Source: Candidatus Poribacteria bacterium (lineage in GTDB: Bacteria > Poribacteria > WGA-4E > WGA-3G). Taken from it: DNA of 64,000 nt. The DNA is taken from assembly GCA_009841255.1 (NCBI GenBank), contig VXMD01000083.1, positions 62,001 to 126,000 on the forward strand, in the 5' to 3' direction. Of the stretch, positions 1-64,000 are shown one piece after another. The position numbers were made by a program, and so were the translations under genes. The notes beneath the pieces were generated by a model that did not search any database, had not been told where the DNA came from, and worked only from the letters and a program-made list of their open reading frames with translations. How positions within the stretch are numbered: the stretch's first letter is position 1; each line of letters opens with the position of its first letter.

Positions 1-2130
1 TAGATGTGCTTTGCCATCTTTGTCCTCAGTCGAAGCGACAACGCGTCCCGCCTGAAGAATCTGCAAGGTATGGATCGGAAAGATGGAATCCGCCGAGGCT
101 TCAACTTCAACCGTACCACCGTTACCGGGCAGGTTAATCGTGCTACCGATCGGTTGACCATCGACGGTTAGACGGATCATCGGACCGCCGCTGAGGAATG
201 TGTTTCCGGCACTCATGTACTTGCACCAGTTATCGTAATTGAATTCCTCGTCGTCAGGGATATGGACGTAGGTGCGATAAACGCCTACGGGGACATCGCT
301 ACTCATCTTATCCGTCCCACCAACGAGTGGCAATTTATAGCCACAGTTGAGATAGCGATAGTATTCAAGGTGTCCATACATCGCATTGGTGAGGTATTCG
401 ACAGCATCAACACGTCCGGTAGCGATGAGCGTCGCCGGTTCACAATTCGGATTCGGGATGTGTGGTAACACAACGGTGCCGCCCTGGGCGTGGCATGCGT
501 CCGCCCAATGCGAAAGTGTGACCTCCATATTTCCACCGAGCTCGGCTTCCCCTGGACCGTCTGAACACCACGGGGCGACCTGCTCCTTTAAACCGAGGAG
601 CGTGAGATGCCCAAGGAGATGCTGACGATTCTCCTGCGTCGCATAGACAATGCTCCGACCATCGGCAGAGGTTGTGGGTCTTCCGATGAACTCCTCCGTA
701 TTCGTAAAGAGATGCCCCCACTGCGAAAGGAGGAGATTGACAACGCCGAGATCCTCGCCTTGTGCTTCGGTATGCGCCCCTTGTGTAGAGAGGAAATGGA
801 CGTGCGTATCGCCGCTGAAATAGCGTTCGGCGTTCATATTACACCACCGCTTTAACCGAAGTGTCAACTCGCGTTGTCCCGGTTTTATGTTGACCGTAGT
901 CCGCAGCGGTGTGTATTCAAAGCCGCGAGCAACATCAACGATAACCTCTCCGCGAGGGAGCCACCCCTGACACGTCCCGTCAATGTAGGCGTAACTAATC
1001 TGCCCTAACCGAACATCACCACCGACATCCACGTGCCATGTCCCCATGTTTGAATTGACGTGGGCGTGGTGTCCGTGTGGGGCATAGGGCACGCCGTGCG
1101 GGGAACGGAAATGGATGCGACACGGGACAGGTTTATTTGTGTCCTCGTCAATAACAGTGGTATGCACCCAGTTCCTGCCAGAGTCGATGACCTCTACCTT
1201 AACCCGTTCGTTGGGTTGCACGATCCTTTTTTCTTCAACTTCCCCCCAATTGACCGTGCCGAGCGTCTCACCTTGGTTTTTGACCTCAACACTTGCGGAG
1301 GGCGTCGCAGACACTTCAACATACGCCGGACTGCTTTTGTTGTTTTGGGATTCCCCCCACCCCTTGAAATCGTCGTTGATAAACGCATCAGGTGCGTTTT
1401 CCGGCAACGGATGCGGATAGGTCGCAACGCCACGGTCGACATTGACCTCCATATCAAAGGGTTTATCGGCATCCTCAGATTGGGGAAGCGTGATTTTGAC
1501 TTCACGGCGCGGATGACGCGGTATCGGACTTTCGTCAAGGTAACCGAGCGTGATCGCTGCCACAATAAACCGACGTTCTTTCGGTTGGATATCGATTGAG
1601 GCGACTTCAACGCCGTCCCTCGGATTTTTCCACACCCACAAATAGTAGTCGCGCGGCGTCCCTTGGCTCACTTCGGTTTGTCGGTTGCCCGCGGAGCCCC
1701 AAGGTCCTTCGTGCCGTGGTGCTAAACTCTCCTGCCGGTCAGGTATAGCAAGGAAGGTCTGTTGTCCCCATCCCTGTGGCACACCGCCGATCTCAAAGCG
1801 TTCTCGAATCGGCACGCTCACCGATTCACCATCGGTGTAATGGAATACATAATTGGCAATCAGCCTGGCGATCGGTTCGCCTTCAGGAATACGACTCTCA
1901 AGCAAACGATGCACGAAGATAATCCGCTTCGGACTTGCCCCGACAGGAATTTGGATAGGATCGGTGTTAACGTTTTCGCCGAAGCCCAAGAAACAGGTCT
2001 CACCTTCAGCGATGTCGAAAGGAAGTCCGTGGAGCGTCTGTGCTCCGAGGGACGGTGTTGCGTTCTCGCCGAGAATCTCTACCCCGACATTGCATAAACT
2101 GGAAAGTGAAATCGGTTGATAGTCTTTCAT
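1..2130 (-). CDS. CehA/McbA-like metallohydrolase (PHP-type), 3' end outside the window
   Basis: This open frame reads leftwards from an ATG at 2130 and leaves the window without a stop, so the C-terminus is missing. About 430 residues in, near 840-800, it has the motif GDTHVHFLSTQG, the first metal-binding His pair of a PHP-type hydrolase. It is followed by GEDLGVVNLLLSQWGH and later HIPNPNCEP and GGTDKMSSD, as in CehA/McbA-family proteins. The long N-terminal part is rich in beta-type sequence and probably forms accessory domains. CehA/McbA relatives hydrolyse esters or carbamates, but the substrate here is unknown. The start is supported by AAGGA followed by an A-rich stretch directly before ATG, which belongs to a repeated sequence (2131-2240). 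The family assignment is from motif memory only. Confidence 0.75.
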   Translation of the reverse strand, partial: MKDYQPISLSSLCNVGVEILGENATPSLGAQTLHGLPFDIAEGETCFLGFGENVNTDPIQIPVGASPKRIIFVHRLLESRIPEGEPIARLIANYVFHYTDGESVSVPIRERFEIGGVPQGWGQQTFLAIPDRQESLAPRHEGPWGSAGNRQTEVSQGTPRDYYLWVWKNPRDGVEVASIDIQPKERRFIVAAITLGYLDESPIPRHPRREVKITLPQSEDADKPFDMEVNVDRGVATYPHPLPENAPDAFINDDFKGWGESQNNKSSPAYVEVSATPSASVEVKNQGETLGTVNWGEVEEKRIVQPNERVKVEVIDSGRNWVHTTVIDEDTNKPVPCRIHFRSPHGVPYAPHGHHAHVNSNMGTWHVDVGGDVRLGQISYAYIDGTCQGWLPRGEVIVDVARGFEYTPLRTTVNIKPGQRELTLRLKRWCNMNAERYFSGDTHVHFLSTQGAHTEAQGEDLGVVNLLLSQWGHLFTNTEEFIGRPTTSADGRSIVYATQENRQHLLGHLTLLGLKEQVAPWCSDGPGEAELGGNMEVTLSHWADACHAQGGTVVLPHIPNPNCEPATLIATGRVDAVEYLTNAMYGHLEYYRYLNCGYKLPLVGGTDKMSSDVPVGVYRTYVHIPDDEEFNYDNWCKYMSAGNTFLSGGPMIRLTVDGQPIGSTINLPGNGGTVEVEASADSIFPIHTLQILQAGRVVASTEDKDGKAHL

Positions 2131-2240
2131 TTTTTAATTTTTCCTTGCGGATTTTTAATTCTTCCTTGCGGAGAAACAACGGGCATTTGAACTTTGACGT
2201 GCGTCCCTCAAATCCGCCTGTGCCGGTGTTGCAGGCTATG
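2131..2240 (-). repeat. Composite leader repeat, copy 1 (tandem SD-like unit plus short hairpin)
   Basis: Read on the minus strand, two tandem copies of CCGCAAGGAARAATTAAAAA sit directly before the start codon of the CehA-like gene. Further upstream is a short hairpin with GCAGGC (2231-2236) facing GCCTG (2216-2220). Similar composites occur near 4121, 6343, 10134, 35345, 46468 and 63140. Confidence 0.7.
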
Positions 2241-2264
2241 GGTTTGGGACTAACGAACTCCTCT

Positions 2265-2291
2265 GTAAGGGTTGGGTGACCCAACCCCTAC
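2265..2291. repeat. 27-bp palindromic repeat, copy 1
   Basis: An inverted repeat of exactly 27 bp. The left arm is GTAAGGGTTGGGT and the right arm ACCCAACCCCTAC. It lies just downstream of the stop of the Gfo/Idh/MocA gene at 2299. It has the same length and the same GTA...TAC ends as the repeats at 47192, 57784 and 61136. Confidence 0.8.
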
Positions 2292-2298
2292 GAAACTA

Positions 2299-3294
2299 CT
2301 ACAGCGGGAAATCAATTGACTGTCCTTGTTCAGAGGACATGTAGAATGCCTGCATGAGTTCCGTGAGGTTACGTCCATCTTGGATCGTAATCGTCATCGG
2401 TTCATCGCGAAGAATGGCGTTAATCCACTGTTGTATCGGTTCAGGGGGTGCGGCGGGGGCGTTAGCGATGTATTCCGCTTTCTCTTCATCAGAGAGTTTG
2501 CGGGTTTCAAAATGCATCTCGCCGTGTCCCGCGGCAAATGAGCCTTCCGTGCCGTAAATCTCAAGCATATTTGGACCGGAACGGTGTGTCCACGCAACAT
2601 CAATCACGCCGAGTGCCTTGTTCGCGAACTCAACAACGGAGACGCTGTTGTCATCAATCGGGAAGTTGCCAGTGAAGTTGTTAATCTTAGCGATAGCACT
2701 CCTCGGCTCACCCATCAACCACCGAATAACATCGACACGATGACACCCCAAATCGAAAAGGGCACCGCCACCCGCGCGGGCTGGATCTGCAAACCATGCG
2801 CTCGTGCCACTAAACCAACTATCCAACGCGGCGGAATGTGCGATCCGCCCTCTACCGAACGTGATATCCCCAAGCAGCCCATCGTCGATCGCTTTTTTCG
2901 CGAACAAAATTTCAGGGTTAGCCCGGGAAGGCAGCGAAATCATGAACTTCACACCCGCCTTCTCGACAGCCTCAATAATTGGATCACATTCCGCGACAGT
3001 AATCGCGAGTGCCTTCTCTGTGAAGATGTGTTTCCCAGCTTCAGCGGCAGCGATCATCACACGCGGATGGTCGGACGTAATCGCGTCAACGGCGACAGCG
3101 TCTACATCGTCGCGGCTGAGGACTTCATCAAGATCGGTATAGAACGGGACTTCGTACTGTTCTGCTGCTTCTCTTCCACCGTATTCTTCTTCGTCCCAGA
3201 CGGCAACGAGTTCGGTTTCAGAGTTTTCATTAATTTTTCGGGCATAACCACCGGCGTGGACATGCGCCATACTAATCTTTGCGACTTTTATCAT
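2299..3294 (-). CDS. Gfo/Idh/MocA family oxidoreductase
   Basis: About 331 residues starting MIKVAKISMAHVHAGGYARK. The N-terminus is a Rossmann-type NAD(P)-binding fold. The conserved block GKHIFTEKALAI is the EKP-motif region, here EKA instead of EKP. Later RAGGGALFDLGCHRVDVIRWLMG is the usual substrate-side GG-x-L-x-D-x-G-x-H motif. Members oxidise or epimerise sugars and polyols; the substrate cannot be read from sequence. The frame stays open to 3372, but the start at 3294 is preferred: AAAGGAG lies 6 nt upstream, and the longer form would run into the preceding PhyH gene. It follows that gene with a 32-nt gap, so the two may be co-transcribed. Confidence 0.88.
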   Translation of the reverse strand: MIKVAKISMAHVHAGGYARKINENSETELVAVWDEEEYGGREAAEQYEVPFYTDLDEVLSRDDVDAVAVDAITSDHPRVMIAAAEAGKHIFTEKALAITVAECDPIIEAVEKAGVKFMISLPSRANPEILFAKKAIDDGLLGDITFGRGRIAHSAALDSWFSGTSAWFADPARAGGGALFDLGCHRVDVIRWLMGEPRSAIAKINNFTGNFPIDDNSVSVVEFANKALGVIDVAWTHRSGPNMLEIYGTEGSFAAGHGEMHFETRKLSDEEKAEYIANAPAAPPEPIQQWINAILRDEPMTITIQDGRNLTELMQAFYMSSEQGQSIDFPL

Positions 3295-3326
3295 GTAATT
3301 CTCCTTTAAGGTGAAACTTCCTACAA

Positions 3327-4100
3327 TTATATAATCCTTCCAATAGAAGAACGGGTTGCGAGATGATTCCACCCACGAAGCACCAATTTGACGTTGGTGT
3401 GACGATTCTCGGATTCGATCTCATCATCACCGGCAAGCATTTGAACGAGGACACTCTTTCGCGTTTGGTTCGAGTGGTTTGGCATCGAACCGTGCAGGGT
3501 AAAGTAACTAAAGAAAAGTACATCTCCCGGTTCCGCTTCTAAAACGGTAGCATTTTCAATCGGATATCGTTCCGTAACTTCAGCGTTCTTTCCACTTCCC
3601 ATCATGCCATCCATACGTCCCAATTCCCTGTGGGAACCCGGATAAACACGGACACACCCCATTTCATCGGTAGCCTCTGAAACATAGATCATAGCGGCTA
3701 TCATCGTGTCTTTGACGGACGGGAAATACTGCCAATCTTGGTGCAGCGGAAAGGGTGAACCCGTCTCTGGTGGTTTGCAGAAAAGTTTGGAGTGGTGAAG
3801 CATAATATCCGGTCCGAGGATGGCTTCGGTAATATCAAGGAACTTCTCCTGCAAGAACGCCTGCATCCAAACACCGGAGAAACTCTGAATATTGTGGGTA
3901 TGGATGATAACGGATTCACCGCCATCAAGGGCGTCCATCAATCTGCCCCCCCAACGTGCGTTGACGTTCTCATCGCTTTTGAGGAGTTGATCCACCACCC
4001 GATCGAAATCATTCTCCATCGCATTGATTTCTTCGGACGAATAGACACCTTTGGCGAAATAGTATCCGTTTTCGTGAAAGAATTTGCCGATATCTGACAT
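3327..4100 (-). CDS. Phytanoyl-CoA dioxygenase (PhyH) family protein
   Basis: 257 residues, a non-haem Fe(II)/2-oxoglutarate oxygenase of the PhyH family. The iron ligands are visible as H120-x-D122 (PFPLHQDWQYF) and H203 (YFTLHGSMPNHS). Arg 214 in NQTRKS is a plausible 2-oxoglutarate anchor. The strand GCVRVYPGSHRELG between them is typical of the family. A GGAGG sequence stands before the ATG at 4100. The neighbouring downstream Gfo/Idh/MocA gene suggests a small catabolic unit, but the substrate is unknown. Confidence 0.88.
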   Translation of the reverse strand: MSDIGKFFHENGYYFAKGVYSSEEINAMENDFDRVVDQLLKSDENVNARWGGRLMDALDGGESVIIHTHNIQSFSGVWMQAFLQEKFLDITEAILGPDIMLHHSKLFCKPPETGSPFPLHQDWQYFPSVKDTMIAAMIYVSEATDEMGCVRVYPGSHRELGRMDGMMGSGKNAEVTERYPIENATVLEAEPGDVLFFSYFTLHGSMPNHSNQTRKSVLVQMLAGDDEIESENRHTNVKLVLRGWNHLATRSSIGRII

Positions 4101-4120
4101 TATGTTTTTCTAACCTCCAA

Positions 4121-4272
4121 ATTTTTAATTTTACCTTGTAGAGCAGGGAAGTGATATGAAAGTTGAAGGTTTTCGCTTAAGAGTCGCCTGCGTGTTTTTG
4201 CGAATCAGAATCAACGGTATGAATGCCGTGTGGCATTCCCCGGGGTATTTCTGCGTATTGTTGCAGGCTACG
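4121..4272 (-). repeat. Composite leader repeat, copy 2
   Basis: Minus-strand reading: a hairpin bounded by GCCTGC/GCAGGC (4186-4191 and 4263-4268) leads into ACAAGGTAAAATTAAAAA and then to the PhyH start region. The variable centre contains its own small hairpin with arms GAATGCC/GGCATTC near 4221-4238. The ends match the copies at 10200-10243 and 63200-63265 closely, while the centres differ. Confidence 0.72.
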
Positions 4273-4323
4273 TCTTTATTCATCCTATACGCTATTCGTC
4301 ATAGGTTCCCCCGCAGGTTTAAC

Positions 4324-5079
4324 CTACGCCTGTGCGAAAAGCTCATTCAACCAACTTGACACAGGGCTTTCTGTGCTATCGTCTTCTGTAATTTCCTGCT
4401 GCAACTTTCGAAATGTGTTGAAGACAGCGAATTGACCGTTGTCCAAGATGCCGATAAGGTTTTCGACGTGCGAGTCAGAATCACACAATCGACGGGCATC
4501 CTCCAGACGATTGGTAGCAACTACGACAGTCTTTCCCATCGCTTGGAGTTCATTGAGAAGTTCCGTCATCTCGATCTGTCCATCCGGATCAAGCGGTGCG
4601 AGCGGTTCATCAAGCAGCCACAATTGCGGCTCGTGTAGAAAGGTTTTGGCGAACAAAAGCCGTTGTCGTTCTCCCGTTGATAGCGCACCAATTTTGACCT
4701 CATGTAGGTGCTGAATGTCCATTAATTCGAGGACTGCATCGATGGCTCCGATACGCTCGCGCTTCTCTAATTTGTAGGCCGCGGCAAAGAAATTGAGGTA
4801 ATTGACAACAGACACCTCAGGATATCCTTCAAACGCGACGGGGATATATCCGATGCTTGGACGTACCTGTTTGAGATTCGCAAATGCATCAATTCCATCA
4901 ATAGAAACAGTCCCTGATGTCGGTTCGACTAAGGTCGCCAATATGTTGAGTAGGAGCGTTTTGCCTGAACCGTTCTTACCGAGTAGGACGAGACACTCTC
5001 CGGCCGACACTTGAAATGTAAGTTTCGTAAGAAAAGGTTTCTTGTCAAAGGATTTGCAGAGATTCTGGACATCCAACAT
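4324..5079 (-). CDS. Orphan ABC transporter ATP-binding protein with altered Q- and H-loops
   Basis: 251 residues with Walker A GKNGSGKT (34-41), signature LSTGERQRL (133-141) and Walker B LWLLDEP (153-159). It resembles the ATPases of ABC-2 or CcmA-type exporters. Two catalytic loops deviate. The Q-loop reads GYIPVAFEGYPE, with Val where Gln is usual. The H-loop reads VVVATNRLED, with Asn 190 where His is usual. No permease gene is adjacent: both neighbours are oxidoreductase/oxygenase genes. It may have lost normal ATPase cycling, or work with a distant permease. The start follows GATTAAAAAATG, an A-rich initiation context shared with other genes here. Confidence 0.85.
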   Translation of the reverse strand: MLDVQNLCKSFDKKPFLTKLTFQVSAGECLVLLGKNGSGKTLLLNILATLVEPTSGTVSIDGIDAFANLKQVRPSIGYIPVAFEGYPEVSVVNYLNFFAAAYKLEKRERIGAIDAVLELMDIQHLHEVKIGALSTGERQRLLFAKTFLHEPQLWLLDEPLAPLDPDGQIEMTELLNELQAMGKTVVVATNRLEDARRLCDSDSHVENLIGILDNGQFAVFNTFRKLQQEITEDDSTESPVSSWLNELFAQA

Positions 5080-5239
5080 TTTTTAATCTTTCGCCAAGCG
5101 GAAAATGGAGCGTCCGAAAAAACAAAATTCTACTCTTAAGATCCGCAGTCTCCGTTGTCCACTGCTCACAGCACCTCAAACTATTCAGAATCGCGCGATT
5201 TTATAGTGAACCGGAGCGAAGCCGTATTGACCCAAGCAC

Positions 5240-6241
5240 TCAACTCAAATCCACTTTGACAGGTCTACCGAGTTCAGCGGATTGCCACGCGGCTTCGGTC
5301 AATTGGATGACACGCAAACCGTTCTCAACACCGATCGGATTCTCTGTCCGTTCACCGCGGATAAGCTCAATAAAAGCGACGTCTTTGTTAGCCTGCTCCG
5401 GCATTTCAGATGCATCAACAGGTTCTGACTGCCCGTCCCGTTCTTGACGATAGAGTTGCCCCTCGCGGAGATAGAGCGCGCCTTCCTCCAACCAGACAGA
5501 AAAAGCTTCTCGAACGCCGCCATACGCATGCCCGACAATGCTGATATTGCACAAGGCACCCGTATCGAACTTAATGGACATCGCCGTGAGCACATCCACC
5601 TCAATGTCCAAATTGTCTATCATTGCGAAAACAGTATCGGGACTTGCTTCCAATACCCAGAGGAGGATGTCAATCAGATGGCTTCCTGAATCGTTCAGTT
5701 GCCCACCACCGCCAAGGAACGGGTCTTGCCGCCATTTGCCCTGTTGATTCCGATACCAATTCTGCGACTGATGTGCCGTAACGAAGTTAACGCGTCCGAG
5801 TTCGCCGCTCTGGACGACTTGGCGACAATATTGATAGGTAGGACTCAAGTGCCGTTGGTAACCTATCATCAGGTGTAAACCCGTCTCTTCTACCTTTGCA
5901 ATCACCTGCTTGGCATGATCCACTGTGCAGACCATCGGTTTCTCGGTATGTACGTGACAGCCTGCATCAAGCGCGTCCATAATATGCTGGAAATGGAGAC
6001 CGTGCGGTGAACTAATCACCACGGCATCCGGTTTGACAGCAACTAACATCTCAACGTGGTCTTCGTAAGTCGGCAGTGAAGCGTCTAAACCGACGGTGTC
6101 CTTGAACGCCTCAAGTGATGCTTCACTCGGATCGGCAAGCGCGACAATCTCCACATCTTCGACATTTGAGACACTGCGTCCGTGTCCACGTGCATTGCCA
6201 CCACACCCGATAAACGCAAAGTTTAATTTCTGTTTTGACAT
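5240..6241 (-). CDS. Gfo/Idh/MocA family oxidoreductase
   Basis: 333 residues beginning MSKQKLNFAFIGCGGNARGHG, with a Rossmann GxGxxG-like loop. It has the EKP motif in GCHVHTEKPMVCT and the block GGGGQLNDSGSHLIDILLWVL, which carries the conserved Asp and His. This is a canonical, full-length family member. The substrate is not deducible. Translation starts in AAATTAAAAATG, with GGAGG a little further upstream. It is the second family member in the first 6.3 kb and differs clearly in sequence from the one at 2299. Confidence 0.9.
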   Translation of the reverse strand: MSKQKLNFAFIGCGGNARGHGRSVSNVEDVEIVALADPSEASLEAFKDTVGLDASLPTYEDHVEMLVAVKPDAVVISSPHGLHFQHIMDALDAGCHVHTEKPMVCTVDHAKQVIAKVEETGLHLMIGYQRHLSPTYQYCRQVVQSGELGRVNFVTAHQSQNWYRNQQGKWRQDPFLGGGGQLNDSGSHLIDILLWVLEASPDTVFAMIDNLDIEVDVLTAMSIKFDTGALCNISIVGHAYGGVREAFSVWLEEGALYLREGQLYRQERDGQSEPVDASEMPEQANKDVAFIELIRGERTENPIGVENGLRVIQLTEAAWQSAELGRPVKVDLS

Positions 6242-6587
6242 TTTTAATTTATGGTCCTCCTTGGCTGTTCTTCACTATATTCGTAGTTCTGACACTGTTA
6301 TCGTTTGCGATTTAGCCTATCACAACCTGCAACAAAAATTCAAGTTTTTAATTATACTTCGCAGAGAAACAACATGCGTTAAAATTCTTGAGGGCGTCTC
6401 TTAAATCCGCTTGCGCAGTCGCTGAAGGAAAATTAATAAAGTGTTTAATAAATGAACACTATTGCACAAATTATGACAGAAACGTGCCCAAATTCACCAT
6501 TTCTACTCCAATTCGCGGTGGCACACAATTTGCTAATCTGATTGTATCAAATAGCAGCTCACGTTATAAAATCACAAAGGAGTTACC
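6242..6587. other. Intergenic region between divergent genes, carrying composite repeat copy 3
   Basis: A 346-nt gap between the Gfo/Idh/MocA start and the lipoprotein start. Positions 6343-6420 carry a degenerate composite leader repeat: minus-strand GAAGTATAATTAAAAA, then the TTAAATCCGC block. The rest is AT-rich. I see no confident promoter and no further gene. Confidence 0.5.
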
Positions 6588-7220
6588 ATGTTTATCAATA
6601 CACAAAGGTTCTTTTTATTTTTCCTATTCGCAACTTGTTCTCTATTTTCCATATTTGGGTGTGACGGTGTTAATCCCTCCAAGATATTGGAAGACGTTAC
6701 CGGTCCCGGAACTCCTACCTTAGCTGCCTCATCTGCGGTCACCAGCGTTTCTTTTGAGAACGATATCTTACCGATTCTCACAGCAAGATGCGCTTTCGCT
6801 GGGTGCCATGTCGCTGGGGGACCAGACAATTTAGACTTCAGCACATATCAAACTCTGAAAAAAGGTGGAGAAGATGGCCCCGTCGTTATCCCGGGGAACC
6901 CCAACGAGAGCGATATTATCGAAGAAATCGTTTCTGAAAGAATGCCACCCGGTGGTCCTCCGCTGACTGATGCGCAAATTCGACTCTTCATTGATTGGAT
7001 CAATGAGGGGGCAACGAATGTGCCCTCAGGGCAATCTGTTCCACCTATAGAACGGAACACATTAATTGACGATGATGACCATGATGATGATCGTGATGAT
7101 AAGGATGATGAGAATGATCGCGAGGATGATGAGGACGACGAGGAGCGTGATGAGGAGGACGACAATGAGGACGACGAGGAGCGTGATGATGAAGACGATG
7201 AGGACGACGAGGAAGACTAA
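6588..7220 (+). CDS. Lipoprotein with planctomycete-type cytochrome c domain and long acidic tail
   Basis: 210 residues. A hydrophobic signal segment ends in the lipobox-like SIFGC (Cys about 25), so it is probably a lipoprotein. Residues about 53-143 resemble the cytochrome c-like domain of planctomycete and verrucomicrobial proteins. The motif CAFAGCH has four residues between the cysteines instead of two, followed by MPPGGPPLTDAQIRLFIDWINEGA with a possible axial Met. The last roughly 52 residues are almost only Asp, Glu, Arg and a few Lys/His, encoded by GAT/GAG/GAC repeats. This tail could bind divalent cations. RBS AAGGAG precedes the ATG. The TonB receptor starts 17 nt downstream, so the two are probably one operon. 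Confidence 0.75.
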   Translation: MFINTQRFFLFFLFATCSLFSIFGCDGVNPSKILEDVTGPGTPTLAASSAVTSVSFENDILPILTARCAFAGCHVAGGPDNLDFSTYQTLKKGGEDGPVVIPGNPNESDIIEEIVSERMPPGGPPLTDAQIRLFIDWINEGATNVPSGQSVPPIERNTLIDDDDHDDDRDDKDDENDREDDEDDEERDEEDDNEDDEERDDEDDEDDEED

Positions 7221-7237
7221 ACAGGAGGAAATCTACC

Positions 7238-9571
7238 ATGCAAAAATCGCTTTACCTTATTCTTATCATAAACCTAAGTCTATCACTGAGTTGGATTCCC
7301 CAAGCACACGCGGAAAAAGAGTGTACCGAAGACGTTGTAGAAGTGGAGGAGGTCACGGTAACAGCAACTCGCGCAGAGAAAGAACCGTTCAAAACACCTA
7401 ACGCCATCACTGTTCTTAACCTAAAACAATTGGAACGGACCAACGCAGAACATGGATCCAACTTACTTCGTGATGCCGTCGGTGTCATCGCTCAGGAGAC
7501 AACGGTCGGACAAGGTTCCCCATTACTTCGAGGCTTGACTGGGTACCAGACGTTGATACAGGTCGATTGGGTGCGTCTGAACAATTCAACATTCCGTTCA
7601 GGACCGAACCAGTACACGGCAACCATCGGACCAGAGATGTTAGATCGGGCAGAGGTGTTACTCGGTTCAAACTCGATGTTATATGGAAGCGGTGCTTTGG
7701 GTGGCGTCGTGAGTTTCTTTACGAAAACGGTTCCCCTCAATCCAGCGCAGCAAACCTGGGAGGTCCATCGACGACTCCTTGCGCGCTACACAACAGCCAC
7801 ACAAGAACGACTGGGGCGGTTGGAGGTAACGGGAAACAAAGGTCGATTCGGATTTATTGCTGGCGGTGGCGCGCGATTCTACGGAGATATGAACCCCGGA
7901 AGTGGATACGATCTTCACTACAAAAATCGGAAGTTTGAAATCGTAAACGAAATGCCAAGCGGCGTGAAACTCCACACCTCTGATGAAATCAATAAATTAT
8001 CAAAAGATAATATCCCTGAGAGATGGCTCATTGACACCGAGGGACCACTCGGCTGGACGGCTTATGATGCCGATGCAAAAATTGCGTATCAACTCAACGA
8101 TACAAGCACTCTCAACATTGCTTATCAGATGTGGCGGCAGCCGCAAACACCACGCTACGATAAAATCGCACCGCAGGAGTTTGATGAGTTCTTTTTCGAG
8201 CCGCAAAACCGTGATCTCATCTACGCCAATTATTTCGTAACCCCAGCAGCGGGAAACATCGACGCGTTCCGTCTGACTGCCTCTTATCACCGCCAAAAAG
8301 AGGGACGAAATGAGGTGAAACTCGACGCAACGTCTCGACGGCAACGATATGACACAGTTAACACCATCGGCTTAAGCGCACAAGCCATCAGCTCCATCCT
8401 TCCTCGGCAACGCCTGGTCGGCGGTGGTGAATTCTACTTGGATATGATCCAGAGTCGCACTGTCAATACCGATCTTAAGACGGGCAAAGAAGATATTAAT
8501 GAAGACCTTGGGCGTTTCATCAATGGCTCTCAGTTCTGGGATGCGAGCCTGTATCTTCAAGATGAAATTACAATACACGAGCGTGTGGAGCTCACACTCG
8601 GCGGTCGCGCAACCTTTTATCAAACCAACGCTGACCTCTCCATCCGCGATAAGAGTTTCGACGAATTCAATGCATTCGATAGCAGTTTGACGGGGAGTGC
8701 CGGAGTGGTGGTCAGTTTGACAGAGCACCTGAATTTCGTAAGTAGCTTTGGAACAGCGTTTCGTGCGCCCTCTCTAAATGATACAACAGCCGTGGAAGTC
8801 ACCAATGAGGGTGTCACAGCACCGAGTCCCGATCTCGGACCGGAGACTTCGTGGACGGTTGAGGGGGGACTCAAGGCGAAACATTCCTACTTCCGTGGAG
8901 ACCTCATACTATTCCACAGCAAGGTCAGCGGTTTAGTTGCGCGCAAACCTGTTCAAGAGGCATACACAGGTAAAACGCTCCCTCAACTCCATCAAGATCT
9001 TATCAAAGAATACGAAGGGATTGATGTCCTTGTGTTTGACAACGTCGATGAAGCACAGTTTCAGGGGATTGAATTCGCTGGGTTAGTCTCAATTGATCCG
9101 GTTTGGTCGGTCTATGGTAACGCCGCATTGATACGTGGGGAAGTCCTCAAGATTGGGGGTAAAGCACCAGATCCGAAGAAGCCGTGGGAAGCACGTGTCC
9201 GTAGGGAACCTCCATTGAATGGGATTGTTGGCGTCCAATGGGAACCATTGAATACACAGTATTGGGCAACCCTTTATGTGCGCGCAGCGGCAGAACAGAG
9301 ACGGATGAACCGAAGCGACATCCGTGACCCACGGATCCAGGGATCCACGCGTGATCCAGCCGAAGTTGAATTTGATGCCAACGGCTATGCAGTAGATGCC
9401 GGAACGCCAGGGTGGTGGACGCTCAACGTTCGTGGTGGGATTAAACTCTTCGATTATACACACTTGACCCTCTCCGTCGAAAACCTACTTGATCGACGGT
9501 ATCGTCCACACGGCTCCGGTGTGAATGCCCCAGGCTTCAACGTGAGTCTGAGTCTGGACAATCGATTTTAA
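7238..9571 (+). CDS. TonB-dependent outer-membrane receptor
   Basis: 777 residues. The signal peptide ends near PQAHAEKE, followed by a TonB box-like EEVTVTATR. The plug domain includes SPLLRGLTGYQTLIQVDWVRLNN and the block EVLLGSNSMLYGSGALGGVVSFFTK. The barrel ends in VSLSLDNRF, with the terminal Phe expected for BAM insertion. RBS AGGAGG lies before ATG. Co-transcription with the haem-motif/acidic-tail lipoprotein suggests metal or haem-related uptake, but the ligand is inferred only from this neighbour. Confidence 0.9.
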   Translation: MQKSLYLILIINLSLSLSWIPQAHAEKECTEDVVEVEEVTVTATRAEKEPFKTPNAITVLNLKQLERTNAEHGSNLLRDAVGVIAQETTVGQGSPLLRGLTGYQTLIQVDWVRLNNSTFRSGPNQYTATIGPEMLDRAEVLLGSNSMLYGSGALGGVVSFFTKTVPLNPAQQTWEVHRRLLARYTTATQERLGRLEVTGNKGRFGFIAGGGARFYGDMNPGSGYDLHYKNRKFEIVNEMPSGVKLHTSDEINKLSKDNIPERWLIDTEGPLGWTAYDADAKIAYQLNDTSTLNIAYQMWRQPQTPRYDKIAPQEFDEFFFEPQNRDLIYANYFVTPAAGNIDAFRLTASYHRQKEGRNEVKLDATSRRQRYDTVNTIGLSAQAISSILPRQRLVGGGEFYLDMIQSRTVNTDLKTGKEDINEDLGRFINGSQFWDASLYLQDEITIHERVELTLGGRATFYQTNADLSIRDKSFDEFNAFDSSLTGSAGVVVSLTEHLNFVSSFGTAFRAPSLNDTTAVEVTNEGVTAPSPDLGPETSWTVEGGLKAKHSYFRGDLILFHSKVSGLVARKPVQEAYTGKTLPQLHQDLIKEYEGIDVLVFDNVDEAQFQGIEFAGLVSIDPVWSVYGNAALIRGEVLKIGGKAPDPKKPWEARVRREPPLNGIVGVQWEPLNTQYWATLYVRAAAEQRRMNRSDIRDPRIQGSTRDPAEVEFDANGYAVDAGTPGWWTLNVRGGIKLFDYTHLTLSVENLLDRRYRPHGSGVNAPGFNVSLSLDNRF

Positions 9572-9575
9572 GAGG

Positions 9576-9630
9576 TGTTGGTTATCGGTTATCAGCTGTC
9601 AGTTAAACTGAAAACCGACGACTGACAACC
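9576..9630. repeat. Imperfect inverted repeat of the CTGACAACTGATA family, between convergent genes
   Basis: The left part reads GGTTATCGGTTATCAGCTG and the right part AACTGAAAACCGACGACTG; they pair imperfectly. Related strings occur at 11139-11168 and 62393-62418. It lies between the ends of the TonB receptor and coaD, so it may also act as a two-way terminator. Confidence 0.5.
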
Positions 9631-9632
9631 CC

Positions 9633-10178
9633 TTACAGCACATCATATTTTTTTTTCATAAATTCAACCACGATTGCTGGGACCATTTCCAGTAACTTCT
9701 CCTCACTCACCTTTCGCTGTGCCATCTGCACGACTTCCATCACGAGTGTTGAACTGATATGTGCGTATTGTGTATTTGCCATCATAAAGAGTGTATCAAT
9801 GTCCGGGGCGATCTGTTGATTCATCCGCGCCATCTTGAACTCCCACTCGAAATCGGAAATCTCACGTAAACCCCGGATAATGGAACAAGCCCCACGCGCC
9901 TGTGCATAATGCACTGTCAACCCAGTATACCCCTCAATCGTGGCGTGTGGATACGGTTCAATGACAGCCTCAAGCATTTGGATGCGCTCCTCGAGTGTAA
10001 AACGCGCCGGTTTGGCGGGATTCACACCAATCGCAACAACCAGTTCATCAAAGATACCGAGGTTGCAAATCCGATCAATGAGATCGACGTGTCCATTCGT
10101 GACGGGGTCGAAACTCGCGGGAAAGATGGCGATCTTTTTAAGTATTCCTTGCGGTTCAGTCAGGTGGGTTTGATGCAT
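9633..10178 (-). CDS. coaD: Phosphopantetheine adenylyltransferase (CoaD) with repeat-derived N-terminus
   Basis: 181 residues. It catalyses the adenylyl transfer from ATP to 4'-phosphopantetheine in coenzyme A synthesis. Visible are FPASFDPVTNGHVDLI (nucleotidyltransferase T-x-G-H motif, 27-30), SIIRGLREISDFEWEFKMARMNQ, and the C-terminal ISSTLVMEV. The family usually starts about at KKIAIFP. Here 13 extra residues (MHQTHLTEPQGIL) precede it, encoded by the end of a composite repeat (10134-10250). The ATG at 10178 has GGAGAGG 6 nt upstream. No ATG, GTG or TTG lies closer to the conserved start, so the extension is probably real. Confidence 0.93.
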   Translation of the reverse strand: MHQTHLTEPQGILKKIAIFPASFDPVTNGHVDLIDRICNLGIFDELVVAIGVNPAKPARFTLEERIQMLEAVIEPYPHATIEGYTGLTVHYAQARGACSIIRGLREISDFEWEFKMARMNQQIAPDIDTLFMMANTQYAHISSTLVMEVVQMAQRKVSEEKLLEMVPAIVVEFMKKKYDVL

Positions 10179-10250
10179 GAAGTGCCTCTCCGTAGACCCG
10201 CCTGCGTGTTTTTGCTTGGGTATTTCTGCGTATTGTTGCAGGCTACGGGT
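10134..10250 (-). repeat. Composite leader repeat, copy 4, overlapping the coaD 5' end
   Basis: On the minus strand a hairpin is framed by CCGTAG/CTACGG (10243-10248 and 10190-10195) and GCCTGC/GCAGGC (10238-10243 and 10200-10205). GGAGAGG then gives the coaD RBS. GAACCGCAAGGAATACTTAA follows inside the coding sequence. It is the clearest copy of the element. Confidence 0.75.
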
Positions 10251-10345
10251 TTTGGATACTATACTGAAGTAAAAACTGTTTCAAATTTTATCACAAATGT
10301 CTGCGTAAAGCAAGTCCTCCTGTTTTTAGCAAAAATCAAAAAAAG

Positions 10346-10375
10346 TTGCTTGCATTTTTGCGCGCGTGATATAAT
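10346..10375 (+). promoter_or_regulatory. Sigma-70-type promoter for the ThuA gene
   Basis: -35 TTGCTT (10346-10351) and -10 TATAAT (10370-10375) with an 18-nt spacer. It lies about 30 nt before the ATG at 10406, which has RBS AAGGAGG. Confidence 0.65.
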
Positions 10376-10405
10376 AGCACCATTACATAGCAAGGAGGCT
10401 AACTC

Positions 10406-11038
10406 ATGGCAAAAATTAACACACTCGTCTTTGCAGGCGGCGCAATACATGACTGGAAAGGCTGTAGTGATGAAATCGTGAAAGTGCTCTCACAGCGCGA
10501 TGAATTTGAGATTACCCGAGTCGAGGAAGACTTGGATGCTCTCGTTTCACCGAATTTAGATCCTTATGATCTCGTTGTTTTCTATTACACAATTGGCGAG
10601 ATTTCGGACGCACAGAAGAACGGGTTGCTCAACCACGTCGCTTCAGGTAAAGGATATGTCGGTGTACACTCGGCGGCAGATTCGTTTCGCGAGTGTCCAG
10701 AGTACCGCTCAATGGTAGGCGGTTATTTCGTTACACATCCGCGTTACCGTGACTACCAAGTCAGCATCGTTGACAGCGAACACGAGATCACAGAAGGACT
10801 TGACGAGTTCGTCGTGACGGATGAACAATATATCCTCGATTACGATCCTCGGAACCATATACTTGCGTCAGCGTTATGGCAAGGTGCCGCGGCACCCGTG
10901 GCATGGACAAAGAACTGGGGCGAAGGCAAAGTTTTCTACCTCGCGCTCGGTCATGATGCAGCGGCGTGTCAGCACGAGATGTTTGGAACGCTCTTGGAAC
11001 GGGGTGCGCTCTGGGCAGGCAGCAACGGCGACGAGTAA
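10406..11038 (+). CDS. ThuA-like domain protein
   Basis: 210 residues, a ThuA-like (class I glutamine amidotransferase-like fold) protein. Typical blocks are FAGGAIHDW at the start, DLVVFYYTIGEIS, GKGYVGVHSAADSF, GGYFVTHPRY and GKVFYLALGHDAAA near the end. ThuA proteins are linked to trehalose and other sugar catabolism, but the reaction is not settled. In this kind of genome they often accompany Gfo/Idh/MocA enzymes. It is monocistronic here, with its own promoter. Confidence 0.85.
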   Translation: MAKINTLVFAGGAIHDWKGCSDEIVKVLSQRDEFEITRVEEDLDALVSPNLDPYDLVVFYYTIGEISDAQKNGLLNHVASGKGYVGVHSAADSFRECPEYRSMVGGYFVTHPRYRDYQVSIVDSEHEITEGLDEFVVTDEQYILDYDPRNHILASALWQGAAAPVAWTKNWGEGKVFYLALGHDAAACQHEMFGTLLERGALWAGSNGDE

Positions 11039-11050
11039 ACGCTTAAGGAT

Positions 11051-11087
11051 GCCTGTGGCAGTCGCAGAAATGGTAACTGCTACAGGC
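11051..11087. repeat. Inverted repeat downstream of the ThuA gene
   Basis: Arms GCCTGTGGCAGT (11051-11062) and ACTGCTACAGGC (11076-11087), one mismatch, 13-nt loop. A second stem with arms CACTGAA/TTCAGTG follows at 11094-11120. There is no T-tract, so a classical terminator is not supported. The GCCTG...CAGGC ends recall the composite repeats. Confidence 0.55.
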
Positions 11088-11173
11088 TCTACCCACTGAA
11101 CGCCGCACGCGCCTTCAGTGTTGATTCAGGTTTCTGAGCACTGACGGCTGATAGCCGAAAGCCGAAAGTTACT

Positions 11174-11854
11174 ATGAAACAGAAAATTACCAGTATTCAA
11201 GCAGTCCCTGAATTGCCCTCACATCAACAACTCTTTCTGAATGGCACTCCATTTGTCGTGATTCATACATCTTTAGTTGAAAAATTCGGATTACGTATCG
11301 GTTTAGAAATTGAAGCCGAGATCATCGAAAAGTTAATTGCGGCTGATGAAGTGATGCGCGCGAAGAACTACGCGCTCAGATTAATCCGCGAAGAGAAGGA
11401 TAACACCATAGTAGAAAGGTCAGAGGATCCCCAACCCGCAGGAAAGCCTAAAATCTATACCAAAAATGAAATGGAACAGCGACTCGAACGAGAAGGTTTC
11501 TCAACCAAGGCAATTGAAACATCTATTGAAGAGCTGATCCACTCGGGACATATCCGAGACCGGAAATATGCAGAGAATTGGATAGTCCGCAGGCAAAAAT
11601 CGAATCCGCGTGGAAAAACGCTACTCAAGAACGAACTTATCAATAAAGGCATCGACCGAGAAACAGCAGAACAAGTTGTGGCGAACGTAGAAACCGAAGA
11701 CGAAATGAAAGTCGCACTTCGGATCGCTCAAAAACGGATGAAACAGTATGAACGGCTCCCGATCCACGTCGCCAAGCGTCGACTACACGGGTTTTTGGCA
11801 CGACGTGGGTTCGGGTCGGAAACCGTCCGACACGTCCTGGAAAAGATTTTTTAA
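11174..11854 (+). CDS. recX: Regulatory protein RecX
   Basis: 226 residues with the RecX three-helix repeat pattern. The core reads ALRLIREEKDN, then EMEQRLEREGFSTKAIETSIEEL, IRDRKYAENWIVRRQ, RGKTLLKNELINKGID and the C-terminal KRRLHGFLARRGFGSETVRHVL. RecX binds RecA filaments and modulates recombination. recA is not in the window. Its position directly before alaS matches the common recA-recX-alaS order. The SD is weak (GAAAG), and the upstream sequence is a degenerate repeat (11139-11168). Confidence 0.88.
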   Translation: MKQKITSIQAVPELPSHQQLFLNGTPFVVIHTSLVEKFGLRIGLEIEAEIIEKLIAADEVMRAKNYALRLIREEKDNTIVERSEDPQPAGKPKIYTKNEMEQRLEREGFSTKAIETSIEELIHSGHIRDRKYAENWIVRRQKSNPRGKTLLKNELINKGIDRETAEQVVANVETEDEMKVALRIAQKRMKQYERLPIHVAKRRLHGFLARRGFGSETVRHVLEKIF

Positions 11855-11885
11855 CGCATCAGCACACCCTATCAAAGTTTCCCGA

Positions 11886-11908
11886 ACGGATCTTTGTATC
11901 CGTTTTTG
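11886..11908 (+). terminator. Rho-independent terminator after recX
   Basis: Stem ACGGAT/ATCCGT (11886-11891 and 11898-11903) with a 6-nt loop, followed by TTTTTG. It ends recX and separates it from the alaS promoter. Confidence 0.65.
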
Positions 11909-11910
11909 TC

Positions 11911-11940
11911 TTGACGTTTCTGCAAGAAATAGACTATAAT
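11911..11940 (+). promoter_or_regulatory. Sigma-70 promoter for alaS
   Basis: -35 TTGACG (11911-11916), -10 TATAAT (11935-11940), spacer 18 nt. The alaS ATG is at 11973, giving a short leader. Confidence 0.75.
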
Positions 11941-11972
11941 AAGAAAGAGGATAATGTAGGAGAGCACCCAAC

Positions 11973-14630
11973 ATGACATCAGATGAAATCAGAACCAGTT
12001 TCTTAGAATACTTCCGCAAACACGGGCATGCTATCGTACCGAGTGCGTCCTTGATACCTGCCGGTGACCCGACGCTGTTGTTCACTAACGCCGGTATGAA
12101 CCAATTCAAAGATGTGTTTCTCGGTATCGGACAGCGGGAGTACACGCGCGCCGTTGACACGCAAAAATGTTTACGGGTTAGTGGTAAGCACAACGATCTC
12201 GAAGAGGTCGGTTACTCACCAAGCCACCATACCTTCTTTGAGATGCTCGGAAACTGGTCGTTCGGCGATTACTACAAACAGGAAGCCATCGCGTTTGCAT
12301 GGGAACTGGTGATCGAACTTTGGCAGATCCCGAAGGAACGTCTCTGGGCGACAGTCTATCTCGAAGATGACGAAGCCGAAAAACTCTGGCTCCAAGAGAC
12401 AGATCTCCCACTCTCACGCATCCGTCGTTGCGATAAGGATAACTTCTGGGAAATGGGTGAGACAGGTCCCTGTGGTCCCTGCAGCGAACTCTTTGTTGAC
12501 ATGGGCGTAGAAGCTTATCCTGAAACCGCAAACGACCCAGATGCGGGTCCCAATACAAGCGATCGCTTCAGAGAATTCTGGAATCTGGTGTTCATTCAAT
12601 ACAACCGAAACGACAATGGAACGCTTGAACCTCTACCAGCAACACATGTAGATACAGGCATGGGATTCGAGCGGATTACCTCCATCTTGCAAGGCGTTGA
12701 CACAAACTACAAAACGGATCTGTTTACACCTCTTTTAGCGACAATTGCGGATATGACAGACACCGCCTATTTCGATGATGAACGTGGACTCCCGCACCGA
12801 GTCATCGCTGACCATATCCGGTGTTTGACCTTTGCGATCGGCGACGGTGTAATGCCCTCCAACGAAGGGCGCGGTTATGTCATTCGTCGAATCTTGCGAC
12901 GGGCTGTGCTTTACGGCAAGAAATTAGAGATGGATGAAGCGTTCATCTATCGGTTGGTTGATAATGTCATCGAATTGCTCGGGGATGTCTTTCCTGATGT
13001 GCTGCCGCGCCGTGAGTTTATCACGCGCACGATTCAGGGTGAAGAGCACCGCTTCCATCAAACCATCGAACGCGGTTTAGAACTCCTCGATCAATCATTT
13101 GACACGCTCAAGGCGCAGAACGGCACACAAATTGAGGGCAAGCGTGTATTTGAGTTGTATGACACTTTCGGTTTTCCGCTTGATTTGACGCAGATGCTCG
13201 CACGTGAACGTGGATTCACGGTTGACGAGGTCGGCTTTGAACAGAGTATGGAGGCGCAACGTTCGCGTGGACGGGCGGCATGGGAAGCAAGAGGCGGTGT
13301 TAAAGACGAAGAGATCTCTGTTTACGCCGATGTTCTTAAAGAGCACGGCGAAACGGAATTCGTCGGCTACACGGAAAACAGTATTGATGCAGAAGTCGTC
13401 GCTTTAATCGCTGACGCGGAATCGGTAGCCAGTGCCCAACAGGGAGATGAGGTGTTTGTCCTCCTGAATCGAACGCCTTTTTACGGTGAATCGGGCGGAC
13501 AAGTTGGCGATGTCGGCACAATTGAGAATGGCAATGTTAGATTGGCTGTAGCAGATACACTCAAACCCTCTGCGGACTTAGTTGTTCATAAGTGTAAGGT
13601 CCTTGAGGGTGAAATCACACCATACACCACGGTGGAAGCAGAAATAGATATCGAACGCCGAAACGCTGTGGCTGTGAGCCATACAGCAACACACCTTCTA
13701 CATAGTGGATTGCGGGAAGTACTCGGCACACATGTCGCGCAGGCCGGTTCACTCGTCGAAGCGGGTAGATTGCGGTTTGACTTCTCACACTACGAATCTG
13801 TCTCACCAGAAGAATTGCGAGATATTGAGGAATTCGTCAACGCGAAAATTCGGGAAAACGACGCGTTGTCCATCAGCGAAATGCCGTTAGATGCGGCGAA
13901 ATCGAAAGGGGCTTTAGCTTTCTTCGGTGATAAGTACGGCGACGTTGTGCGGGTTGTGCAAGCCGGCAGTTATAGTGTTGAACTCTGTGGCGGCACTCAC
14001 GTTGACGCAACGGGTGAACTCGGTTTTGTGAAATTGATGAGCGAAAGTAGCATCGCTGCAGGCGTCCGACGCGTCGAGGCACTGACAGGGACTTCAGCGG
14101 TAACAACGGTTCAAGAAGACACAGCACTCCTCGCCAACATAGCGAATTTGCTGAAAACGTCCAAAACGGCTCTACCCGAACGGATCGAACGACTCCTCCA
14201 AGAACAACGGGACCTCGAACAGCAACTTCAACACCTAAAAAGCCAGCACGCGCTCGCCAACGCCAGCACCTTGGTTGAAGGTGCAACACTTGTCGAAGAC
14301 GTGCGGGTTGTTGCCTCGCTCGTAACAGGTGCAGATAGGAACGGGTTGCGGCAGCTTGTTGATGAACTCAAAACCCGTTTAGCATCTGGCGTTGTTGCTC
14401 TTGCGGCTGTGTCAGGCAACGAAGTCGCTTTTGTGGTGGGTGTAACGTCAGACTTGGTGAAAAATCGAGACTTGCATGCGGGCAAAATCGTTTCTGAACT
14501 CACCCAACTGGCAGACGGTCGCGGTGGGGGACGTCCGGAACTCGCACAAGGTGGCGGCAAAAACCCCAGCAAAGTGGATGCGGCACTTGCGAAAACCAGC
14601 GAAATCGTTGGGGAACAACTCAACGCTTAA
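11973..14630 (+). CDS. alaS: Alanine--tRNA ligase
   Basis: 885 residues, full length for AlaRS. The class II catalytic core starts TSDEIRTSFLEYFRKHGH and includes TNAGMNQFKDVFLG and SPSHHTFFEMLGNWSFGDYYK. The editing domain has the zinc motif VSHTATHLLHSGL with the downstream CGGTHVDATGELG. The C-Ala domain ends in GRGGGRPELAQGGG. It charges tRNA-Ala. It has its own promoter immediately upstream. Confidence 0.98.
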   Translation: MTSDEIRTSFLEYFRKHGHAIVPSASLIPAGDPTLLFTNAGMNQFKDVFLGIGQREYTRAVDTQKCLRVSGKHNDLEEVGYSPSHHTFFEMLGNWSFGDYYKQEAIAFAWELVIELWQIPKERLWATVYLEDDEAEKLWLQETDLPLSRIRRCDKDNFWEMGETGPCGPCSELFVDMGVEAYPETANDPDAGPNTSDRFREFWNLVFIQYNRNDNGTLEPLPATHVDTGMGFERITSILQGVDTNYKTDLFTPLLATIADMTDTAYFDDERGLPHRVIADHIRCLTFAIGDGVMPSNEGRGYVIRRILRRAVLYGKKLEMDEAFIYRLVDNVIELLGDVFPDVLPRREFITRTIQGEEHRFHQTIERGLELLDQSFDTLKAQNGTQIEGKRVFELYDTFGFPLDLTQMLARERGFTVDEVGFEQSMEAQRSRGRAAWEARGGVKDEEISVYADVLKEHGETEFVGYTENSIDAEVVALIADAESVASAQQGDEVFVLLNRTPFYGESGGQVGDVGTIENGNVRLAVADTLKPSADLVVHKCKVLEGEITPYTTVEAEIDIERRNAVAVSHTATHLLHSGLREVLGTHVAQAGSLVEAGRLRFDFSHYESVSPEELRDIEEFVNAKIRENDALSISEMPLDAAKSKGALAFFGDKYGDVVRVVQAGSYSVELCGGTHVDATGELGFVKLMSESSIAAGVRRVEALTGTSAVTTVQEDTALLANIANLLKTSKTALPERIERLLQEQRDLEQQLQHLKSQHALANASTLVEGATLVEDVRVVASLVTGADRNGLRQLVDELKTRLASGVVALAAVSGNEVAFVVGVTSDLVKNRDLHAGKIVSELTQLADGRGGGRPELAQGGGKNPSKVDAALAKTSEIVGEQLNA

Positions 14631-14717
14631 ACTTGCAGATAATACTTCTGTCAGGTGAATGTGTGCTTGAAAAACCGTTGACTGGAAACGGTCGTTAGAA
14701 GGCATAAAGGAGATGTT

Positions 14718-15275
14718 ATGGATTGGAGTTTAATTGCCTCAATTTTTTGGAAATTCAGTTTAGGGATTCTTTTCCTCGCCCTTACAGCACTCGTCGGGTA
14801 TTTATGTGCGGCTGTTGGTAGCCTCCGGAACTCGTTAAATAGCATCCGAAACACGTTGAACTCCACAGAAAACATCGTTAATCAAGAAATAGGAGAATTG
14901 ATTACCGACGTGGATCGTACAGTGAAAGAGGTGAACAAGGAGCTACCCGAACTACTGCAAAATCTGAACGGGTTGACCGCTTCCTTACAAGGGATTAGCG
15001 AATCCGAAATTCAACCCACCGTACACAACATCCAAGAGATGAGCGGTGCGCTGAACCAAAGCATTCAAGAACTCGATGAATTGGTTCAAAAGGTGAGCGG
15101 TTTCTCTGGTCAGACGATCGAACAAGCTACGTTTTTCCGCAATCAGATAGCGGTCTCACTCGCTGATATCGTCAGTTTGTGGCAGGGTATCAAAGCGGGA
15201 TGGGATAGTTTTGGCGCCACACAACCCGCGAAACCAGAAGAGGATGCCCCAATCTCCGCTGCGTCTACCGAATAA
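14718..15275 (+). CDS. DUF948 (YtxG-like) membrane-anchored protein
   Basis: 185 residues. One N-terminal transmembrane segment (about 8-33) is followed by a long helical, Asn/Gln/Glu-rich region with heptad-like spacing (LRNSLNSIRNTLNSTENIVNQEI). This is typical of DUF948 proteins. The tail is short and acidic-proline. The next gene is YtxH-like, and DUF948/YtxH pairs are known from Bacillus (ytxG-ytxH). The function is poorly defined and linked to envelope stress there. RBS AAGGAGA lies before ATG. Confidence 0.75.
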   Translation: MDWSLIASIFWKFSLGILFLALTALVGYLCAAVGSLRNSLNSIRNTLNSTENIVNQEIGELITDVDRTVKEVNKELPELLQNLNGLTASLQGISESEIQPTVHNIQEMSGALNQSIQELDELVQKVSGFSGQTIEQATFFRNQIAVSLADIVSLWQGIKAGWDSFGATQPAKPEEDAPISAASTE

Positions 15276-15518
15276 CCAAACAAGCTTCAATTGTCCGTTT
15301 CCTATACGAAAGAAAGCAGCATCACACTTAAATCGCAGCAGGACTCCATGAAAAAGAATCCAACAAGAAATAAGCATGAGAATTGAAACTTTCCACCCTA
15401 ATTTTCGTAAATTTGAACAATGTGTTTTGGAGACATGCAGGTTGCTCTAAAATACTCCAAATTTGGAGATCTGCGAGCTGCACCAAAACAACCTCAATGT
15501 AATAGAAAGGACAAAAAA

Positions 15519-15929
15519 ATGAGTAACAATGGACAGAACAACGGGCTCGCAATGGTCTTCGCTTTTATTAGCGGTTTTATGGCAGGTGCGGTTGTCAGCC
15601 TGCTCTATGCCCCAAATTCCGGTAAAGAGACCCGACAGAAGATTCGGGACACCTCGATTGAAGCGAAAAACCGGACAGTTGAGTTCGCGAACCAAGCGAG
15701 TGATAGCGCGCGGCAAGGCGTTCAGACTATTATGGAACAGGGTAAAGAAAGCGTTCACCACATTGTGGACAGTGGAAAAGAACGCATTCAACACGCCGGC
15801 GAACAGGTAAAAAGTGCTGTGGAAACAGGACGTCAAGTCTCCGCAGATGTCCGATCCAAAATCGCTGGATCTATCCCGGGTATCAACGATGCCGAAGCAA
15901 CCGATGAAGAGGCTACTGAAGAAGCCTAA
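15519..15929 (+). CDS. YtxH-like protein
   Basis: 136 residues from the ATG at 15519, which follows GAAAGGA with an A-run. A longer open frame from 15420 lacks such a site and adds 33 non-conserved residues. One hydrophobic segment (LAMVFAFISGFMAGAVVSLLYAP) is followed by GKETRQKIRD and an amphipathic helical tail, exactly the YtxH pattern. It pairs with the DUF948 gene upstream. Confidence 0.78.
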   Translation: MSNNGQNNGLAMVFAFISGFMAGAVVSLLYAPNSGKETRQKIRDTSIEAKNRTVEFANQASDSARQGVQTIMEQGKESVHHIVDSGKERIQHAGEQVKSAVETGRQVSADVRSKIAGSIPGINDAEATDEEATEEA

Positions 15930-16028
15930 ACGTTTTTCCGATATATACGGACGGAAACAAAAGATCGCGGACCTTAGGCACATATCTACAGGTCCAGTGA
16001 TCCGTAGATGTGCCACCCTATTAAATGA

Positions 16029-16781
16029 ATGGAAATTGAAAAGCTGAGAATCCTGCTTGAACAGGTTAAAGGCGGAGAGATTGCAGTGGATGATGCCCTG
16101 CAATCCCTCCGCACACTTCCTTTTGAAGATTTAGGATTTTCAAAAATCGATCATCACCGTCAGCTCCGCACTGGATTTCCGGAAGTCATATTCTGCCAAG
16201 GGAAAACAGTAGAACATGTCCAGCAGATTAGTGAACGTATCCTCGCAGCAGGACATCCCCTCCTTGCAACACGCGCCACACCTGATATGTATAAAGCCGT
16301 GAAAGAGGTTCAACCCAGGGCACGCTATAATGAACTTGGACGAACGATCAGCGTTTCGCAATCCGAGGAAGATACAGGCACGCCGGGTATACTTGTTGTT
16401 TCTGCGGGCACCTCCGATTTACCAGTCGCCGAGGAAGCCGCCGAAACCGCATTGATGATGGGAAACCTACCCGAACGCCTTTACGATGTGGGTGTGGCAG
16501 GATTACACCGACTCATGAGCAATCACGAGAAACTCCTGAACGCCCGGGTTATTATCGTCGTTGCGGGCATGGAGGGTGCACTTCCAAGCGTTGTTGGTGG
16601 ATTGGTGGATTGCCCAGTTATTGCAGTCCCGACGAGTATCGGCTACGGTGCCAGTTTCGGAGGACTCGCTGCCCTATTAGGGATGCTAAACAGTTGTGCG
16701 TCCGGTGTCACCGTTGTAAATATCGATAACGGTTTCGGGGCAGGCTATAGCGCGTCGCTTATCAACCGACTCCGTGAATAA
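16029..16781 (+). CDS. larB: LarB, nickel-pincer cofactor biosynthesis carboxylase
   Basis: 250 residues matching LarB over its length, with the PurE-like C-terminal domain. Blocks include LDDALQSLR-like [59 protein letters not shown] and [26 protein letters not shown]. LarB carboxylates nicotinic acid adenine dinucleotide in the synthesis of the nickel-pincer cofactor of lactate racemase-like enzymes. larC and larE are not in this window. The spacing from the YtxH gene is about 100 nt. Confidence 0.92.
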
Positions 16782-16788
16782 TTGTCGG

Positions 16789-17460
16789 TTATGCTCCACA
16801 TGTAATGCCTTTCTCCTTTTCCTCATCCGTAATTCTCAGCACAACATTCGCGCTTTTCGGCGTTCCTTGCGAACTGAATCCCACCCGCTGAGTTAGAGAA
16901 TTTGAAAAGTGGTATTCCGTTCTTAACTGGATAACTTCAGCAGTGATGCTGAGAGTGACGACATCAGATCCAATTTTGCACCGAACTTGGTACGGAACCG
17001 ATTCAGAATGACTTTGCCCATAAGAACGCGGTTGCCACGTTACACCGGATGCTTCAGCATAAGTTGTTAGGGCTGTTTCGGCTGCTTTCGCAATATTTCC
17101 CTCCGTATTAAGGACATATTTCGCCGCACGTGTCGCTCTGTTTGCGGCATCTTCCAAGCGTTTTTGAACCGATCTTGCCTCTTTTTCCTCTGCGTCATCC
17201 GTCTCTTTGCTCTTTCGTAAAGCAAAATAAACTACCGTTCCAAGGACGCAAAGAAAAGCGGCAGTACTCAGAATAACGGTACCTCGCAATTCACGCCGAC
17301 GCGTCATGCTTTCAAAATCCTCACGATGGTGGGGATAGAAAGCATCATGCGCAAAAATAGGCGCGCTCCAGTACAATATACCAATAGATAACAACAGTAG
17401 TGGGAAAGAGAAAAATTTTCGGAGCATCCATCTGTACCTGCCTCGCATCCAGTATAGCAA
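16789..17460 (-). CDS. Two-TM hypothetical protein
   Basis: 223 residues; no family recognised. There is a signal-like or first TM segment (MLRKFFSFPLLLLSIGILYWSAPIFA), an outside-type stretch AHDAFYPHHREDFE, and a second TM (TVILSTAAFLCVLGTVVYFAL). A basic/acidic helical linker and a C-terminal beta-like domain with two Cys follow. The start may be the ATG at 17427 rather than 17460, since MLRKFF begins a classical signal sequence and an AGG-type site lies 9 nt upstream. It is convergent with larB (7-nt gap). Confidence 0.6.
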   Translation of the reverse strand: MLYWMRGRYRWMLRKFFSFPLLLLSIGILYWSAPIFAHDAFYPHHREDFESMTRRRELRGTVILSTAAFLCVLGTVVYFALRKSKETDDAEEKEARSVQKRLEDAANRATRAAKYVLNTEGNIAKAAETALTTYAEASGVTWQPRSYGQSHSESVPYQVRCKIGSDVVTLSITAEVIQLRTEYHFSNSLTQRVGFSSQGTPKSANVVLRITDEEKEKGITCGA

Positions 17461-17725
17461 CGGGAAATCGAAAAGTCAATACTGTGCCAATGCCAAGACT
17501 ATTTCGTTTTCCATGTGCTCTTCAAGTCCGCTGGTTTGTAGTAGGGAACCCATGCGCAAGTCGCGTGTGGACTTGCGGGACAATGCTCGTTATGCCCACC
17601 TTCAAAACGTGCGATGAATCGCACGACTACAAACACATCACTTGTGATCGGGAAATCATTTATTGTCTGCTATTCCACACATCCCATAGAAAACCGAAAA
17701 CTTCTGAACCACATACATGAAAAAC
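17461..17725. repeat. Intergenic region with two short perfect hairpins
   Basis: No gene is seen. There are two palindromes: CGCAAGTC/GACTTGCG (17555-17562 and 17570-17577) and CGTGCGAT/ATCGCACG (17608-17615 and 17618-17625). Both sit in sequence flanked by GTTTGTAGTAGG and GACTACAAA, which are complementary at their ends (TTTGTAG / CTACAAA). The whole block may therefore be one larger palindromic repeat. Confidence 0.5.
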
Positions 17726-17754
17726 TTGACGTAAAATTGTAAATTTGATACAAT
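17726..17754 (+). promoter_or_regulatory. Sigma-70 promoter for the FtsX-like permease operon
   Basis: -35 TTGACG (17726-17731), -10 TACAAT (17749-17754), spacer 17 nt. The permease starts at TTG 17795 after AAGGAG. Confidence 0.7.
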
Positions 17755-17794
17755 ACATTTAATAGATACAAAATAAGAACAAGGAGACAGACAT

Positions 17795-18472
17795 TTGCAG
17801 CAAAGAACACCAATTGAAGAACAGATCGATCTCCCTTTTATAGAATCTTTACGCATTAGTTTTCAGAGCTTGAAAATCCGCTTTGGGCGCTCAATCATCA
17901 CAACTGCGGGCATCACACTTGGTATCGCGTTTCTCGTGTCGGTGTGGACAAATAACGAAATCGGTCTCGCACTACAGGAGAGCGGACGACAATCGGCAAT
18001 TAACACATTTGAAGAGACAACGGAAAAAGGGATCTCCACAAAAGATATTTGGTTGATTGTAATGTCGCTGATTGTTTGTGTCGTCGGTATTGCGAATTCA
18101 ATGCTGATGGCGGTAACAGAACGCTTTCGAGAGATCGGGACGATGAAATGCCTCGGGGCGTTGGACGGATTCGTGGTTCGGTTGTTCCTACTTGAATCGG
18201 GATTTCAAGGGTTTTCAGGAGCACTCATCGGTGCGCTTATTGGAACACTCGGAGCAGTCCTTTTAGGACTCAAAGACTACGGGTTAGACCTATTCTTCTA
18301 CTTCCCCCTGTTACCTGCACAGCCTGAAGATGGAACAATGCGACTCGGCGTGATCGTCGTCATTCTGCTCGGATGTATACTCGGTATGATTTTGGCAGTT
18401 ATCGGTTCATCGTTCCCCGCATGGCGTGCGGCGAAACTCCCACCTGCTGAAGCAATGCGGACTGAGGTATAA
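17795..18472 (+). CDS. Short FtsX/MacB-type ABC permease lacking the periplasmic domain
   Basis: 225 residues, TTG start supported by AAGGAGACAG. The C-terminal FtsX domain is clear: a TM around 85-105 followed by MLMAVTERFREIGTMKCLGALDGFV, then two more TMs ending in PAWRAAKLPPAEAMRTEV. The N-terminal part has the usual first helix ITTAGITLGIAFLVSVW. Between the first and second helix there are only about 35 residues, where MacB-type permeases carry a large periplasmic core. It is therefore a reduced form. It pairs with the ATPase 15 nt downstream. Confidence 0.8.
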   Translation: MQQRTPIEEQIDLPFIESLRISFQSLKIRFGRSIITTAGITLGIAFLVSVWTNNEIGLALQESGRQSAINTFEETTEKGISTKDIWLIVMSLIVCVVGIANSMLMAVTERFREIGTMKCLGALDGFVVRLFLLESGFQGFSGALIGALIGTLGAVLLGLKDYGLDLFFYFPLLPAQPEDGTMRLGVIVVILLGCILGMILAVIGSSFPAWRAAKLPPAEAMRTEV

Positions 18473-18486
18473 GCACGGAGGAAATT

Positions 18487-19221
18487 ATGGCTGATATCGT
18501 TGTGAAAACTGAAGATGTTGTCAAAGAATATCGCATGGGTTCAAACATTCTTCGTGCTTTGGACGGCATCAATATTGAGATTGAACGCGGCGAGTATATT
18601 TCGTTAATGGGTCCCTCGGGTTCGGGCAAATCCACGCTCTTTAACATGATCGGTGCCCTTGACCGTCCGACAGAAGGTCAAGTTTATATTGACGGACAAA
18701 ATATGTCTCAGCTCTCGCAAAGGCAGATTGCGGCGTTTCGGTGCCACCGCGTGGGCTATATTTTTCAGAGTTATAACCTGCTGCACGTGCGGAGCGCACA
18801 TGGAAATGTAACGCTACCGATGATTTTTGCGGGGATACCTGAAAAACAACGCAATGAAAAAGCGGAACAGCTGCTGGATATGGTCGGATTGGGGGATAGG
18901 ATGTACCATCTCCCCGACGAACTTTCGGGCGGACAGCGTCAACGCGTCGCTATCGCCAGAGCACTTGCGAACGATCCGAGTATCGTCCTCGCTGACGAAC
19001 CGACAGCAAACCTTGACACAATCACGGGACGCGAGATTATTGACCTCATTAAACGCTTGAATGACGAACAGGGCGTTACTGTTATCTCGGCAACACACGA
19101 CCTGAAGATGCTTGATGTCTCTGACCGGATTGTGGACATCCGAGACGGACTCGTGGAACGTATCAGAAACCGAGACGAGATTGACATCGAGGTCGGCGAA
19201 GTCGGCGGTGAGGGCCATTAA
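18487..19221 (+). CDS. MacB/LolD-type ABC ATP-binding protein
   Basis: 244 residues. Walker A GPSGSGKST, signature LSGGQRQRVAIARAL, Walker B SIVLADEPTANLD and H-loop ISATHDLKM are all intact. It belongs to the MacB/LolD/FtsE group that drives FtsX-type permeases by mechanotransmission. It follows the permease after 15 nt with an AGGA-type SD. It likely powers export or membrane remodelling; the substrate is unknown. Confidence 0.92.
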   Translation: MADIVVKTEDVVKEYRMGSNILRALDGINIEIERGEYISLMGPSGSGKSTLFNMIGALDRPTEGQVYIDGQNMSQLSQRQIAAFRCHRVGYIFQSYNLLHVRSAHGNVTLPMIFAGIPEKQRNEKAEQLLDMVGLGDRMYHLPDELSGGQRQRVAIARALANDPSIVLADEPTANLDTITGREIIDLIKRLNDEQGVTVISATHDLKMLDVSDRIVDIRDGLVERIRNRDEIDIEVGEVGGEGH

Positions 19222-19228
19222 AAAACCG

Positions 19229-20248
19229 TTAAATTTCCGACAAGCGGACAGGACGGTTTTCACGGAGCGACTTCAACGCCGCGAAAGCCATCACGACAGG
19301 TGCGCGGCCATCTGCCCCTGTAACGGGTGGTAGTGTATCCTCTTGAATACACGTAAAGAACGCTTGCAATTCCGCAAGAAATGCCGACTTATAGCGTTCC
19401 ACAAAGAAATACGGAGGCGATGCAGCGCGTGTCCCTTCACTACCGCTAAAAGTAACAGTATCCGTCAGTGGATTCGCCGCCGTAACCATCCCTTTTGAAC
19501 CGAAAACCTCAACCCGCTGGTCGTAACCGTAGACAGCCTCTCTGCTGTTATCAATAGTTGCGATAACTCCGTTTTGGAATCGTAATGTGATCACCGTTGT
19601 GTCGATGTCACCCGCCTCACCGATCTGTGGATCCACGCGCACATCTCCTACTGCATAAACTTCAACAACCTCGTCTCCGATGAGATAGCGCGCCATATCA
19701 AAATCGTGGATCGTCATGTCAAGAAAAATCCCGCCAGAGACCTTGACGTATTCAATCGGTGGTGGTGCTGGATCCCGGCTCGTGATCCGCATGATGTGTG
19801 GTTCGCCAATCTCCCCGGAGGCAACCGCTTCACGGATGCGCGCGAAACTCGCGTCAAAGCGACGGTTGAACCCTACCTGAAATTTAACGCCTGTTTTCTC
19901 GACAATCGCCAAAGTTTCATCGATCTGTTCCAAATCCAAGGAGATCGGTTTTTCACAAAAGACGTGTTTCCCCGCCCTCGCCGCAGCTTGGCTCATCTCG
20001 ACATGTGTATTGGTAGCAGATGCCACTAACACAGCATCAATCTGCGGATTAGTTAAAAGCGCGGTATAATCGTCAGTTGTCTTTGGGATATTAAACTGTT
20101 TAGCGAGGGATTCAACAGCGGTGGCGTCCAAACTACAAATCGCGATCAGTTCGGCTTCAGGTATGTTCTGGGCAAGGTGTTCAATGTGCAGTGCACCGAT
20201 ACGTCCTGCGCCGATAACGCCAACACCGATTTTTGAGGATTTGTTCAT
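19229..20248 (-). CDS. iolG: Inositol 2-dehydrogenase-like oxidoreductase
   Basis: 339 residues, Gfo/Idh/MocA family. GVGVIGAGRIGALHIEHLA is the nucleotide-binding loop. GKHVFCEKPISLD is the EKP motif. VGFNRRFDASFARIREAV and GGIFLDMTIHDFDMARYLIGDEV follow, as in myo-inositol 2-dehydrogenase. It would oxidise myo-inositol to scyllo-inosose with NAD+. The partner gene upstream looks like iolE (32-nt gap), which supports this. RBS AGGAAAGG lies before ATG. Confidence 0.87.
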   Translation of the reverse strand: MNKSSKIGVGVIGAGRIGALHIEHLAQNIPEAELIAICSLDATAVESLAKQFNIPKTTDDYTALLTNPQIDAVLVASATNTHVEMSQAAARAGKHVFCEKPISLDLEQIDETLAIVEKTGVKFQVGFNRRFDASFARIREAVASGEIGEPHIMRITSRDPAPPPIEYVKVSGGIFLDMTIHDFDMARYLIGDEVVEVYAVGDVRVDPQIGEAGDIDTTVITLRFQNGVIATIDNSREAVYGYDQRVEVFGSKGMVTAANPLTDTVTFSGSEGTRAASPPYFFVERYKSAFLAELQAFFTCIQEDTLPPVTGADGRAPVVMAFAALKSLRENRPVRLSEI

Positions 20249-20280
20249 TAAAGACCTTTCCTACATGGATTCTATTAGTG

Positions 20281-21174
20281 CTACAGAATTGAATTCAGAT
20301 ATCGCAGATTCCGTTCTGCACTTTCGTAAGGACTTCCCATCCCGGGCAAGACATCCTGCTCCACGACGATCCAGCCATCGTAGTTCCGCTTTCGCAACTC
20401 TCCAAGGAATGCTGGGAAATCAACGTCTCCCTCGCCGAGTTCGCAAAAAACGCCATTCCCAACAGACTCGAAATAATCCCACTCCTCCTTACGAGAACGA
20501 GCAGCGATATCGGGATGGCAATCCTTGAAATGGACGTGCCAGACTCGCTCGGCATGGCGGGTATACGCTTCAATTGGATCACCGCCACCGAATCGGTAAT
20601 GCCCTGTATCGAAACACAATCCGATGAGGTCCGGATCGGTGCGTTCCATTAACATATCAACTTCCGCCGCCGTCTCTATATATCCCGCACAGTGTGGATG
20701 GAAAACCGTGCGGAGTCCTAACTCCCGTCGGACAGATTCAGCGATACGGTGCACGCCCTGGACAAAAGTATCCCACTGCGCTGGTGTCAATCCGTGCTCA
20801 GGACGGACACGCCCGGCATAGCGCGTACGCAGTTCCGTGGTGGCGTTGTCATCTGACAGCACGATAAATGGCGTTTTTCCACTGGTGTCCGTTAACAAAC
20901 AGGCGTGAAGTAGTGCTGATTCCCTGCCATCTGCGTGCGTCTCTTCATCGGCAAGCGCGACGCCTACGAATGCACCTAACAGCGTTAGTTCACGTTTTTT
21001 AAGTTCGGCACGAAGATGTTCTCCATTTGTCGGCATGAATCCCCAATCGCCCAACTCGGTGCCGAGGTAACCGATTTCGTGCATCTCGTCCAATACTTGC
21101 GCGTAACCGGGGGCTTCGCCGTCTAATTCAAACTCAAGTACACCCCATGAACACGGGGCATTTGCAATTTTCAT
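20281..21174 (-). CDS. IolE-like sugar phosphate isomerase/epimerase (inosose dehydratase)
   Basis: 297 residues, TIM-barrel AP-endonuclease 2 family. The start KIANAPCSWGVLEFE and GTELGDWGFMP match inosose dehydratases. Metal-ligand regions are HPHCAGYIET, CFDTGHYRFGG, HVHFKDCHPDIA and VVEQDVLP. It would dehydrate scyllo-inosose, the product of the adjacent dehydrogenase. The pair thus forms the first two steps of inositol catabolism; mmsA at 35590 could serve the last step. Confidence 0.82.
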   Translation of the reverse strand: MKIANAPCSWGVLEFELDGEAPGYAQVLDEMHEIGYLGTELGDWGFMPTNGEHLRAELKKRELTLLGAFVGVALADEETHADGRESALLHACLLTDTSGKTPFIVLSDDNATTELRTRYAGRVRPEHGLTPAQWDTFVQGVHRIAESVRRELGLRTVFHPHCAGYIETAAEVDMLMERTDPDLIGLCFDTGHYRFGGGDPIEAYTRHAERVWHVHFKDCHPDIAARSRKEEWDYFESVGNGVFCELGEGDVDFPAFLGELRKRNYDGWIVVEQDVLPGMGSPYESAERNLRYLNSIL

Positions 21175-21266
21175 AGAATTATAGACTCTCTTTTGCTTAA
21201 AATGTTTTCCGATCTACTTAAGGTTGCTGATTCTCCCTTCGCGTGCTGTCTACTGTAGTCGATTCA

Positions 21267-21674
21267 TCAGTTCGTCACGCGATGTGATGTTTCTGGATCT
21301 CCCGATAGATGTGCGGTTGCTTTTGCTGCGTCTGGCTCGCCTATAGCCAGTGCAAGATTATTATCTTCGTCCGCTATGGGTTGGATTGAAAGCCGATATC
21401 CGAGGGCGTTCAGAACAGTACCAATCGCGTCAATCAGCGGCGTATCCGTATTAGATAGCGCGGTTGCTAAGGTTTGTGGCGAAATATCAGTGTGTTGCGT
21501 GAGTTTGGAAATCCCGCCTTGTGCTTCGACAACTGTTTTTAGGGCTTCCCGGACAATAAGAGGCTGTCCGAAACTGTAATAATCATCCAGAATAGCTTGG
21601 AGATAATGAATCGCCTCCTCCCGGTCAGCGAGGTCTTCAATGAGACACTCTCGCCATGTCCTCATTTTTCTCAT
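21267..21674 (-). CDS. HTH antitoxin (addiction-module antidote type)
   Basis: 135 residues. Residues about 20-105 match the putative addiction module antidote family: ALKTVVEAQGGISKLTQHTDISPQTLATALSN is a HTH-like region and IGTVLNALGYRLSIQPI is typical of HigA-like antitoxins. Its ATG overlaps the toxin stop by 4 nt (ATGA). The order is toxin first, antitoxin second, as in higBA modules. The C-terminal 35 residues are longer than usual. Confidence 0.82.
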   Translation of the reverse strand: MRKMRTWRECLIEDLADREEAIHYLQAILDDYYSFGQPLIVREALKTVVEAQGGISKLTQHTDISPQTLATALSNTDTPLIDAIGTVLNALGYRLSIQPIADEDNNLALAIGEPDAAKATAHLSGDPETSHRVTN

Positions 21675-22009
21675 AGGTTTTCCTCCTTATATTGTAGCCA
21701 ATAACTTTTTGCCCGTTCTATATCTCGTGTCTGTGATGATTTATCACCCGCGCAAAGTAGCAGGATGATCATATTCCTGATTTCACCAAAATAAATCCGA
21801 TAACCTCTTCCGAAGTGGAAGCGCAGTTCAAGTACCCCTTCCCCCACAAATTTGACATTCCCGAAATTTCCGAGTCTGAGTCGTTCCAATCCTGCCCGAA
21901 TCCGAGCTCTTGTTTTTCTATCTTGAATTGATTTCAACCATTCATTAAAAGGTTCTTTACCGTTTGGAGCGCGATAGATCTGTATATTTCGTAGATGTGA
22001 GGTATGCAT
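21671..22009 (-). CDS. RelE/ParE-superfamily toxin (addiction-module killer type)
   Basis: 112 residues. Recognisable blocks are PFNEWLKSIQDRKTRARIRAGLERLRLGNFGNVKFVGEGVLELRF in outline and GYRIYFGEIRNMIILLLCAGDKSSQTRDIERAKSY at the C-terminus, as in HigB-like Gp49 toxins. It is expected to cleave mRNA on ribosomes. It begins 11 nt after the restriction-nuclease-like gene, so it is probably part of the same transcript. Confidence 0.87.
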   Translation of the reverse strand: MHTSHLRNIQIYRAPNGKEPFNEWLKSIQDRKTRARIRAGLERLRLGNFGNVKFVGEGVLELRFHFGRGYRIYFGEIRNMIILLLCAGDKSSQTRDIERAKSYWLQYKEENL

Positions 22010-22020
22010 TGTTGGTAAAT

Positions 22021-22839
22021 CTAATGCTTTTCAAGTAATTGCTTAAGATCTTCAATGAAATGTTCAAACAGTTTAACCTTGTCGCTCTCCTCGAGTGCTT
22101 CTGCTGTTAGAACATACGTGCCATCCAACTCTGCCTCCGCAATGACTCGCTCTTTCTTTGGCAAGTCCACAATCTCCAAGATTTTGTCTATGTCAACTGT
22201 AATGAGATAGTATTTGATGGAAGCACTATTTTCGTCAGCCTGAAGTTTGCGTTTCCAATAAGCCTGCTCAGTGATTCGGTTTTTCACATTAACGATACAC
22301 GAGATTACAGCGATAACATGAGAATTTTTAGGGGTGTAAATAATAAAATCAACATTCGGAGGATAAGAATTGGATTCTCCATAATCAATTGCGAGATACT
22401 GTTTAACACTCTCCAATTCTTCGGAGAAAGTGCTGTTATTTTCTAACTCATAGCGACTAATAAGTTTCATCCCTAACTTTTCAATTGGATCACTAATAAT
22501 ATGTCGGATCCGTTCTCGAAAAGTGTCGCCCTCAGCAGCACGCCAATTTTTTCCAAGTTCCCCTGTCAAAGAAGTGGCCAAGCCTTCAAGAGCAACAGCA
22601 TCTTCAAGACCACCCCATGAAACGGATTCCCCGTAGTGTTCTTCAAGTTGGTATATGAGATGGCTTGTGTAATCAACAATGCTGAAATCAATGACATTTC
22701 TTTCTATGAGTGTATCCACTAATGTATCATCATATCCCATCTCGTAAAGCGCATCCGTAAGGATGTTTCTCCGCCCATTAAGACTGGTTTCCCCACGCGC
22801 TGTTGGGGCTGCTTTGATGGGTTCAGGCATGTTCTTCAC
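22021..22839 (-). CDS. BsaWI-like type II restriction endonuclease candidate
   Basis: 272 residues, GTG start 3 nt after the HNH stop (ATG alternative at 22830). The C-terminal half has PPNVDFIIYTP, then VIAVISCIVNVKNRITEQAYWKRKL. This fits the pattern of the BsaWI/CCGG-cutter group, where a D is followed by a strand ending in a Ser-x-Lys type motif and by R-x-R-I-x-Q-x-A-Y-W-K. From memory the catalytic Lys follows SC; here Ile stands there and a Lys comes four residues later. The nuclease may be altered. Its location behind a methyltransferase supports a restriction role. Confidence 0.6.
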   Translation of the reverse strand: MKNMPEPIKAAPTARGETSLNGRRNILTDALYEMGYDDTLVDTLIERNVIDFSIVDYTSHLIYQLEEHYGESVSWGGLEDAVALEGLATSLTGELGKNWRAAEGDTFRERIRHIISDPIEKLGMKLISRYELENNSTFSEELESVKQYLAIDYGESNSYPPNVDFIIYTPKNSHVIAVISCIVNVKNRITEQAYWKRKLQADENSASIKYYLITVDIDKILEIVDLPKKERVIAEAELDGTYVLTAEALEESDKVKLFEHFIEDLKQLLEKH

Positions 22840-22842
22840 CGG

Positions 22843-23430
22843 TCAATCCCCTGTGTCGGGACGCTCAATATGGCCGTTAACACCATGTGTATCATAAACA
22901 TCAAAAACGGCTTCACAGAAAACCCTCATCTTTTCATCCTGGTTTTTCAACGCTGTTTCATACATTCTGATGAAATATCTTTTGCCTGCTTCGGTCTGCG
23001 AATAGTTACTTTTGCGCAAATTGTGTTCATAACAGAGGGTCTGTCCGTTATCAATGGTATTCGTGCCGCCCCTATCTTTTGGTTTGATATGGTCGGCGGC
23101 TATCGTAACGCCATCTGCCTCTCCACGTCCACAAACAACACAACGGCGATCATCACGTTCAAAAATAGCTTCTCTGTCCCGCGGGGAAAACTCGAATAGC
23201 ACAACCTCGTGGACATAATCGGGATCGTACTTGTAAATGCCTTTCTCTACCTTGATTAGTTTTCCCTCCTGATGAAGCTGCCTAACGGTTCTCCAAGGAT
23301 CCCTCGGAGTTTTACCATGTTCTTGAAAGTACTGTTCCGATACCCAGTCAACCACGGGGCCATGCTGGAGATCCTCGTTCGGATGATTCACGAAATACTC
23401 TAACACAAGCTCACGAATTGTCTTTGCCAT
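22843..23430 (-). CDS. Winged-helix plus HNH endonuclease
   Basis: 195 residues from the ATG at 23430, with GAGGAG 4 nt upstream; a 7-residue longer form lacks an SD. Residues 1-75 look like a winged helix (TIRELVLEYFVNHPNED, DPWRTVRQLHQEGKLIKVEKGIYKY). The HNH nuclease follows: CVVCGRGE, IAADHIKPKDRGGTN, NGQTLCYEHNLRKS. It overlaps the methyltransferase 3' end by 20 nt. It is probably a restriction or accessory nuclease of the same system. Confidence 0.85.
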   Translation of the reverse strand: MAKTIRELVLEYFVNHPNEDLQHGPVVDWVSEQYFQEHGKTPRDPWRTVRQLHQEGKLIKVEKGIYKYDPDYVHEVVLFEFSPRDREAIFERDDRRCVVCGRGEADGVTIAADHIKPKDRGGTNTIDNGQTLCYEHNLRKSNYSQTEAGKRYFIRMYETALKNQDEKMRVFCEAVFDVYDTHGVNGHIERPDTGD

Positions 23431-24214
23431 GTGTCTCCTCTTTTTCTTCAAACAGATACAATTGATTTGCAGCCTGACTTACCCGTTCCTTCGCAAGTTC
23501 GCAGTAATATTCATCGACATCAATTCCAATGCTGCGACGTTTGTTCAATTGGGCGGCAACTAAAGTAGTCCCACTGCCCATAAACGGATCAAGGATAGTG
23601 TCCCCTACGTAACTAAAGAGTTTGATACAACGGCGTGGAAGTTCTAAAGGAAAAGGGGCGGGGTGTCCAATGCGTTTTTTGCTCTCACCCGGAAAAGTCC
23701 AGAGACCGTTTGTCCACTCCATGAATTCTTCCCGGTTTATATCCGATTGTCCACTACCACTCGTTTTTTTCCACTGCTCTTTGTAGAGAACAACAATCAA
23801 CTCAACAGGGGCAATAACATAAGGGGCGGATGCTCTCATCCATGAACCCCAAGCGGTTCGTCTGGAGATATTGCCTTCGTTCCATACAATGGTAGAGTGG
23901 TACTGAAATCCGACAGCGGTTGCGAGTTTGGTGAGATCCGCACCGACGTGTTGTTGGCCACCTTTGTTTTTATCTAAAGGGATATTAAGACAGAAACGCC
24001 CATCGGACTTAAGCCATCGAAAACAACGCGTGAACCATTTTTTCGAAAAGGCAAGATAGTCGGCATAAGAAAGGGCATCGTCATTTGAGTTATATTCTAT
24101 ATCAACGTTGTAAGGTGGTGATGTAACGATGAGGTCAATGCTGTCTTTTTTTATAGCGCGTGTAGTCAGTACATTTCCGTTGACTATTCTGAATTGTTCG
24201 TCGGTAAAAGCCAC
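23411..24214 (-). CDS. Beta-class DNA methyltransferase (N4-cytosine or N6-adenine)
   Basis: 267 residues. Motif IV DLIVTSPPYNVDI comes first and motif I DPFMGSGTTLVAA near the C-terminus, which is the beta-class order. TSPPY favours N4-cytosine modification, though N6-adenine cannot be excluded. The target-recognition region lies between. It heads the operon with two nuclease candidates and a toxin-antitoxin pair. Confidence 0.92.
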   Translation of the reverse strand: MAFTDEQFRIVNGNVLTTRAIKKDSIDLIVTSPPYNVDIEYNSNDDALSYADYLAFSKKWFTRCFRWLKSDGRFCLNIPLDKNKGGQQHVGADLTKLATAVGFQYHSTIVWNEGNISRRTAWGSWMRASAPYVIAPVELIVVLYKEQWKKTSGSGQSDINREEFMEWTNGLWTFPGESKKRIGHPAPFPLELPRRCIKLFSYVGDTILDPFMGSGTTLVAAQLNKRRSIGIDVDEYYCELAKERVSQAANQLYLFEEKEETHGKDNS

Positions 24215-24275
24215 ATCTTCCTCCTATACACTAAGATAGGTGTTAAAGAATTTCCATCGGTAGTAATATCCGTCT

Positions 24276-24304
24276 ATTATACAACATTTGCTTTAGCATA
24301 GCAA
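24276..24304 (-). promoter_or_regulatory. Promoter of the restriction-modification operon
   Basis: Minus strand: -10 TATAAT (24281-24276), 17-nt spacer, -35 TTGCTA (24304-24299). It is divergent from the CBASS promoter; the two -35 boxes are about 10 nt apart. Confidence 0.65.
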
Positions 24305-24314
24305 GCAAATTAAT

Positions 24315-24344
24315 TTGACAAACGAATTAAAAATGTAGTATACT
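24315..24344 (+). promoter_or_regulatory. Consensus-like promoter of the CBASS operon
   Basis: -35 TTGACA (24315-24320, perfect), -10 TATACT (24339-24344), spacer 18 nt. Transcription would start near 24351 and give a leader of about 195 nt. Confidence 0.75.
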
Positions 24345-24360
24345 TAAGTAGTGCGCTTAA

Positions 24361-24470
24361 TATTTGTGAATTTAACTCTGATCCCGTTTCGGGTATTGTC
24401 TCTCCCACCCAATTAGACAGAGTTAATTTAGACCGCACGACCTTTCTAAAATAACCCTCGGTCTAGATTC
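24361..24470 (+). ncRNA. Structured leader of the CBASS operon (unnamed)
   Basis: Within the predicted 5' untranslated region there is an outer stem TTAACTCTG/CAGAGTTAA (24372-24380 and 24418-24426). It encloses a small hairpin CCCG-TTT-CGGG (24383-24393). A second stem follows with TAGACCG/CGGTCTA near 24429-24435 and 24459-24465. There is no T-tract, so it is not an obvious terminator. The coding start is about 80 nt further on, after AAGGAG. I call it a structured leader; a separate small RNA is possible. Confidence 0.45.
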
Positions 24471-24545
24471 CCCTTCATTAATATAAAAAGGGAACCTATC
24501 CCGCAGTATACAAATTATAACACTTTTTAATCAAGGAGAAGAATT

Positions 24546-25541
24546 ATGCCGACAATTCCACAAGCTCGGTTCACTGAACTTCTAAGCGACATCGAACCAA
24601 GCCCCACAACCAAAAGGAACGCCTCTTCCGCTCACACAGCATTACGTGATTTTCTCAAAGATGATAAAGACTTCAAAGAATATCATGAAAATACCTTTTT
24701 ATCAGGGTCTTACAAGAGAGATACAGCAAATCGTCCTCGTACAAAAAATGGGCAGACTGATCGTCCTGATATTGATATTATCGTAGTGACAACTCATACT
24801 CTCAGTGATAGTCCGAAAGAAGTCGTTGATTTACTCTACAAAACTCTGAAGAAAAAGTATTCTGATATCCGCAGACAGACGCGCTCGGTGGGAATTGAGT
24901 CTTCTAAAGCCGACATGGATGTTGTTCCAATTATACCGGATGGAACAATGTACCGTATTCCTGACAGAAAACAGGAACAATGGATAAAAACAAATCCTCC
25001 CGGACATACAACTTGGACGACAGAGACAAACACTGCTGCCGGAGGTCGCTTTAAGCCATTGGTTAAATTAATGAAGTGGTGGAGGCGTGAAAATCCAACT
25101 ATTTCTAAAAAACCAAAAGGGTTTGTTATTGAGTGCATTACTGCTGAGTGCATGGATTATGAAGAAACCTACTACGGCGAACTGTTTGTCAAAACTTTAG
25201 AGAAGATTGTTGAAAAGTACAAGATGGATTACCTTTTAGGCACGGTTCCAAACATCCCAGATCCGGCGGTTCCTGGCAATTTTGTCACAACTAGCATAAC
25301 TGTTGATGCATTCACCGGCTTTTACAATAAAGCAAAGTCCCACGCCGAACTGGGTCGAAAGGCTCTGAACAAAACTGATCCAGAGGAAGCGACAAAGTTG
25401 TGGAAACAGATTTTTGGTGATCGCTTCCCTAAAACAGAAGGAACAAAGTCCGAGGGACTGTTGGCCGCACCAGTAACATTATCATCACCCACTTTTTCAA
25501 ACAAACCAATTGTTCCCAAAGAACCTAAAGGATTTGCCTGA
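24546..25541 (+). CDS. CBASS CD-NTase (cyclic oligonucleotide synthase)
   Basis: 331 residues. The nucleotidyltransferase core has G54-S55 ([10 protein letters not shown]), D75 and D77 in RPDIDIIVV, and a further acidic motif KADMDVVPI (D123/D125), so the active site looks intact. The C-terminal helical part is followed by a flexible, Pro/Ser-rich tail ending KEPKGFA. In type II CBASS the C-terminus is conjugated by Cap2, and a small terminal residue in a disordered tail suits this. RBS AAGGAG. Its stop overlaps the Cap2 ATG by 1 nt. SAVED effectors usually respond to cyclic trinucleotides, so such a product is likely. Confidence 0.88.
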
Positions 25542-27283
25542 TGTGGTTTCTGAAAAATCCGGAGAGACTCCATAAAGAACGAGAGGCAATTACCACATTG
25601 GATTCTGAGGCAGACTGGCTACTGTTAGTAGACTGGAGGTTGAATGACGACACAACATTATGCCTTGTTGCTGATATCGAGGTGCATGGACGCTGTTATT
25701 CAGTAATCATGCTCTATCCGACTAACTACCCGGCCAGTCCACCAACTGTGCGCCCGCAAGAAGAAGACCAGATATGGTCAACACACCAGTATCCTTCTGG
25801 TGAACTCTGTCTTGAGTGGGGACCTGATACTTGGCATGAGGGAATAACTGGTGCTGATATGCTTATCAGCACTCATAAACTGTTAGAAACTGAGAATGTA
25901 ATAGAAAATTCACCACCAATAGTGGCCCCCTCTAGGCATTCGTTGACACTAGGTCAGGAATTAAGATTTAAGTATCTGCGATTTATCGCTGATACATCCG
26001 TCATTTCTTATATACAATCGCTTCCTGAAAAAATTGCAGGAACTATCCAATTTCACGTGATGTTTTCTCAAGAAAATTTAGTTGCTTTTATAGAGAGCGT
26101 TTCTCCTCACAATATCGCAAAATGGTGTCATCCTACACTGCCTCCAGAATTGGAAAAAACCACTAGTCAGATTGAAGGTCACTTCTTCAAAACTACTCTG
26201 GAAGCCGAAGTTTTGATATCTCAACTGTTGGAATCACCTTTTGATGTTCTTGAAGCACAAAATTATGATGTTTCAAAACTCAGATCTTCGTCAACTAGTC
26301 TTGCTCTAATCATTGATGCTAGCGCAGGGATCCACCTGTTTTTAACCTCAAATGAAAAAGAATGGAGTCGATTCGCTCAGGTGGATATCAATAGCAAAGA
26401 AAAAAATCCTCGTCTTTTACCACAGTTTATCAATCTCAATACAAAAACGGTTGGAATTGCTGGACTTGGTTCGGCAGGCAGTAAAATTGCCATTTCTCTC
26501 GCACGAACCGGGGTCCGCAATTTCTTTCTTGTTGATCATGATGTGTTTCTCCAAGAAAATATATGTCGTCATGAACTCAACTGGGAAGACGTGGGCCAAC
26601 ACAAAGTTGATGGAATTGCACATCAATTGAAACTTATTGCCCCAGATGTCAATGTGAAATGCTCTCGTATCAAACTCTCAGGACAAGAAGCCACTGCGAC
26701 TGTTGATAGTGTGCTTTCTCAACTTGGTGCCTGTGATCTCATCATTGATGCGACGGCTGACCCCTGTACTCTTAACCAATTGTCAACTGTCGCAAGCCAG
26801 CAGTTGAAACCCATAGTTTGGCTTAAAGTCTACCCTGGAGGCATTGGCGGAATAATAGCCCGATTCCGTCCTAACGAGGATCCAGACCCACAAATAGCCC
26901 GTGCTGCTTTTCACGAATATCTTGAAAAACTAGAACTACCAGAAATACAAAAAACTGTTGATTACACGACAGTTAACAACGATGGAGAAACTATTGTGGC
27001 GAGTGATGCGGATGTTACTCTCATCGCGGCAAATGCTACTCGAATGGCACTGGATATCTTAATTAAACGTGAACCATCAGATTTTCCTTATTCTCTATAT
27101 TTGATTGGACTCAGTCGGGGCTGGATTTTTGATCAGCCGTTCCACACCATTCCCATAAATCTTCCAGAAGTCCAACCTACCATCACTGTATCAGAACTTT
27201 CAGAGGATGAAGCCAATGAAAACCGCGACTTCATAGAACAACTGATTTTGAAGCAGAAAAATGAAAATTCATCTACCAACTGA
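25541..27283 (+). CDS. Cap2-like E2-E1 fusion protein
   Basis: 580 residues. Residues about 20-120 form an E2-like (UBC) domain with YPTNYPASPPTVRP and the likely catalytic C90 in SGELCLEWGPDTWHEG. From about 295 an E1/ThiF adenylation domain follows, with VGIAGLGSAGSKIA (GxGxxG at 308-313), VDHDVFLQENICRHEL and LIIDATADP. In CBASS this protein conjugates the CD-NTase C-terminus to a target. Striking: the last Cys is C409, and residues 410-580 contain none, although the E1 catalytic Cys is expected near the C-terminus. The C-terminal block GWIFDQPFHTIPINLPE is otherwise family-like. Overlaps cap3 by 23 nt. Confidence 0.87.
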   Translation: MWFLKNPERLHKEREAITTLDSEADWLLLVDWRLNDDTTLCLVADIEVHGRCYSVIMLYPTNYPASPPTVRPQEEDQIWSTHQYPSGELCLEWGPDTWHEGITGADMLISTHKLLETENVIENSPPIVAPSRHSLTLGQELRFKYLRFIADTSVISYIQSLPEKIAGTIQFHVMFSQENLVAFIESVSPHNIAKWCHPTLPPELEKTTSQIEGHFFKTTLEAEVLISQLLESPFDVLEAQNYDVSKLRSSSTSLALIIDASAGIHLFLTSNEKEWSRFAQVDINSKEKNPRLLPQFINLNTKTVGIAGLGSAGSKIAISLARTGVRNFFLVDHDVFLQENICRHELNWEDVGQHKVDGIAHQLKLIAPDVNVKCSRIKLSGQEATATVDSVLSQLGACDLIIDATADPCTLNQLSTVASQQLKPIVWLKVYPGGIGGIIARFRPNEDPDPQIARAAFHEYLEKLELPEIQKTVDYTTVNNDGETIVASDADVTLIAANATRMALDILIKREPSDFPYSLYLIGLSRGWIFDQPFHTIPINLPEVQPTITVSELSEDEANENRDFIEQLILKQKNENSSTN

Positions 27284-27731
27284 CATCCAAAAGAAACTTA
27301 TCCCTGTTCTTGAAAGAGCTGGTAATCAGGAAATTGGTGGTGTGCTTATGGGAGAACACATTGCCGAAGCAGTATTCCGTATCGTTGATTTGACTATTCA
27401 GGAACAATTTGGCAGTGTAGCGTTTTTTCTCCGTTTAGTAACGGATATTGTTAAACCGTTGAAAGGATTCTTTAAACGGACAGGACATAATTATAGAAAA
27501 TTTAACTATCTCGGAGAATGGCATTCACACCCTTCGTTCTTACCCGTGCCGAGCCAGAAAGATATCCAATCAATGCAGGAAATTGTAACTGACTCTGATA
27601 CCGGAGCGAATTTTGTCATCTTGCTTATTGTGAAAATTAAAAACGCGCAGGAAATAGAAGCAACAGCAACAGTTTTTTTTCAAGATGGACAATTCTGTGA
27701 ATGTGAACTGATAAAGGAGAAATTAATTTGA
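27261..27731 (+). CDS. Cap3-like JAMM (JAB1/MPN) isopeptidase
   Basis: 156 residues. The zinc motif is complete: E24 in NQEIGGVLMG, H88-S89-H90 in GEWHSHPSF, then S98 and D101 after seven and two residues. Cap3 removes CD-NTase conjugates made by Cap2. The gene starts inside the end of cap2 and ends overlapping the effector start, so the four genes are translationally coupled. Confidence 0.88.
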   Translation: MKIHLPTDIQKKLIPVLERAGNQEIGGVLMGEHIAEAVFRIVDLTIQEQFGSVAFFLRLVTDIVKPLKGFFKRTGHNYRKFNYLGEWHSHPSFLPVPSQKDIQSMQEIVTDSDTGANFVILLIVKIKNAQEIEATATVFFQDGQFCECELIKEKLI

Positions 27732-29170
27732 GTCAAAAACGACTATCTTCGTCTCTACTGTCACCCCAATCCAGAGGGGGCGATATCGCAGAAGGAGGCT
27801 TCCAATATCAATTCGACTCAACTATTGCTCAAATTCCCAATTGGCTTGCCCAAGATGGGTTTACGGAGATGATTCGAGAAGCCCTAGGTGATGCCGAAGC
27901 GAAGTTCTTTGTTCCTAGTGTCGGCTTTCGGTATGAACTTGTTGAATATAAGAATTATCAATTGAAAGGGAGTAAATTTTGGGAGGAGATTGAGCACTTC
28001 CGGGAAATAGACCGGCAAGATCCGGATTCCTATCAGCAATTCGTACTGGCTTGTAAATCGGTTACTGACGAATTAACACCGATAACAAATGCTTTAAAAC
28101 GGGTTCGGGATCCCTATTCTTTCTACGATACAGCACACCAGATACAAGATACCTCCTACGCCGATTTCGTTGAAGTTGTGGAAGCCCGAAACAAATCAAA
28201 GGATATAGCCAATTTTTTATTTTTAAAAGTGCGCTTCAAACTTGATTCCACAAATGCTGAATCTCATCCTCGAGGACTTTTTATAGAGGAGATGAAGCGA
28301 TATTTTCCAGAATTTAATAAATTGTCGGGAGAAGTCACTGATGCTGCTTACACCCAACTGATTGAGTTAGTGAAATCCCGAAGGAATAAACCGATTTACA
28401 GACATGAACTAGAAAAAGCAATTTGGCACGGAACAAAAGAAAAAGATAGACCCAAATCTACTATAAAAATTCATACAGAGCATGATGAAAACACTGATAA
28501 AGGCCCCGATGGTTGCCTCCAGTTTGATTGGAAGAGCGTTTTTGGAGGTCCCAGTCGCAACTTTCCACTAGTAGGAGAATGGAACAGGAAGGTTATTAAG
28601 CAACTCCAGTCCACAAAAGAGTGGTTAATTTCAACAAAGCGGTCTCGTCATATTCATCTGAATGGACATCGCAGGCTATCTGCGTCTGTTGCAATTGGCT
28701 CAATCTTTTCTGCTGTTGCAGGTTTCACAATTGACATAGAAACTAAAGATGGGATTTGGCGGACTAATAGCCATGCTAAGGAAGACACGCCAGATTATCA
28801 ATGGCAGCAATCTATTGATGAAGGATCAACTGGTGAAATAGCGGTGGGAATTTCGATACTGAAAGATACCGCCAATGAAGAAGTAGAAAGATACTTAGAG
28901 ACGAAGCACTTCCAAGGAAAGCGACTTTATCTGTTCAGCAACATGGTTCTTCAATCAGATGATCAAGCAAACCGGGCAGTACAAAAAGCGAAGTCAGTGA
29001 TCCAAGAGTTGACCAGCAAAACACAAGCGCAGAAAATTCATCTTTTCTTTGCGGGACCTGCACAGTTTGCACTTTTTTTAGGACATCGCTTGAATACACT
29101 TGGTGAAATCCAATGCTATGAACGGATTTCACCAAATATATATGTTCCAACAGTACTCATAGAAACTTAG
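27728..29170 (+). CDS. Cap4-like effector: N-terminal nuclease domain plus SAVED domain
   Basis: 480 residues, TTG start overlapping the cap3 TGA, with AAGGAG upstream. The N-terminus RGGDIAEGGFQYQFD resembles the DUF4297 entry motif. VGFRYELVEYKNYQLK (E73-x-K75) fits a PD-(D/E)XK nuclease. The C-terminal half, from about 270, looks like SAVED: EWNRKVIKQL, ASVAIGSIFSAVAGF, GEIAVGISIL, LYLFSNMVLQSDDQANRAVQKAK and KIHLFFAGPAQFALFLGHRLN, ending YERISPNIYVPTV. SAVED binds the cyclic nucleotide and activates the nuclease to degrade DNA. Assignment of SAVED is strong; that of the nuclease is moderate. Confidence 0.83.
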   Translation: MSQKRLSSSLLSPQSRGGDIAEGGFQYQFDSTIAQIPNWLAQDGFTEMIREALGDAEAKFFVPSVGFRYELVEYKNYQLKGSKFWEEIEHFREIDRQDPDSYQQFVLACKSVTDELTPITNALKRVRDPYSFYDTAHQIQDTSYADFVEVVEARNKSKDIANFLFLKVRFKLDSTNAESHPRGLFIEEMKRYFPEFNKLSGEVTDAAYTQLIELVKSRRNKPIYRHELEKAIWHGTKEKDRPKSTIKIHTEHDENTDKGPDGCLQFDWKSVFGGPSRNFPLVGEWNRKVIKQLQSTKEWLISTKRSRHIHLNGHRRLSASVAIGSIFSAVAGFTIDIETKDGIWRTNSHAKEDTPDYQWQQSIDEGSTGEIAVGISILKDTANEEVERYLETKHFQGKRLYLFSNMVLQSDDQANRAVQKAKSVIQELTSKTQAQKIHLFFAGPAQFALFLGHRLNTLGEIQCYERISPNIYVPTVLIET

Positions 29171-29286
29171 AAATCTCAATTTCAAGAATATCAAACACTA
29201 CACGGAAATCCAACTTTATAGTCCGTCATGAGCTTCTGAATAGGTTTGTGTCATACCACTTCACTAGACTCCCTATTCGATGGGTT

Positions 29287-31167
29287 TTAGGCTGACTGGT
29301 ACCTCAACATCGCAGCGATGTCGTCCGGTAACTGAAGATCATTCTTCTGCTCAAAGTCAGCAACGCTTTCGTAGTCGTTATGAAATGATGCGATGATATC
29401 CGTTCCCAGGTCCTTAGCAACAGTCAAATCTGCCCTAGCTTTTTCCCACTCTTTCAGGTGTAACCATGCCTCGCCACGGTTGCAATATGCCTTAGTATAA
29501 TCGGATTTTAGTTCAATTGCATAACTATAGTCTTGTACCGCCTTGCTATAGTCCTTCTTAGCACCGTAGGAAATTCCTCGATTGAAATATGCTTTAGCAT
29601 GGTTTTGATTCAGTTCAATCGTCATAGTATAATCCTGTATCGCCTTATCATGGTCACCTTTCAAAGCGTAAATAATCCCGCGATCGTTAAACGCCTCAGC
29701 AAAGTCAGGTTTGAGTTCAATTGCTGTAGTATAGTTTTGAAGTTCTCGGTCACGGTCACCCATTTCTCTATAGGCTATAGCCCGATTGTAATATAGGCCG
29801 GCAAAGTCAGGTTTGAGTTCAATTGCTCTGTTATGGTTTTCAATAGCCTTGTCATATTCGCCTTTTTTCTCATAAGCAACACCAAGATTAGCATATACCT
29901 CTGCATAGTCATTTTTCAGGGCTAAAACCGTTTTAAAGTCTGCGATAGCTTTGTCGAATTCGCCTTTGGTGGCAAATGCCGCGCCTCGATTGGCATATCC
30001 CTCTGTATAATAAGGTGCCAGTTCTATCACCGCATTAAAGTCTTTTATGGCGTTATCAATCTCCCCATTTTTGTGATAGGCTAAACCGCGATTGTTATAA
30101 GCTGATACATAATCAGGTTTCAGTTTTATCACTGTGTTATAATGCTGAATGGCACGCTCATACTCGCCTTGTTTGCTGTAAGCGATACCGAGATTATTAT
30201 AGGCTGAAACATAATCTGGTTTCAATTCTATCGCCTTATGGTAATCTCGGATGGCGTTATCAAAATCGCCTATGTGATAGTAAACAATACCGCGATTGTT
30301 ATATGCCGAGGCATAATCAGGTTTCAGTTTTATTGCCATATTATGGTCTTGGATGGCTCTGTCAAAATCACCTGCATCGGCGTAAACAGAACCACGATTG
30401 TTATAGCCTTCCGGAAAGTCTGGCCTTAGTTCCAATGCTTCGGTGTAATGCACAATAGCTCGTTCATACCATTTCAGTTTTTCGTCCCAGTTCTGCACCG
30501 AGTCGGCTCTTTTTCGACAAGTTTTCCCTCTATGAAACTGTGTATAGGCACTCTCATGGATGGTCCAATTTCTGATGAAATCCTGAAGATCGTTGAGGAT
30601 AGTTTCCGTAGAAATCCCATGAGATTTGCGCAGATACTCCAGCATGGACAATTTGAGGTCAGCAGGGATAGTAATCACCTCATCTGGGTTAACGAAGCCC
30701 TTGGGGGGTCGAACAAATACTGTTTTCTGGGCAATAATACGCTGCTTCGGCTTGTACGGTTGTTGGAGATAGCCAGTTACTGAGTCTCTTTTTTGCAAAA
30801 TGACCCTGCCGTCCTCACTAGGCGCACCGTCGCAAGCAAAGAAAAGGGCGATGTGGAAATCCGTTGTGAATTCAATGAGATTGGTTATACCTCCTTGGTG
30901 GTGGAGTTCGGTCAGGATTTCAAATTCGTCCGCTTTCTCAGCATATTTTTTTGCCTCGTCCAGAATTTCTTTTTGGACGAATTCTATCTCAAAATCGTCT
31001 GCTTCAATATCGTACTCATACTGGCGGTAGAGACTTGACACGACTTTCCCATAGGACCTACTTTCCCCTCGAAAGATGTAATTTCCATCGGCAGATTTTT
31101 CGGCTATTTCGCAGATTTTTTGTAGGACGCTACTGAGTTTATTCTGGGGGTCAGATTGAGTGTTCAT
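29287..31167 (-). CDS. FRG domain protein with about eleven TPR repeats
   Basis: 626 residues. The N-terminal 200 residues carry an FRG domain: NYIFRGESRSYGKVVSSLYRQ, then EILTELHHQGGITNLIEFTTDF, HIALFFACD. From about 225 on there are successive 34-residue TPR units of the type AIELKPDYVSAYNNRGIAYSKQGEYERAIQ in outline. Their near-identity suggests recent tandem duplication. FRG proteins occur in defence islands but have no settled reaction. The gene is convergent with the CBASS operon and may be an independent defence factor. Confidence 0.85.
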   Translation of the reverse strand: MNTQSDPQNKLSSVLQKICEIAEKSADGNYIFRGESRSYGKVVSSLYRQYEYDIEADDFEIEFVQKEILDEAKKYAEKADEFEILTELHHQGGITNLIEFTTDFHIALFFACDGAPSEDGRVILQKRDSVTGYLQQPYKPKQRIIAQKTVFVRPPKGFVNPDEVITIPADLKLSMLEYLRKSHGISTETILNDLQDFIRNWTIHESAYTQFHRGKTCRKRADSVQNWDEKLKWYERAIVHYTEALELRPDFPEGYNNRGSVYADAGDFDRAIQDHNMAIKLKPDYASAYNNRGIVYYHIGDFDNAIRDYHKAIELKPDYVSAYNNLGIAYSKQGEYERAIQHYNTVIKLKPDYVSAYNNRGLAYHKNGEIDNAIKDFNAVIELAPYYTEGYANRGAAFATKGEFDKAIADFKTVLALKNDYAEVYANLGVAYEKKGEYDKAIENHNRAIELKPDFAGLYYNRAIAYREMGDRDRELQNYTTAIELKPDFAEAFNDRGIIYALKGDHDKAIQDYTMTIELNQNHAKAYFNRGISYGAKKDYSKAVQDYSYAIELKSDYTKAYCNRGEAWLHLKEWEKARADLTVAKDLGTDIIASFHNDYESVADFEQKNDLQLPDDIAAMLRYQSA

Positions 31168-31249
31168 TCATTTTTCTCCATACAGGTACTGGTGTTCAGC
31201 ATTACAATGATACCCTACTCACCAAAGGATATCAATGAAAATTTAGGCG

Positions 31250-31858
31250 TTATGAATCTTCTCGACTCAGAACTTCCCTATCTTCAGATGAAGGGGGTTT
31301 CGGATCCCATTGGATACCTGTGCGTTCCGCAATAATCTTTTCCGCTTCCGATTTCGCGCTACCGTCTATTATCTTAGACTTAGACAGATATTTTCGAAAG
31401 TTAGCAATAGCTTCCTGTTGATTATCAAGCTCAAAAGTGCAAAATCTCCTATTTCTCCACGGGACATGGGTTTTATACGCGAAGTAGAAATCCCATCTTC
31501 TACCATTGGTGATAACACCGAGGTCCACACCTGCTTGAAAGACATAACGGGCTATCTGATCTTGAGGTGCCTCTATTTCAACACTGGCACTCCATCGTTT
31601 ACATTCAACCAAAACCAGCGGTTTCCCCTCATCCTGTAAAGCATAGTCAACTTTGTTGTCATTTCCAACTCGGAATTCTGGAAAAACCTCCAATGTGTCT
31701 AGATTTGCATAGTTCCACCCTAAGGCTGTGAGAATAGGCAGTACCACAAACTGCTTGGTCGCGGCTTCGTCAAAGTCCATGTCTCTAATTTTCCCCGTAA
31801 ATTTTACAATGTCAGAAATCGCTTGTGTTAACTTCTCGGCGTTGTCTTGTTCCTGCAT
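31250..31858 (-). CDS. Stand-alone HsdR-N-like nuclease domain
   Basis: 202 residues resembling the N-terminal nuclease domain of type I restriction enzymes. KQFVVLPILTALGWN is followed by EVFPEFRVGNDNKVDYALQ and PLVLVECKRWS (the D...ExK active site), then QIARYVFQAGVDLGVITNGRRWDFYF. No helicase, HsdS or HsdM is adjacent. Such isolated domains are frequent in mobile or defence regions. RBS AAAGGT lies 4 nt before ATG. Confidence 0.83.
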   Translation of the reverse strand: MQEQDNAEKLTQAISDIVKFTGKIRDMDFDEAATKQFVVLPILTALGWNYANLDTLEVFPEFRVGNDNKVDYALQDEGKPLVLVECKRWSASVEIEAPQDQIARYVFQAGVDLGVITNGRRWDFYFAYKTHVPWRNRRFCTFELDNQQEAIANFRKYLSKSKIIDGSAKSEAEKIIAERTGIQWDPKPPSSEDREVLSREDS

Positions 31859-31935
31859 ATTTACCTTTTATTTTCATAAGTGCGGTGTTGTTCAATATGA
31901 AGTGTATCAAGCGAAAAAGCCTTGAATTGCATCCT

Positions 31936-32349
31936 CTAATCGCGTGGTTCGACTGTTGGCATCTGTTCGGTCCGTCCCAAACGAACATTTTTATCTGACT
32001 GGAACTGCGGTGGTTGGTCAATAGGTTGATCGTTATTAAGATGTTTAAAATGCTGCGTGATAAAAGTTGCCAACCCGTAAGCACCAAGGCTATCCGCGAG
32101 AACTTTAAGCCTGAGTTCATAGATTTCAATATCGGTAAGTTCCAATAAACCGTTTCGCCACGCGGCGATTCTCTCAGCTTTGACGCGCTCTTCCTTCGCT
32201 TGCAACGCTCTTGTTTCTTGAATCTGCTCTACCATCGTAGGGATATCTGGATCATTCGCTAGCCATTTATGTCGCTTAGCGGTGTAATCATAGTCGCGCG
32301 GTTTACATTTCTGCAGAAACCGTGCGGCATACTCTGTCTTCCGTAACAC
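31936..32349 (-). CDS. Hypothetical protein, possibly N-terminally truncated
   Basis: 137 residues from a GTG; no family recognised. It is highly charged and helical (ALQAKEERVKAERIAAWRNGLLELTDIEIYELRLKVLADSLGAY), ending in a Gln/Pro-rich tail. Upstream in frame there is a stop within a few codons and no clear SD. It could be a remnant of a longer gene at the edge of the defence island. Confidence 0.4.
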   Translation of the reverse strand: MLRKTEYAARFLQKCKPRDYDYTAKRHKWLANDPDIPTMVEQIQETRALQAKEERVKAERIAAWRNGLLELTDIEIYELRLKVLADSLGAYGLATFITQHFKHLNNDQPIDQPPQFQSDKNVRLGRTEQMPTVEPRD

Positions 32350-32830
32350 TGTTCGGTGGTTTTTTATCAGTCAACATAACCCAAATTGCCACCTTTCATT
32401 TACATAGCACCCCTATGGGGTGCGGCTCCGTAAATATCCGATTTTCTATAGACATAACACCCCTACGGGGTATGAAGAGACACTCTTCCTTGAAAAATCC
32501 GTGTTTAAACACCCAAAACCTATCAGGTAGCAACTTGGGTTAGCATAACACAAAATAGGATATTTTATTGAATTAGCATATCACGATACGGAACCAGATG
32601 TCAAGGAAAACCGAATCATGATTAGAGCCATACGATTTTCGGTTTTCCGCTGATTCTATAGGATAAATCGCGAACTGGAACTCGCTCTTACAAGGATGTG
32701 TCGGGAATCGGAGTTCCCTCCTACAGAAGAATGGATGACTCCGATTATGCAACAACATAAGTCCCATAAACGAGTGAAGATATGATATACTGCAACCCAA
32801 CCACAATCTAAATAGCAGAGGTAAAAAATC
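32350..32830. repeat. Repeat-rich intergenic region
   Basis: A 481-nt gap without a gene. It holds the perfect palindrome GCACCCCTATGGGGTGC (32407-32423) and ACCCCTACGGGGT (32459-32471) preceded by GATTTTCTATAGACATA. That latter string recurs at 35443-35460. It also holds a 25-nt repeat at 32700-32724 shared with 62340. A TATACT box at 32786-32791 may serve the next gene, but I see no good -35. Confidence 0.6.
32700..32724 (-). repeat. 25-bp dispersed repeat, copy 1
   Basis: Reads GTAGGAGGGAACTCC on the minus strand and continues GATTCCCGAC. The copy at 62340-62364 on the plus strand differs at one base. Confidence 0.75.
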
Positions 32831-34723
32831 ATGTTCCCAACGATTGAAGCGCAGACGCAAATTCAGACACCACCAAAATGGGCTGTGCTGGAACGTCAAC
32901 TCATCGACAGAATGAATGTCGCAGGACCAGAAGTCATGGAGAAATACACGCGCCCAGACGGAACACTGTTCTGGCCCACACATCCAGACTTTCAGAGCAT
33001 CGACGGACTCGATGATGCCTACGAGAGTTTTCATAACTGGCCCCTCTTCTATATGCTCGGTGGGGATGATCGGTTTTTGGCGGATGCGGACATGGAGTTC
33101 GATGTCATTACAAACGATATGACGCGATACGGCACTGGTCACGGCTATCCGATGGTGGTCAAAGAATACCAACCGGGTTACGATTGGTTCCACCAAGGCG
33201 AAGGGAACTACCTCTTTTACATGCTCTGTATGGCGGACCCCTCAAACCCGAAGCACATCGAACGCGCAAGGCGGTTTGCTGGATTTTACATAGACGAGGA
33301 TCCAGATGCCCTAAACTACGATACACAACACAAGATCATCAAATGCGCCATGAACGGAAGTAAGGGCCCTGCTTTTTGGGCTTTCGCTGGACACCCATAC
33401 TTCCCTTGGGACGGCTATAATATGCCGTTTTACGATATTCCCGGCGGCACGAGTCATGAAGCCGTCAGGGAAAATGAAGCGTTGCAGACACGCATTGGGC
33501 AACGCATCCGTGAACGTCAGGGCGTTGGGGACGCCGTTGTCAACCTCGCGGCGACGAGCCTCGCTACGAATGCCTATCTGCTGACGGGTGAAGAGAAATA
33601 CAAAGCATGGATCCGCGAATACGTTGACGCGTGGATCGCGCGGACAGGGGAAAACGACGGTATTGTTCCAGACAATGTCGGACTCTCAGGAAAGATCGGG
33701 GAACACATAGACGGCAAATGGTATGGCTCCTACTACGGCTGGAGTTGGCCCCACGGGTGGCACAGCGTCGGACAAGCAATAGGCATCGCGGCGCAGAATG
33801 CCACGTTGCTCTGGCGGGATACGGCATATCTCGACTTCCCGCGCTCACAGATTGACGTTCTCATCGAAAGAGGGATTGAGGAGAATGATCAACTCTACGT
33901 TCCACAGAAGTATGGGGATCCAGGCAAAGTCAACTACGTACCTGGTGCTTGGCTACAATATCCGATCATAAACGAGGATGGCACCGCTTTGCAAGTGGAC
34001 GGTTGGTTTGAGTTCATGCCGATGCATCCGTCGGATGTCACGCATTTATGGGCACTGTCAATGGAATCGGTGGATCAGGAGCGTGCAAAGAAAATCGCCA
34101 AAAGGACAGGATCGAAATTTGACATCAACGCGTGGCATCATATCAAGGACAGTGGTGGGCACGATGGCGCGTGGCTTGCCTACATGCGCGGCGAGTATCC
34201 CGAATACCCAGAAACAGTCCTTAACCACAATCTCTCTCAAGTCGAGGCACGCCTCGCCTTTATGGCTGACGATGACGAAGATCCCGCACACTATGGAGAC
34301 GCCTATTTCCAGCGGCGGAATCCAATCAGCTGCGAAGGGCTGGTTCAATTGACGTGTGGGGGTCCGCTACCCCATTATAACGGGGGTCTGTTCGTAACGC
34401 GAGTGCGGCACTTCGACGGACAGCAGAAACGACCCGGATTGCCAGCCGAGGTCGGGGCGTTGGTTACCAAAATGACAGCGGATACCACCGAATTGCAATT
34501 GGTCAATCTCAACACCACAGAAGCGCGGGATGTCATTGTGCAAGCGGGTGCAATGGGTGAACATAATTTCACCTCAGTCAGCATCAACAACGGTCAGGAC
34601 AGGTATACCGTCTCGGTTAACGGAACGTTCCTTCACGTCCAATTACCTCCCTACACACAAATCGATTTGGAATTGGGGATGCACCGCTTCGTCAACGCGC
34701 CATCCTATAAGCATCCGTGGTAG
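32831..34723 (+). CDS. Hypothetical 630-residue protein, possibly (alpha/alpha)-barrel
   Basis: I do not recognise the family with certainty. The protein is long, soluble, without signal peptide, and rich in Trp, Tyr, His and Gly. Blocks such as FHNWPLFYMLGGDDRFLADA, YFPWDGYNMPFYDIPGG, LATNAYLLTGEEKYKAWIREYVDAWI and YGWSWPHGWHSVGQAIGIAAQNA resemble alpha/alpha-toroid glycoside hydrolases or lyases acting on sugars. A C-terminal beta domain is suggested by ELQLVNLNTTEARDVIVQAGAMGEHNF. A role in polysaccharide use would fit the neighbourhood but is a guess. Confidence 0.6.
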   Translation: MFPTIEAQTQIQTPPKWAVLERQLIDRMNVAGPEVMEKYTRPDGTLFWPTHPDFQSIDGLDDAYESFHNWPLFYMLGGDDRFLADADMEFDVITNDMTRYGTGHGYPMVVKEYQPGYDWFHQGEGNYLFYMLCMADPSNPKHIERARRFAGFYIDEDPDALNYDTQHKIIKCAMNGSKGPAFWAFAGHPYFPWDGYNMPFYDIPGGTSHEAVRENEALQTRIGQRIRERQGVGDAVVNLAATSLATNAYLLTGEEKYKAWIREYVDAWIARTGENDGIVPDNVGLSGKIGEHIDGKWYGSYYGWSWPHGWHSVGQAIGIAAQNATLLWRDTAYLDFPRSQIDVLIERGIEENDQLYVPQKYGDPGKVNYVPGAWLQYPIINEDGTALQVDGWFEFMPMHPSDVTHLWALSMESVDQERAKKIAKRTGSKFDINAWHHIKDSGGHDGAWLAYMRGEYPEYPETVLNHNLSQVEARLAFMADDDEDPAHYGDAYFQRRNPISCEGLVQLTCGGPLPHYNGGLFVTRVRHFDGQQKRPGLPAEVGALVTKMTADTTELQLVNLNTTEARDVIVQAGAMGEHNFTSVSINNGQDRYTVSVNGTFLHVQLPPYTQIDLELGMHRFVNAPSYKHPW

Positions 34724-34848
34724 ATAAATTAAAAAAACGAACCTTTTCCGAACAGATCTGACTAAATAAGCAAAACCAAAAGCAAATGCCTTTCTTAAAA
34801 AGATAATTGGGCATTCACAAAATCATAATTTGAATAGGAGATAAAAAA

Positions 34849-35352
34849 ATGAAAAGGAAATGGTTTGTACTCAGCACAATCGCAGCAATCGCAATGGTCG
34901 GAATGTTCGTCTTTGAAAACACGGCGGCTGCACATCGAGAGGTCCACAGTAAACGAGAATATCGCAAAGATAATGTCCGTGCAACCCGAGGTAGGATCGC
35001 TACACTAAATCCGGTGGCGACTCTCAATCAGTCATGGATAGATTTGACTTTCGGTGTGAAAGTTGATGTAGAGATGTTAGCGAAGGTGCATCCGATCTAT
35101 CAAGAAACTCGTGAAACGCTCCAGAAACAGATTAAAGAGGCACATGGATCCGATGAGAAACGGGCTGCGGTGAAGAAACTACGTGAAAATATCAAGGAAA
35201 CACAGACAAAATTCTATGCGAGCCTCAAGGAGGTCTTGACGGAAGAGCAGATGACGAAACTGACGGAATTGACGAAGAAACGGCGCACAGAAGCACGGAA
35301 ACGCGCTAACGAATCCCGCCGTAGCCAGCGAGAATCCCGTAGACATTTTTAA
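34849..35352 (+). CDS. Small periplasmic helical protein, Spy/CpxP-like
   Basis: 167 residues with a signal peptide (KRKWFVLSTIAAIAMVGMFVFENTAAA). The mature part is helical and very basic at the end. LKEVLTEEQMTKLTELTKKR recalls the LTxxQ motif of Spy/CpxP-like proteins. No Cys is present. RBS AGGAGAT is followed by an A-run. The stop codon lies within composite repeat copy 5. Confidence 0.65.
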   Translation: MKRKWFVLSTIAAIAMVGMFVFENTAAAHREVHSKREYRKDNVRATRGRIATLNPVATLNQSWIDLTFGVKVDVEMLAKVHPIYQETRETLQKQIKEAHGSDEKRAAVKKLRENIKETQTKFYASLKEVLTEEQMTKLTELTKKRRTEARKRANESRRSQRESRRHF

Positions 35353-35437
35353 TTATACCTTGCGGTTCGATCGGGCGGGTTCGGAGCATGGAATTCCCTC
35401 TCCGTAGACCCGCCCTCCATTTCATTACGGGCTACCG
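35345..35437 (-). repeat. Composite leader repeat, copy 5, without a following gene
   Basis: Minus strand: hairpin with GTAG/CTAC and CCCG/CGGG arms (35403-35434), GGAGAGGGAATTC, then GAACCGCAAGGTATAATTAA ending at an ATG (35347). No minus-strand gene follows; the element overlaps the end of the plus-strand gene. This shows the element also occurs away from start sites. Confidence 0.65.
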
Positions 35438-35589
35438 TTTTTGATTTCTATAGACATATCACCCCTGAATCAACGTCAGAATGCGCGTGTAGCATTCTGC
35501 AGGGATGGAGAAACGTGCCAAAAAATGTTTTTCAAACGCGTAGACTTCGTTAATAGCAAGTTGAATTACCTTAACTTGGAAACCAGAGG

Positions 35590-37089
35590 TTATGCCCAAC
35601 GTTCAACGACGACTTTCTTCTGGGTGAAGAAATCGACGGCATCCCAACTCTGACCGTGGAGATCCCCGAAAAAACTATCCTTCCAACCGCTGAAGGGGAA
35701 GAATGCCATCGGCGCGGCGACACCGATGTTAATGCCGATATTCCCAATCTCCGCCTCGTAACGGAATTGACGGGCAGAGGCACCACTACTCGTAAAGAGA
35801 CACGCCATGTTGCCGTAACGCCCGCTATTGATGAGACTGATCGCATCATCGATCGTTTCGACATGGATGAGCCCTAAAACCGGCCCGAAGATCTCGGTTC
35901 TGGCAATATCGCCTTGCGGATTAAGGTCATTGAGGACTGTCGGACGAATAAAATTGCCGTTTTCACCGCCGGGAACGCTCGGATACCTACCATCAACAAG
36001 AAGTTGTGCGCCCTCATCAGAACCCGCTTGAATAAGACCTTCAATTCGGCTCCTGCTCTCGGAGGTGATGACAGGTCCCATCTCGGTCCCTTCCTCCAAT
36101 CCATTTCCGACGACCCGATCCGTGGCGGTATCGGCGATAGCTTCGGTGAACCATTGCCGCGCCTCACCCACCGTGAATGCGAGCGATGCCGCAAGGCACC
36201 GTTGTCCAGCACATCCGAATGCACTCTCTGCCGTGGCATTGACAGTAAACTGCGGGTCAGCATCCGGGAGAACAATCAATGGGTTTTTCGCGCCCCCTTG
36301 ACACTGGACCCGTTTGCCGTTTGCCGCCGCTTTCGCATAGATTTCCTTAGCAGTCGCCGTCGCCCCAACGAAACTGATGCCTCGGATGTCCGGATGCGTT
36401 AAGATTGCGTCTACAGTTTCGCGTCCCCCATTCACAAGGTTGACAACGCCTTTCGGCAGTCCCGTTTGTTCCAGTAACTGAAATATCTTTTGCATCGTGA
36501 TCGGTACTTTTTCGGAGGGTTTCACGATGTAAGTGTTGCCACAAGCAATGGCATACGGGAGAAACCAGAAGGTAATCATCCCCGGAAAGTTGAAAGGTGC
36601 GATTGCAACACAGACACCAACAGGTTGACGAATCATAAATTCGTCGATTCCGGTAGCAATATCTTCCAAGTTCGTGCCTTGCATGAGCGTGGGGATGCCA
36701 CAGGCGACCTCCACGTTCTCGATGGCACGCCGCATTTCACCCTTTGCCTCATCAAGCGTCTTACCACACTCCAACGTAATTGTCCTGGCGATATCCTCTA
36801 AGTTCTCCTCTAAAAGGTTTTTCAAGGCGAACAGGTATTGCACACGTTCAACGGGCGGTGTCCGCCGCCATTCGTGGAGTGCTTCAGCGGCGGCTGTTGC
36901 CGCTTGATGTACCTCTTCCGCGGGTGAAAGCGGCACTTGGGTGAGGACATCCCCAGTCGCTGGATTCGTAACATCGATCAATTCAGTCGCCTCGGACTTC
37001 TGCCATGTATTATTAACGTAGTTCGGTAGCGGCGTTTGTCCACCCGGCACAGCTTGCGGGTTTCCGCTTTGACTCACATCGGTTTCCAT
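35590..37089 (-). CDS. mmsA: CoA-acylating methylmalonate-semialdehyde dehydrogenase
   Basis: 499 residues of the aldehyde dehydrogenase superfamily. Diagnostic for MMSDH are [43 protein letters not shown] and the catalytic Cys in [12 protein letters not shown]. It converts malonate or methylmalonate semialdehyde to acetyl- or propionyl-CoA. It is also the last enzyme (IolA) of inositol catabolism, which fits iolG/iolE at 19229-21174. The C-terminus ends [12 protein letters not shown]. Confidence 0.95.
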
Positions 37090-37122
37090 TGTATTTCCTC
37101 CTTAGTTTTCCTCTGCTCGGAA

Positions 37123-37165
37123 GTCACGCGATTACGATCATTGTGATGGCGTGCTTCCGCTGAAG
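37123..37165. repeat. 43-nt repeat with 29-bp palindrome, copy 1 (overlaps ctp stop)
   Basis: Contains an imperfect palindrome CACGCGATTACGAT / ATTGTGATGGCGTG at 37125-37153. The block is repeated directly at 38549-38591 with three C/T differences. It encodes the last residues of the ctp gene. Confidence 0.8.
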
Positions 37166-38625
37166 AGTTCAAGCACCTTCAACTGTTCCATAGCGGCGAC
37201 GATTTGTGGATCATACTCCAGTTCATCCCGAGAATTTTCCGTAATCTGAGCAAGCGCGTATTTAATGCCGATATCACTGAGAACAATCTGCTCCTCGGTC
37301 AGAGCATCACTCAAACGTTGGTAACTCCGCAGGAGTTTTGCGGCGTGCCGGTCATCGCGTGAAGCATTCTCAGCGGTCGAAAGGCGTGCTAACACATCAT
37401 CGCCATTCTCTTTTATAAAGGTTTCGAGCTTCTCGTGATCACGGAGTTTTAACTGCATCTGTCGTTCAGAGCGACTAAACGATGCAGACTCAACATCCGG
37501 GAGGATGCCGACCTTGTCAATGTCAACGCCGTTCGGTGTAAAGTAACGCGCCACGGTTAATTTCACAGCAGCTTTCGAATTCTTAAGGGGAAATACACGT
37601 TGAACAGACGCTTTCCCGAAGGTTTTGTCGCCCATGACAAGCCCCCGTCCGTGGTCTTTGATGGCTCCAGCAACGATCTCAGAAGCACTCGCGCTCCCAC
37701 CATCAACGAGTACAATCAGAGGGAAGGGCTCTCTTTTTACCCCTTTCGCCTTGAAGTCCTCACGCATCTCAATCCCTTTACTGTAAACGACAAGTTGCCC
37801 CGGTGTGAGGAAGTCACTCGCAATATCAACGGCTGAAGTGAGTAACCCGCCAGGATTTAAACGGAGGTCGAGAATGACACCACGCACATCCTGCGACTTG
37901 AAATCCACCAAGGCGTTATCTACATCGTTGGCTGTCGTATCAAGAAATTGATTGATTTTGATATAGCCGATATTATCTCCGATGATATCCTGCTCAACGC
38001 TCGGAATCCGAATAACCTCACGCGTCACAGTAACCTCAACGGGACGATTATCGTTTTCACGCACGACCGTAATGGAGACAGGAGTTCCCGGTTCACCACG
38101 CAACTGGTCAACCGCCTCGTTCAAGGTCATTACAGCCGTTGACTCCCCTTCAATATGGCTAATAACATCTCCGCTTTGTAAACCCGCCAATGAAGCAGGA
38201 CTCCCCTTAAAAGGCGTAACCACCGTCAACATATCTTCCCGAATTCCGATAAGCATCCCCAGCCCACCGTAATTGCCACGATTCTGCGTTCGAAACTCGG
38301 CGAGGTCGGGAATGTATTGGCTGTAAGGATCCAATTTGCGAAGCATGCCATTGATAGCACCTTCTATGAGTTCCTTAGAATCTGGCGTATCGAGATGTGC
38401 TTGTTTGACATAAGCAAGGATCTCTGAAAAAAGTGCGAGATTCTCTACCAACTCCTCATCTGGTTCTTCCGAACTCCAACCGAGCGGTAGAAGCGCACAG
38501 ATAAGAAATACTGATAATAGGATGTGAAAATAGGTTTTGGGCTTGGACGTCACGCGATCACGATCATCGTGATGGCGTGCTTTCGCTGAAGTTCGCAAGC
38601 CAAAGCCTATCGTTAAAAGTTTCAT
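37138..38625 (-). CDS. S41 carboxy-terminal processing protease (CtpA-like)
   Basis: 495 residues. A PDZ domain (GGLGMLIGIREDMLTVVTPFKGSPASLAGLQSGDVI) is followed by the S41 core: GYIKINQF, GVILDLRLNPGGLL, the catalytic Ser in DGGSASASEIVAGAIKD and the Lys in VMGDKTFGKASVQ. It is periplasmic and degrades or trims proteins from the C-terminus. The start at 38625 follows AAAGGAG. Before the signal-like TM (about 31-50) there is an unusual 30-residue polar stretch encoded by a 43-nt repeat that also forms the gene's 3' end. Confidence 0.92.
   Translation of the reverse strand: MKLLTIGFGLRTSAKARHHDDRDRVTSKPKTYFHILLSVFLICALLPLGWSSEEPDEELVENLALFSEILAYVKQAHLDTPDSKELIEGAINGMLRKLDPYSQYIPDLAEFRTQNRGNYGGLGMLIGIREDMLTVVTPFKGSPASLAGLQSGDVISHIEGESTAVMTLNEAVDQLRGEPGTPVSITVVRENDNRPVEVTVTREVIRIPSVEQDIIGDNIGYIKINQFLDTTANDVDNALVDFKSQDVRGVILDLRLNPGGLLTSAVDIASDFLTPGQLVVYSKGIEMREDFKAKGVKREPFPLIVLVDGGSASASEIVAGAIKDHGRGLVMGDKTFGKASVQRVFPLKNSKAAVKLTVARYFTPNGVDIDKVGILPDVESASFSRSERQMQLKLRDHEKLETFIKENGDDVLARLSTAENASRDDRHAAKLLRSYQRLSDALTEEQIVLSDIGIKYALAQITENSRDELEYDPQIVAAMEQLKVLELFSGSTPSQ
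38549..38591. repeat. 43-nt repeat with 29-bp palindrome, copy 2 (inside ctp 5' coding part)
   Basis: Arms CACGCGATCACGAT and ATCGTGATGGCGTG (38551-38579) pair with one mismatch. On the minus strand it encodes SAKARHHDDRDRV in the ctp N-terminus. Copy 1 lies 1.4 kb away in the same orientation. Confidence 0.8.
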
Positions 38626-38764
38626 TTTTTACTGTCTCCTTTCGTCTCCTATACGTTACTAAACCACTCACGATCTTGGCGGAAACCCGTCCGAAAAGAA
38701 ATGAAGGGGTTTTTGCTTGGGCGTTTCTTTAGAGCGAAATTTTAATAAATAATGCGAATTTCCA

Positions 38765-39247
38765 CTAATAAAGGTAGTCCCGTAACCTTTGGATACTTGG
38801 AATCCGAAAAGCGATGAAGGCTGCGGCAGCACAATAGAGTAGGTCAATACGACTCATCCGTGCCTGCATCAGTTCCCAAACAGATTGTCCCTTAAACACA
38901 GTTGTCGCGGTCGGCGTAGCTTGCTCTATTGATATACCATGTTCTTGGCTGAGTTGCTCCGCAATTTGCGCAACCGCATTCCACTGAACATCCAAATATT
39001 TTCCGATAAAGATACCGAGTATGGCGAAAAACGCAGCGGCAACACCGACAACGCGCCACATCGTTTTGGCATCACGCGCGAGGCATCGGCTACTTGTGAG
39101 GAGTATCCCTACGCCCGTCAAGACACCGATACCAATGGCAATGAAGCCCGCAGTACGCCCTGTCCACTGGATATATTTTGCCCAAAGTACACCACCTATC
39201 GCTGCACCGAGGAGTCCCCCCATCGGTGCTGTTAAAGTGTTCATCAT
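38765..39247 (-). CDS. Small polytopic membrane protein, unknown
   Basis: 160 residues from the ATG pair at 39247/39244, which overlaps the gatA stop and has GGAG 7 nt upstream; a longer frame to 39283 lies inside gatA. Three or four TM segments: [54 protein letters not shown] and [14 protein letters not shown]. No family recognised. It is translationally coupled to gatA. Confidence 0.65.
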
Positions 39248-40722
39248 AAAACAACTCCATCGGATGCTATTGGCGGCTTCCACTGATGGTGATCTGTGTT
39301 TTGCTCGAAAGTATAAGCAACCTGCAATACTTTTTCCTCAGCAAAAGGCGCGCCGAGCAGTTGTAACCCAACCGGTAACCCATTTTCCACAAAACCACAG
39401 GGTACAGATATACCGGGCAACCCAGCGTGACTCGCAGGCGTCGTCATTACATCGGAGAGATACATTTGCAACGGATCAGCGGTCCGTTCTCCTATTTTGA
39501 ATGCGGGTGTAGGTGAAGTAGGCGTTGCAATAACGTCAACCTTCTCAAACGCCGCATCAAAATCAGATTTGATGAGCGTTCGTGCTTTTTGTGCTTTCCG
39601 ATAATATGCATCTTGGTAGCCAGCACTCAGTGCGAAGGTGCCGAGCATAATTCGGCGCTTCACCTCTTCGCCGAACCCTTCACTCCGCGTCCGCTTATAC
39701 ATATCAATCAGATTCTCCGGACTGTCGTTTCGATATCCGTAGCGGACCCCATCGTATCTTGCGAGATTGGCACTCGCCTCAGCGGGAGCGATAATGTAGT
39801 ATGTCGCAATAGCATACTCCGTATGCGGCAAAGAAATTTCTTCAACTGACGCACCAACAGATTCAAGGACAGCGATAGCAGTGTGCACCCGATCGGCAAT
39901 TTCTGGATCTAACGCTTCTGTGAAATACTCCCTCGGAATACCGATTTTCAAGCCTTTCACGTCATTAATGAGACTCTGTGTGAAATCAGGCACGGGAACA
40001 TCAACAGAGGTCGCATCCATAGCGTCACTCCCACAGATGGCATTGAGTACCAGGGCACAATCAGTGACATCTTTTGTGAAGGGACCGATCTGATCAAGCG
40101 AGGAAGCGAATGCGACTAAACCGTAACGAGAGACGCGCCCATACGTCGGTTTCATTCCAACAACGCCACAGAGTGCCGCGGGTTGACGGATTGAACCGCC
40201 AGTATCGGAACCCAGTGAACAGATAGCCGTATCGGCGGATACAACCGCAGCAGAGCCACCACTGGAACCTCCGGGAATCGTGTCCAAATCCCACGGATTG
40301 TGTGTAATCTGATACGCCGAGTTTTCAGTAGAGGACCCCATCGCAAACTCATCCATGTTCGTCTTACCGAGCATAACAATACCGTGCGCATGGAGTTTCG
40401 TCATGACGGTCGCGTCGTAGGGTGGTACGAAGGTCTCAAGGATCTTAGAGGCACACGTCGTTCGGACCCCTTGCGTGCATATCACATCCTTAATCGCAAC
40501 CGGGATTCCAGCCAGAGGTGGCATATCGTCCCCGTTCTGAAATCCAGCATCGGCGCGACCTGCCTGCTCTAAGGCGAGGTCTTTTGTTAGCGTCAGGTAA
40601 CCCTTGACGTGAGGCTCTACCGCAGCGATACGGGCATAGACAGATTCAGTGAGTTCCACAGCCGTGATCTCGCGCGCTTTGAGTTTTTCATGTAGGACAT
40701 GTGCCGTCAATTCATAAAGCAT
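39244..40722 (-). CDS. gatA: Asp-tRNA(Asn)/Glu-tRNA(Gln) amidotransferase subunit A
   Basis: 492 residues, amidase signature family. The Ser-cisSer-Lys triad region is visible as K78 in GIPVAIKD and the Ser residues of [10 protein letters not shown] and [13 protein letters not shown]. It releases ammonia from Gln for the transamidation of misacylated tRNA. gatC is 61 nt upstream; gatB is not in this window. Starts in AATTAAAAATG. Confidence 0.96.
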
Positions 40723-40783
40723 TTTTAATTATTTAATCTGGTCACTGCTCCATTATATTACGCAGTGGTTTTCGGTTAACCAT

Positions 40784-41116
40784 TTAGTGGCTACGGTCAA
40801 CCACTCGGGGAACGCCGAAGTATCCCTCTTCCGCTTCAGGGGCATTCGCGAGCACCTCTTTGCGCGGATATGAGGGTTTGACAACATCCGGTTTCGCGAC
40901 ATGAGAGGCTCCCGTTTCCGAAGATAAGATGAAAATTTGATGTGGATGGATGTGTGATGTCGGTGGCACATCATCCGTTTCGAGCTCATTCAATTTCCCG
41001 ATGTAGTCCAAAATTCGGGTGAGCTGCTCGGTAAAGTGCTCTGTTTCTTCCTCATTAAATTCAAGGCGCGCCAAGTTTGCGACATGGCGTATACCTTCGG
41101 TAGTAATCGTTGCCAT
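40784..41116 (-). CDS. gatC: Asp-tRNA(Asn)/Glu-tRNA(Gln) amidotransferase subunit C
   Basis: 110 residues. The N-terminus ITTEGIRHVANLARLEFNEEE and LTRILDYIGKLNELETDDVPPTSH are typical GatC. It wraps around GatA and links it to GatB. It lies directly downstream of pcrA (21-nt gap) and upstream of gatA. Confidence 0.93.
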   Translation of the reverse strand: MATITTEGIRHVANLARLEFNEEETEHFTEQLTRILDYIGKLNELETDDVPPTSHIHPHQIFILSSETGASHVAKPDVVKPSYPRKEVLANAPEAEEGYFGVPRVVDRSH

Positions 41117-41137
41117 CTTTTCGTATTTTATCCTCTA

Positions 41138-43336
41138 TTAATCAGAGACCGTTTGCAGTGGTGTAAGCGAGGCAGCGAGTTGCTTTGTCCCAGCACGACT
41201 AAAACGAACGGTGACATAAACATCTTGCCCTGCTCCACTGACTTTTGTTATCTTACCTCTCCCGAATTGCGGATGAACAACAATCTGGTCAACGTGGTAA
41301 TCTACTGTATCTTCCTCGGAAACGACCACATACAGACTTTCCGATTGACGGAACGGAGATCGGTACCGATCCACATGCTTGATGAGATGCTCCGGAATTT
41401 CAGAAATAAAACGAGAGGGTGATCGATATTCTGTCTCCCGAAATGTTCGCCGCGAACTTGCATGTGAGAGATATAACTGCTCCATAGCACGCGTGATTCC
41501 AACGTAACAGAGTCGCCGTTCTTCCTCTAATTCCGCTTGTGTATCAAGAGAACGTCCATGCGGTAGATACCCTTCCTCCATACCGACAATGAAAACAAAC
41601 GGAAATTCCAGACCTTTCGCACTGTGCAAGGTCATCAACGTCACCATATCGGTAGTGTCGGTTTCCATAGCATCTATATCCGTTGTGAGCGCCACGTTCT
41701 CCAAGTAATCTGAAAGGGTCGGCTCGGCTGTGTTCTGTTCATATTCAATGACGGCGTTAATCAATTCCTCAATGTTTTCAACGCGATTCTGCGCTTCAAT
41801 TGTCCGCTGCGCTTCTAAATTTCTAAGGTAGCCTGTTACTTTCAGCACATAGTCAAGTGCATCAGCGGGTAGCATAGATGCCTCGAAATCATCAAAAATT
41901 TTGGCGAAGCGTTGCACTTTCGTCTGAATGCCGCGGTTAATCGTTGTAATTTCAGCGACACGCTGGATAGCCTCAAAGAGAGAAATCCCTTCGCGCACTG
42001 CGAAATTGATGAGCCGGTCAAGCGTCGTCGCACCGATGCCGCGACTCGGCACGTTGATGATACGCCGAACACTGACAGAATCGTTGGGATTGCAGACCAC
42101 ACGAAGGTAGGCAAGGAGATCCTTAATCTCCATCCGATCGTAGAAGCCGACCCCCCCGACAATCTGATACGGGATGTCCGCGGTGCGGAACGCTTCCTCA
42201 AAGATTCGGGATTGGGCGTTGGTCCGGTAAAAGACAGCAAAGTCTTTGTAATCCACACCCTCGGCGTGCCAATCCTCAATTTGCGCGCCAACGTAACCCG
42301 CCTCGTCGTTTTCGTCCATCGCCTCGTAGCAGGTAATAAGTTCACCAAAATCGTTTTGGGTCCAGAGTTTTTTCGCTTTTCGCGCCTTATTGTTGTGTAC
42401 GACCCCCCATGCGGCATCTAAAATGTTTTGGGTGGAACGATAGTTCTGCTCCAAACGGAGGACATGTGTATTCGGATAATCCTTCTCAAAATCAAGAATA
42501 TTTTTGATGTCCGCACCACGGAAGGCGTAAATGGACTGATCATCGTCCCCGACGACGCAGATATTCTGCTTCTTATCCGCCAATAAATTCACCAATTCAT
42601 ACTGACATCGATTCGTATCCTGATACTCATCAACGAGGATATACTCAAACTTATTCTCATAAAATTGGCGGACCTCGGAATTTTCATTCAGGAGCCTCAC
42701 CGTGAAAAGTAGCAGATCATCGAAATCAAGGGCGTTGTTCGTACGCAGCGCCTTTTGATAGAGGGCATAGACTTCTGCAACGATTCGCTCAAAATAGCCA
42801 TCTGCGATATCCTGGTACGTCTCCGGCGATATAGACTCATTTTTTGCACGACTAATATGGCTGAGGACGGCGCGCGGATTGTACTGCTTGTCGCTATAGT
42901 TAAGCTGTCGGAGGACATCCTTGACAAGCGTGGCTTGCTCACCCGTATCGAAGATGGTAAAGTCGTGGGTATAGGCGCGGTCTTTGGATCGGGACACGCT
43001 TTCGGATTCCGTATCCTTGCCCAATTTCTCAATATCTCGGCGGAGTATACGCGCACAAGTCGCATGGAAGGTTGCCACCCAAAGATCTCGGCTCACACTG
43101 CCTGCCACAAGCACATCCAGACGATCTTTCATCTCCCGTGCTGCTTTATTCGTAAAGGTTACAGCGAGGATACGGTAGGGAGAGACACGGTGATGTTCGA
43201 TGAGGTAGGCGATGCGGTGTGTAATGACGCGCGTTTTTCCGCTGCCGGCACCGGATAAGATGAGGAGCGGTCCTTCGGTGTGTTGGACGGCTTCGCGCTG
43301 GACTTCATTTAAGGAACTTAATAGGTTATCGGTCAA
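41138..43336 (-). CDS. pcrA: UvrD/PcrA-type ATP-dependent DNA helicase
   Basis: 732 residues, superfamily 1A. Walker A LILSGAGSGKTRV, motif Ia VTFTNKAAREMKDR, Walker B YILVDEYQDTNR, motif III VVGDDDQSIYAFRGAD, motif IV LEQNYRST, motif V LMTLHSAKGLEFPFVF and motif VI EERRLCYVGITRA are all present. The C-terminal VVHPQFGRGKITKVSGAGQD is the Tudor-like domain. The full set of motifs indicates an active repair helicase. Named PcrA by similarity; UvrD is equally apt. Confidence 0.95.
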   Translation of the reverse strand: MTDNLLSSLNEVQREAVQHTEGPLLILSGAGSGKTRVITHRIAYLIEHHRVSPYRILAVTFTNKAAREMKDRLDVLVAGSVSRDLWVATFHATCARILRRDIEKLGKDTESESVSRSKDRAYTHDFTIFDTGEQATLVKDVLRQLNYSDKQYNPRAVLSHISRAKNESISPETYQDIADGYFERIVAEVYALYQKALRTNNALDFDDLLLFTVRLLNENSEVRQFYENKFEYILVDEYQDTNRCQYELVNLLADKKQNICVVGDDDQSIYAFRGADIKNILDFEKDYPNTHVLRLEQNYRSTQNILDAAWGVVHNNKARKAKKLWTQNDFGELITCYEAMDENDEAGYVGAQIEDWHAEGVDYKDFAVFYRTNAQSRIFEEAFRTADIPYQIVGGVGFYDRMEIKDLLAYLRVVCNPNDSVSVRRIINVPSRGIGATTLDRLINFAVREGISLFEAIQRVAEITTINRGIQTKVQRFAKIFDDFEASMLPADALDYVLKVTGYLRNLEAQRTIEAQNRVENIEELINAVIEYEQNTAEPTLSDYLENVALTTDIDAMETDTTDMVTLMTLHSAKGLEFPFVFIVGMEEGYLPHGRSLDTQAELEEERRLCYVGITRAMEQLYLSHASSRRTFRETEYRSPSRFISEIPEHLIKHVDRYRSPFRQSESLYVVVSEEDTVDYHVDQIVVHPQFGRGKITKVSGAGQDVYVTVRFSRAGTKQLAASLTPLQTVSD

Positions 43337-43509
43337 TGGTTACCCCTTGCCTCGTCATATTCGGGGAAAGCGCACTTTGTAATATATCCTTGCAAGTGGT
43401 GCGTCAGCGTCCCCAACTTCATTCCATAAAGTATACACGATTTAGGTTAATTTTGCAAGGGGAAAATATCAAAAGATTGCAGGGAGTTCGCGCGATGTAC
43501 GTCTCAGAT

Positions 43510-43544
43510 CCGGTGCGGTTAGGTGAAAGACCCTACCGGACCGG
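43510..43544. repeat. Imperfect hairpin between pcrA and uvrA
   Basis: Arms CCGGTGCGGTTAGG and CCCTACCGGACCGG with a 7-nt loop; 11 of 14 positions pair. It lies in the 248-nt gap between the pcrA start and the uvrA stop. It may be a further dispersed repeat; no T-tract. Confidence 0.45.
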
Positions 43545-43584
43545 AGGATCGAGGAAACAGTCCTTCACAAGCAAACTCTCTTGC

Positions 43585-46455
43585 TCAGATGAGGTATTCC
43601 TTCAAGAACCGTCCAGTGTAAGAGGCTTTGACTTTCGCAATATCTTCAGGAGTGCCGTGCGCCAGGACTTCTCCACCCTTATGTCCGCCCTCTGGACCGA
43701 GATCAATGACATAATCCGCAGTTTTGATAACATCCAGATGATGCTCAATCACAATGACGGTATGTCCATTATCAACGAGACGGTTGAGACTGTCCAAGAG
43801 TTTCTGCACGTCTGCGATATGGAGTCCTGTCGTCGGTTCATCTAAAATGTACAGATTGTGCCTGCCTCGCTTGATTTTACCGAGCTCGCTTGCCAACTTT
43901 ATCCGCTGCGCTTCTCCACCAGAGAGGATCGTCGCGGGGTGACCAATCTGAAGATACCCCAGACCGAGTTGATACAGGACATTCAATTTATGATGAATCA
44001 ACCGCTGATCGGAGAAGAACGCAACGCCATCCTCAATTGACATATTGAGAATCTCAGAGATATTCTTTCCGTTGTAAGTAACATCAAGCGTATCCTCATT
44101 ATAGCGCGCGCCCTTACAGGTCGGACAAACGACTTCAACATCTGGCATAAAATGGAGTTTAGTGGTGATAGTGCCTTCACCGTGGCACTCCTCACACCGT
44201 CCGCCTTTGACGTTGAAACTAAATCGCGAGGCGGTATAACCTCTTGCAAGGGAGAGCGGGGTACTGGCGAAAAGTTTACGGATGTTATCGTAGAACCCGA
44301 TGTAGGTAGCAGGATTTGAACGCGGCGAACGCCCGATGGGGGACTGATCGATGTTGATAACGTCATTTAAGTGCTGGTGCCCTTGTAGTTCGTTGTGTGC
44401 CCCGTAGAGCGTCCGACTGTCATGGTAAAGGGAATAGAGCCGCTTGTAGAGGATCTCGTTGACGAGCGTACTTTTACCTGAACCGGAGGCACCCGTGATG
44501 CAGATAAGCACGCCGAGCGGAATATCAACGTCAATGTGTTTCAGGTTGTTCTCGCTAGCACCCGTGATGCTCAAGAATGTCCCGTTCAAGTTACGACGCT
44601 GTTCAGGGAGTCGAATCTCTCGCCGTCCGCTCATATAGAGTCCTGTCAGAGATTCGGGGCAATCAAGAATTGTCTCAAGTTCACCTTGAACGACGACCTC
44701 GCCGCCGTGGACACCCGGTCCGGGTCCGAGTTCAATAACATGATCGGCGGCACGAATGGTGCTTTCATCGTGTTCAACAACGATAACGGTGTTCCCGATA
44801 TCCCGCAACTTTCGTAGCGTCTCTATCATCTTGACATTATCTTTTGGGTGTAAGCCGATACTCGGTTCGTCAAGAACATAGAGCATCCCCATCAATCCGG
44901 AACCGATCTGTGTAGAGAGACGGATGCGTTGCGATTCGCCACCAGAGAGGGTCGCCGAGCGACGATTGAGGTTTAGGTAATCCAATCCGATACCGAGCAG
45001 GAGATTAATTCGAACGACCAGTTCTTTGATGACACGGGTGCCCGCTTCTCGCTGTCTCTCTGGAATATCGGTGATACTCAGCAAGAAATCCCGTAATTCT
45101 TCAAAGTGCAACTCACCGACATCATGAATCGTTTGACCGTCAATTGTAACGAGAAGTCGCTGTCGCTTCAGTTTGGCTCCGTCGCAATCAGGACAGGTGC
45201 GTTCCACCATGACTTTCCGGAGATACTCCTCCATCCCAGAGTGTGCTTCCCCCTGTTTTCGGTAACGCCGATAGTGCCTATCAATCCGAGTGATGATCCC
45301 ATCAAAACGGATCTTCCGACCGAGATGGCGTCTTTCAACGGGACGCGCCCCTTCCGGCTGCAGGATCGGAAATTCTTCGCCGTGTGTGCCGTGATAGAGG
45401 ATATCAATGACCTTCTCTGGAAGATCTGCAAAAGGAACGTCCAGGTCGAACTCGTAGTGTCCAGCGAGACTGTACATCGTCCTACCATCCCACCTATCGG
45501 GATCGTAGTTAAACGCTTGGTGAACGAACGCTCCTTCGGCAATACTCCGACGCTTATCAGGAACAAGTAGGTTCGGATGCACCTGTAAATAGGTACCGAG
45601 TCCCGAACAGGTTACACACGCCCCCGTTGGTTCATTAAAGGTAAAGTGATGCGGTCCGAGTTCAGCCATGAGCACACCGTGTTCAGGGCATCCGAAATCC
45701 TCCAATAATTCTATTGCAGCAACTTCGGTATCCTCTGGAAACTGTACATCAAAACGCATGAATCCTTCACCGACGAGCATGGCGTGTTCAAGAGAGGCGA
45801 GTACCTGTTTGTCAATACCTTTTTTGATAAAGAATTTATCAACGATAACTTGGATGTTATATTCCTGATCCGGATCGAGTTCAATTTCTTCGCTGATGTC
45901 GTGTTCAATCCCGTCAATTCTGACGTGTCTACATCCCTTCGTACGGATGTCGTCAAAGAGATAGTCATAATCCTCACCGTAGATTTTGAAGACCGGGGCG
46001 TGAATCTCAACTTCGGTGCCTTCTGGCATCGCGAGCAGCCGTTCTAAGATTTGATGATGCGAACGGATGGGGATTTCATCTTCGCAATACGGGCAGTGGG
46101 CGATACCGATCGTCGCGAAGAGCATACGGAGGTAGTCTTGTAAATCGGTCATCGTACCGACGGTGGAGCGCGGATTCATCGTGATCGTTTTCTGTTCAAT
46201 AGAAACGACAGGGGACAACCCATCAATGAAATCGACATCCGGTTTTTTGAGTTGTGTGATAAAGCGTTTGGCGTACGTGGACATTGACTCCAAGAATCGA
46301 CGCTGTCCCTCGGCATAGACAGTATCAAACGCCAATGAAGATTTACCGGAACCACTGATACCGGTGACAACGACGAGCTGGTCTCGTGGAATCTCAACTT
46401 CAATGTTTTGTAGATTATTTTCGCGCGCACCTTTAACGGCGACAGTCTGTCTCAT
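43585..46455 (-). CDS. uvrA: Excinuclease ABC subunit A
   Basis: 956 residues. Two ABC modules: Walker [15 protein letters not shown] and [13 protein letters not shown], signatures [16 protein letters not shown] and [16 protein letters not shown], Walker [14 protein letters not shown] and [12 protein letters not shown]. Zinc-binding Cys clusters include FGCPEHG...CVTCSGLG and [10 protein letters not shown]...CPTCKG. It recognises DNA damage in nucleotide excision repair. The start follows AGGAGAGAGAC. uvrB and uvrC are not in the window. Confidence 0.97.
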
Positions 46456-46467
46456 GTCTCTCTCCTA

Positions 46468-46562
46468 CTTTTTAATTTGGCACCAAGTGAGTGATGAACC
46501 CACTTTGCAAAGAACGGGTGTCTTGCGAAATCCGCAATGCGCCGTTGTTGCATTGCTATATG
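46468..46562 (-). repeat. Composite leader repeat, copy 6 (degenerate), before uvrA
   Basis: Shares the ATTAAAAA end and the AAATCCGC-x-TG-x-GCCG-x-TGTTGCA block of copy 1 with substitutions. It sits directly upstream of the uvrA RBS. Confidence 0.5.
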
Positions 46563-46594
46563 CCTTGACTCATCTTTAACTTGATATAACGCTT

Positions 46595-48553
46595 TTACAT
46601 ATCAAATAGAAACGGATTATTTGCGTCAAAATAATAGGCGGGTTCTTCTACGGAAGTTTGGCTGTCCTTTGTCAAACGAATCGGGGCGGAAAACTGTTCA
46701 ATGATCTCCTTCTGGGCAAGCCACTCACACGCCAATTCAAAGGCGAGTTGACGGCTACCGAAGTGCGTATAGATGTCGGTAATCGTCCGTTCTTCACCCG
46801 ATTCTTCCAAGAAATCAAGCAACGGTTTGAACAGGGTCTGTAGATGATCCTCTAAATACGCATCAATCCGTTCAAGGGCATCGCGCAGTATCGTCTCGTC
46901 TTTCTGTGTGTCTATCAGATCCGTGAAAATGGCGTTGAAAAAGGACGGATTGTGCGCAAGCGCTTGATAGATAACCTTACGCCTCGGTGTTTCGTTGTGC
47001 ATGAGGACTTCAATACGTGCCAATTCCCTGACCGCATACGTCAGGTAGAGAAATGTGTAATTAATATCGTGCTTGAGGTGGAACCACTTTTCGGCTTTTG
47101 CGAGGATAGCTGCCACGTTGGCGGCGGCATTGAGGAGTTGCGAGTGTTTATCCCGTTCACCGACCTGTAAACAGGAGGGGTCACCGACACTGTAGGGGCG
47201 AGGTAACCTCGCCCCTACGGAAAAGAGACTGTCTTTGGAAAAAAGGACACGGCTTTCCGCGAGAATCGAATGGAGTGAACTCCCTTGTAGCGTCCCTTCC
47301 AACAACTTTCTATAGTCATTGCGGGTGTAGAGTTGAACTCGGAACGGAATCCCATCTTCAATTAACTGATACTCCTTCCGCTTGAATTTTGTTCCATCTC
47401 TCAGGATGAGTGTGATGTGGGGCGTTGTTTTCTCCCAGACGTTGTCTTCGGCGAGGTTACTGGTGAGAACTGCGGCGAGGATGTACATGTCCTCACTGAG
47501 CGTGTCCGTTAAATTGTCCAATGCCTGGTGAATCCGTGTGTGGATGTCGTCTTGCGAACGCTCTTGAGAAGCATCGTGAGCATCGTTCGCTCCTGCAGTC
47601 TCATCGTAATAGTAGGCGGGCTCTTCCACGGAAACCTGGCTTTTCACTGTGAGTTTTATCGGCATCGCAACTTGCCTGATAATCCCTTTCCACGCCAACC
47701 ATTGACAGATCAAATCCAACGATTCATCATCAAATTCGGGAATACCTTCGCTGTTGACATGCAAACCGCGCCCCAAGTCTGCGTTCAATTCGGTGTTCGT
47801 GCGCGGTGCTTTCTGCTCAATGAGATACTCAAGAATCGGTTGGAAAACAAACTGCCGCGCATCCAGATAGGCACTAATTGCATCCAGCGCGTCCTGAAGG
47901 ACCGCTTCCGTCTTTTCACAGTTGATTAAATCTGTATAGACACGATTAAAGAAATCAGGATTGTAACGGAGTGCGGGTTGAATCACCTCGCGTGCCGGGA
48001 TTTCATTGTTCAAAAGCACTTCCAATCGTGCCAATCCTTGCACGACATTCAAAAGTGATAGGAAACAGGTGAGGTAATCCTTGTTGACGTAAAACTGTTT
48101 TTCAGCATAGACGAGGCTCGGCAGTGTGCTGGCGATGACATTGAGCAGTTGGAACTGTTTATCACGTTCACCGATGTTGTCGAGGCTTGCGTTTTTATCA
48201 TACCACTCTTGGATGGAGGCATCGTGCGAAAAGAGGAGCGTGCTGTGTGAGAAATAGGAGTGCATGAAGGATCCCTGTTGCGCACCCTCTATTGCCTGTT
48301 TAAAAGCATTCCGCGGAGTTATATTCGCGTGGATATTGACCCCGTTTTCAACGAACGAAAAGAAAGATTGTGTCGGACGAATCGCGTCTTTGCCGATGAG
48401 TTCCACATCAAGGTCCGATTTTTCCCAGACCTGTGCATAAGAGAAACTGCCTGCAACAATAGCGGCGAGGACATAAGGATCTTTCTGAACCTTTTCGACA
48501 AGCATCTCCACGGCTTCGCGGTACTGTTCTTCGATAACGTCTTGGGATTGCAT
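46595..48553 (-). CDS. Internally duplicated nucleotidyltransferase-like protein; second copy degenerate
   Basis: 652 residues made of two similar halves (about 1-315 and 335-652), each ending in SQ[VT]SVEEPAYYYD/F-type sequence. The first half has a nucleotidyltransferase core: G35-S36 in VAGSFSYAQVWEKSDLDVEL with D47 and D49. In the second half the matching stretch reads LTSNLAEDNVWEKTTPHITLIL, without GS or the Asp pair, so it is probably non-catalytic. Both halves share NALxHNPxFFN- and ERDKxxQLLN-type blocks in helical parts. The second half contains VGARLPRPY, encoded by the 27-bp palindrome at 47192. Function unknown. Confidence 0.75.
   Translation of the reverse strand: MQSQDVIEEQYREAVEMLVEKVQKDPYVLAAIVAGSFSYAQVWEKSDLDVELIGKDAIRPTQSFFSFVENGVNIHANITPRNAFKQAIEGAQQGSFMHSYFSHSTLLFSHDASIQEWYDKNASLDNIGERDKQFQLLNVIASTLPSLVYAEKQFYVNKDYLTCFLSLLNVVQGLARLEVLLNNEIPAREVIQPALRYNPDFFNRVYTDLINCEKTEAVLQDALDAISAYLDARQFVFQPILEYLIEQKAPRTNTELNADLGRGLHVNSEGIPEFDDESLDLICQWLAWKGIIRQVAMPIKLTVKSQVSVEEPAYYYDETAGANDAHDASQERSQDDIHTRIHQALDNLTDTLSEDMYILAAVLTSNLAEDNVWEKTTPHITLILRDGTKFKRKEYQLIEDGIPFRVQLYTRNDYRKLLEGTLQGSSLHSILAESRVLFSKDSLFSVGARLPRPYSVGDPSCLQVGERDKHSQLLNAAANVAAILAKAEKWFHLKHDINYTFLYLTYAVRELARIEVLMHNETPRRKVIYQALAHNPSFFNAIFTDLIDTQKDETILRDALERIDAYLEDHLQTLFKPLLDFLEESGEERTITDIYTHFGSRQLAFELACEWLAQKEIIEQFSAPIRLTKDSQTSVEEPAYYFDANNPFLFDM
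47192..47218. repeat. 27-bp palindromic repeat, copy 2, inside a coding sequence
   Basis: Perfect palindrome: GTAGGGGCGAGGT, one central base, ACCTCGCCCCTAC. It lies within the gene at 46595-48553 and keeps its frame (nine codons). It replaces no conserved block of the first half, so it looks inserted. Confidence 0.88.
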
Positions 48554-48622
48554 GGGGTTCTCCTATTTCGGTGCAATTGGAAGTCGAATTTCGGTCTAAA
48601 AATAGGAATGCTGCCACTATTA

Positions 48623-48651
48623 ATTATACTATAAATCTGTTAAGAAAGCAA
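48623..48651 (-). promoter_or_regulatory. Promoter of the duplicated nucleotidyltransferase gene
   Basis: Minus strand -10 TATAAT (48628-48623), spacer 17, -35 TTGCTT (48651-48646). The gene starts at 48553, about 60 nt downstream. Confidence 0.6.
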
Positions 48652-48793
48652 ATAAATTCGACTAAAAAACATATAAAATAAGATAGGTAGAATTTCCAAA
48701 TAATCGCGTTTTTCTGAGGAGAAATTCAGTCCAACGAAAGCCGAATTCCCGTTTAATTCAGACAATCAACCCCTACACTTTCCATTAAAATCG

Positions 48794-48822
48794 TTGAATT
48801 TCCATGCCAAACGTGATATTAT
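48794..48822 (+). promoter_or_regulatory. Promoter of the FGE-sialidase gene
   Basis: -35 TTGAAT (48794-48799), -10 TATTAT (48817-48822), spacer 17 nt. The rest of the 338-nt divergent gap (48554-48891) shows no gene. Confidence 0.55.
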
Positions 48823-48891
48823 TTTTCGCGACACCATTAATGTCAGCGTAACCTTTGTAACCAAAGCTAAAGCGTAAATTTAAGGAAGACC

Positions 48892-50904
48892 ATGCAGAAA
48901 TTGGAGATTGAAAGTCAGACGTATACGAATTCAATAGGGATGCGGTTCGTTAGAATTGAACCGGGGACCTTCACGATGGGTTCAGAGAACGCCGCGCTAT
49001 CGGATGAACTGACAGCAGGGAAAGCATACCTCCGCGACGGGGATTGGGACGAACACCCTGTGCATCAAGTAACCCTCACTACGCCGTTCTACATCGGTAT
49101 TTTTCAGGTGACGAACGCGCAATATGACGCATTTAATCCTGCACACCGTGACTTGAAAAATCTTCAGAACACGGGTTTTTCAAAAGAAGACGATGAAGCG
49201 GTCGTGTTTGTAGACTGGCACGATGCGACCCGTTTCTGCGAATGGCTCTCCGAACAGGAGGGACTCCCCTATCGAGTGCCAACCGAAGCGGAGTGGGAAT
49301 ACGTGTGCCGCGCGGGGACGACAACCCATTTTCATACGGGCGATACACTCCCACCTGAATTCCACAAAAACGTTGGAGAGAGTTGGTACCCGGATGCCGA
49401 GCGGAGTCGTGGGAGAGAAGAGATCTTGCCTCTACACGTTGGGCAGACACCACCGAACGCCTGGGGTGTATACGACATGCACGGGAACGTGGAGGAGTGG
49501 TGCCACGATTGGTATGGGACCTACGCATCCGATCCGCAAGTGGATCCAGTGGGTCGGGAAGAAGGCTTGTATCGCGTTACACGGGGTGGGAGTCACTCGA
49601 CGTTACTCTGTTACTTACGCTCAGCCAATCGGATGGCGGCAGTGCCAGAAGATAAGCACTGGTACATCGGATTCCGTGTCGTCTGTGGTGAGATGCCACA
49701 GACCGCGCCAAGACCGGCACCGAAGGTGGCATTATGGGGACGTGATGTTAAACAGGAAAATAGGCGCACCTCCGCCCCGGAATCCCCCTATTTTGCGGAA
49801 CCGCTCACCTACGTCAAAATTCCAGCAGGCTCAAACGGACCGCTTTTTTCGGCACATAACCACGTCCCGGCGATCGTGGAATGCCCGAACGGTGACATGT
49901 TCGCGGCATGGTATTCATGTGTGACAGAGCGGGGACGCGAATTGACGGTCGCCGCGAGCCGATTGCGCTTTGGTGAAACCGAATGGGACCCAGCTGAACC
50001 TTTCTGGGGTCCGCCGGATAGGAACAATCACGCCACTTCCCTCTGGCGAAACGAGCATGGACGGATTTATCATTTCAATGGACTCTCGGCAGCCGCAACG
50101 TGGGGTCCGTTAGCGTTGGTGCTACGCCATTCCGACGATAACGGTGCGACTTGGTCGAAACCGCGCTTCATCTCACCAGAGCACCGCCTCCGGCACATGC
50201 CGATCGCCTCTGTTTTCCGAAGACAGGACGGCTCTATCCTCCTTGCTTGCGATGCAGTAACCGGTGGAAACGGTGGCACGGCGATATGGCTCAGTGACGA
50301 TGATGGCGACACCTGGTACGATCCCGGTGCGGGACAACCGATTCCTGAATTTGCCGATGGCAAACAGGGCGGATGGATCGCTGGTATCCACGCCGCTGTG
50401 GTTGAACTCACAGATGGCAGGTTGATGGCTTACGGCAGAGGCGACACCATCAACGGACGGATGCCGAAGAGCCTTTCCGCAGATGGTGGTAGGACGTGGC
50501 AGTATAGTGCGAGTCCGTTCCCAGTCGTTTCCGGTGGACAACGGTGCGTGCTGTTACGACTTCAAGAGGGCCCTATTTTTCTTGCGACGTTCACAGGAGA
50601 GCGGAAGACACCGACACCCATACCGATTGTTGATGTCTCTGGCAATGAACGCCTCGTTACCGGACTCTTCGGGGCGTTGTCTTATGACGACGGCGAAACG
50701 TGGGAGTGTATGCGTCTGATTTCAGATGATGGAGAAGATCGAGAGCTTGAGACGATGGATGGACACCCCTTTACGATGGGGTTAAATAGCACCGAACTCG
50801 GGGGTTACCTCGCCGTTTGCCAAGGACAGAATGGAATTATCCATCTGATTAGCAGCCGTCAACACTATCGATTTAATTACGCCTGGTTGAAAAACCCTTT
50901 GTAG
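48892..50904 (+). CDS. FGE/SUMF1-like domain fused to a BNR sialidase-like domain
   Basis: 670 residues. Residues about 10-270 are a formylglycine-generating-enzyme-type domain: FVRIEPGTFTMGSEN, PVHQVTLTTPFYIGIFQVTNAQYD, YRVPTEAEWEYVCRAGT, WGVYDMHGNVEEWCHDWYG, TRGGSHSTLLCYLRSANR and WYIGFRVV. Residues about 295-665 are a six-bladed sialidase-like propeller with Asp boxes SDDNGATW, SDDDGDTW, SADGGRTW and SYDDGETW. There is no signal peptide. Many SUMF1-like proteins are not true FGEs; one Cys (LLCYLR) is near the expected active-site region. Probably acts on glycans, but the combined role is unknown. Confidence 0.85.
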   Translation: MQKLEIESQTYTNSIGMRFVRIEPGTFTMGSENAALSDELTAGKAYLRDGDWDEHPVHQVTLTTPFYIGIFQVTNAQYDAFNPAHRDLKNLQNTGFSKEDDEAVVFVDWHDATRFCEWLSEQEGLPYRVPTEAEWEYVCRAGTTTHFHTGDTLPPEFHKNVGESWYPDAERSRGREEILPLHVGQTPPNAWGVYDMHGNVEEWCHDWYGTYASDPQVDPVGREEGLYRVTRGGSHSTLLCYLRSANRMAAVPEDKHWYIGFRVVCGEMPQTAPRPAPKVALWGRDVKQENRRTSAPESPYFAEPLTYVKIPAGSNGPLFSAHNHVPAIVECPNGDMFAAWYSCVTERGRELTVAASRLRFGETEWDPAEPFWGPPDRNNHATSLWRNEHGRIYHFNGLSAAATWGPLALVLRHSDDNGATWSKPRFISPEHRLRHMPIASVFRRQDGSILLACDAVTGGNGGTAIWLSDDDGDTWYDPGAGQPIPEFADGKQGGWIAGIHAAVVELTDGRLMAYGRGDTINGRMPKSLSADGGRTWQYSASPFPVVSGGQRCVLLRLQEGPIFLATFTGERKTPTPIPIVDVSGNERLVTGLFGALSYDDGETWECMRLISDDGEDRELETMDGHPFTMGLNSTELGGYLAVCQGQNGIIHLISSRQHYRFNYAWLKNPL

Positions 50905-50973
50905 CAGGGTCTCCTGTTAGACTGCACAAATTCCTACCGCTTTAACCTTGCTGGGTTGAGAGTTTTTTAACTA

Positions 50974-51021
50974 CGGGGCCGCGGAGTGTCCTTACCTGTG
51001 GCATCGGCCCCGTTCTTTTTT
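50974..51021. terminator. Rho-independent terminator after the FGE-sialidase gene
   Basis: Stem CGGGGCCG/CGGCCCCG (50974-50981 and 51005-51012), loop of 23 nt, followed by TTCTTTTTT. It also faces the end of the minus-strand sigma remnant. Confidence 0.7.
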
Positions 51022-51029
51022 ATGGCACT

Positions 51030-51558
51030 TCATGAGAGCCAGGGAATGTGTTGATTTTTTAGGTAAGGTGTGAGGTATTCTTGGAGCTGGAGCCGGGCGT
51101 TTCGGAGATGCGTTTTTACCGTGCCTTCAGAGCGGTTCAGACGGTGGGCAATCGCCTTGATGGGTAACTCGTGATGGTAGTATAATACGAACACAAGACG
51201 ACGGGTCTTTGTGAGGCTGTTGAGGGCGTTTTTCAGGTGTTCCCGCAACTCTTGGCGGAGGATGTCTTGACTCGGACACGTGTCTGTGTCTGTCATGCGG
51301 TGTTCGTCAATCAGATGTAGCGGTTCAGCGTCTCGGTGTTTCTGCTTTCGGAAAAAATCGATACAGCCACGAAGAAAAAACCTAAGCACCGCGGAAGCCC
51401 GGGATGCCACGATACGCCTTTAACCACGTCTCTTGCGTCAAGTCTTTGGCGAGTTCGGGGTCTCTGACACATCTCTGGATGTGACGATACAAGCGGTCTT
51501 GGTATTTGCGAACCAGCGGGGTAAAGGCATCGCTGTCGCCCTGCTATGTGCTGTGGAT
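51030..51558 (-). pseudogene. Broken sigma-70 family (ECF) factor
   Basis: Minus-strand translation gives sigma region 2 from about 51543: QGDSDAFTPLVRKYQDRLY, then DPELAKDLTQETWLKAYRGIPGF, in one frame. That frame has TAG stops at 51546-51544 and 51384-51382. After the second stop it reads VFSSWLYR and then loses frame. Region 4 continues in another frame: CIDFFRKQKHRDAE to RLVFVLYYHHELPIKAIAHRLN and EGTVKTHLRNARLQL. The normal IARN-type residues between SWLYR and CIDFF are absent. The string TGTATCGA serves both WLYR and CID codons, so a deletion between short direct repeats is likely. Hence a remnant; the reading starting at 51410 is not a functional sigma factor. Confidence 0.8.
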
Positions 51559-51571
51559 GGGGTGTTTTTCG

Positions 51572-52171
51572 TCAATCTCTTGCAATCAGGTTTCTGTCTC
51601 CGTTTTCAGGTGCGCGGTGTTTCTGTTTTTCAGTCTGCGTCCGTAGACGTGTGAAAAAGAAGGGAAGTCCGCGAAGCAGGCACACGCCGATGGCAATGCT
51701 CGCCAGCACAAGGCTTGCTGTATCCAAAACAGAGTTTGTGAAAACCTGTGCCCCTGCAAGACTGGTAAACGCTAACATTTTCGTCAAACCTGACAGGGCG
51801 CGACTGGGGCGTGAGCGGGTCAGGGCGTATCTCCACCCGCTTTTCGGGTATCCCCAAAACCTTTGTAAACTGTCGGTGATAAAGCCTCGTACCATGACTG
51901 CTATCGGCATCAAGACATTCAGGTGTCCCGACGCTGTGAAGTAGATCCAGAATGTGTTTTCAACGATCCGATCTGCGAGGGTGTCAAGAACTTCGCCTAG
52001 TTTGGAGGTCTCATCGCGTTGACGAGCAACAATGCCGTCGAGGGCATCAAGGATGAATATACCCGCAATTGTGAAAATCACGGCGATGTCAACAGGGCGA
52101 GACCAACCGAACACCGAAATTACGACGAAGGTTAAAAGAAGTCGAGAAAGTGTTATGATGTTCGCAAACAT
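51572..52171 (-). CDS. CDP-alcohol phosphatidyltransferase family protein
   Basis: 199 residues with several TMs. The signature D-x2-D-G-x2-A-R-x8-G-x3-D-x3-D is complete: DALDGIVARQRDETSKLGEVLDTLADR. The N-terminus FANIITLSRLLLTFVVISVF resembles PgsA-like enzymes. It transfers a phosphoalcohol from CDP-alcohol in phospholipid synthesis. Which lipid is made is unclear. It lies between the M48 gene and the sigma remnant on the same strand. Confidence 0.9.
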   Translation of the reverse strand: MFANIITLSRLLLTFVVISVFGWSRPVDIAVIFTIAGIFILDALDGIVARQRDETSKLGEVLDTLADRIVENTFWIYFTASGHLNVLMPIAVMVRGFITDSLQRFWGYPKSGWRYALTRSRPSRALSGLTKMLAFTSLAGAQVFTNSVLDTASLVLASIAIGVCLLRGLPFFFTRLRTQTEKQKHRAPENGDRNLIARD

Positions 52172-52299
52172 GCCTGCTTATTCTCCGTATTCAGGTGCGA
52201 TGTGTTTCATTTTCAGAGAAAACGCTGGTGAGTGGTCTGACATAAAATTTCTCGGAAAACAATACCAAAAACGATCACGGTTCTCTATAAGAAAAGCCT

Positions 52300-54093
52300 C
52301 TACCATCGGACATCCCCCCGCCGTGAAGACAACTTTTCCAGCGCATCGGCGCGTGCCTTAAAATTGGGATGTGTAGATAACATCTCGTTAAATTTATCCA
52401 TATCTTCAGGGGCATCGTTGAGTTGAATGAGTTTACGAAGTGCTTGAAGGAAAACCTCAGGTTCCTGCGTGAGTTCTACTGCGTAAGCGTCGGCTTCAAA
52501 CTCCATCTGTCTCCAAAAACGCATCAACCCAAACTGTGCCAATAGAAAGATAACACCGAAATGAACACCCACAAATAGTAGCCAATACAGCCACGATGGG
52601 ATACCCATGAGAAAACTAAAAAGGAACAAATTCAGGCGCGCCAATAGCAATTGTCCCCCAAAACCCAGCACAATCCATGCGACCTGATTGAGCAGATGCC
52701 GGTGTTTTAGATGTCCTAACTCATGTGCGAAAATCGTTTCGATTTCATCATATCTCAGATGTTCAAGCAAGTAGTCGGTGAGAAAGACCGAACGCCTCTT
52801 TGGGAAAATACCCGCAACCCATGCATTCGCTAACTTCCTGCTTTTCGTCTTAAGTACGACGATATTTCGGCAATCTATTCCTGCTTTGCCTGTGAGTTGC
52901 TGTAAACACAGGCGAAGTTTTTCATCTTCTAAGGGGGTTGCTTTCCATATCCACCCTAAGACCAACGGCATCAGGCAGGCAAAGAGTGCAGTTAATATCG
53001 CATATTGTGCTAAGAGCAGAAGGAGAAAGAAAAAAGACGATAGATTTGGAAAGATTTTCTGTGTGGCTAAAAAACAGATTGGAAGTAGGAGTGCCGGCAT
53101 CCCCAGGACGATCATCCGCAGATTCGTAAGGAAGTTTTCACGAAAACTCCATGTCGTGCCACGCGAGGTTTTTTCGTAGTCGTGGAGAAGGCGAAGTAAA
53201 ATCAGAAAGCAAATCAAAGTCGCGGGAACAATACTTAATAGAATACCGAAAAGTGTACTTTCTGTTGCCGCTGAACATATATGTACACAACCGAAATGAA
53301 TCGTCGCACCTATAGTCACATAGAATTCAAGATAGATAATGATAAATTGGATCGGTTTGAATTTGACTTTGCCGCGATCGTTGATGATCCTACCGCGCCT
53401 CAAGAACAGATACGCTGTTATTCCAGGTAATAATATCGCAAAAATTACGAGAGGGAATTCCTTTAAAAACCAAACTTTAGAAAAAGAACTTTTGGCATTG
53501 AGCGTGGGCAGGGTCAGTTTCTCAGAAAACTGACCTAAATCAACCGTGTACCGAATTCGGTAGTTTAACAGCCCACCGAAAGTTATCGGTCCTGTCCACC
53601 TTTTTTCGGGCGAAAATTGACTTCGCCACTTTTGATGATCCAAATTACTCTTGTCATTCGATACCACACCGGACGTCAAGACATCCTGATAGGCAAAACC
53701 ACGGTTGCCAAAAACATCAATAATTATGCCATTAGCATTCGAAAACTGATCCCGAAGCACCTGAAAGTTCAGTCTAAAGTGGGTATCAAGGCGTTGCTTC
53801 TCCGAAAGGTTGCCGACCTGCCAGGCAACCTTATTACCGTTTTCATACTTGATTTCAAGAGATTTTTCAGAATACGTCCAACCATGTGACTGTGCTAAGG
53901 CTGACAGATCGGCTTGTATCTGTGCCTTGGAGACGTTTGCTGGATATTTTATCCCAATCGCCTCGTTCGGCTGCCAACCGAGAACTCTGAACATCAGATG
54001 AATGGTATTCCCCGTATCGGACGACTCCTGGCTCCCGGAATTGTTACTCAGCAAAAAGAGGATTCCTATACAGAGAAACAAGATTATTTTCAT
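52300..54093 (-). CDS. M48 family membrane metalloprotease with large N-terminal extension
   Basis: 597 residues. Signal or first TM at 1-20, an exported N-terminal region (about 25-200) of unknown fold, then several TMs. The M48 core has FAHELGHLKHRH (HELGH 457-461) and the third zinc ligand in EFEADAYAVEL (531-535). The architecture resembles HtpX/Ste24-like proteases, but the 200-residue extracytoplasmic part is unusual. It follows the Yip1-like and SpoIIM-like genes and could process the small secreted peptide encoded upstream (inference from context). Confidence 0.88.
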   Translation of the reverse strand: MKIILFLCIGILFLLSNNSGSQESSDTGNTIHLMFRVLGWQPNEAIGIKYPANVSKAQIQADLSALAQSHGWTYSEKSLEIKYENGNKVAWQVGNLSEKQRLDTHFRLNFQVLRDQFSNANGIIIDVFGNRGFAYQDVLTSGVVSNDKSNLDHQKWRSQFSPEKRWTGPITFGGLLNYRIRYTVDLGQFSEKLTLPTLNAKSSFSKVWFLKEFPLVIFAILLPGITAYLFLRRGRIINDRGKVKFKPIQFIIIYLEFYVTIGATIHFGCVHICSAATESTLFGILLSIVPATLICFLILLRLLHDYEKTSRGTTWSFRENFLTNLRMIVLGMPALLLPICFLATQKIFPNLSSFFFLLLLLAQYAILTALFACLMPLVLGWIWKATPLEDEKLRLCLQQLTGKAGIDCRNIVVLKTKSRKLANAWVAGIFPKRRSVFLTDYLLEHLRYDEIETIFAHELGHLKHRHLLNQVAWIVLGFGGQLLLARLNLFLFSFLMGIPSWLYWLLFVGVHFGVIFLLAQFGLMRFWRQMEFEADAYAVELTQEPEVFLQALRKLIQLNDAPEDMDKFNEMLSTHPNFKARADALEKLSSRRGDVRW

Positions 54094-54157
54094 ATCGTCC
54101 CTTTCTCATCGCGGATGTGCCCTACGTTTTAGTGCAAGGATTTGAGCTGTTAATGGA

Positions 54158-54787
54158 TTAAAACAAAAAAACAGATTGCAGTGCTTTGCTCAGCAGCCAA
54201 TAAATGACATAAGGGATAACCACACTGCAAAATGCTTTGAGCCACGTGATTTCAAAGAATCCGCGAATCACTATTACAATGATGAGTCCGAAGCATATAT
54301 TGCCGACTGCACCGATAAGTCTCAGCGGAGACAATGTTTCAGTAATTGCGTCTACCATTTCTTGTGAATCCCTTATGTTATATTCAAGCGTTCCGATGGG
54401 AGATGGTAACACAAACAAAATGAACAGAGAGCAAATGAGAGTACCTGCTAATAAAATAAGATGACAGATACCTACGATTTCAAAGAAGTTTCGGAAAATG
54501 CAGTCTGCATCAAAGAAGAGCTCGCACCAGTAGAAGATGACAACGCTCATTAGGAGCCAACTTATCAATCCTCCGACGATCACAGAAAAACTGCCGAGAA
54601 CTGAAATAGCAATCTGAATGTTGCGAGGGATTTCAGAGAACTCAATCTGTGCGTACAGCGTTTGTGTGTTAAAAATGTGAACAATACCATTGAACAGAAC
54701 AATTGTCAACGGAAACCAAAGGGCGGGTGTATAGTTTTTTAGGGAATCTGAAAGTTTTTTATCGAATATCGTGATCCAGTTCTTCAT
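54158..54787 (-). CDS. Yip1-like membrane protein
   Basis: 209 residues with five or six TM segments in the Yip1 pattern: LWFPLTIVLFNGIVHIF, VLGSFSVIVGGLISWLLMSVVIFYW, FFEIVGICHLILLAGTLICSLFILFVL, LIGAVGNICFGLIIVIVIRGFFEI and a last helix near VIPYVIYWLL. The Yip1 family is broad; in bacteria some members sit in bacteriocin or export clusters. It lies 42 nt downstream of the SpoIIM-like gene. Confidence 0.75.
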   Translation of the reverse strand: MKNWITIFDKKLSDSLKNYTPALWFPLTIVLFNGIVHIFNTQTLYAQIEFSEIPRNIQIAISVLGSFSVIVGGLISWLLMSVVIFYWCELFFDADCIFRNFFEIVGICHLILLAGTLICSLFILFVLPSPIGTLEYNIRDSQEMVDAITETLSPLRLIGAVGNICFGLIIVIVIRGFFEITWLKAFCSVVIPYVIYWLLSKALQSVFLF

Positions 54788-54829
54788 ATGTTTATCACTT
54801 GCTTTCGTTAGAGTAAAACACAGATACCC

Positions 54830-55366
54830 TTATCTCAGCGTCCGGAGCATTCTGATGGCATCTGCTTCGAGCAATCCAGCGATAATCGTTAGCACACTCG
54901 AAATGACGTAAACGCTGATAATAAGCACAGACTCCTTGTAAAGAAAACAACGTCGGGGGTTTGTAAAAAGTGAAAACACCTCTGAAAAACCCTGAAGCCC
55001 CATCGCACCGATGCCCCAGAGTGCACACACTTCAAAAAACAGATAAGAAAATCTGTATCTTACCGGCCAAGGAAACTCAAGAATACTGAATCCCTTTAAA
55101 AATAGAATAGCAACAAAACCATTGACGAAGAGCGTAAAAGCCGCTGTCGCCCCTGCGGTAAAAAGCCCGACCAAGGCAATTGTCATCACGAATAAATTGT
55201 TGATAATAATTTGTTGGGCATTAAGCCCTGTTAGCATCGCATTCCATGCCCGCAAACTCTCTTGAGAAATTGTATGTCCAGCGGGTTGGAAGCAAAAGGC
55301 AAACACACCCCCGAGGCACCAAATCCCAATGGCAAGTAAGAGATTTCTTAGAAAATGCCGCATCAA
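54830..55366 (-). CDS. SpoIIM/DUF95-like membrane protein
   Basis: 178 residues with about five TMs. The family block is NAQQIIINNLFVMTIALVGLFTAGATAAFTLFVNGFV, followed by FSYLFFEVCALWGIGAMGLQGFS and a final helix before LLEADAIRMLRTLR. SpoIIM/DUF95 proteins occur as accessory, immunity or export components in circular-bacteriocin loci. Start is TTG 55366 or ATG 55363, with no clear SD. A strong hairpin precedes it. Confidence 0.8.
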   Translation of the reverse strand: MMRHFLRNLLLAIGIWCLGGVFAFCFQPAGHTISQESLRAWNAMLTGLNAQQIIINNLFVMTIALVGLFTAGATAAFTLFVNGFVAILFLKGFSILEFPWPVRYRFSYLFFEVCALWGIGAMGLQGFSEVFSLFTNPRRCFLYKESVLIISVYVISSVLTIIAGLLEADAIRMLRTLR

Positions 55367-55378
55367 ATTTTATCTGGG

Positions 55379-55414
55379 TGCTTTGCATGAGCGTCTCTGA
55401 TCCCATGCAAAGCA
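55379..55414. promoter_or_regulatory. Stem-loop between the small peptide gene and the SpoIIM-like gene
   Basis: Perfect 11-bp arms TGCTTTGCATG (55379-55389) and CATGCAAAGCA (55404-55414), 14-nt loop, no T-tract. In bacteriocin loci such stem-loops behind the precursor gene limit read-through or stabilise the precursor mRNA. The same role is plausible here. Confidence 0.7.
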
Positions 55415-55488
55415 GTCTAGTCGGTGAATGACAACCGTTCAGGTCCTTAGATCTTGCCACTCACCTACAAAGCTAGTAAAAACGGGCA

Positions 55489-55740
55489 TTACGCCACGAC
55501 CCCGAGTCCAACTCCGAGAGCAACTCCCCCGGTGAGTCCGGCCGCTACGCCTATGCCTACCCATACAGCACCTGACCACATACCCCCTGCTGCTGCAGCA
55601 ACGCCAGCGGACGTACTCCCACATACGCTTGCAGCAATTCCAACTGCTCCCCATAGATTGCCCAGAAGGGGCGCACTACCGAGCAATGCAGCAGTTAATA
55701 GGCATGCGATAAGAAGGATTGACATTGATTTTTTACGCAT
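55489..55740 (-). CDS. Small secreted Gly/Ala-rich hydrophobic peptide, bacteriocin-precursor-like
   Basis: 83 residues from the ATG at 55740, which has AAAGGAGG 7 nt upstream; the longer frame to 55794 has no such site. Residues 1-24 (RKKSMSILLIACLLTAALLGSA) form a signal peptide. The predicted mature part of about 59 residues is Gly, Ala, Val and Leu rich with a few Trp and one Cys: LWGAVGIAASVC, GGMWSGAVWVGIGVAAGLTGG. GxxxG-like spacing suggests membrane-active helices. Length and composition recall circular or class II bacteriocins. No homologue is recognised. Confidence 0.72.
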   Translation of the reverse strand: MRKKSMSILLIACLLTAALLGSAPLLGNLWGAVGIAASVCGSTSAGVAAAAGGMWSGAVWVGIGVAAGLTGGVALGVGLGVVA

Positions 55741-55790
55741 GGTTTTTCCTCCTTTCTGCTCCGGGTGAACTGTTTCCCAGAGCCTATTTA

Positions 55791-55810
55791 TCATTGGCTA
55801 TTGCCAATGA
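55791..55810. promoter_or_regulatory. Perfect hairpin in the leader of the small peptide gene
   Basis: 8-bp arms TCATTGGC and GCCAATGA, 4-nt loop. A second stem CTTGAA/TTCAAG (55825-55830 and 55840-55845) overlaps the stop of the upstream fusion gene. Possibly RNA processing or attenuation. Confidence 0.55.
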
Positions 55811-55836
55811 CATCTTTTAGATGACTTGAATCCGTT

Positions 55837-57525
55837 TTATTCAAGACGGAAGATATGGTGATATTCGTCTTCGTAAACGATGTCAGTTTGATTCTCTTGC
55901 AACAACTGTTTTGTGAGGGCATACCCCGGTTCTTCAGAATCTCTTGTACACAAGACATAGTTGGATCGAAAAACATCCTTTATTTTCTGTGATGGGTTTT
56001 CAGACTGCCCAGAAACAACTGATACCCAGAGATCCCACACATCGTTATCATACGCATAACAGTAAACAGGATCCAAGCCAAACAAGTAGTAATTTTCGGT
56101 GTTAAAATAAAATAAAACTGGGAAATCCGACCAATTCGATGTAAAAATGATAGCTTTTTCGGGTGTATTGACTTTTAACCAATGTGCGGATCCTTCTAAT
56201 TTTAGGGGAAAGCGTAGCGGAATGAGAAGCATCGCTAAAACATACATGACGAGCGAAAAACTCAGCAAACCAACGTATCCAATCTTAAGACCCGTTTTCA
56301 AGACGCTCGATTTTAATGGACTTATCGCCGTTATACCCAACGCAACAGACAGGGCTGTAAAAGGCATCCAATATTCGACAAATCTCATTGAGACAATTGT
56401 CATCACCAGAAAAATGGAGGCAAGAATAAAAATAAAGACGGAAATACTACTTAAATTCCTGCGATTTAAAATCAGAAACGTCATTGCTATACCCCAAAGA
56501 AAAAGGGTAATTCCGTTTACACCTATAAAAGTCGATATGGGTTGTGATTTAACCTCCCCTACAAACCAGAATTCTTGATTATTTCCCCAGTTAAAAACGG
56601 GCAATAGTGCGTTTTGCACGTACCACGTCTTTAAATTATTTGGAAACTGTGGATGAATAACCAATCCGAATGTGATTCCAACAAGTGTCAGTAAGAGGAA
56701 ACTCATTTTCAATTCCCGCTGATGTATCCATAAGATCGCCACGTAGATCAGAGTAATGAATACAAGGAAATGCGCAGCTGTGTAGGCAAGTGGATACAAT
56801 ACTGAAATGAGCAAGAGTTTCCACAGTCTTCGGTTCCACAAACTTTCGACAAACAGGAGAATGAGTAGCACCGATAGCACATGAGGACGAATCATACACA
56901 TTCTTTGCAGAAAATTTGAGTTGACTCCGAAAGCAATCAGTGTCCAAATAAGTGCATGGCGAATCTGAAACTGATTGAGTAGTCTGTAAAAAAGGCAAAA
57001 AAGAACGCCTCCTAAAACCGAAATCGCGACTTTTCCAGCGACCATCAGATCGGGAAAAACACGGAGAAAAGGCATCAGATAAACATGGAATAGAAATTCT
57101 TTGTCGGCGAATTTATCCTTCCAGATGCTCACTTGTGTCCACGGAAAATCTTTTAAGATCCCGTGCTGCATCATAAGTTCGCTCACCTTGACGTGATAGT
57201 ATGCGTCAATCCCTACAAACCCAGGTGCACAGAGTTGGATGAGAAAAATCAGGAGACTAAAGAGAATGAAAACATATCCTTTTTTCTTGTAGAACCACGA
57301 CCGAAAATTTCTCGGAGGCTGACCGCTTTTTAGCGTTTTCAGTGCCTCAAAGAATGTTTCTTGAACCAGATCTTGGGCATCTTCATTGTTTCTAATTTTT
57401 TTCTTGAAAAACCTATAAAGAGCCCCCCAGTGTCGCTGACAGAGAACGTTTCCTGCTTTTTCATCGCCTTTCTGGTAACATCTCACGAGATCGACATCAC
57501 TATATTCTTCATAATGGGTCAGCAT
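55837..57525 (-). CDS. Fusion of sigma-70 region 2 with a polytopic GT-C-like membrane protein
   Basis: 562 residues. Residues 8-75 match ECF sigma region 2: SDVDLVRCYQKGDEKAGNVL, LYRFFKKKIRNNEDAQDLVQETFFEALKTL and FRSWFYK. At the point where sigma factors continue with IARN-type sequence, the protein switches to KKGYVFILFSLLIFLIQL and about eleven TMs. GIDAYYHVKVSELM (D-x-Y-Y-H) and DKFADKEFLFHVYL resemble GT-C glycosyl or oligosaccharyl transferases. Region 4 is absent. No frame break is visible at the junction. It is the first gene of the minus-strand cluster. Confidence 0.8.
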   Translation of the reverse strand: MLTHYEEYSDVDLVRCYQKGDEKAGNVLCQRHWGALYRFFKKKIRNNEDAQDLVQETFFEALKTLKSGQPPRNFRSWFYKKKGYVFILFSLLIFLIQLCAPGFVGIDAYYHVKVSELMMQHGILKDFPWTQVSIWKDKFADKEFLFHVYLMPFLRVFPDLMVAGKVAISVLGGVLFCLFYRLLNQFQIRHALIWTLIAFGVNSNFLQRMCMIRPHVLSVLLILLFVESLWNRRLWKLLLISVLYPLAYTAAHFLVFITLIYVAILWIHQRELKMSFLLLTLVGITFGLVIHPQFPNNLKTWYVQNALLPVFNWGNNQEFWFVGEVKSQPISTFIGVNGITLFLWGIAMTFLILNRRNLSSISVFIFILASIFLVMTIVSMRFVEYWMPFTALSVALGITAISPLKSSVLKTGLKIGYVGLLSFSLVMYVLAMLLIPLRFPLKLEGSAHWLKVNTPEKAIIFTSNWSDFPVLFYFNTENYYLFGLDPVYCYAYDNDVWDLWVSVVSGQSENPSQKIKDVFRSNYVLCTRDSEEPGYALTKQLLQENQTDIVYEDEYHHIFRLE

Positions 57526-57608
57526 TCAGAGATATCGCGTCCTTCTCCGTTATTAAGATTCAGTGTGAACATTGGGAAACAGGATACGAAAAATGGTCCG
57601 ATTGCCCA

Positions 57609-57617
57609 ATTATATCA
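57609..57617 (-). promoter_or_regulatory. Extended -10 promoter upstream of the sigma/GT-C fusion gene
   Basis: Minus strand TGATATAAT, that is TGn directly before TATAAT (57614-57609). The -35 is poor. It lies about 85 nt before the ATG at 57525. Confidence 0.5.
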
Positions 57618-57755
57618 TGCTGCTGGCATTCGCATAAAGAAAAAGCCGCAGCGGTGTTTTGTGTCTCTATTAATTATAAGTGTAAAAATTGAGCAAAAAG
57701 GTTACAAAATAATGATCTGACGCATTTTTTCAAGGACAAATTCAACTGAATTTGG

Positions 57756-57761
57756 TATAAT
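57756..57761 (+). promoter_or_regulatory. Extended -10 promoter for the PhyH gene at 57842
   Basis: TGGTATAAT with TATAAT at 57756-57761 and TG two bases before; no clear -35. The 57526-57841 gap otherwise holds the divergent promoter and the palindrome at 57784. Confidence 0.5.
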
Positions 57762-57783
57762 GACATAAAACCGGATTGAAACC

Positions 57784-57810
57784 GTAGAGGCTGGGGAACC
57801 CAGCCCCTAC
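57784..57810. repeat. 27-bp palindromic repeat, copy 3
   Basis: Arms GTAGAGGCTGGG and CCCAGCCCCTAC around a 3-nt centre; one mismatch. It is intergenic, in the leader of the PhyH gene. Confidence 0.82.
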
Positions 57811-57841
57811 AGAAAACAGATCAGAGGCCCCTAATTAAAAA

Positions 57842-58732
57842 ATGAAACTCCCTTTTTTGCATCAGGAAGTAGACGTCAGTACCGATTTGCGAGAAAGTAA
57901 CGACATCCTTGATAATCCCGAAGCCTTGCAAGAACGGATGGCAACGGACGGGTATCTCCTGATTCGCGAATTACACGACAAGGACGCGATCCTTACGGCG
58001 CGTCGACAGATTCTGGAGAAACTCGCCGACAAAGGGATGCTCGCGCCAGATACACCGCTGATGGACGGGATCTTCAACCCCGATTATCCCGAACCGACAT
58101 CAACCGGCTCAATGGGCAATAAGGCACTCACGCAGATGCCTGCCTTCACAGCGGTCGTCGAGGGTGAACCCATCATGAACTTTTTCAAGCAATTCCTCGG
58201 TGGCGATGCCCGGACGTTCGATTTCAAATGGCTTCGCACGGCAGGACCTGGATCAGGCTCCCCGATACATTACGATATCGTCTTTATGGGCAGAGGCACG
58301 CAACATCTCTACTCCTGTTGGACACCCTTTGGCGACGTATCGTTGGACATGGGTCCAATCGTATTCTGTCTCGGTTCCAACCGATTTGAAGAGGTCCGCG
58401 CCACTTACGGACAGTCAGACGTGGATCGAGATATGATTGAGGGACACTTCAGCGATAAACCGCTTGAGATCGTTGAGAAATTCGGGGGACACTGGGCAAC
58501 GACCTCGTTCTCAGCAGGTGACGTGATTATTTTCAGCATGTTTCTGATGCATGCTTCGCTCGTGAACACCTCCGATAAAATTCGGATAACAGCAGATACC
58601 CGCTACCAACTTGCCGCTGAACCCATCGATGAACGCTGGGTTGGTGAAAAACCGAAAGGGCATTACGCATGGAAGCAACAGGGCGCGAAGATCGAAACCT
58701 TGGAAAAATCACGGGAGAGATGGGGTGTTTAG
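57842..58732 (+). CDS. Phytanoyl-CoA dioxygenase (PhyH) family protein
   Basis: 296 residues. The Fe(II) ligands are H-x-D in SPIHYDIVFMG and the distal His in SMFLMHASLVNTSD, with IRITADTRYQ as the likely 2-oxoglutarate anchor. RQDLD-like chain length and the middle block WTPFGDVSLDMGPIVFCLGS match PhyH proteins. It is distinct from the one at 3327. Substrate unknown. The start is in AATTAAAAAATG. Confidence 0.87.
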   Translation: MKLPFLHQEVDVSTDLRESNDILDNPEALQERMATDGYLLIRELHDKDAILTARRQILEKLADKGMLAPDTPLMDGIFNPDYPEPTSTGSMGNKALTQMPAFTAVVEGEPIMNFFKQFLGGDARTFDFKWLRTAGPGSGSPIHYDIVFMGRGTQHLYSCWTPFGDVSLDMGPIVFCLGSNRFEEVRATYGQSDVDRDMIEGHFSDKPLEIVEKFGGHWATTSFSAGDVIIFSMFLMHASLVNTSDKIRITADTRYQLAAEPIDERWVGEKPKGHYAWKQQGAKIETLEKSRERWGV

Positions 58733-58753
58733 TTCTTCAGCCCACTATTACGG

Positions 58754-59839
58754 ATGGATGAAAATATGAATAGTGATCCGGGGGTACCTGAGACTGATAC
58801 GGCACCCAAGAAGAGAACTTCCAAATTTTTACCCCTGCTGCTCACCTTGTTTTGTGCAACTGCAATCGGCGTTGGTATCAGACATTACACGGGCAACCAA
58901 CTGCCTGTCGGAGCGTGGGAGGTCTACTTCAGTGAAGTCGATGCGGGTGAGAACCACCCGTCCCTCGAGAAACGTCTCGTCAAGAAACTTATCACCGCTG
59001 TATCGCGCGTCGATGCCGCGCTCTATCATTTGGACTCCACATCGGTGGCTGATGTCTTAATTAAAGTACACCGTCGCGGAGTCCAAGTGCGAGTCGTCAC
59101 TGAAACGGACAACATTGACGAGGACGCGATTGCGCAATTGCAGGAAGCCGGCATCCCTGTCGCCGACGATGGAGATCTCGACAGTTATATGCATCACAAA
59201 TTCATTGTGATTGATGAACGATACGTCTGGACCGGCTCCTATAACACCACCTATAACGGTGCCTATAGAAACAAGAACAACGTCATATTCATCGATTCCG
59301 TTCCGCTGGCGTATAACTTCACACAAGAATTCCGAGAGTTGTTTCGGCAGATGCGGGCTGAGAAACCTTCTGGTGCGTCTGTTGTGCATCCGAAAGTGAC
59401 ACTCAGCGACGGGACACAGATATTCACCCATTTTTCACCAGAAAACGACATTCTCTCGTCGCTTCTCAAGGAGATTGGATCCGCTAAGAAGTCGATTCAT
59501 TTCATGGCGTTTTCGTTCACACAGGATGCACTCGGCAGTGCGATGCGCGACCGGTTTGAATCAGGGATTGACGTACGGGGTGTGTTTGAAGAGCGACAAA
59601 TTAGTCAGTACTCTGAATTTGAACGAATGCAAGCAGCAGGTATGTCGGTTGTTCAGGATAAAAATAAGGGGACTATGCATCACAAGGTAATTGTTATCGA
59701 TAGGGAGACGGTGATTACGGGTTCGTATAACTTCTCCCAAAATGCGGAAGCGCGCAACAGCGAGAATCTACTGATTATCAAAGGAAACTCCGATATCGCA
59801 GAAGCCTATCTTGCTGAATTTGATCGAATCGTGCACTAA
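58754..59839 (+). CDS. Membrane-anchored phospholipase D-like protein
   Basis: 361 residues. N-terminal TM (about 25-43), then two HKD motifs: H148-K149 with D154 (YMHHKFIVIDE, followed by GSYNTTYNGAYRNKNN) and H310-K311 with D316 (TMHHKVIVIDR, followed by GSYNFSQNAEARNSEN). Two HKD halves make one active site in PLD nucleases and phospholipases. Small size resembles Nuc-like nucleases. It starts 21 nt after the PhyH gene. It ends overlapping the convergent HtrA-like gene by 4 nt. Confidence 0.9.
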   Translation: MDENMNSDPGVPETDTAPKKRTSKFLPLLLTLFCATAIGVGIRHYTGNQLPVGAWEVYFSEVDAGENHPSLEKRLVKKLITAVSRVDAALYHLDSTSVADVLIKVHRRGVQVRVVTETDNIDEDAIAQLQEAGIPVADDGDLDSYMHHKFIVIDERYVWTGSYNTTYNGAYRNKNNVIFIDSVPLAYNFTQEFRELFRQMRAEKPSGASVVHPKVTLSDGTQIFTHFSPENDILSSLLKEIGSAKKSIHFMAFSFTQDALGSAMRDRFESGIDVRGVFEERQISQYSEFERMQAAGMSVVQDKNKGTMHHKVIVIDRETVITGSYNFSQNAEARNSENLLIIKGNSDIAEAYLAEFDRIVH

Positions 59840-60990
59840 GGCGTTTCACCTAATATTACTGTAGAATAGTGTTCGATTCCATTCCTACCGATTTTAAGTC
59901 GGATCTTCGTATTCGGTCGTTTACTCACAACGCATTTTAATAACTCGTCGTAAGAGTGTACAGGGACTGCATTAAACTCCAAGATAAGATCCTGAGGTAA
60001 AAGCCCGCCTTTGTGCGCCGGACTGTTTTCAATCACCCCCGTAACGAGGACCCCTAAATCGCCAACATCAACTTCAACACCGAGCCAGCCCCGCGCCACC
60101 TTCCCGTGTTCTATAATTTCCTTGGCAACGGCGCGAACCGTCTCTATCGGCATCGCAAAAGTGATTTCCTGACTCCGAGCCGCCAGCGGGGATCGAGCCA
60201 GCAATTGTGTAATGTCTATATCGTCCCGCTTTTCGAAAAACGTATCAAGCGAAGAATGCGTAGCAGTGGGTTCCGTCAGGACTGCGAGTATCATTCCAAC
60301 GACCTCTCCCGACGTGTTTACGACTGCCCCACCGCTGTTGCCGGGTGTAACCGCGGCGTTGATTTTAATTAATTCGCCACACAATTGATTCGGCAAAGTG
60401 TCCCAACCTCCCACAATACCGACGGAGACAATGGGACTTTTGCCATAACTGCTCCCGATTGTCACAACCCAGGAACCGGTATCAATTTTTGAAGAATCGC
60501 CCCACTTACGAGGCGGCGTGAATTCGATCCGTTCGTCAGGGGCAGCTGGAGACCTGACCGCATTCGTTGGAGGTGTGGATTTGCGCAGCGGACCTGTAAC
60601 CCGAAGCACGGCAATATCAGTGAATACATCAGTGCCAATGAGTTTTGCTGAAGCCACCCTTTTATCGTTAAAGATAACCTCAATTTTACTCGGAGGTCCC
60701 ATCTCGAAAGTGGTCGTCACAATGTGTCCAGCGGTGTCAATGACAATACCAGAACCGATGTTTTGGCGCATCAGTGCTAACTCTTTAGTGTTCCACGAAA
60801 GTGGGACCGGTACACCTTGTGTTGCGACGACCTTCACAACGGTAGGACGGGCATCGGTGACGATCCTCTGAAAATCCTTTTCAAGCATCTGCAGGACGTT
60901 TTCATTTGCAAAGCCGGGAACGACGACAGAAAAGAGTAGATTCAGCATTCCAATTATTAATGGTTGGTGTTTTAATTTTCCTGTGTACAT
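59836..60990 (-). CDS. HtrA/DegP-like protein with missing catalytic His
   Basis: 384 residues with a signal peptide (to about VPGFANE), a trypsin-like domain and one C-terminal PDZ domain (GWLGVEVDVGDLGVLVTGVIENSPAHKGGLLPQD in outline). The catalytic Asp (D125 in VFTDIAVLR) and Ser (S219 in VTPGNSGGAVV) are present. The His motif, normally TNNHV, reads GHIVTTTFEMG, with Phe 95 in its place. It is therefore probably not a normal serine protease. It is the last gene of the sigma/anti-sigma operon, like DegS-type sensors. Confidence 0.85.
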   Translation of the reverse strand: MYTGKLKHQPLIIGMLNLLFSVVVPGFANENVLQMLEKDFQRIVTDARPTVVKVVATQGVPVPLSWNTKELALMRQNIGSGIVIDTAGHIVTTTFEMGPPSKIEVIFNDKRVASAKLIGTDVFTDIAVLRVTGPLRKSTPPTNAVRSPAAPDERIEFTPPRKWGDSSKIDTGSWVVTIGSSYGKSPIVSVGIVGGWDTLPNQLCGELIKINAAVTPGNSGGAVVNTSGEVVGMILAVLTEPTATHSSLDTFFEKRDDIDITQLLARSPLAARSQEITFAMPIETVRAVAKEIIEHGKVARGWLGVEVDVGDLGVLVTGVIENSPAHKGGLLPQDLILEFNAVPVHSYDELLKCVVSKRPNTKIRLKIGRNGIEHYSTVILGETP

Positions 60991-61037
60991 GCTTTACTTC
61001 CTTGAAGGAAAGTGTGCTAAAATTCGTTGCAAAATTT

Positions 61038-61625
61038 TTACAGCCCACCGCGTGTAGACGCGTTGGTATAACTCACCTGTTTCAAGACGTAATGTCGCTG
61101 CATTGGACGCACCGACCTTGGAATAACACCGCCCGGTAGGGGCGAGGTCACCACGCCCCTACTTCCTACGGCACGCCGCGTTACTACCGGCGAGGTCGCA
61201 ACTTGCACTTTTTGAGACTCAGGTGTTACCACAACTGAACCGGAATCTCGATCGAACAGGAACCCATCTTGATAGAGATAGATGCCCGTTACGGCGAGAA
61301 TTAACGCCAAAATGCCACTAATTGCCCATACGGGGCGGCGAAATACATCCAGCAGTTGTTTCCAACCTGTTGTCGCGATTCCCTTAACCCCATTGACTTC
61401 GTTCTGCTCTTCAGCAATCCGTTGCATCAACGTCGGCATAAAGTAGGGAGAAGGTTCAATCTGTGGCAATTGCTGGACAGCCTTAACAGATTCCTGAAAT
61501 CTGGCATATTCCTGCTGACACGCCTCACACGCTGCGAGGTGTTCTTCAAACCCCTGCAACGTCTCATAATCAAGTGTGTCCTCAAAATGGGCAGAGAAAT
61601 GTTCCTCAGCCTGTAGGCAGTTCAT
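61038..61625 (-). CDS. Anti-sigma factor with zinc-finger (zf-HC2) and one TM
   Basis: 195 residues. The N-terminal H-x3-C-x2-C motif is H29, C33, C36 in EEHLAACEACQQEY. One TM follows (about 95-116, WAISGILALILAVTGIYLY), then an extracytoplasmic tail. It would hold the sigma factor encoded 21 nt upstream at the membrane. The tail contains SRGVVTSPLP, encoded by the 27-bp palindrome at 61136, in a different frame from the one used at 47192. Confidence 0.9.
   Translation of the reverse strand: MNCLQAEEHFSAHFEDTLDYETLQGFEEHLAACEACQQEYARFQESVKAVQQLPQIEPSPYFMPTLMQRIAEEQNEVNGVKGIATTGWKQLLDVFRRPVWAISGILALILAVTGIYLYQDGFLFDRDSGSVVVTPESQKVQVATSPVVTRRAVGSRGVVTSPLPGGVIPRSVRPMQRHYVLKQVSYTNASTRGGL
61136..61162. 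repeat. 27-bp palindromic repeat, copy 4, inside the anti-sigma factor gene
   Basis: GTAGGGGCGAGGT, then CACCACGCCCCTAC; same length and ends as copies 1-3, with one mismatch between the arms. It keeps the reading frame. Confidence 0.85.
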
Positions 61626-61646
61626 AATAAACGACTCCTATGAACA

Positions 61647-62246
61647 TTAGATAAAAGGTTTTAGCTTATCCTTAAGCATGAGTCGAGCACGGTTGATGCG
61701 AGATTTCGTTGTCCCGCTTCGGAGTTCCAATACCTCACTGATTTCATCGTAACTCAATCCCTGTAGGTCGCGTAAGATGAGAGGGAGTCTGTACTGTTCT
61801 GGTAATTCTGCGATCGCTTTTTGGATAGCGTTGCGTAACTCCTTACGTTCAAGTTCCACTTCCGGCTGGAAAGTCGGATTCGCGGGTGCATTTGCAATCA
61901 AATCAATTTCTTCCGCGTCGTTATGACCATCACTTCCACTGCTTACAACATTATCAACTCTATATTTGTCCCGCCGTTCTCGATTTCGGATTTCATTTTT
62001 GCAAAGATTTTTGGCGATGTGATACATCCACGTCTCAAAGTGCGCCCGCCCCGGTTCATAACGATGCGCCGCTTTAAACATGCGAATGAACGTCTCCTGC
62101 GCCAAATCCTCAGCATTATCCCGATCATTGATGAACCGAGCAATGAAATTGATGAGTGGCTGCTGATGTCGGCGCACGAGGAGCGTAAACGCGCCTTCAT
62201 CCCCTTTTTGGTAGCGTTCCATTAATTCATCATCTAAGTCAAGCAT
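61647..62246 (-). CDS. ECF RNA polymerase sigma factor (RpoE-like)
   Basis: 199 residues from the ATG at 62246, with GGAGG 6 nt upstream; a longer frame from 62285 lacks an SD. Region 2: MERYQKGDEGAFTLLVRRH, DRDNAEDLAQETFIRMFKAA, HFETWMYHIAKNLCKNEIR. Region 4: AIAELPEQYRLPLILRDLQGLSYDEISEVLELRSGTTKSRINRAR. It is intact, unlike the sigma remnant at 51030. Downstream anti-sigma and HtrA-like genes form a sigmaE-type stress module. Confidence 0.93.
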   Translation of the reverse strand: MLDLDDELMERYQKGDEGAFTLLVRRHQQPLINFIARFINDRDNAEDLAQETFIRMFKAAHRYEPGRAHFETWMYHIAKNLCKNEIRNRERRDKYRVDNVVSSGSDGHNDAEEIDLIANAPANPTFQPEVELERKELRNAIQKAIAELPEQYRLPLILRDLQGLSYDEISEVLELRSGTTKSRINRARLMLKDKLKPFI

Positions 62247-62439
62247 CTGGTGCCTCCGGAGGTGCTTATCCATAATATACACCAAACTTCAGATTTGGTT
62301 GCAAATTTTTTCGGGGCATAAGATGGCCACCAGAAACCGGTAGGAGGAAACTCCGATTCCCGACTCACAACAGGACAAATTTCCCAATCCCTACTGACAA
62401 CTGATAACTGAAAACTGGATGCTATTTACGGCGCGTGTC
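62247..62439. repeat. Intergenic region with two dispersed repeats
   Basis: Contains the 25-nt repeat at 62340-62364 (second copy of 32700) and CTGACAACTGATAACTGAAA at 62393-62418, related to 9576 and 11139. No gene seen. Confidence 0.65.
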
Positions 62440-62469
62440 TTGACCTTAAAACAGGTTTTCGTGTATGAT
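62440..62469 (+). promoter_or_regulatory. Sigma-70 promoter of the methyltransferase gene
   Basis: -35 TTGACC (62440-62445), spacer 18, -10 TATGAT (62464-62469). The -10 overlaps the first possible ATG (62465), which therefore cannot be the start. Confidence 0.7.
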
Positions 62470-62569
62470 TATCTTCATAAAGTGCTACACAGTCTTACAA
62501 AAATTTAGTATATCTATAGAACGGATGTCAAATTCAGAACGGAACAACCGCTTCCAGATGGAGGTTCAG

Positions 62570-63142
62570 ATGTTTGATCAAGTCTTACAAGAAGTTGAAT
62601 CACAGTGTAAAGAAGAGAGGATCCCGATGTTGGGAGAAGAAAAGGCGAAATTTCTCGCTGGCTGCGTTGAGAAAGCAAAACCGTCTCTTATTGTCGAATG
62701 TGGAACCGCTATCGGTTATTCCGGACTCTGGATGCTACGTGTGTTGGAAGCCGCTGGCACCGGACGCTTGATAACGATTGAAATAGATGCCAACCGTGCC
62801 GCACAAGCGCGAACGAATTTCGAGCGCGCCGGAATGTCTGATCTTGTCGACTCACACATTGGCGATGCCCAAGAAGTCCTCAAAAGCATTCAAGACCCTG
62901 TCGACTTTCTGCTCCTCGATAACAATTTCGACAACTATTTCCCATGTTTTCAAGCAATTGAACCGCAGTTAACGAATCCAGCGACCGTTGTGGCTGACAA
63001 CGTCGGTATCGGTGCCGATTCAATGGCGGATTATCTGGCGCACGTCCGAGGGCGTTATGCATCCGAAACACACTGGTTTGACATCGACCTACCGTGGGTG
63101 AAACAGGACGCAATCGAAGTGAGTATCTATCGCCATCTTTAA
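62570..63142 (+). CDS. O-methyltransferase-like SAM-dependent methyltransferase
   Basis: 190 residues from the ATG at 62570, with GGAGG 5 nt upstream. The frame is open from 62465, but that ATG lies within the -10 box. The fold is the catechol-O-methyltransferase type: IPMLGEEKAKFLAG, LIVECGTAIGYSGLWMLR (motif I), GRLITIEIDANRAAQARTNFERAG, DFLLLDNNFDNYFPCF and VVADNV. The acidic residue after motif I (TIEID) should bind SAM ribose. Substrate unknown. Confidence 0.83.
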   Translation: MFDQVLQEVESQCKEERIPMLGEEKAKFLAGCVEKAKPSLIVECGTAIGYSGLWMLRVLEAAGTGRLITIEIDANRAAQARTNFERAGMSDLVDSHIGDAQEVLKSIQDPVDFLLLDNNFDNYFPCFQAIEPQLTNPATVVADNVGIGADSMADYLAHVRGRYASETHWFDIDLPWVKQDAIEVSIYRHL

Positions 63143-63268
63143 TTGTTCGCAAGGCGTTAAATGAAGTTATTTGTTCATTGAAGATTTTTTCTTATATCCG
63201 CCTGCGTGTTTTTGCGAACGCTGAAATCCAATGCGAAGAAAGTATTTCTGCGTATTGTTGCAGGCTAC
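63140..63268. repeat. Composite repeat, copy 7
   Basis: CCGCCTGCGTGTTTTTGCG (63198-63216) and GTATTTCTGCGTATTGTTGC (63242-63261) match copies 2 and 4; arms GCCTGC/GCAGGC at 63200-63205 and 63260-63265. The centre differs. TTCGCAAGGCGTTAAATG near 63146 is a diverged form of the SD-like part. Confidence 0.7.
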
Positions 63269-63362
63269 CATCTTCGGTTATAGTAGTAAAATAAAACTAT
63301 AGCAAGTCCAAGAATTACAGTAAGCCCGTAACGAAGTGGAGGGCAAATCTACGGAGGAGACC

Positions 63363-64000
63363 GTGAAAACCACAAACCTTTTGACCGAACCGCAAGGAAA
63401 ATTAAAAAATTTCGACTCTGTTGCGCGATTACCTTCGCCGGGCGATAACGTCGCTATCGCAGCCCAAACGTTGGAGCGTGGTACACGCATCCGTTATGAT
63501 GAACACAAGTTTGAATTGTCACACACTATTTTAGAGGGACATCGGTTTGCTGTCCAATCGATTTCGGAAACCGAGCCACTCTTGTCATGGGGGCTACCTT
63601 TCGGTTTCGCGACGCGTCCTATTTCCCCTGGTGATTACGTGTGCAATCAGAAAATGATCGATTCGTTGTCGATTAGAAACTTACCCTTCGAATTGCCAGA
63701 GGCCCCTAACTTCAGCGATAAAATGGCACCCTACCAATTAGATGAAACAGCATTCCGGCCTGGGAAGCAGGTGCCGCGTCATCCAAACGAACGCTCCTTC
63801 CTGGGTTACCAGCGTCCGGGGAATCGCGGCGTTGGCACGCGAAACTATATCGTCGTTATGGGAACGACTGCACGCACCTCTGGTTTCGCGAGAAGATTGG
63901 CAGATATGTGTTCAGTAGGAGGGGTTTGTAACCCCGATACATTTCCGCACATAGACGGTATTGTCGCCGTAACACACACAGAAGGCGGTGAGAGCCAGAC
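63363..64000 (+). CDS. UxaA-family (altronate/galactarate-type) dehydratase, 5' part
   Basis: GTG start with GGAGGAGA upstream; the frame runs off the window (212 codons seen). An N-terminal SAF-like domain (DNVAIAAQTLERGTRIRYDEHKFEL, HRFAVQSISETEPLLSWGLPFG) is followed by the dehydratase part (FLGYQRPGNRGVGTRNYIVVMGT, HIDGIVAVTHTEGG), as in UxaA-type sugar-acid dehydratases. The first residues KTTNLLTEPQGKLKN come from the same repeat as the coaD start. A short palindrome GGGGTTTGTAACCCC (63921-63935) lies in the coding part. Confidence 0.85.
   Translation, partial: MKTTNLLTEPQGKLKNFDSVARLPSPGDNVAIAAQTLERGTRIRYDEHKFELSHTILEGHRFAVQSISETEPLLSWGLPFGFATRPISPGDYVCNQKMIDSLSIRNLPFELPEAPNFSDKMAPYQLDETAFRPGKQVPRHPNERSFLGYQRPGNRGVGTRNYIVVMGTTARTSGFARRLADMCSVGGVCNPDTFPHIDGIVAVTHTEGGESQ

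Follow-up and report, generated by a model that had tools for sequence, protein, structure and literature searches.

A 27-nt palindrome is dispersed through the genome of a Candidatus Poribacteria bacterium. It resides in frame inside genes, target sequence is lost at its sites, and hairpins with the same arms lie within the genes of a transposase clade. The 27-mer is a non-autonomous double-foot REP; Y1 HuH transposases of the TnpAREP subclass 2.4 type, present in this genome and genus, have most likely spread it in trans on single-stranded DNA. Inside genes, comparison with orthologs apparently reveals the overwriting of a short gene stretch and not a simple addition.

Copies in the window

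The window is a stretch of 64,000 nt from a draft genome of 5.73 Mb in 87 contigs. An earlier note on this DNA had listed four copies of exactly 27 bp, beginning at 2265, 47192, 57784 and 61136. All four are present (Table 1), though they are not identical: identity to the copy at 47192 is 70% (2265), 100% (47192), 78% (57784) and 93% (61136). The copy at 47192 has 13-bp arms and one centre base. Two copies lie in frame inside genes and are read in two different frames, as the note had also held. The reading is VGARLPRPY in the duplicated nucleotidyltransferase, where the REP is found only in the second half, in a linker, and SRGVVTSPLP in the anti-sigma factor, whose gene adjoins an ECF sigma factor gene (61647–62285). 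The copy at 2265 is located just beyond the end of a Gfo/Idh/MocA oxidoreductase gene (ORF 2299–3372, minus strand) and the copy at 57784 is located 31 nt ahead of a PhyH dioxygenase ORF (57842–58732, plus strand). A chance origin is rejected, as the pattern with up to three mismatches has two matches in the window and none in 100 shuffles.

Table 1. Palindromes of the 27-nt family in the window and the two genes that contain them.
Feature	Position	Strand	Remarks
Perfect palindrome GTAGGGGCGAGGT-N-ACCTCGCCCCTAC	47192..47218	.	Double-foot REP, 27 nt, in nucleotidyltransferase gene
Double-foot REP, 27 nt, one mispair	61136..61162	.	In zf-HC2 anti-sigma factor gene, near C-terminus
REP, TTGGG/CCCAA arm type	2265..2291	.	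Outside predicted genes
REP, CTGGG/CCCAG arm type	57784..57810	.	Intergenic
Internally duplicated nucleotidyltransferase	46595..48553	-	Polbeta and YgxA-like matches, both weak and under the Pfam cut-off
zf-HC2 anti-sigma factor	61038..61625	-	REP in C-terminal tail

The window contains further repeats. A second REP type, GTAGGAGG(G/A)AACTCCGATTCCCGAC, is present at 32697–32724 and 62340–62367 in opposite orientations, and the same unit forms tandem repeats beside another RAYT gene of this genome (L136). Parts of a longer dispersed repeat are found at 4179–4299, 10193–10274 and 63193–63296, and also at 10130–10162 and 63382–63414. It is common to three places of the window, once with inverted ends, and similar sequence flanks some REP copies elsewhere in the genome.

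Sequence and dispersal of the element

A whole-genome count, which the earlier note had proposed as a check, gives 80 places with at most three mismatches from GTAGGGGCNNGGTNACCNNGCCCCTAC and none for the reversed pattern, far above chance. The dominant arm types are CGAGG/CCTCG and CTGGG/CCCAG, and changes compensate across both arms. In five nearly whole contigs (1.186 Mb) the commonest palindrome length is 27 nt, and palindromes of this length are mostly of the REP class. Copy number within one genus ranges from 0 to 80.

The borders of the element are sharp at 27 nt. Pooled flanks of the copies diverge immediately with a mild lean towards A, and neither a consistent target duplication nor a conserved flanking sequence was found in them. 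They also have no conserved T run, which rejects an intrinsic terminator.

A GC-rich hairpin is framed by GTAG on the 5′ side and CTAC on the 3′ side, in agreement with the GT[AG]G and C[TC]AC feet of subclass 2.4 REPs. The base of the stem consists of three G-C pairs with the consensus GGGC/GCCC. With GTAG, hairpin and CTAC in this order, a GTAG is present on either strand. In 1.474 Mb of the genome's own sequence, 55 hairpins were detected by a scan for the core, compared with none in the reversed control. GTAG feet are present on both strands in 25 of these, on one strand in 29 and on neither in one; the two-foot share is biased upward because the scanned sequence had in part been selected for containing known hits. 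Hits in sister families within the order often have GTAG on one side only, opposite an unrelated tetranucleotide, like ordinary REPs.

Allowing one free base, the exact pattern is present in at least 118 public genome stretches. Among the matches listed, the record titles name Poribacteria, Acetothermia, Anaerolineales, Zixiibacteriota, Planctomycetes, Nitrospiraceae, cyanobacteria and others. Several Poribacteria loci match the source contigs at ~70–90% DNA identity, and some loci of other phyla contain paired REPs that share GTAGGGGC ends.

An element of ~67–69 nt with the same ends (GTA.GGG..., ...GCCCCTA) is present in genome G010 at the place where the source genome has a 27-mer (G000:C83:19790). 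Another one with these ends is present in the source genome itself (G000:C31:49741). The 27-mer may be a centrally deleted form of this longer element.

Residence inside genes

Genes were called with a simple codon-based caller of our own (1158 genes, 86% coding). In the five contigs, which were taken regardless of REPs, 17 of 28 copies are located inside ORFs, two at an edge and nine between genes. For all 51 classified copies these numbers are 24, 4 and 23. The reading frames of the 24 in-gene copies are distributed 10/12/2; in the rare frame, an intact GTAG foot is read as a TAG stop.

Pfam domains are present in nine of ten scanned host proteins, among them PurH, RecD2 helicase and hydantoinase A. 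The REP falls inside the matched domain range in PurH, hydantoinase A, a lactate-racemase-like protein and a RACo-like protein. In PurH (L187) the REP-coded peptide is found at residue 205, within the AICARFT domain, and in RecD2 (L181) at residue 647. The nine REP-encoded residues are probably without a function of their own.

Poribacteria and other phyla differ in this respect. Exact 27-mers lie in an ORF of at least 150 aa at 15 of 22 sites in Poribacteria and at 16 of 87 sites in other phyla (p=1.4e-5; 16 of 125 exact copies were too near a locus end and were omitted). The share of random positions of the same loci in such ORFs is 0.86 and 0.81, respectively. All in-ORF exact copies (31/31) are in frames 0 or 1, the two open frames. 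If one third of the net lengths and two thirds of the frames survive, the expected in-gene share is 58% for the source genome, close to the 17 of 28 seen, and 48% for the other phyla, which are far below it. Weak purging of in-gene copies in Poribacteria is one reading of this contrast; intergenic targeting in the other phyla is another.

Comparison with empty sites

The earlier note had explained the preserved frame by the length of the insert, 27 bp being nine codons. This does not hold, since the orthologs indicate that 21 and 18 nt were lost where 27 were gained. What preserves the frame is a net change divisible by three, rather than the divisibility of 27 itself. Orthologs without the repeat also lack the nine residues, as the note's reading of an acquired element demands.

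In the nucleotidyltransferase, the site measures 21 nt in 26 of 26 empty relatives and 27 nt in the filled ones (the source genome, L202, L204 and L308), a net gain of 6, and the flanks restart directly at the REP borders. The anti-sigma site measures 18 nt in the seven nearest relatives (net +9); more diverged comparisons give −6, −3, +15 or +72. Twelve further in-gene sites have net changes of +12, +18, +12, +14, +6, +18, +6, +9, +9, +18, +15 and 0, with a second homolog giving +16 at one of them. These replacement lengths rest on homologs that are 70–90% identical. A net change of +27 is seen at none of the 14 sites, though the search would accept it. At all but one of the 14 the net is a multiple of three, and the exceptional +14 comes from a gapped local alignment.

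At sites between genes or without a long open frame, net changes range from −17 to −49 (L034, L048, L094, L105 and C83:19790). In a gene at C82:83987, two REPs that abut each other span 50 nt for a net of +27. The comparison omits three sites of the source genome without an alignable homolog (C83:134500, 189676 and 192873), a repeat artefact (C18:67695) and a poor paralog (L111:4271). In the two window genes, a GTAG or CTAC of the empty ortholog already stands precisely where one foot of the REP later comes to lie. This is only suggestive, as it was not found at most other sites.

The transposase clade

The earlier note had recommended looking for an associated REP-type transposase, and such genes are indeed present in the genome. 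A search with PF01797 found six Y1 genes, none of which has an exact 27-mer within about 1.5 kb. This search missed the relevant clade, which was reached via RAYTs of other genomes: the RAYT model NF047646, run on 40 genomes with the 27-mer, led to a low-scoring clade with GTAG palindromes beside and inside the ORF. At one locus (L356), three identical palindrome copies stand before, in and after the conserved part of the transposase.

An alignment of seven members served as query for 84 genomes of the phylum. Matches were found in 60 of them, including the source genome, many being partial or weak. A GTAG hairpin lies between HuH and Trp in 35 of the 46 members with a readable HuH-to-Trp stretch, compared with 1 of 46 upstream control stretches of equal length; the former count is somewhat inflated because six of the seven seeds had been selected for their palindromes. 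The hairpins inside the ORFs are in frame and located in the loop after the HuH motif, also in the transposase of the source genome. The clade has the motifs MPNHxHG, WQRNY and YIxxNP, as compared with NH[IFV]H, WQ, YIxNNP and a variable post-HuH insert in subclass 2.4, and it is assigned to this subclass by motifs, not by a tree with published sequences.

The RAYT of the source genome (L390) has two in-frame hairpins in this loop, with the same CGAGG/CCTCG arms as the dispersed copies and other centres. In the genus, the peptides encoded by RAYT-borne copies are of the VGARSPRP or RRGEVPSP kind, matching the two reading frames used in the window genes. The RAYT-borne copies have TCT or TCC centres and mostly lack the 3′ CTAC foot, whereas the dispersed copies have TNA centres. 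A transposase gene flanked by the exact 27-mer was not found in the source genome.

Double-foot palindromes of 28–29 nt, with centres differing by genome, occupy the same place of the transposase in L354, L356, L357, L359, L372 and L397, and likewise in L399, L401, L402, L404 and L406. Thus, the core of the transposase-borne REP varies between genomes and its place in the protein is constant.

Within the genus, the mean copy number is 41 in 12 genomes with a clade match and 26 in 24 genomes without (p=0.025), presence being a match of at least 150 bits. With G030, in which the RAYT loop holds another REP, moved to the second group, the p-value is 0.005. This modest link is supportive only, because the genomes are drafts from species related to each other and the threshold was chosen post hoc. 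Of the 35 other genus members, with or without 27-mers, 23 have no strong clade match. Hence, either the copies outlive the transposase or the drafts miss it.

Mechanism and alternative explanations

The spread of REPs is poorly understood, as stated in PMC8266576. According to the cited passages of that work, cleavage of single-stranded DNA by other TnpAREPs takes place mainly at C|T adjacent to REPs, with GTAG contributing to site choice. Since C|T is part of the CTAC foot, both the guide and the cut site could be provided by a double-foot REP, whichever strand is used. Y1 HuH transposases that carry GTAG hairpins in their own ORF would act on the dispersed 27-mer. In genes, the REP would replace 9 to 27 nt of a tolerant loop rather than add 27, and copies would survive given a net change divisible by three and a frame other than the one giving a TAG stop. 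We infer that a subclass 2.4-type transposase of the genome moves the 27-nt REP and that it caused the overwriting.

Loss of target is not known to belong to the standard IS200/IS605 scheme, so the REP reaction either differs from that scheme or is completed by template switching at replication. Template switching between palindromes might also account for the copies entirely by itself, the link to RAYTs being historical. The many copies in genomes without a strong clade match would agree with this, as would the GTAG or CTAC already present at one foot in the empty orthologs of both window genes and the target loss, which is not known from the standard scheme. On the other hand, GTAG hairpins lie in and beside RAYT genes with centres that differ between genomes, and clade-bearing genomes contain more copies, which makes an origin without transposase unlikely.

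A plain in-frame insertion of 27 nt, followed by unrelated deletions that trim the loops, is also improbable. The sites do lie in loops of variable length among homologs, as in PurH compared with solved structures, and the comparisons rest on 70–90% identity. However, the lost 21 nt of the nucleotidyltransferase are present in every empty relative with flanks resuming at the REP borders, and the +27 of such an insertion is absent from all 14 in-gene sites compared. Far less credible still is a selected functional site, be it a terminator, a DNA uptake sequence or a protein-binding site. In its favour is the palindrome core that is identical across many phyla, against which stand the lack of a conserved T tract or flank, the variation in both arms, the 17 of 28 copies in ORFs and the strongly varying copy number in one genus. 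Furthermore, the two in-gene window sites are limited to few species and their positions are not genus-wide.

Beyond movement of the REP by the transposase, a wider proposal seems quite possible to us, if slightly doubtful. REPs may spread by replacing 9–27 nt flush with their own ends, perhaps starting from a pre-existing GTAG. In Poribacteria such replacement may be so unrestrained that the number of in-gene copies equals the expectation under purging of frame breaks and stops alone; the REP would then keep supplying housekeeping proteins with new loops of nine residues. Where many empty orthologs exist, an in-gene copy preserves a REP event at base resolution; here the event is read as a replacement, which is directly testable. 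That one identical sequence resides mainly within genes in one phylum and mainly outside them in others provides a natural comparison of the strength of purging by lineage.

Comparison with known systems

Like the Rickettsia palindromic elements (RPE), to which the earlier note had likened it, the 27-mer is a palindrome read in frame in diverse genes. RPE are longer than 27 nt. The likeness in behaviour stands; a kinship does not, and the likeness is an analogy. In the cited passages of Di Nocera 2013 (PMC3733652), the Rickettsia repeats are assigned to the CGTC type without a link to transposase genes, whereas the tag here is GTAG. Identity of this double-foot REP with the Rickettsia element is therefore rejected.

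The GTAG REPs described in the same passages share with it the GTAG end, the palindrome, the dispersal, the presence of some copies in genes and the association with RAYTs. They are tagged at one end and mostly extragenic there, whereas the element described here often has both feet and its Poribacteria copies are mostly in genes.

A text search of the literature for GTAGGGGCG gave no paper evidently on bacterial repeats among the matches listed, and a search on palindromes of Poribacteria none on the topic by title among those listed. The kind of element is nevertheless already known from Quentin et al. 2018 (PMC6006769), whose cited passages describe subclass 2.4 with its double-foot REPs. 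The 27-mer resembles these in its 5′ GT[AG]G and 3′ C[TC]AC feet, its long hairpin with G-C pairs at the base, its occurrence in many phyla and the REPs in frame within tnpAREP between the HuH and Y motifs. In contrast to that account, in whose cited passages Poribacteria are not named, most dispersed copies here lie in unrelated genes with target sequence lost at the site. Two points thus go beyond what we found in print: the intragenic bias in Poribacteria and the apparent overwriting in place of insertion.

Follow-up and report, generated by a model that had tools for sequence, protein, structure and literature searches.

The window analysed here is a stretch of 64,000 nt from Candidatus Poribacteria bacterium (assembly GCA_009841255.1, contig VXMD01000083.1, forward-strand positions 62,001–126,000). 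At approximately 51–57.5 kb of this window, six open genes are arranged on the minus strand with operon-like spacing (gaps of 42–128 nt). Their order is a fusion of sigma region 2 with a polytopic membrane protein, an 83-aa peptide followed by a hairpin, a SpoIIM-like protein, a Yip1-domain protein, an M48 protease and a CDP-alcohol phosphotransferase, the M48 gene being the third gene downstream of the peptide gene. All ORFs named in an earlier note on this DNA were found on this strand and in the order given there, and the confidence in the gene set, the gene order and the conserved RNA is high. The features, in window coordinates, are as follows.

55837..57525, minus strand: ORF of 562 aa; residues 1–81 are a truncated ECF sigma region 2 (PF04542, 7.3e-8) and residues ~82–562 a polytopic membrane protein
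55741..55836, minus strand: structured leader RNA ahead of the peptide gene, kept in two genomes (helix 1, 55789–55812; helix 2, 55758–55783)
55489..55740, minus strand: 83-aa precursor peptide; homologue in JAAXHO010000027.1 (L005:988-1215; E 4.7e-6, 37%)
55380..55413, minus strand: hairpin GCTTTGCATG-loop-CATGCAAAGC, stem identical in JAAXHO010000027.1
54830..55363, minus strand: SpoIIM/DUF95 family membrane protein, 177 aa; 52% to L005:1325-1894, which itself matches PF01944 (4.3e-11)
54158..54787, minus strand: Yip1-domain membrane protein, 209 aa (PF04893, 4.6e-9)
52300..54093, minus strand: M48 membrane metalloprotease, 597 aa (PF01435, 5.4e-26; Ste24p 4il3, 5.9e-12)
51572..52171, minus strand: CDP-alcohol phosphatidyltransferase, 199 aa (PF01066, 1.2e-14), possible last cassette gene
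51030..51540, minus strand: separate downstream ECF sigma factor, decayed by frameshift (regions 2 and 4 not in one frame; in-frame stop)

Elsewhere in the window (23411–31858), an ORF group with a DNA methyltransferase-like motif (SPPYN) was observed, and several of its neighbours resemble a restriction or defence island.

The cassette was compared with a set of 85 genomes of the phylum, two of which carry the peptide, namely the window's own genome and G072:C249 (JAAXHO010000027.1, L005). The latter is Candidatus Poribacteria isolate Plut_88891, from another genus of the same family, and its 3.9-kb contig holds the end of the membrane-protein gene (62%), the peptide (37–43%), the hairpin, SpoIIM (52%), a Yip1/M48 ORF and a HAD gene. 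The Yip1/M48 ORF (L005:1939-3030) is an in-frame chimera of the first 35 residues of Yip1 and M48 from residue 259 (69%), which retains the protease motif and arose by internal deletion. Additionally, an M48 gene (58–60%) lies behind a Yip1 tail with a stop codon in G066 (L049), so that M48 homologues of 58–69% are present in L049 and L005. G022 (L048) retains a stretch of ~260 membrane-protein residues (66%), immediately after which comes a fragment of the CDP-enzyme tail. One ancestral gene order would explain all four loci, and the cassette is rare (~4 of 85 genomes) and seemingly lost by internal deletions. The earlier note had made its proposal depend on conservation of the peptide and of the peptide–SpoIIM–Yip1–M48 order elsewhere; both, together with the leader and the hairpin, recur in another genus.

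A profile built on the SpoIIM pair revealed no further convincing copy in the 85 genomes. Weak PF01944 matches in genus genomes (L160, L161) were rejected as SpoIIM cassettes, L161 being an ATP synthase locus and L160 having no such genes. A phage or plasmid origin was likewise rejected, the SpoIIM protein having no match in viral contigs and the window SpoIIM and both peptides none in plasmids.

Among the conserved genes of the cassette, the first is the polytopic membrane part of the first ORF, which has 13 hydrophobic segments and shows 62% identity to L005:3-887 and 66% to L048:238-1035. This gene had earlier been described as a sigma/GT-C fusion. The in-frame ORF of the fusion is genuine. 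The membrane part has no Pfam, NCBIfam or PDB match worth the name, and the "GT-C-like" label is unproven. Alignment of the sigma part to intact ECF sigma factors of ~210 aa stops at residue 81, and no sigma piece precedes the membrane-protein gene in G022, the sole relative retaining that gene end, so the fusion looks accidental. Its role as a functional regulator was rejected because the fusion is not conserved, and it probably lies outside the system. The downstream ECF sigma pseudogene is probably outside the cassette as well; insertion of the cassette into a single sigma gene, with halves left at both ends, was rejected because the downstream copy, with a region 2 of its own, is a distinct gene that has undergone a frameshift. 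The CDP-alcohol phosphotransferase family is widespread (65 of the 85 genomes). Its link to the cassette is possible, with adjacency in the window and a remnant in G022 (L048:1037-1123; 46% over 28 aa, E 5e-4, weak alone, in the expected place and direction) as the evidence.

The SpoIIM, Yip1 and M48 families are assigned with high confidence. The Pfam matches listed above bear out the earlier naming of the Yip1, M48 and CDP-alcohol phosphotransferase genes. The SpoIIM/DUF95 assignment was reached by way of a homologue: the window protein had no Pfam match at E≤1, and a PF01944 profile search of the window's whole genome found only another gene. At the same time, its 52% homologue on JAAXHO010000027.1 matches PF01944 well above the cut-off (43.5 bits against 26.9), so the family call is sound. 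AF2 models of the membrane protein and the SpoIIM-like protein were not interpretable (pLDDT 40 and 43, respectively). The M48 protein has an N-terminal extension and intact HELGH (at 457) and EFEAD motifs, and among proteins of solved structure Ste24p is the closest to it in sequence.

In many genomes of the genus (L086–L095, e.g. L088:5565-6987), a stand-alone Yip1 gene (~42% to that of the window) is convergent to a HAD hydrolase gene. A HAD gene closely similar to these adjoins the L005 cassette, pointing to a hot spot in common or to an ancestral site. In the window's own genome, the cassette Yip1 is the only family match, with no stand-alone copy, and the closest HAD genes are on another contig.

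In the two genomes, the ~96-nt stretch separating the first gene from the peptide gene is better conserved than the peptide itself. The leader RNA folds into two hairpins in both (z −3.9 and −3.5), and helix 2 has an identical 10-nt loop, AAACAGUUCA. All 18 of the 18 pairs are kept in both sequences, three of them with a substitution in each partner and two with one in a single partner, and when the structures were slid by 1–3 columns as a control, only 29–50% remained paired and no double change was seen. A column-shuffle control, weak by design with two sequences, gave 55/500. These data argue for a fold maintained through compensatory changes. A covariance model of the leader found only these two loci in the 85 genomes, and pattern and covariance searches of the same set gave no further copies, the weak pattern matches being followed by no peptide gene. 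No Rfam match identified the leader as a known riboswitch, and a CRISPR-repeat match of the L005 leader, below the gathering score, was taken as chance.

The strong stem-loop reported earlier after the peptide gene has a 10-bp perfect stem (−19.5 kcal/mol, z −3.5); in JAAXHO010000027.1 the stem is repeated identically with a different loop, and the hairpin lies 16 nt (window) or 15 nt (relative) before the SpoIIM start. Since no T-run follows, it would serve in mRNA processing or translation damping and not as a terminator.

The peptide gene encodes 83 aa from an ATG preceded by a perfect Shine-Dalgarno sequence, AGAAAGGAGG, at 55748–55757. The hydrophobic N-terminus and Gly/Ala-rich remainder stand as previously described, whereas cleavage by signal peptidase at a classical site is doubtful, Ser-Ala being followed by Pro in the window peptide. 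The aligned precursors have the N-terminus M-x-KKSM...AC-x-LT-x-ALL-x-SA in common, and in both Asn28 precedes an aromatic start (N|LWG and N|VWWG). This common Asn is the better candidate for cleavage; the argument is based on two sequences, the only intact peptide genes known. The proposed leader would thus comprise residues 1–28 (MRKKSMSILLIACLLTAALLGSAPLLGN) and the core residues 29–83 (LWGAV...GVVA, 55 aa, 51% G+A). A cut at the conserved Asn would give ~4.8 kDa instead of the 5.5–6 kDa expected earlier. In both peptides the region after Asn28 is Gly/Ala-rich and hydrophobic, without conserved charge (GRAVY 1.47 for the window core and 1.18 for that of the relative), and cutting there leaves cores of 55 and 48 aa. 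A core of 48 aa is shorter than the known circular-bacteriocin cores. No bacteriocin family model in Pfam or NCBIfam matches the peptide. The dN/dS values of 0.34 (peptide), 0.30 (SpoIIM), 0.18 (membrane protein) and 0.12 (M48), approximate because dS is near saturation, point to purifying selection on all four.

The association of SpoIIM/DUF95-type proteins with circular bacteriocins, to which the earlier note referred, holds for all described clusters, and removal of SpoIIM from the leucocyclicin Q system leaves the mature peptide inside the cell (PMC6131525). According to Major et al. 2021, Yip1 is common in clusters of head-to-tail cyclised bacteriocins, and in two clusters of group 1 an M48 peptidase is encoded by the third gene after the precursor (PMC8659200). 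The earlier statement that no established family has such a set does not stand, given that SpoIIM, Yip1 and M48 occur together in this way in some of these clusters. The window cassette thus has SpoIIM/DUF95 in common with the whole class and the accessory Yip1 and M48 with a part of it. Group 1 clusters have, however, transporter genes and mostly Trp/Tyr core ends that are not those of the cassette, which in turn has a polytopic protein before the peptide and a CDP-alcohol phosphotransferase after it.

The peptide itself resembles that of subgroup ii (group 4), in which a conserved Asn cleavage site is followed by a hydrophobic or aromatic core start and the core ends in Ala, as do the cores of group 8 (PMC8659200). 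The likeness extends to the 76–83-aa precursor, the hydrophobic leader, an Asn where cleavage is proposed, the Gly/Ala-rich core without conserved charge, the Ala end (in the window peptide) and SpoIIM just downstream. Unlike this subgroup, the cassette lacks an ABC ATPase and a small cationic immunity protein; its peptide has no sequence match there, its cores are 48–55 aa, and it belongs to a different phylum. No ABC or ATP-binding gene was found in the window at 46.6–64 kb or on the 3.9-kb contig of the relative, and no small cationic immunity protein was found among the ORFs, the gaps of 42–128 nt leaving no room for one. An ATP-binding protein is required in all reported circular-bacteriocin clusters, and such bacteriocins are reported from Firmicutes, Actinobacteria and Thermotogae only (PMC8534725).

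Among bacterial plasmids, the nearest match of the relative's SpoIIM is on Staphylococcus simulans NZ_CP095103.1 (weak, E 0.08; 35–40% over core motifs), in a cluster annotated "putative cyclic bacteriocin" with the order peptide – large membrane protein – SpoIIM. An ABC ATPase is present there, and its peptide and large membrane protein are unrelated by BLASTP, with no similarity between the latter and the first membrane protein of the cassette. The SpoIIM gene of this cluster (L187:4171-4569) is missing from the plasmid gene table. As for a leaderless, aureocin A53-like bacteriocin, the conserved hydrophobic leader-like N-terminus before Asn28 would argue against it.

The same protein families allow other readings. 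SpoIIM, Yip1, the protease and the lipid enzyme might act on the cell's own membrane as a remodelling or secretion cassette, with the peptide as a structural subunit and not a toxin. In archaea, small membrane proteins beside Yip1-family genes (arCOG02054) and SpoIIM families (arCOG01994) are predicted to form membrane-remodelling systems (PMC5898192); moreover, a lipid-synthesis gene adjoins the cassette, and in other Poribacteria a lone Yip1 gene neighbours a HAD gene. The published descriptions of the archaeal systems include, however, neither an M48 protease nor such a leader–Asn–core peptide, and sporadic presence (~4 of 85 genomes) with repeated loss better suits an accessory trait, so that this reading is considered rather unlikely. 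Alternatively, the peptide might be exported in linear form, as a signal or short toxin, after M48 has set it free without cyclisation in the way that Ste24 releases yeast a-factor. This would agree with the kinship of the protease to Ste24p, the hydrophobic leader and the lack of a nameable cyclase, but no receptor or regulator gene is linked and the same families accompany cyclised peptides (PMC8659200), which makes it quite improbable.

A decaying remnant without present function could also be considered, since the relatives are broken (the L005 Yip1/M48 chimera, the stop-bearing Yip1 tail with M48 in L049 and the join of membrane protein and CDP tail in L048), the first cassette gene in the window is joined to a broken sigma factor, and the adjacent second sigma is a pseudogene. 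At the same time, all six window ORFs are open, the active-site motifs of M48 are intact, and the peptide and its RNA signals are under constraint, so that decay is judged quite improbable.

The explanation preferred here is a divergent, ABC-less, circular-bacteriocin-like cassette of Poribacteria, to which an even chance is given, as it is, roughly, to an exported membrane-active peptide related in its working to circular bacteriocins; cyclisation of the product is held more tentatively, as possible, and M48 is a plausible candidate for the processing enzyme. For this explanation count the recurrence of order and peptide in another genus, the covarying leader, the identical hairpin stem and the purifying selection. 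By analogy, the universal SpoIIM, frequent Yip1 and matching M48 placement of circular-bacteriocin clusters point the same way, as may the Asn before an aromatic or hydrophobic core start (subgroup ii), the Ala end of the window core (groups 4 and 8) and the weak S. simulans match (E 0.08). Against it count the absence of an ABC gene and of room for an immunity gene, the lack of a bacteriocin-model match, the relative's core of only 48 aa, a phylum outside the reported producers (PMC8534725) and an Asn28 argument drawn from two sequences. An ABC-free new class of ribosomal membrane-active peptide, in which M48 would both cut at Asn and close the ring, SpoIIM and Yip1 would export the product and the covarying RNA leader would regulate it, is thought unlikely. 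The cassette most likely works like a circular bacteriocin cluster without the ABC export arm, and is not filed as one because it has no ABC ATPase and no room for an immunity gene and its peptide matches no model.

In such a circular-bacteriocin-like system, the structured leader RNA would control translation of the peptide, and the hairpin after the peptide gene would keep its high expression apart from a lower level for the membrane proteins encoded downstream. The hydrophobic leader would insert the precursor in the membrane, where the Ste24-like M48 might cut after the conserved Asn28 and release the 55-aa uncharged, Gly/Ala-rich core, which may then undergo head-to-tail closure. Export of the core and protection of the producer would fall to SpoIIM and Yip1 together with the first, polytopic protein, and the product would insert in the membranes of competitors. 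We infer the cleavage site, the pairing of protease and peptide, and the export and immunity roles.

Leader loss and ring closure of circular bacteriocins are an open question, no enzyme having been identified for either (PMC8659200). Here, in a phylum distant from those of the known producers, a precursor gene is linked to SpoIIM, Yip1 and M48 without an ABC transporter, and the cassette supplies a few candidate factors for processing and export, each of which can be tested on its own. If the proposed reading is true, it would extend circular-bacteriocin-like peptides to an uncultured phylum.

Follow-up and report, generated by a model that had tools for sequence, protein, structure and literature searches.

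An open reading frame of 562 codons from Candidatus Poribacteria (55837-57525, minus strand) runs uninterrupted from ATG to stop, as first described, and joins the beginning of an ECF sigma factor gene to a GT-C-like membrane protein. It lies in a window of 64,000 nucleotides, the whole stretch of DNA analysed here (G000:C83:62001-126000), from a source genome of 5.7 Mb in 87 contigs; coordinates are those of the window, and (-) marks its minus strand. The initial annotation had left two readings side by side, a membrane-tethered sigma region 2 acting as a sensor, or a deletion product with its frame kept open. The second is probably correct: a deletion would have broken a sigma gene and given its start to the GT-C-like gene. 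We favor this reading because the fusion occurs only once, the relatives of its sigma half are full-length, a relative of its GT-C-like half (genome G019) carries no sigma sequence, the DNA junction is sharp, a neighboring sigma gene has decayed, and similar deletions are found in related genomes.

Residues 1-80 (57286..57525 (-)), from the ATG to the middle of the last sigma2 helix, are sigma-derived by Pfam, by protein identity and by DNA alignment. The only Pfam match of the ORF is Sigma70_r2, at residues 30-79 (E=7.3e-8), and the top PDB sequence matches of this part are E. coli sigma-E region 2 constructs. The match covers profile positions 3-54 of 71, whereas in full-length relatives Pfam follows it to position 69. 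What had been called a clear ECF sigma region 2 is therefore a genuine ECF N-terminus but an incomplete domain, lacking most of the last sigma2 helix (the region 2.4 side). The linker between sigma2 and sigma4, and sigma4 itself, are also missing from the ORF; the reported absence of region 4 agrees with the Pfam scan, and tblastn over the rest of the window with the lost sigma half gave no convincing homologue (best E 0.12). Five congeners (G034, G023, G004, G009, G080) have sigma genes with region 4 (Pfam-scanned for two of them) to which the sigma half is 57-70% identical.

Work on a solved ECF holoenzyme showed that the -35 element is read by sigma4 and that transcription is lost when the linker is removed (PMC6411747). 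Because the end of sigma2, the linker and sigma4 are all missing here, the remnant should not function as a sigma factor. In the remnant, the acidic segment NEDAQDLVQ is retained, as are all 21 of the 21 columns invariant among relatives; with G023 as outgroup, the sigma half has 4 unique changes where G034 has 8, i.e. no faster change. This unaccelerated, column-conserving pattern fits either a recent event or selection; dN/dS says little for this part, whose nearest relatives are distant and whose 78 codons are few. Retention of the acidic segment and of every invariant column is also what a functional membrane-tethered sigma2 might show, if the remnant served in a sensor by binding RNA polymerase or an anti-sigma factor, and the KKK preceding the first transmembrane segment leads one to expect a cytoplasmic N-terminus. 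The proposal is nevertheless highly improbable, given a region 2 that stops at profile position 54, the missing linker and sigma4, the effect of linker loss in the solved system, and a fusion conserved in no other genome of the 84 Poribacteria. Its most specific form, in which residues 1-80 would be a sigma2-only tether holding RNA polymerase or an anti-sigma factor at the membrane beside a glycosyltransferase, seems to us extremely improbable. We know of no precedent for a sigma2-only membrane-tethered binder of RNA polymerase; if the protein were a sensor, it would represent a new regulatory design.

The region ahead of the ORF points to the origin of its start. The conserved motif GTAACCTTTTTNNNNAATTTTTACACTTA is found about 180 bp before the ATG (57677..57705 (-)) as an exact copy with 0 mismatches, once in the window, where none is expected by chance. 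Across the genus it is present in 7 of 38 genomes, at eight places, against 0 for the reversed control. Six of the eight places, the window's included, sit immediately ahead of a sigma gene from the family of the fused gene, and the other two (G006 and G021) just precede sigma matches. A second copy closer to the start codon (57560..57588 (-)) is degenerate, with 9 mismatches; G034 has two good copies at the places corresponding to these two. The motif is a probable promoter of this sigma family, and since it is retained upstream of the fusion, the fusion starts where such a sigma gene starts. Its layout upstream of this Poribacteria ECF sigma family is GTAACCTTTTT-N4-AATTTTTACACTTA (57677-57705 in the window; L029-L036), and the operons behind it encode small peptides, often rich in Cys or hydrophobic, with GT-C-type genes in some cases. 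The motif may be the sigma's own promoter.

The remainder of the ORF is a GT-C-like multi-pass membrane domain (55837..57285 (-)), recognized by hydropathy and by its relatives in genomes G019 and G067. As had been described, it begins directly after FRSWFYK: hydropathy places TM1 at residues 85-103 (57217-57273 (-)), a D-A-Y-Y-H motif follows from D107 (57193-57207 (-)), and there are at least eight TM segments in all. GT-C enzymes of the STT3/AglB type have an Asp motif placed in the same way after TM1, so that topology and the D-x-Y-Y-H motif speak for the description as GT-C-like; searches of Pfam, NCBIfam and PDB sequences with the membrane part gave no match. The label, as used here, rests on those two features, and any enzyme activity is presumptive. 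An STT3-like membrane protein is encoded in two sigma-headed operons of other Poribacteria (G004 and G001, with a Pfam STT3 match for the G004 protein only), and hhalign of the GT-C-like alignment against two STT3-like Poribacteria proteins from sigma-headed operons was null, with very shallow alignments. An AlphaFold model of the fusion, built with one relative, was unusable (pLDDT 38.8). An independent start for the membrane part was considered and rejected, as codons 14 to 114 contain no in-frame ATG, GTG or TTG. TM1 and the D-x-Y-Y-H motif can therefore only be made from the sigma start codon.

The boundary between the two halves is sharp at the DNA level. When six sigma genes of four other species are aligned with the window, the similarity ends abruptly after CTACAAGA, at about 57285, and this alignment places the A-rich junction GGTTCTACAAGAAAAAA at 57280..57296 (-). 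At the aligned position, the GT-C-like gene of G019 reads GAACAAAAAAACT. An A-rich microhomology at the junction is likely from this comparison, although the parent sequence is missing.

The same fusion, which the initial annotation proposed to look for in related genomes, occurs in none of the other 83 Poribacteria genomes. Relatives of the GT-C-like part are found in 2 of the 84 besides the window, both partial and both at contig ends. The one in G019 is 66% identical over the 5' part of the gene and has D-P-Y-Y-H as its motif; its match starts at the junction, the preceding 234 bases are free of sigma sequence, and its frame is truncated, stopping at a point that corresponds to residue 340. 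Upstream of this gene, near the contig end, there is a tract of about 22 C (L028:40-65, G019:C77). The relative in G067 is 62% identical over the 3' part, on a contig that begins within the gene. A search of genome contigs for further relatives returned only the G019 record, and plasmids and viral contigs yielded none. No genome with separate sigma and GT-C-like genes was found among the 84, so the parent arrangement, in which a GT-C-like gene would stand separately behind the sigma gene, is one that we infer.

A fusion seen in one assembled genome only could also be a chimera, with metagenome assembly joining sigma and GT-C-like genes that are not adjacent in the cell. The A-rich tract at the junction would suit such an accident, and the position of both GT-C relatives at contig ends suggests a region that is hard to assemble. 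The two halves, however, share strand and frame, with a sigma promoter and start ahead of them and an operon shared with G067 behind, and the fusion sits on a contig of 242 kb. A GT-C-type gene is moreover found downstream in other operons of the same sigma clade. On balance an assembly chimera is unlikely.

The fused gene belongs to an insert of about 6.9 kb (50905..57818, ends approximate) placed between two genes that are adjacent in congeners. The orthologues of these two genes, 48892-50904 and the PhyH gene at 57842-58732, are neighbors in seven congeners, where the site is empty; separate sigma and GT-C genes, which had been suggested as something to seek at this very place, are not there, nor is a split ancestral state. 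GC content is 0.44 in the insert and 0.49-0.50 in the flanks. The insert ends, checked for repeats, show no clear target duplication or terminal inverted repeats. Downstream of the fusion come a gene for a small hydrophobic, glycine-rich peptide, starting after aggagg (55489..55740 (-); a similar gene occupies the same place in G067), a membrane protein with no Pfam match (54830..55366 (-); 53% identical in G067, in shared order), a Yip1-domain membrane protein (54158..54787 (-); PF04893) and an M48 peptidase (52300..54093 (-); PF01435) that also has a relative in G067. Gene order downstream in G067 thus matches that of the window: small peptide, membrane protein, Yip1/M48. We take this common operon (52300-55740) to resemble a bacteriocin-type locus. 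Several relatives of the fused sigma gene likewise head operons with small peptide genes. Together with a pgsA-like gene, the insert also holds a second sigma gene (51051..51585 (-)), which tblastn with intact relatives from G023 and G001 identifies as a pseudogene, interrupted by two in-frame TAG codons and also by a frameshift. Because of this pseudogene, we read the insert as a locus that is decaying.

Decay might extend to the fusion itself, leaving it a pseudogene in which neither the sigma nor the GT-C-like part is used. Along with the second sigma gene, the degenerate proximal copy of the motif, the truncated GT-C-like copy in G019 and a source genome lacking a close intact copy of the fused sigma to drive the promoter would all agree with this. 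The reading frames of the GT-C-like part, Yip1 and M48 are unbroken, however, and dN/dS of the GT-C part against its relatives is about 0.13-0.17, a measure of long-term constraint and not of constraint since the fusion. That the ORF is nothing but a pseudogene is quite improbable.

The preferred reading, a fusion born of deletion, would run as follows. A cassette consisting of a sigma-headed operon would have inserted between two conserved genes. A deletion would then have removed the 3' part of the ECF sigma gene together with the 5' end of the GT-C-like gene downstream of it and any DNA that separated the two, with the cut at the A-rich, possibly microhomologous junction and the frame kept by chance. 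The GT-C-like protein, if expressed, would now be translated from the sigma start codon and would carry about 80 cytoplasmic, sigma-derived residues presumably unable to direct transcription. Comparable events can be seen in related genomes. For example, in G067:C249 (L043:1939-3030) the first 30-35 or so residues of Yip1 are joined in frame to M48 from about residue 259, whereas in the window Yip1 and M48 are separate genes. In G001:C44 (L036:8523-8800), a sigma gene from the clade of the fused one has lost internal sequence, out of frame, between region 2 and the end of region 4. As a side observation, another sigma gene of the source genome (G000:C67, L003:1489-2123) is spread over two overlapping frames, by frameshift or by sequence error.

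As found, the ORF would appear to be a natural example of a fusion gene arising from the decay of an inserted sigma-headed operon. It also suggests a rule for similar cases: where an odd pairing of domains occurs in a single assembled genome, the parent genes should be found before a function is proposed. The motif that came to light as a by-product, tied as it is to sigma-headed operons with small peptide and GT-C-type genes, will probably prove more useful than the fusion.

Among known systems, the closest parallel is with fusion genes born of deletion; new ORFs have been described that arise when a deletion joins gene fragments (Kaul et al. 2026 preprint, PMC12803068). As in those genes, the N-terminal part is the start of one ORF and the C-terminal part the end of another, at a locus with other signs of decay; unlike in those genes, the split ancestral arrangement was not found, in a species that is not deeply sampled. 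The ECF sigma genes of G034, G023, G004 and G009 share with the fusion the start, the upstream motif and their identity over residues 1-78, but have a complete region 2, linker and region 4. With GT-C glycosyltransferases of the STT3/AglB type, the fusion shares its many TM segments and a D-x-Y-Y-H motif in the first loop after TM1; it differs from them in matching nothing in Pfam, NCBIfam or PDB sequences and in the null hhalign result. The source genome encodes many long sigma proteins (about 450-1000 aa) in which regions 2 and 4 precede a TM segment (L086-L094). Pfam scans of four, three about 1000 aa long and one of 445 aa, show region 2 to position 69 together with region 4 in all of them and beta-propeller-like repeat matches in three. 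Further ones inspected by eye have a region-4-like stretch. Finally, ECF48, ECF52, ECF53 and IutY resemble the fusion in that sigma sequence is followed by transmembrane segments in one protein. In these membrane-extended groups the extension comes in addition to the sigma domains: the sigma is whole, and the extension is an anti-sigma or sensor module with one or two helices (PMC8999054). In the fusion, the sigma sequence breaks off within region 2 and gives way to an enzyme-like domain with many helices, and by this domain content it does not belong with the membrane-anchored ECF sigma factors.
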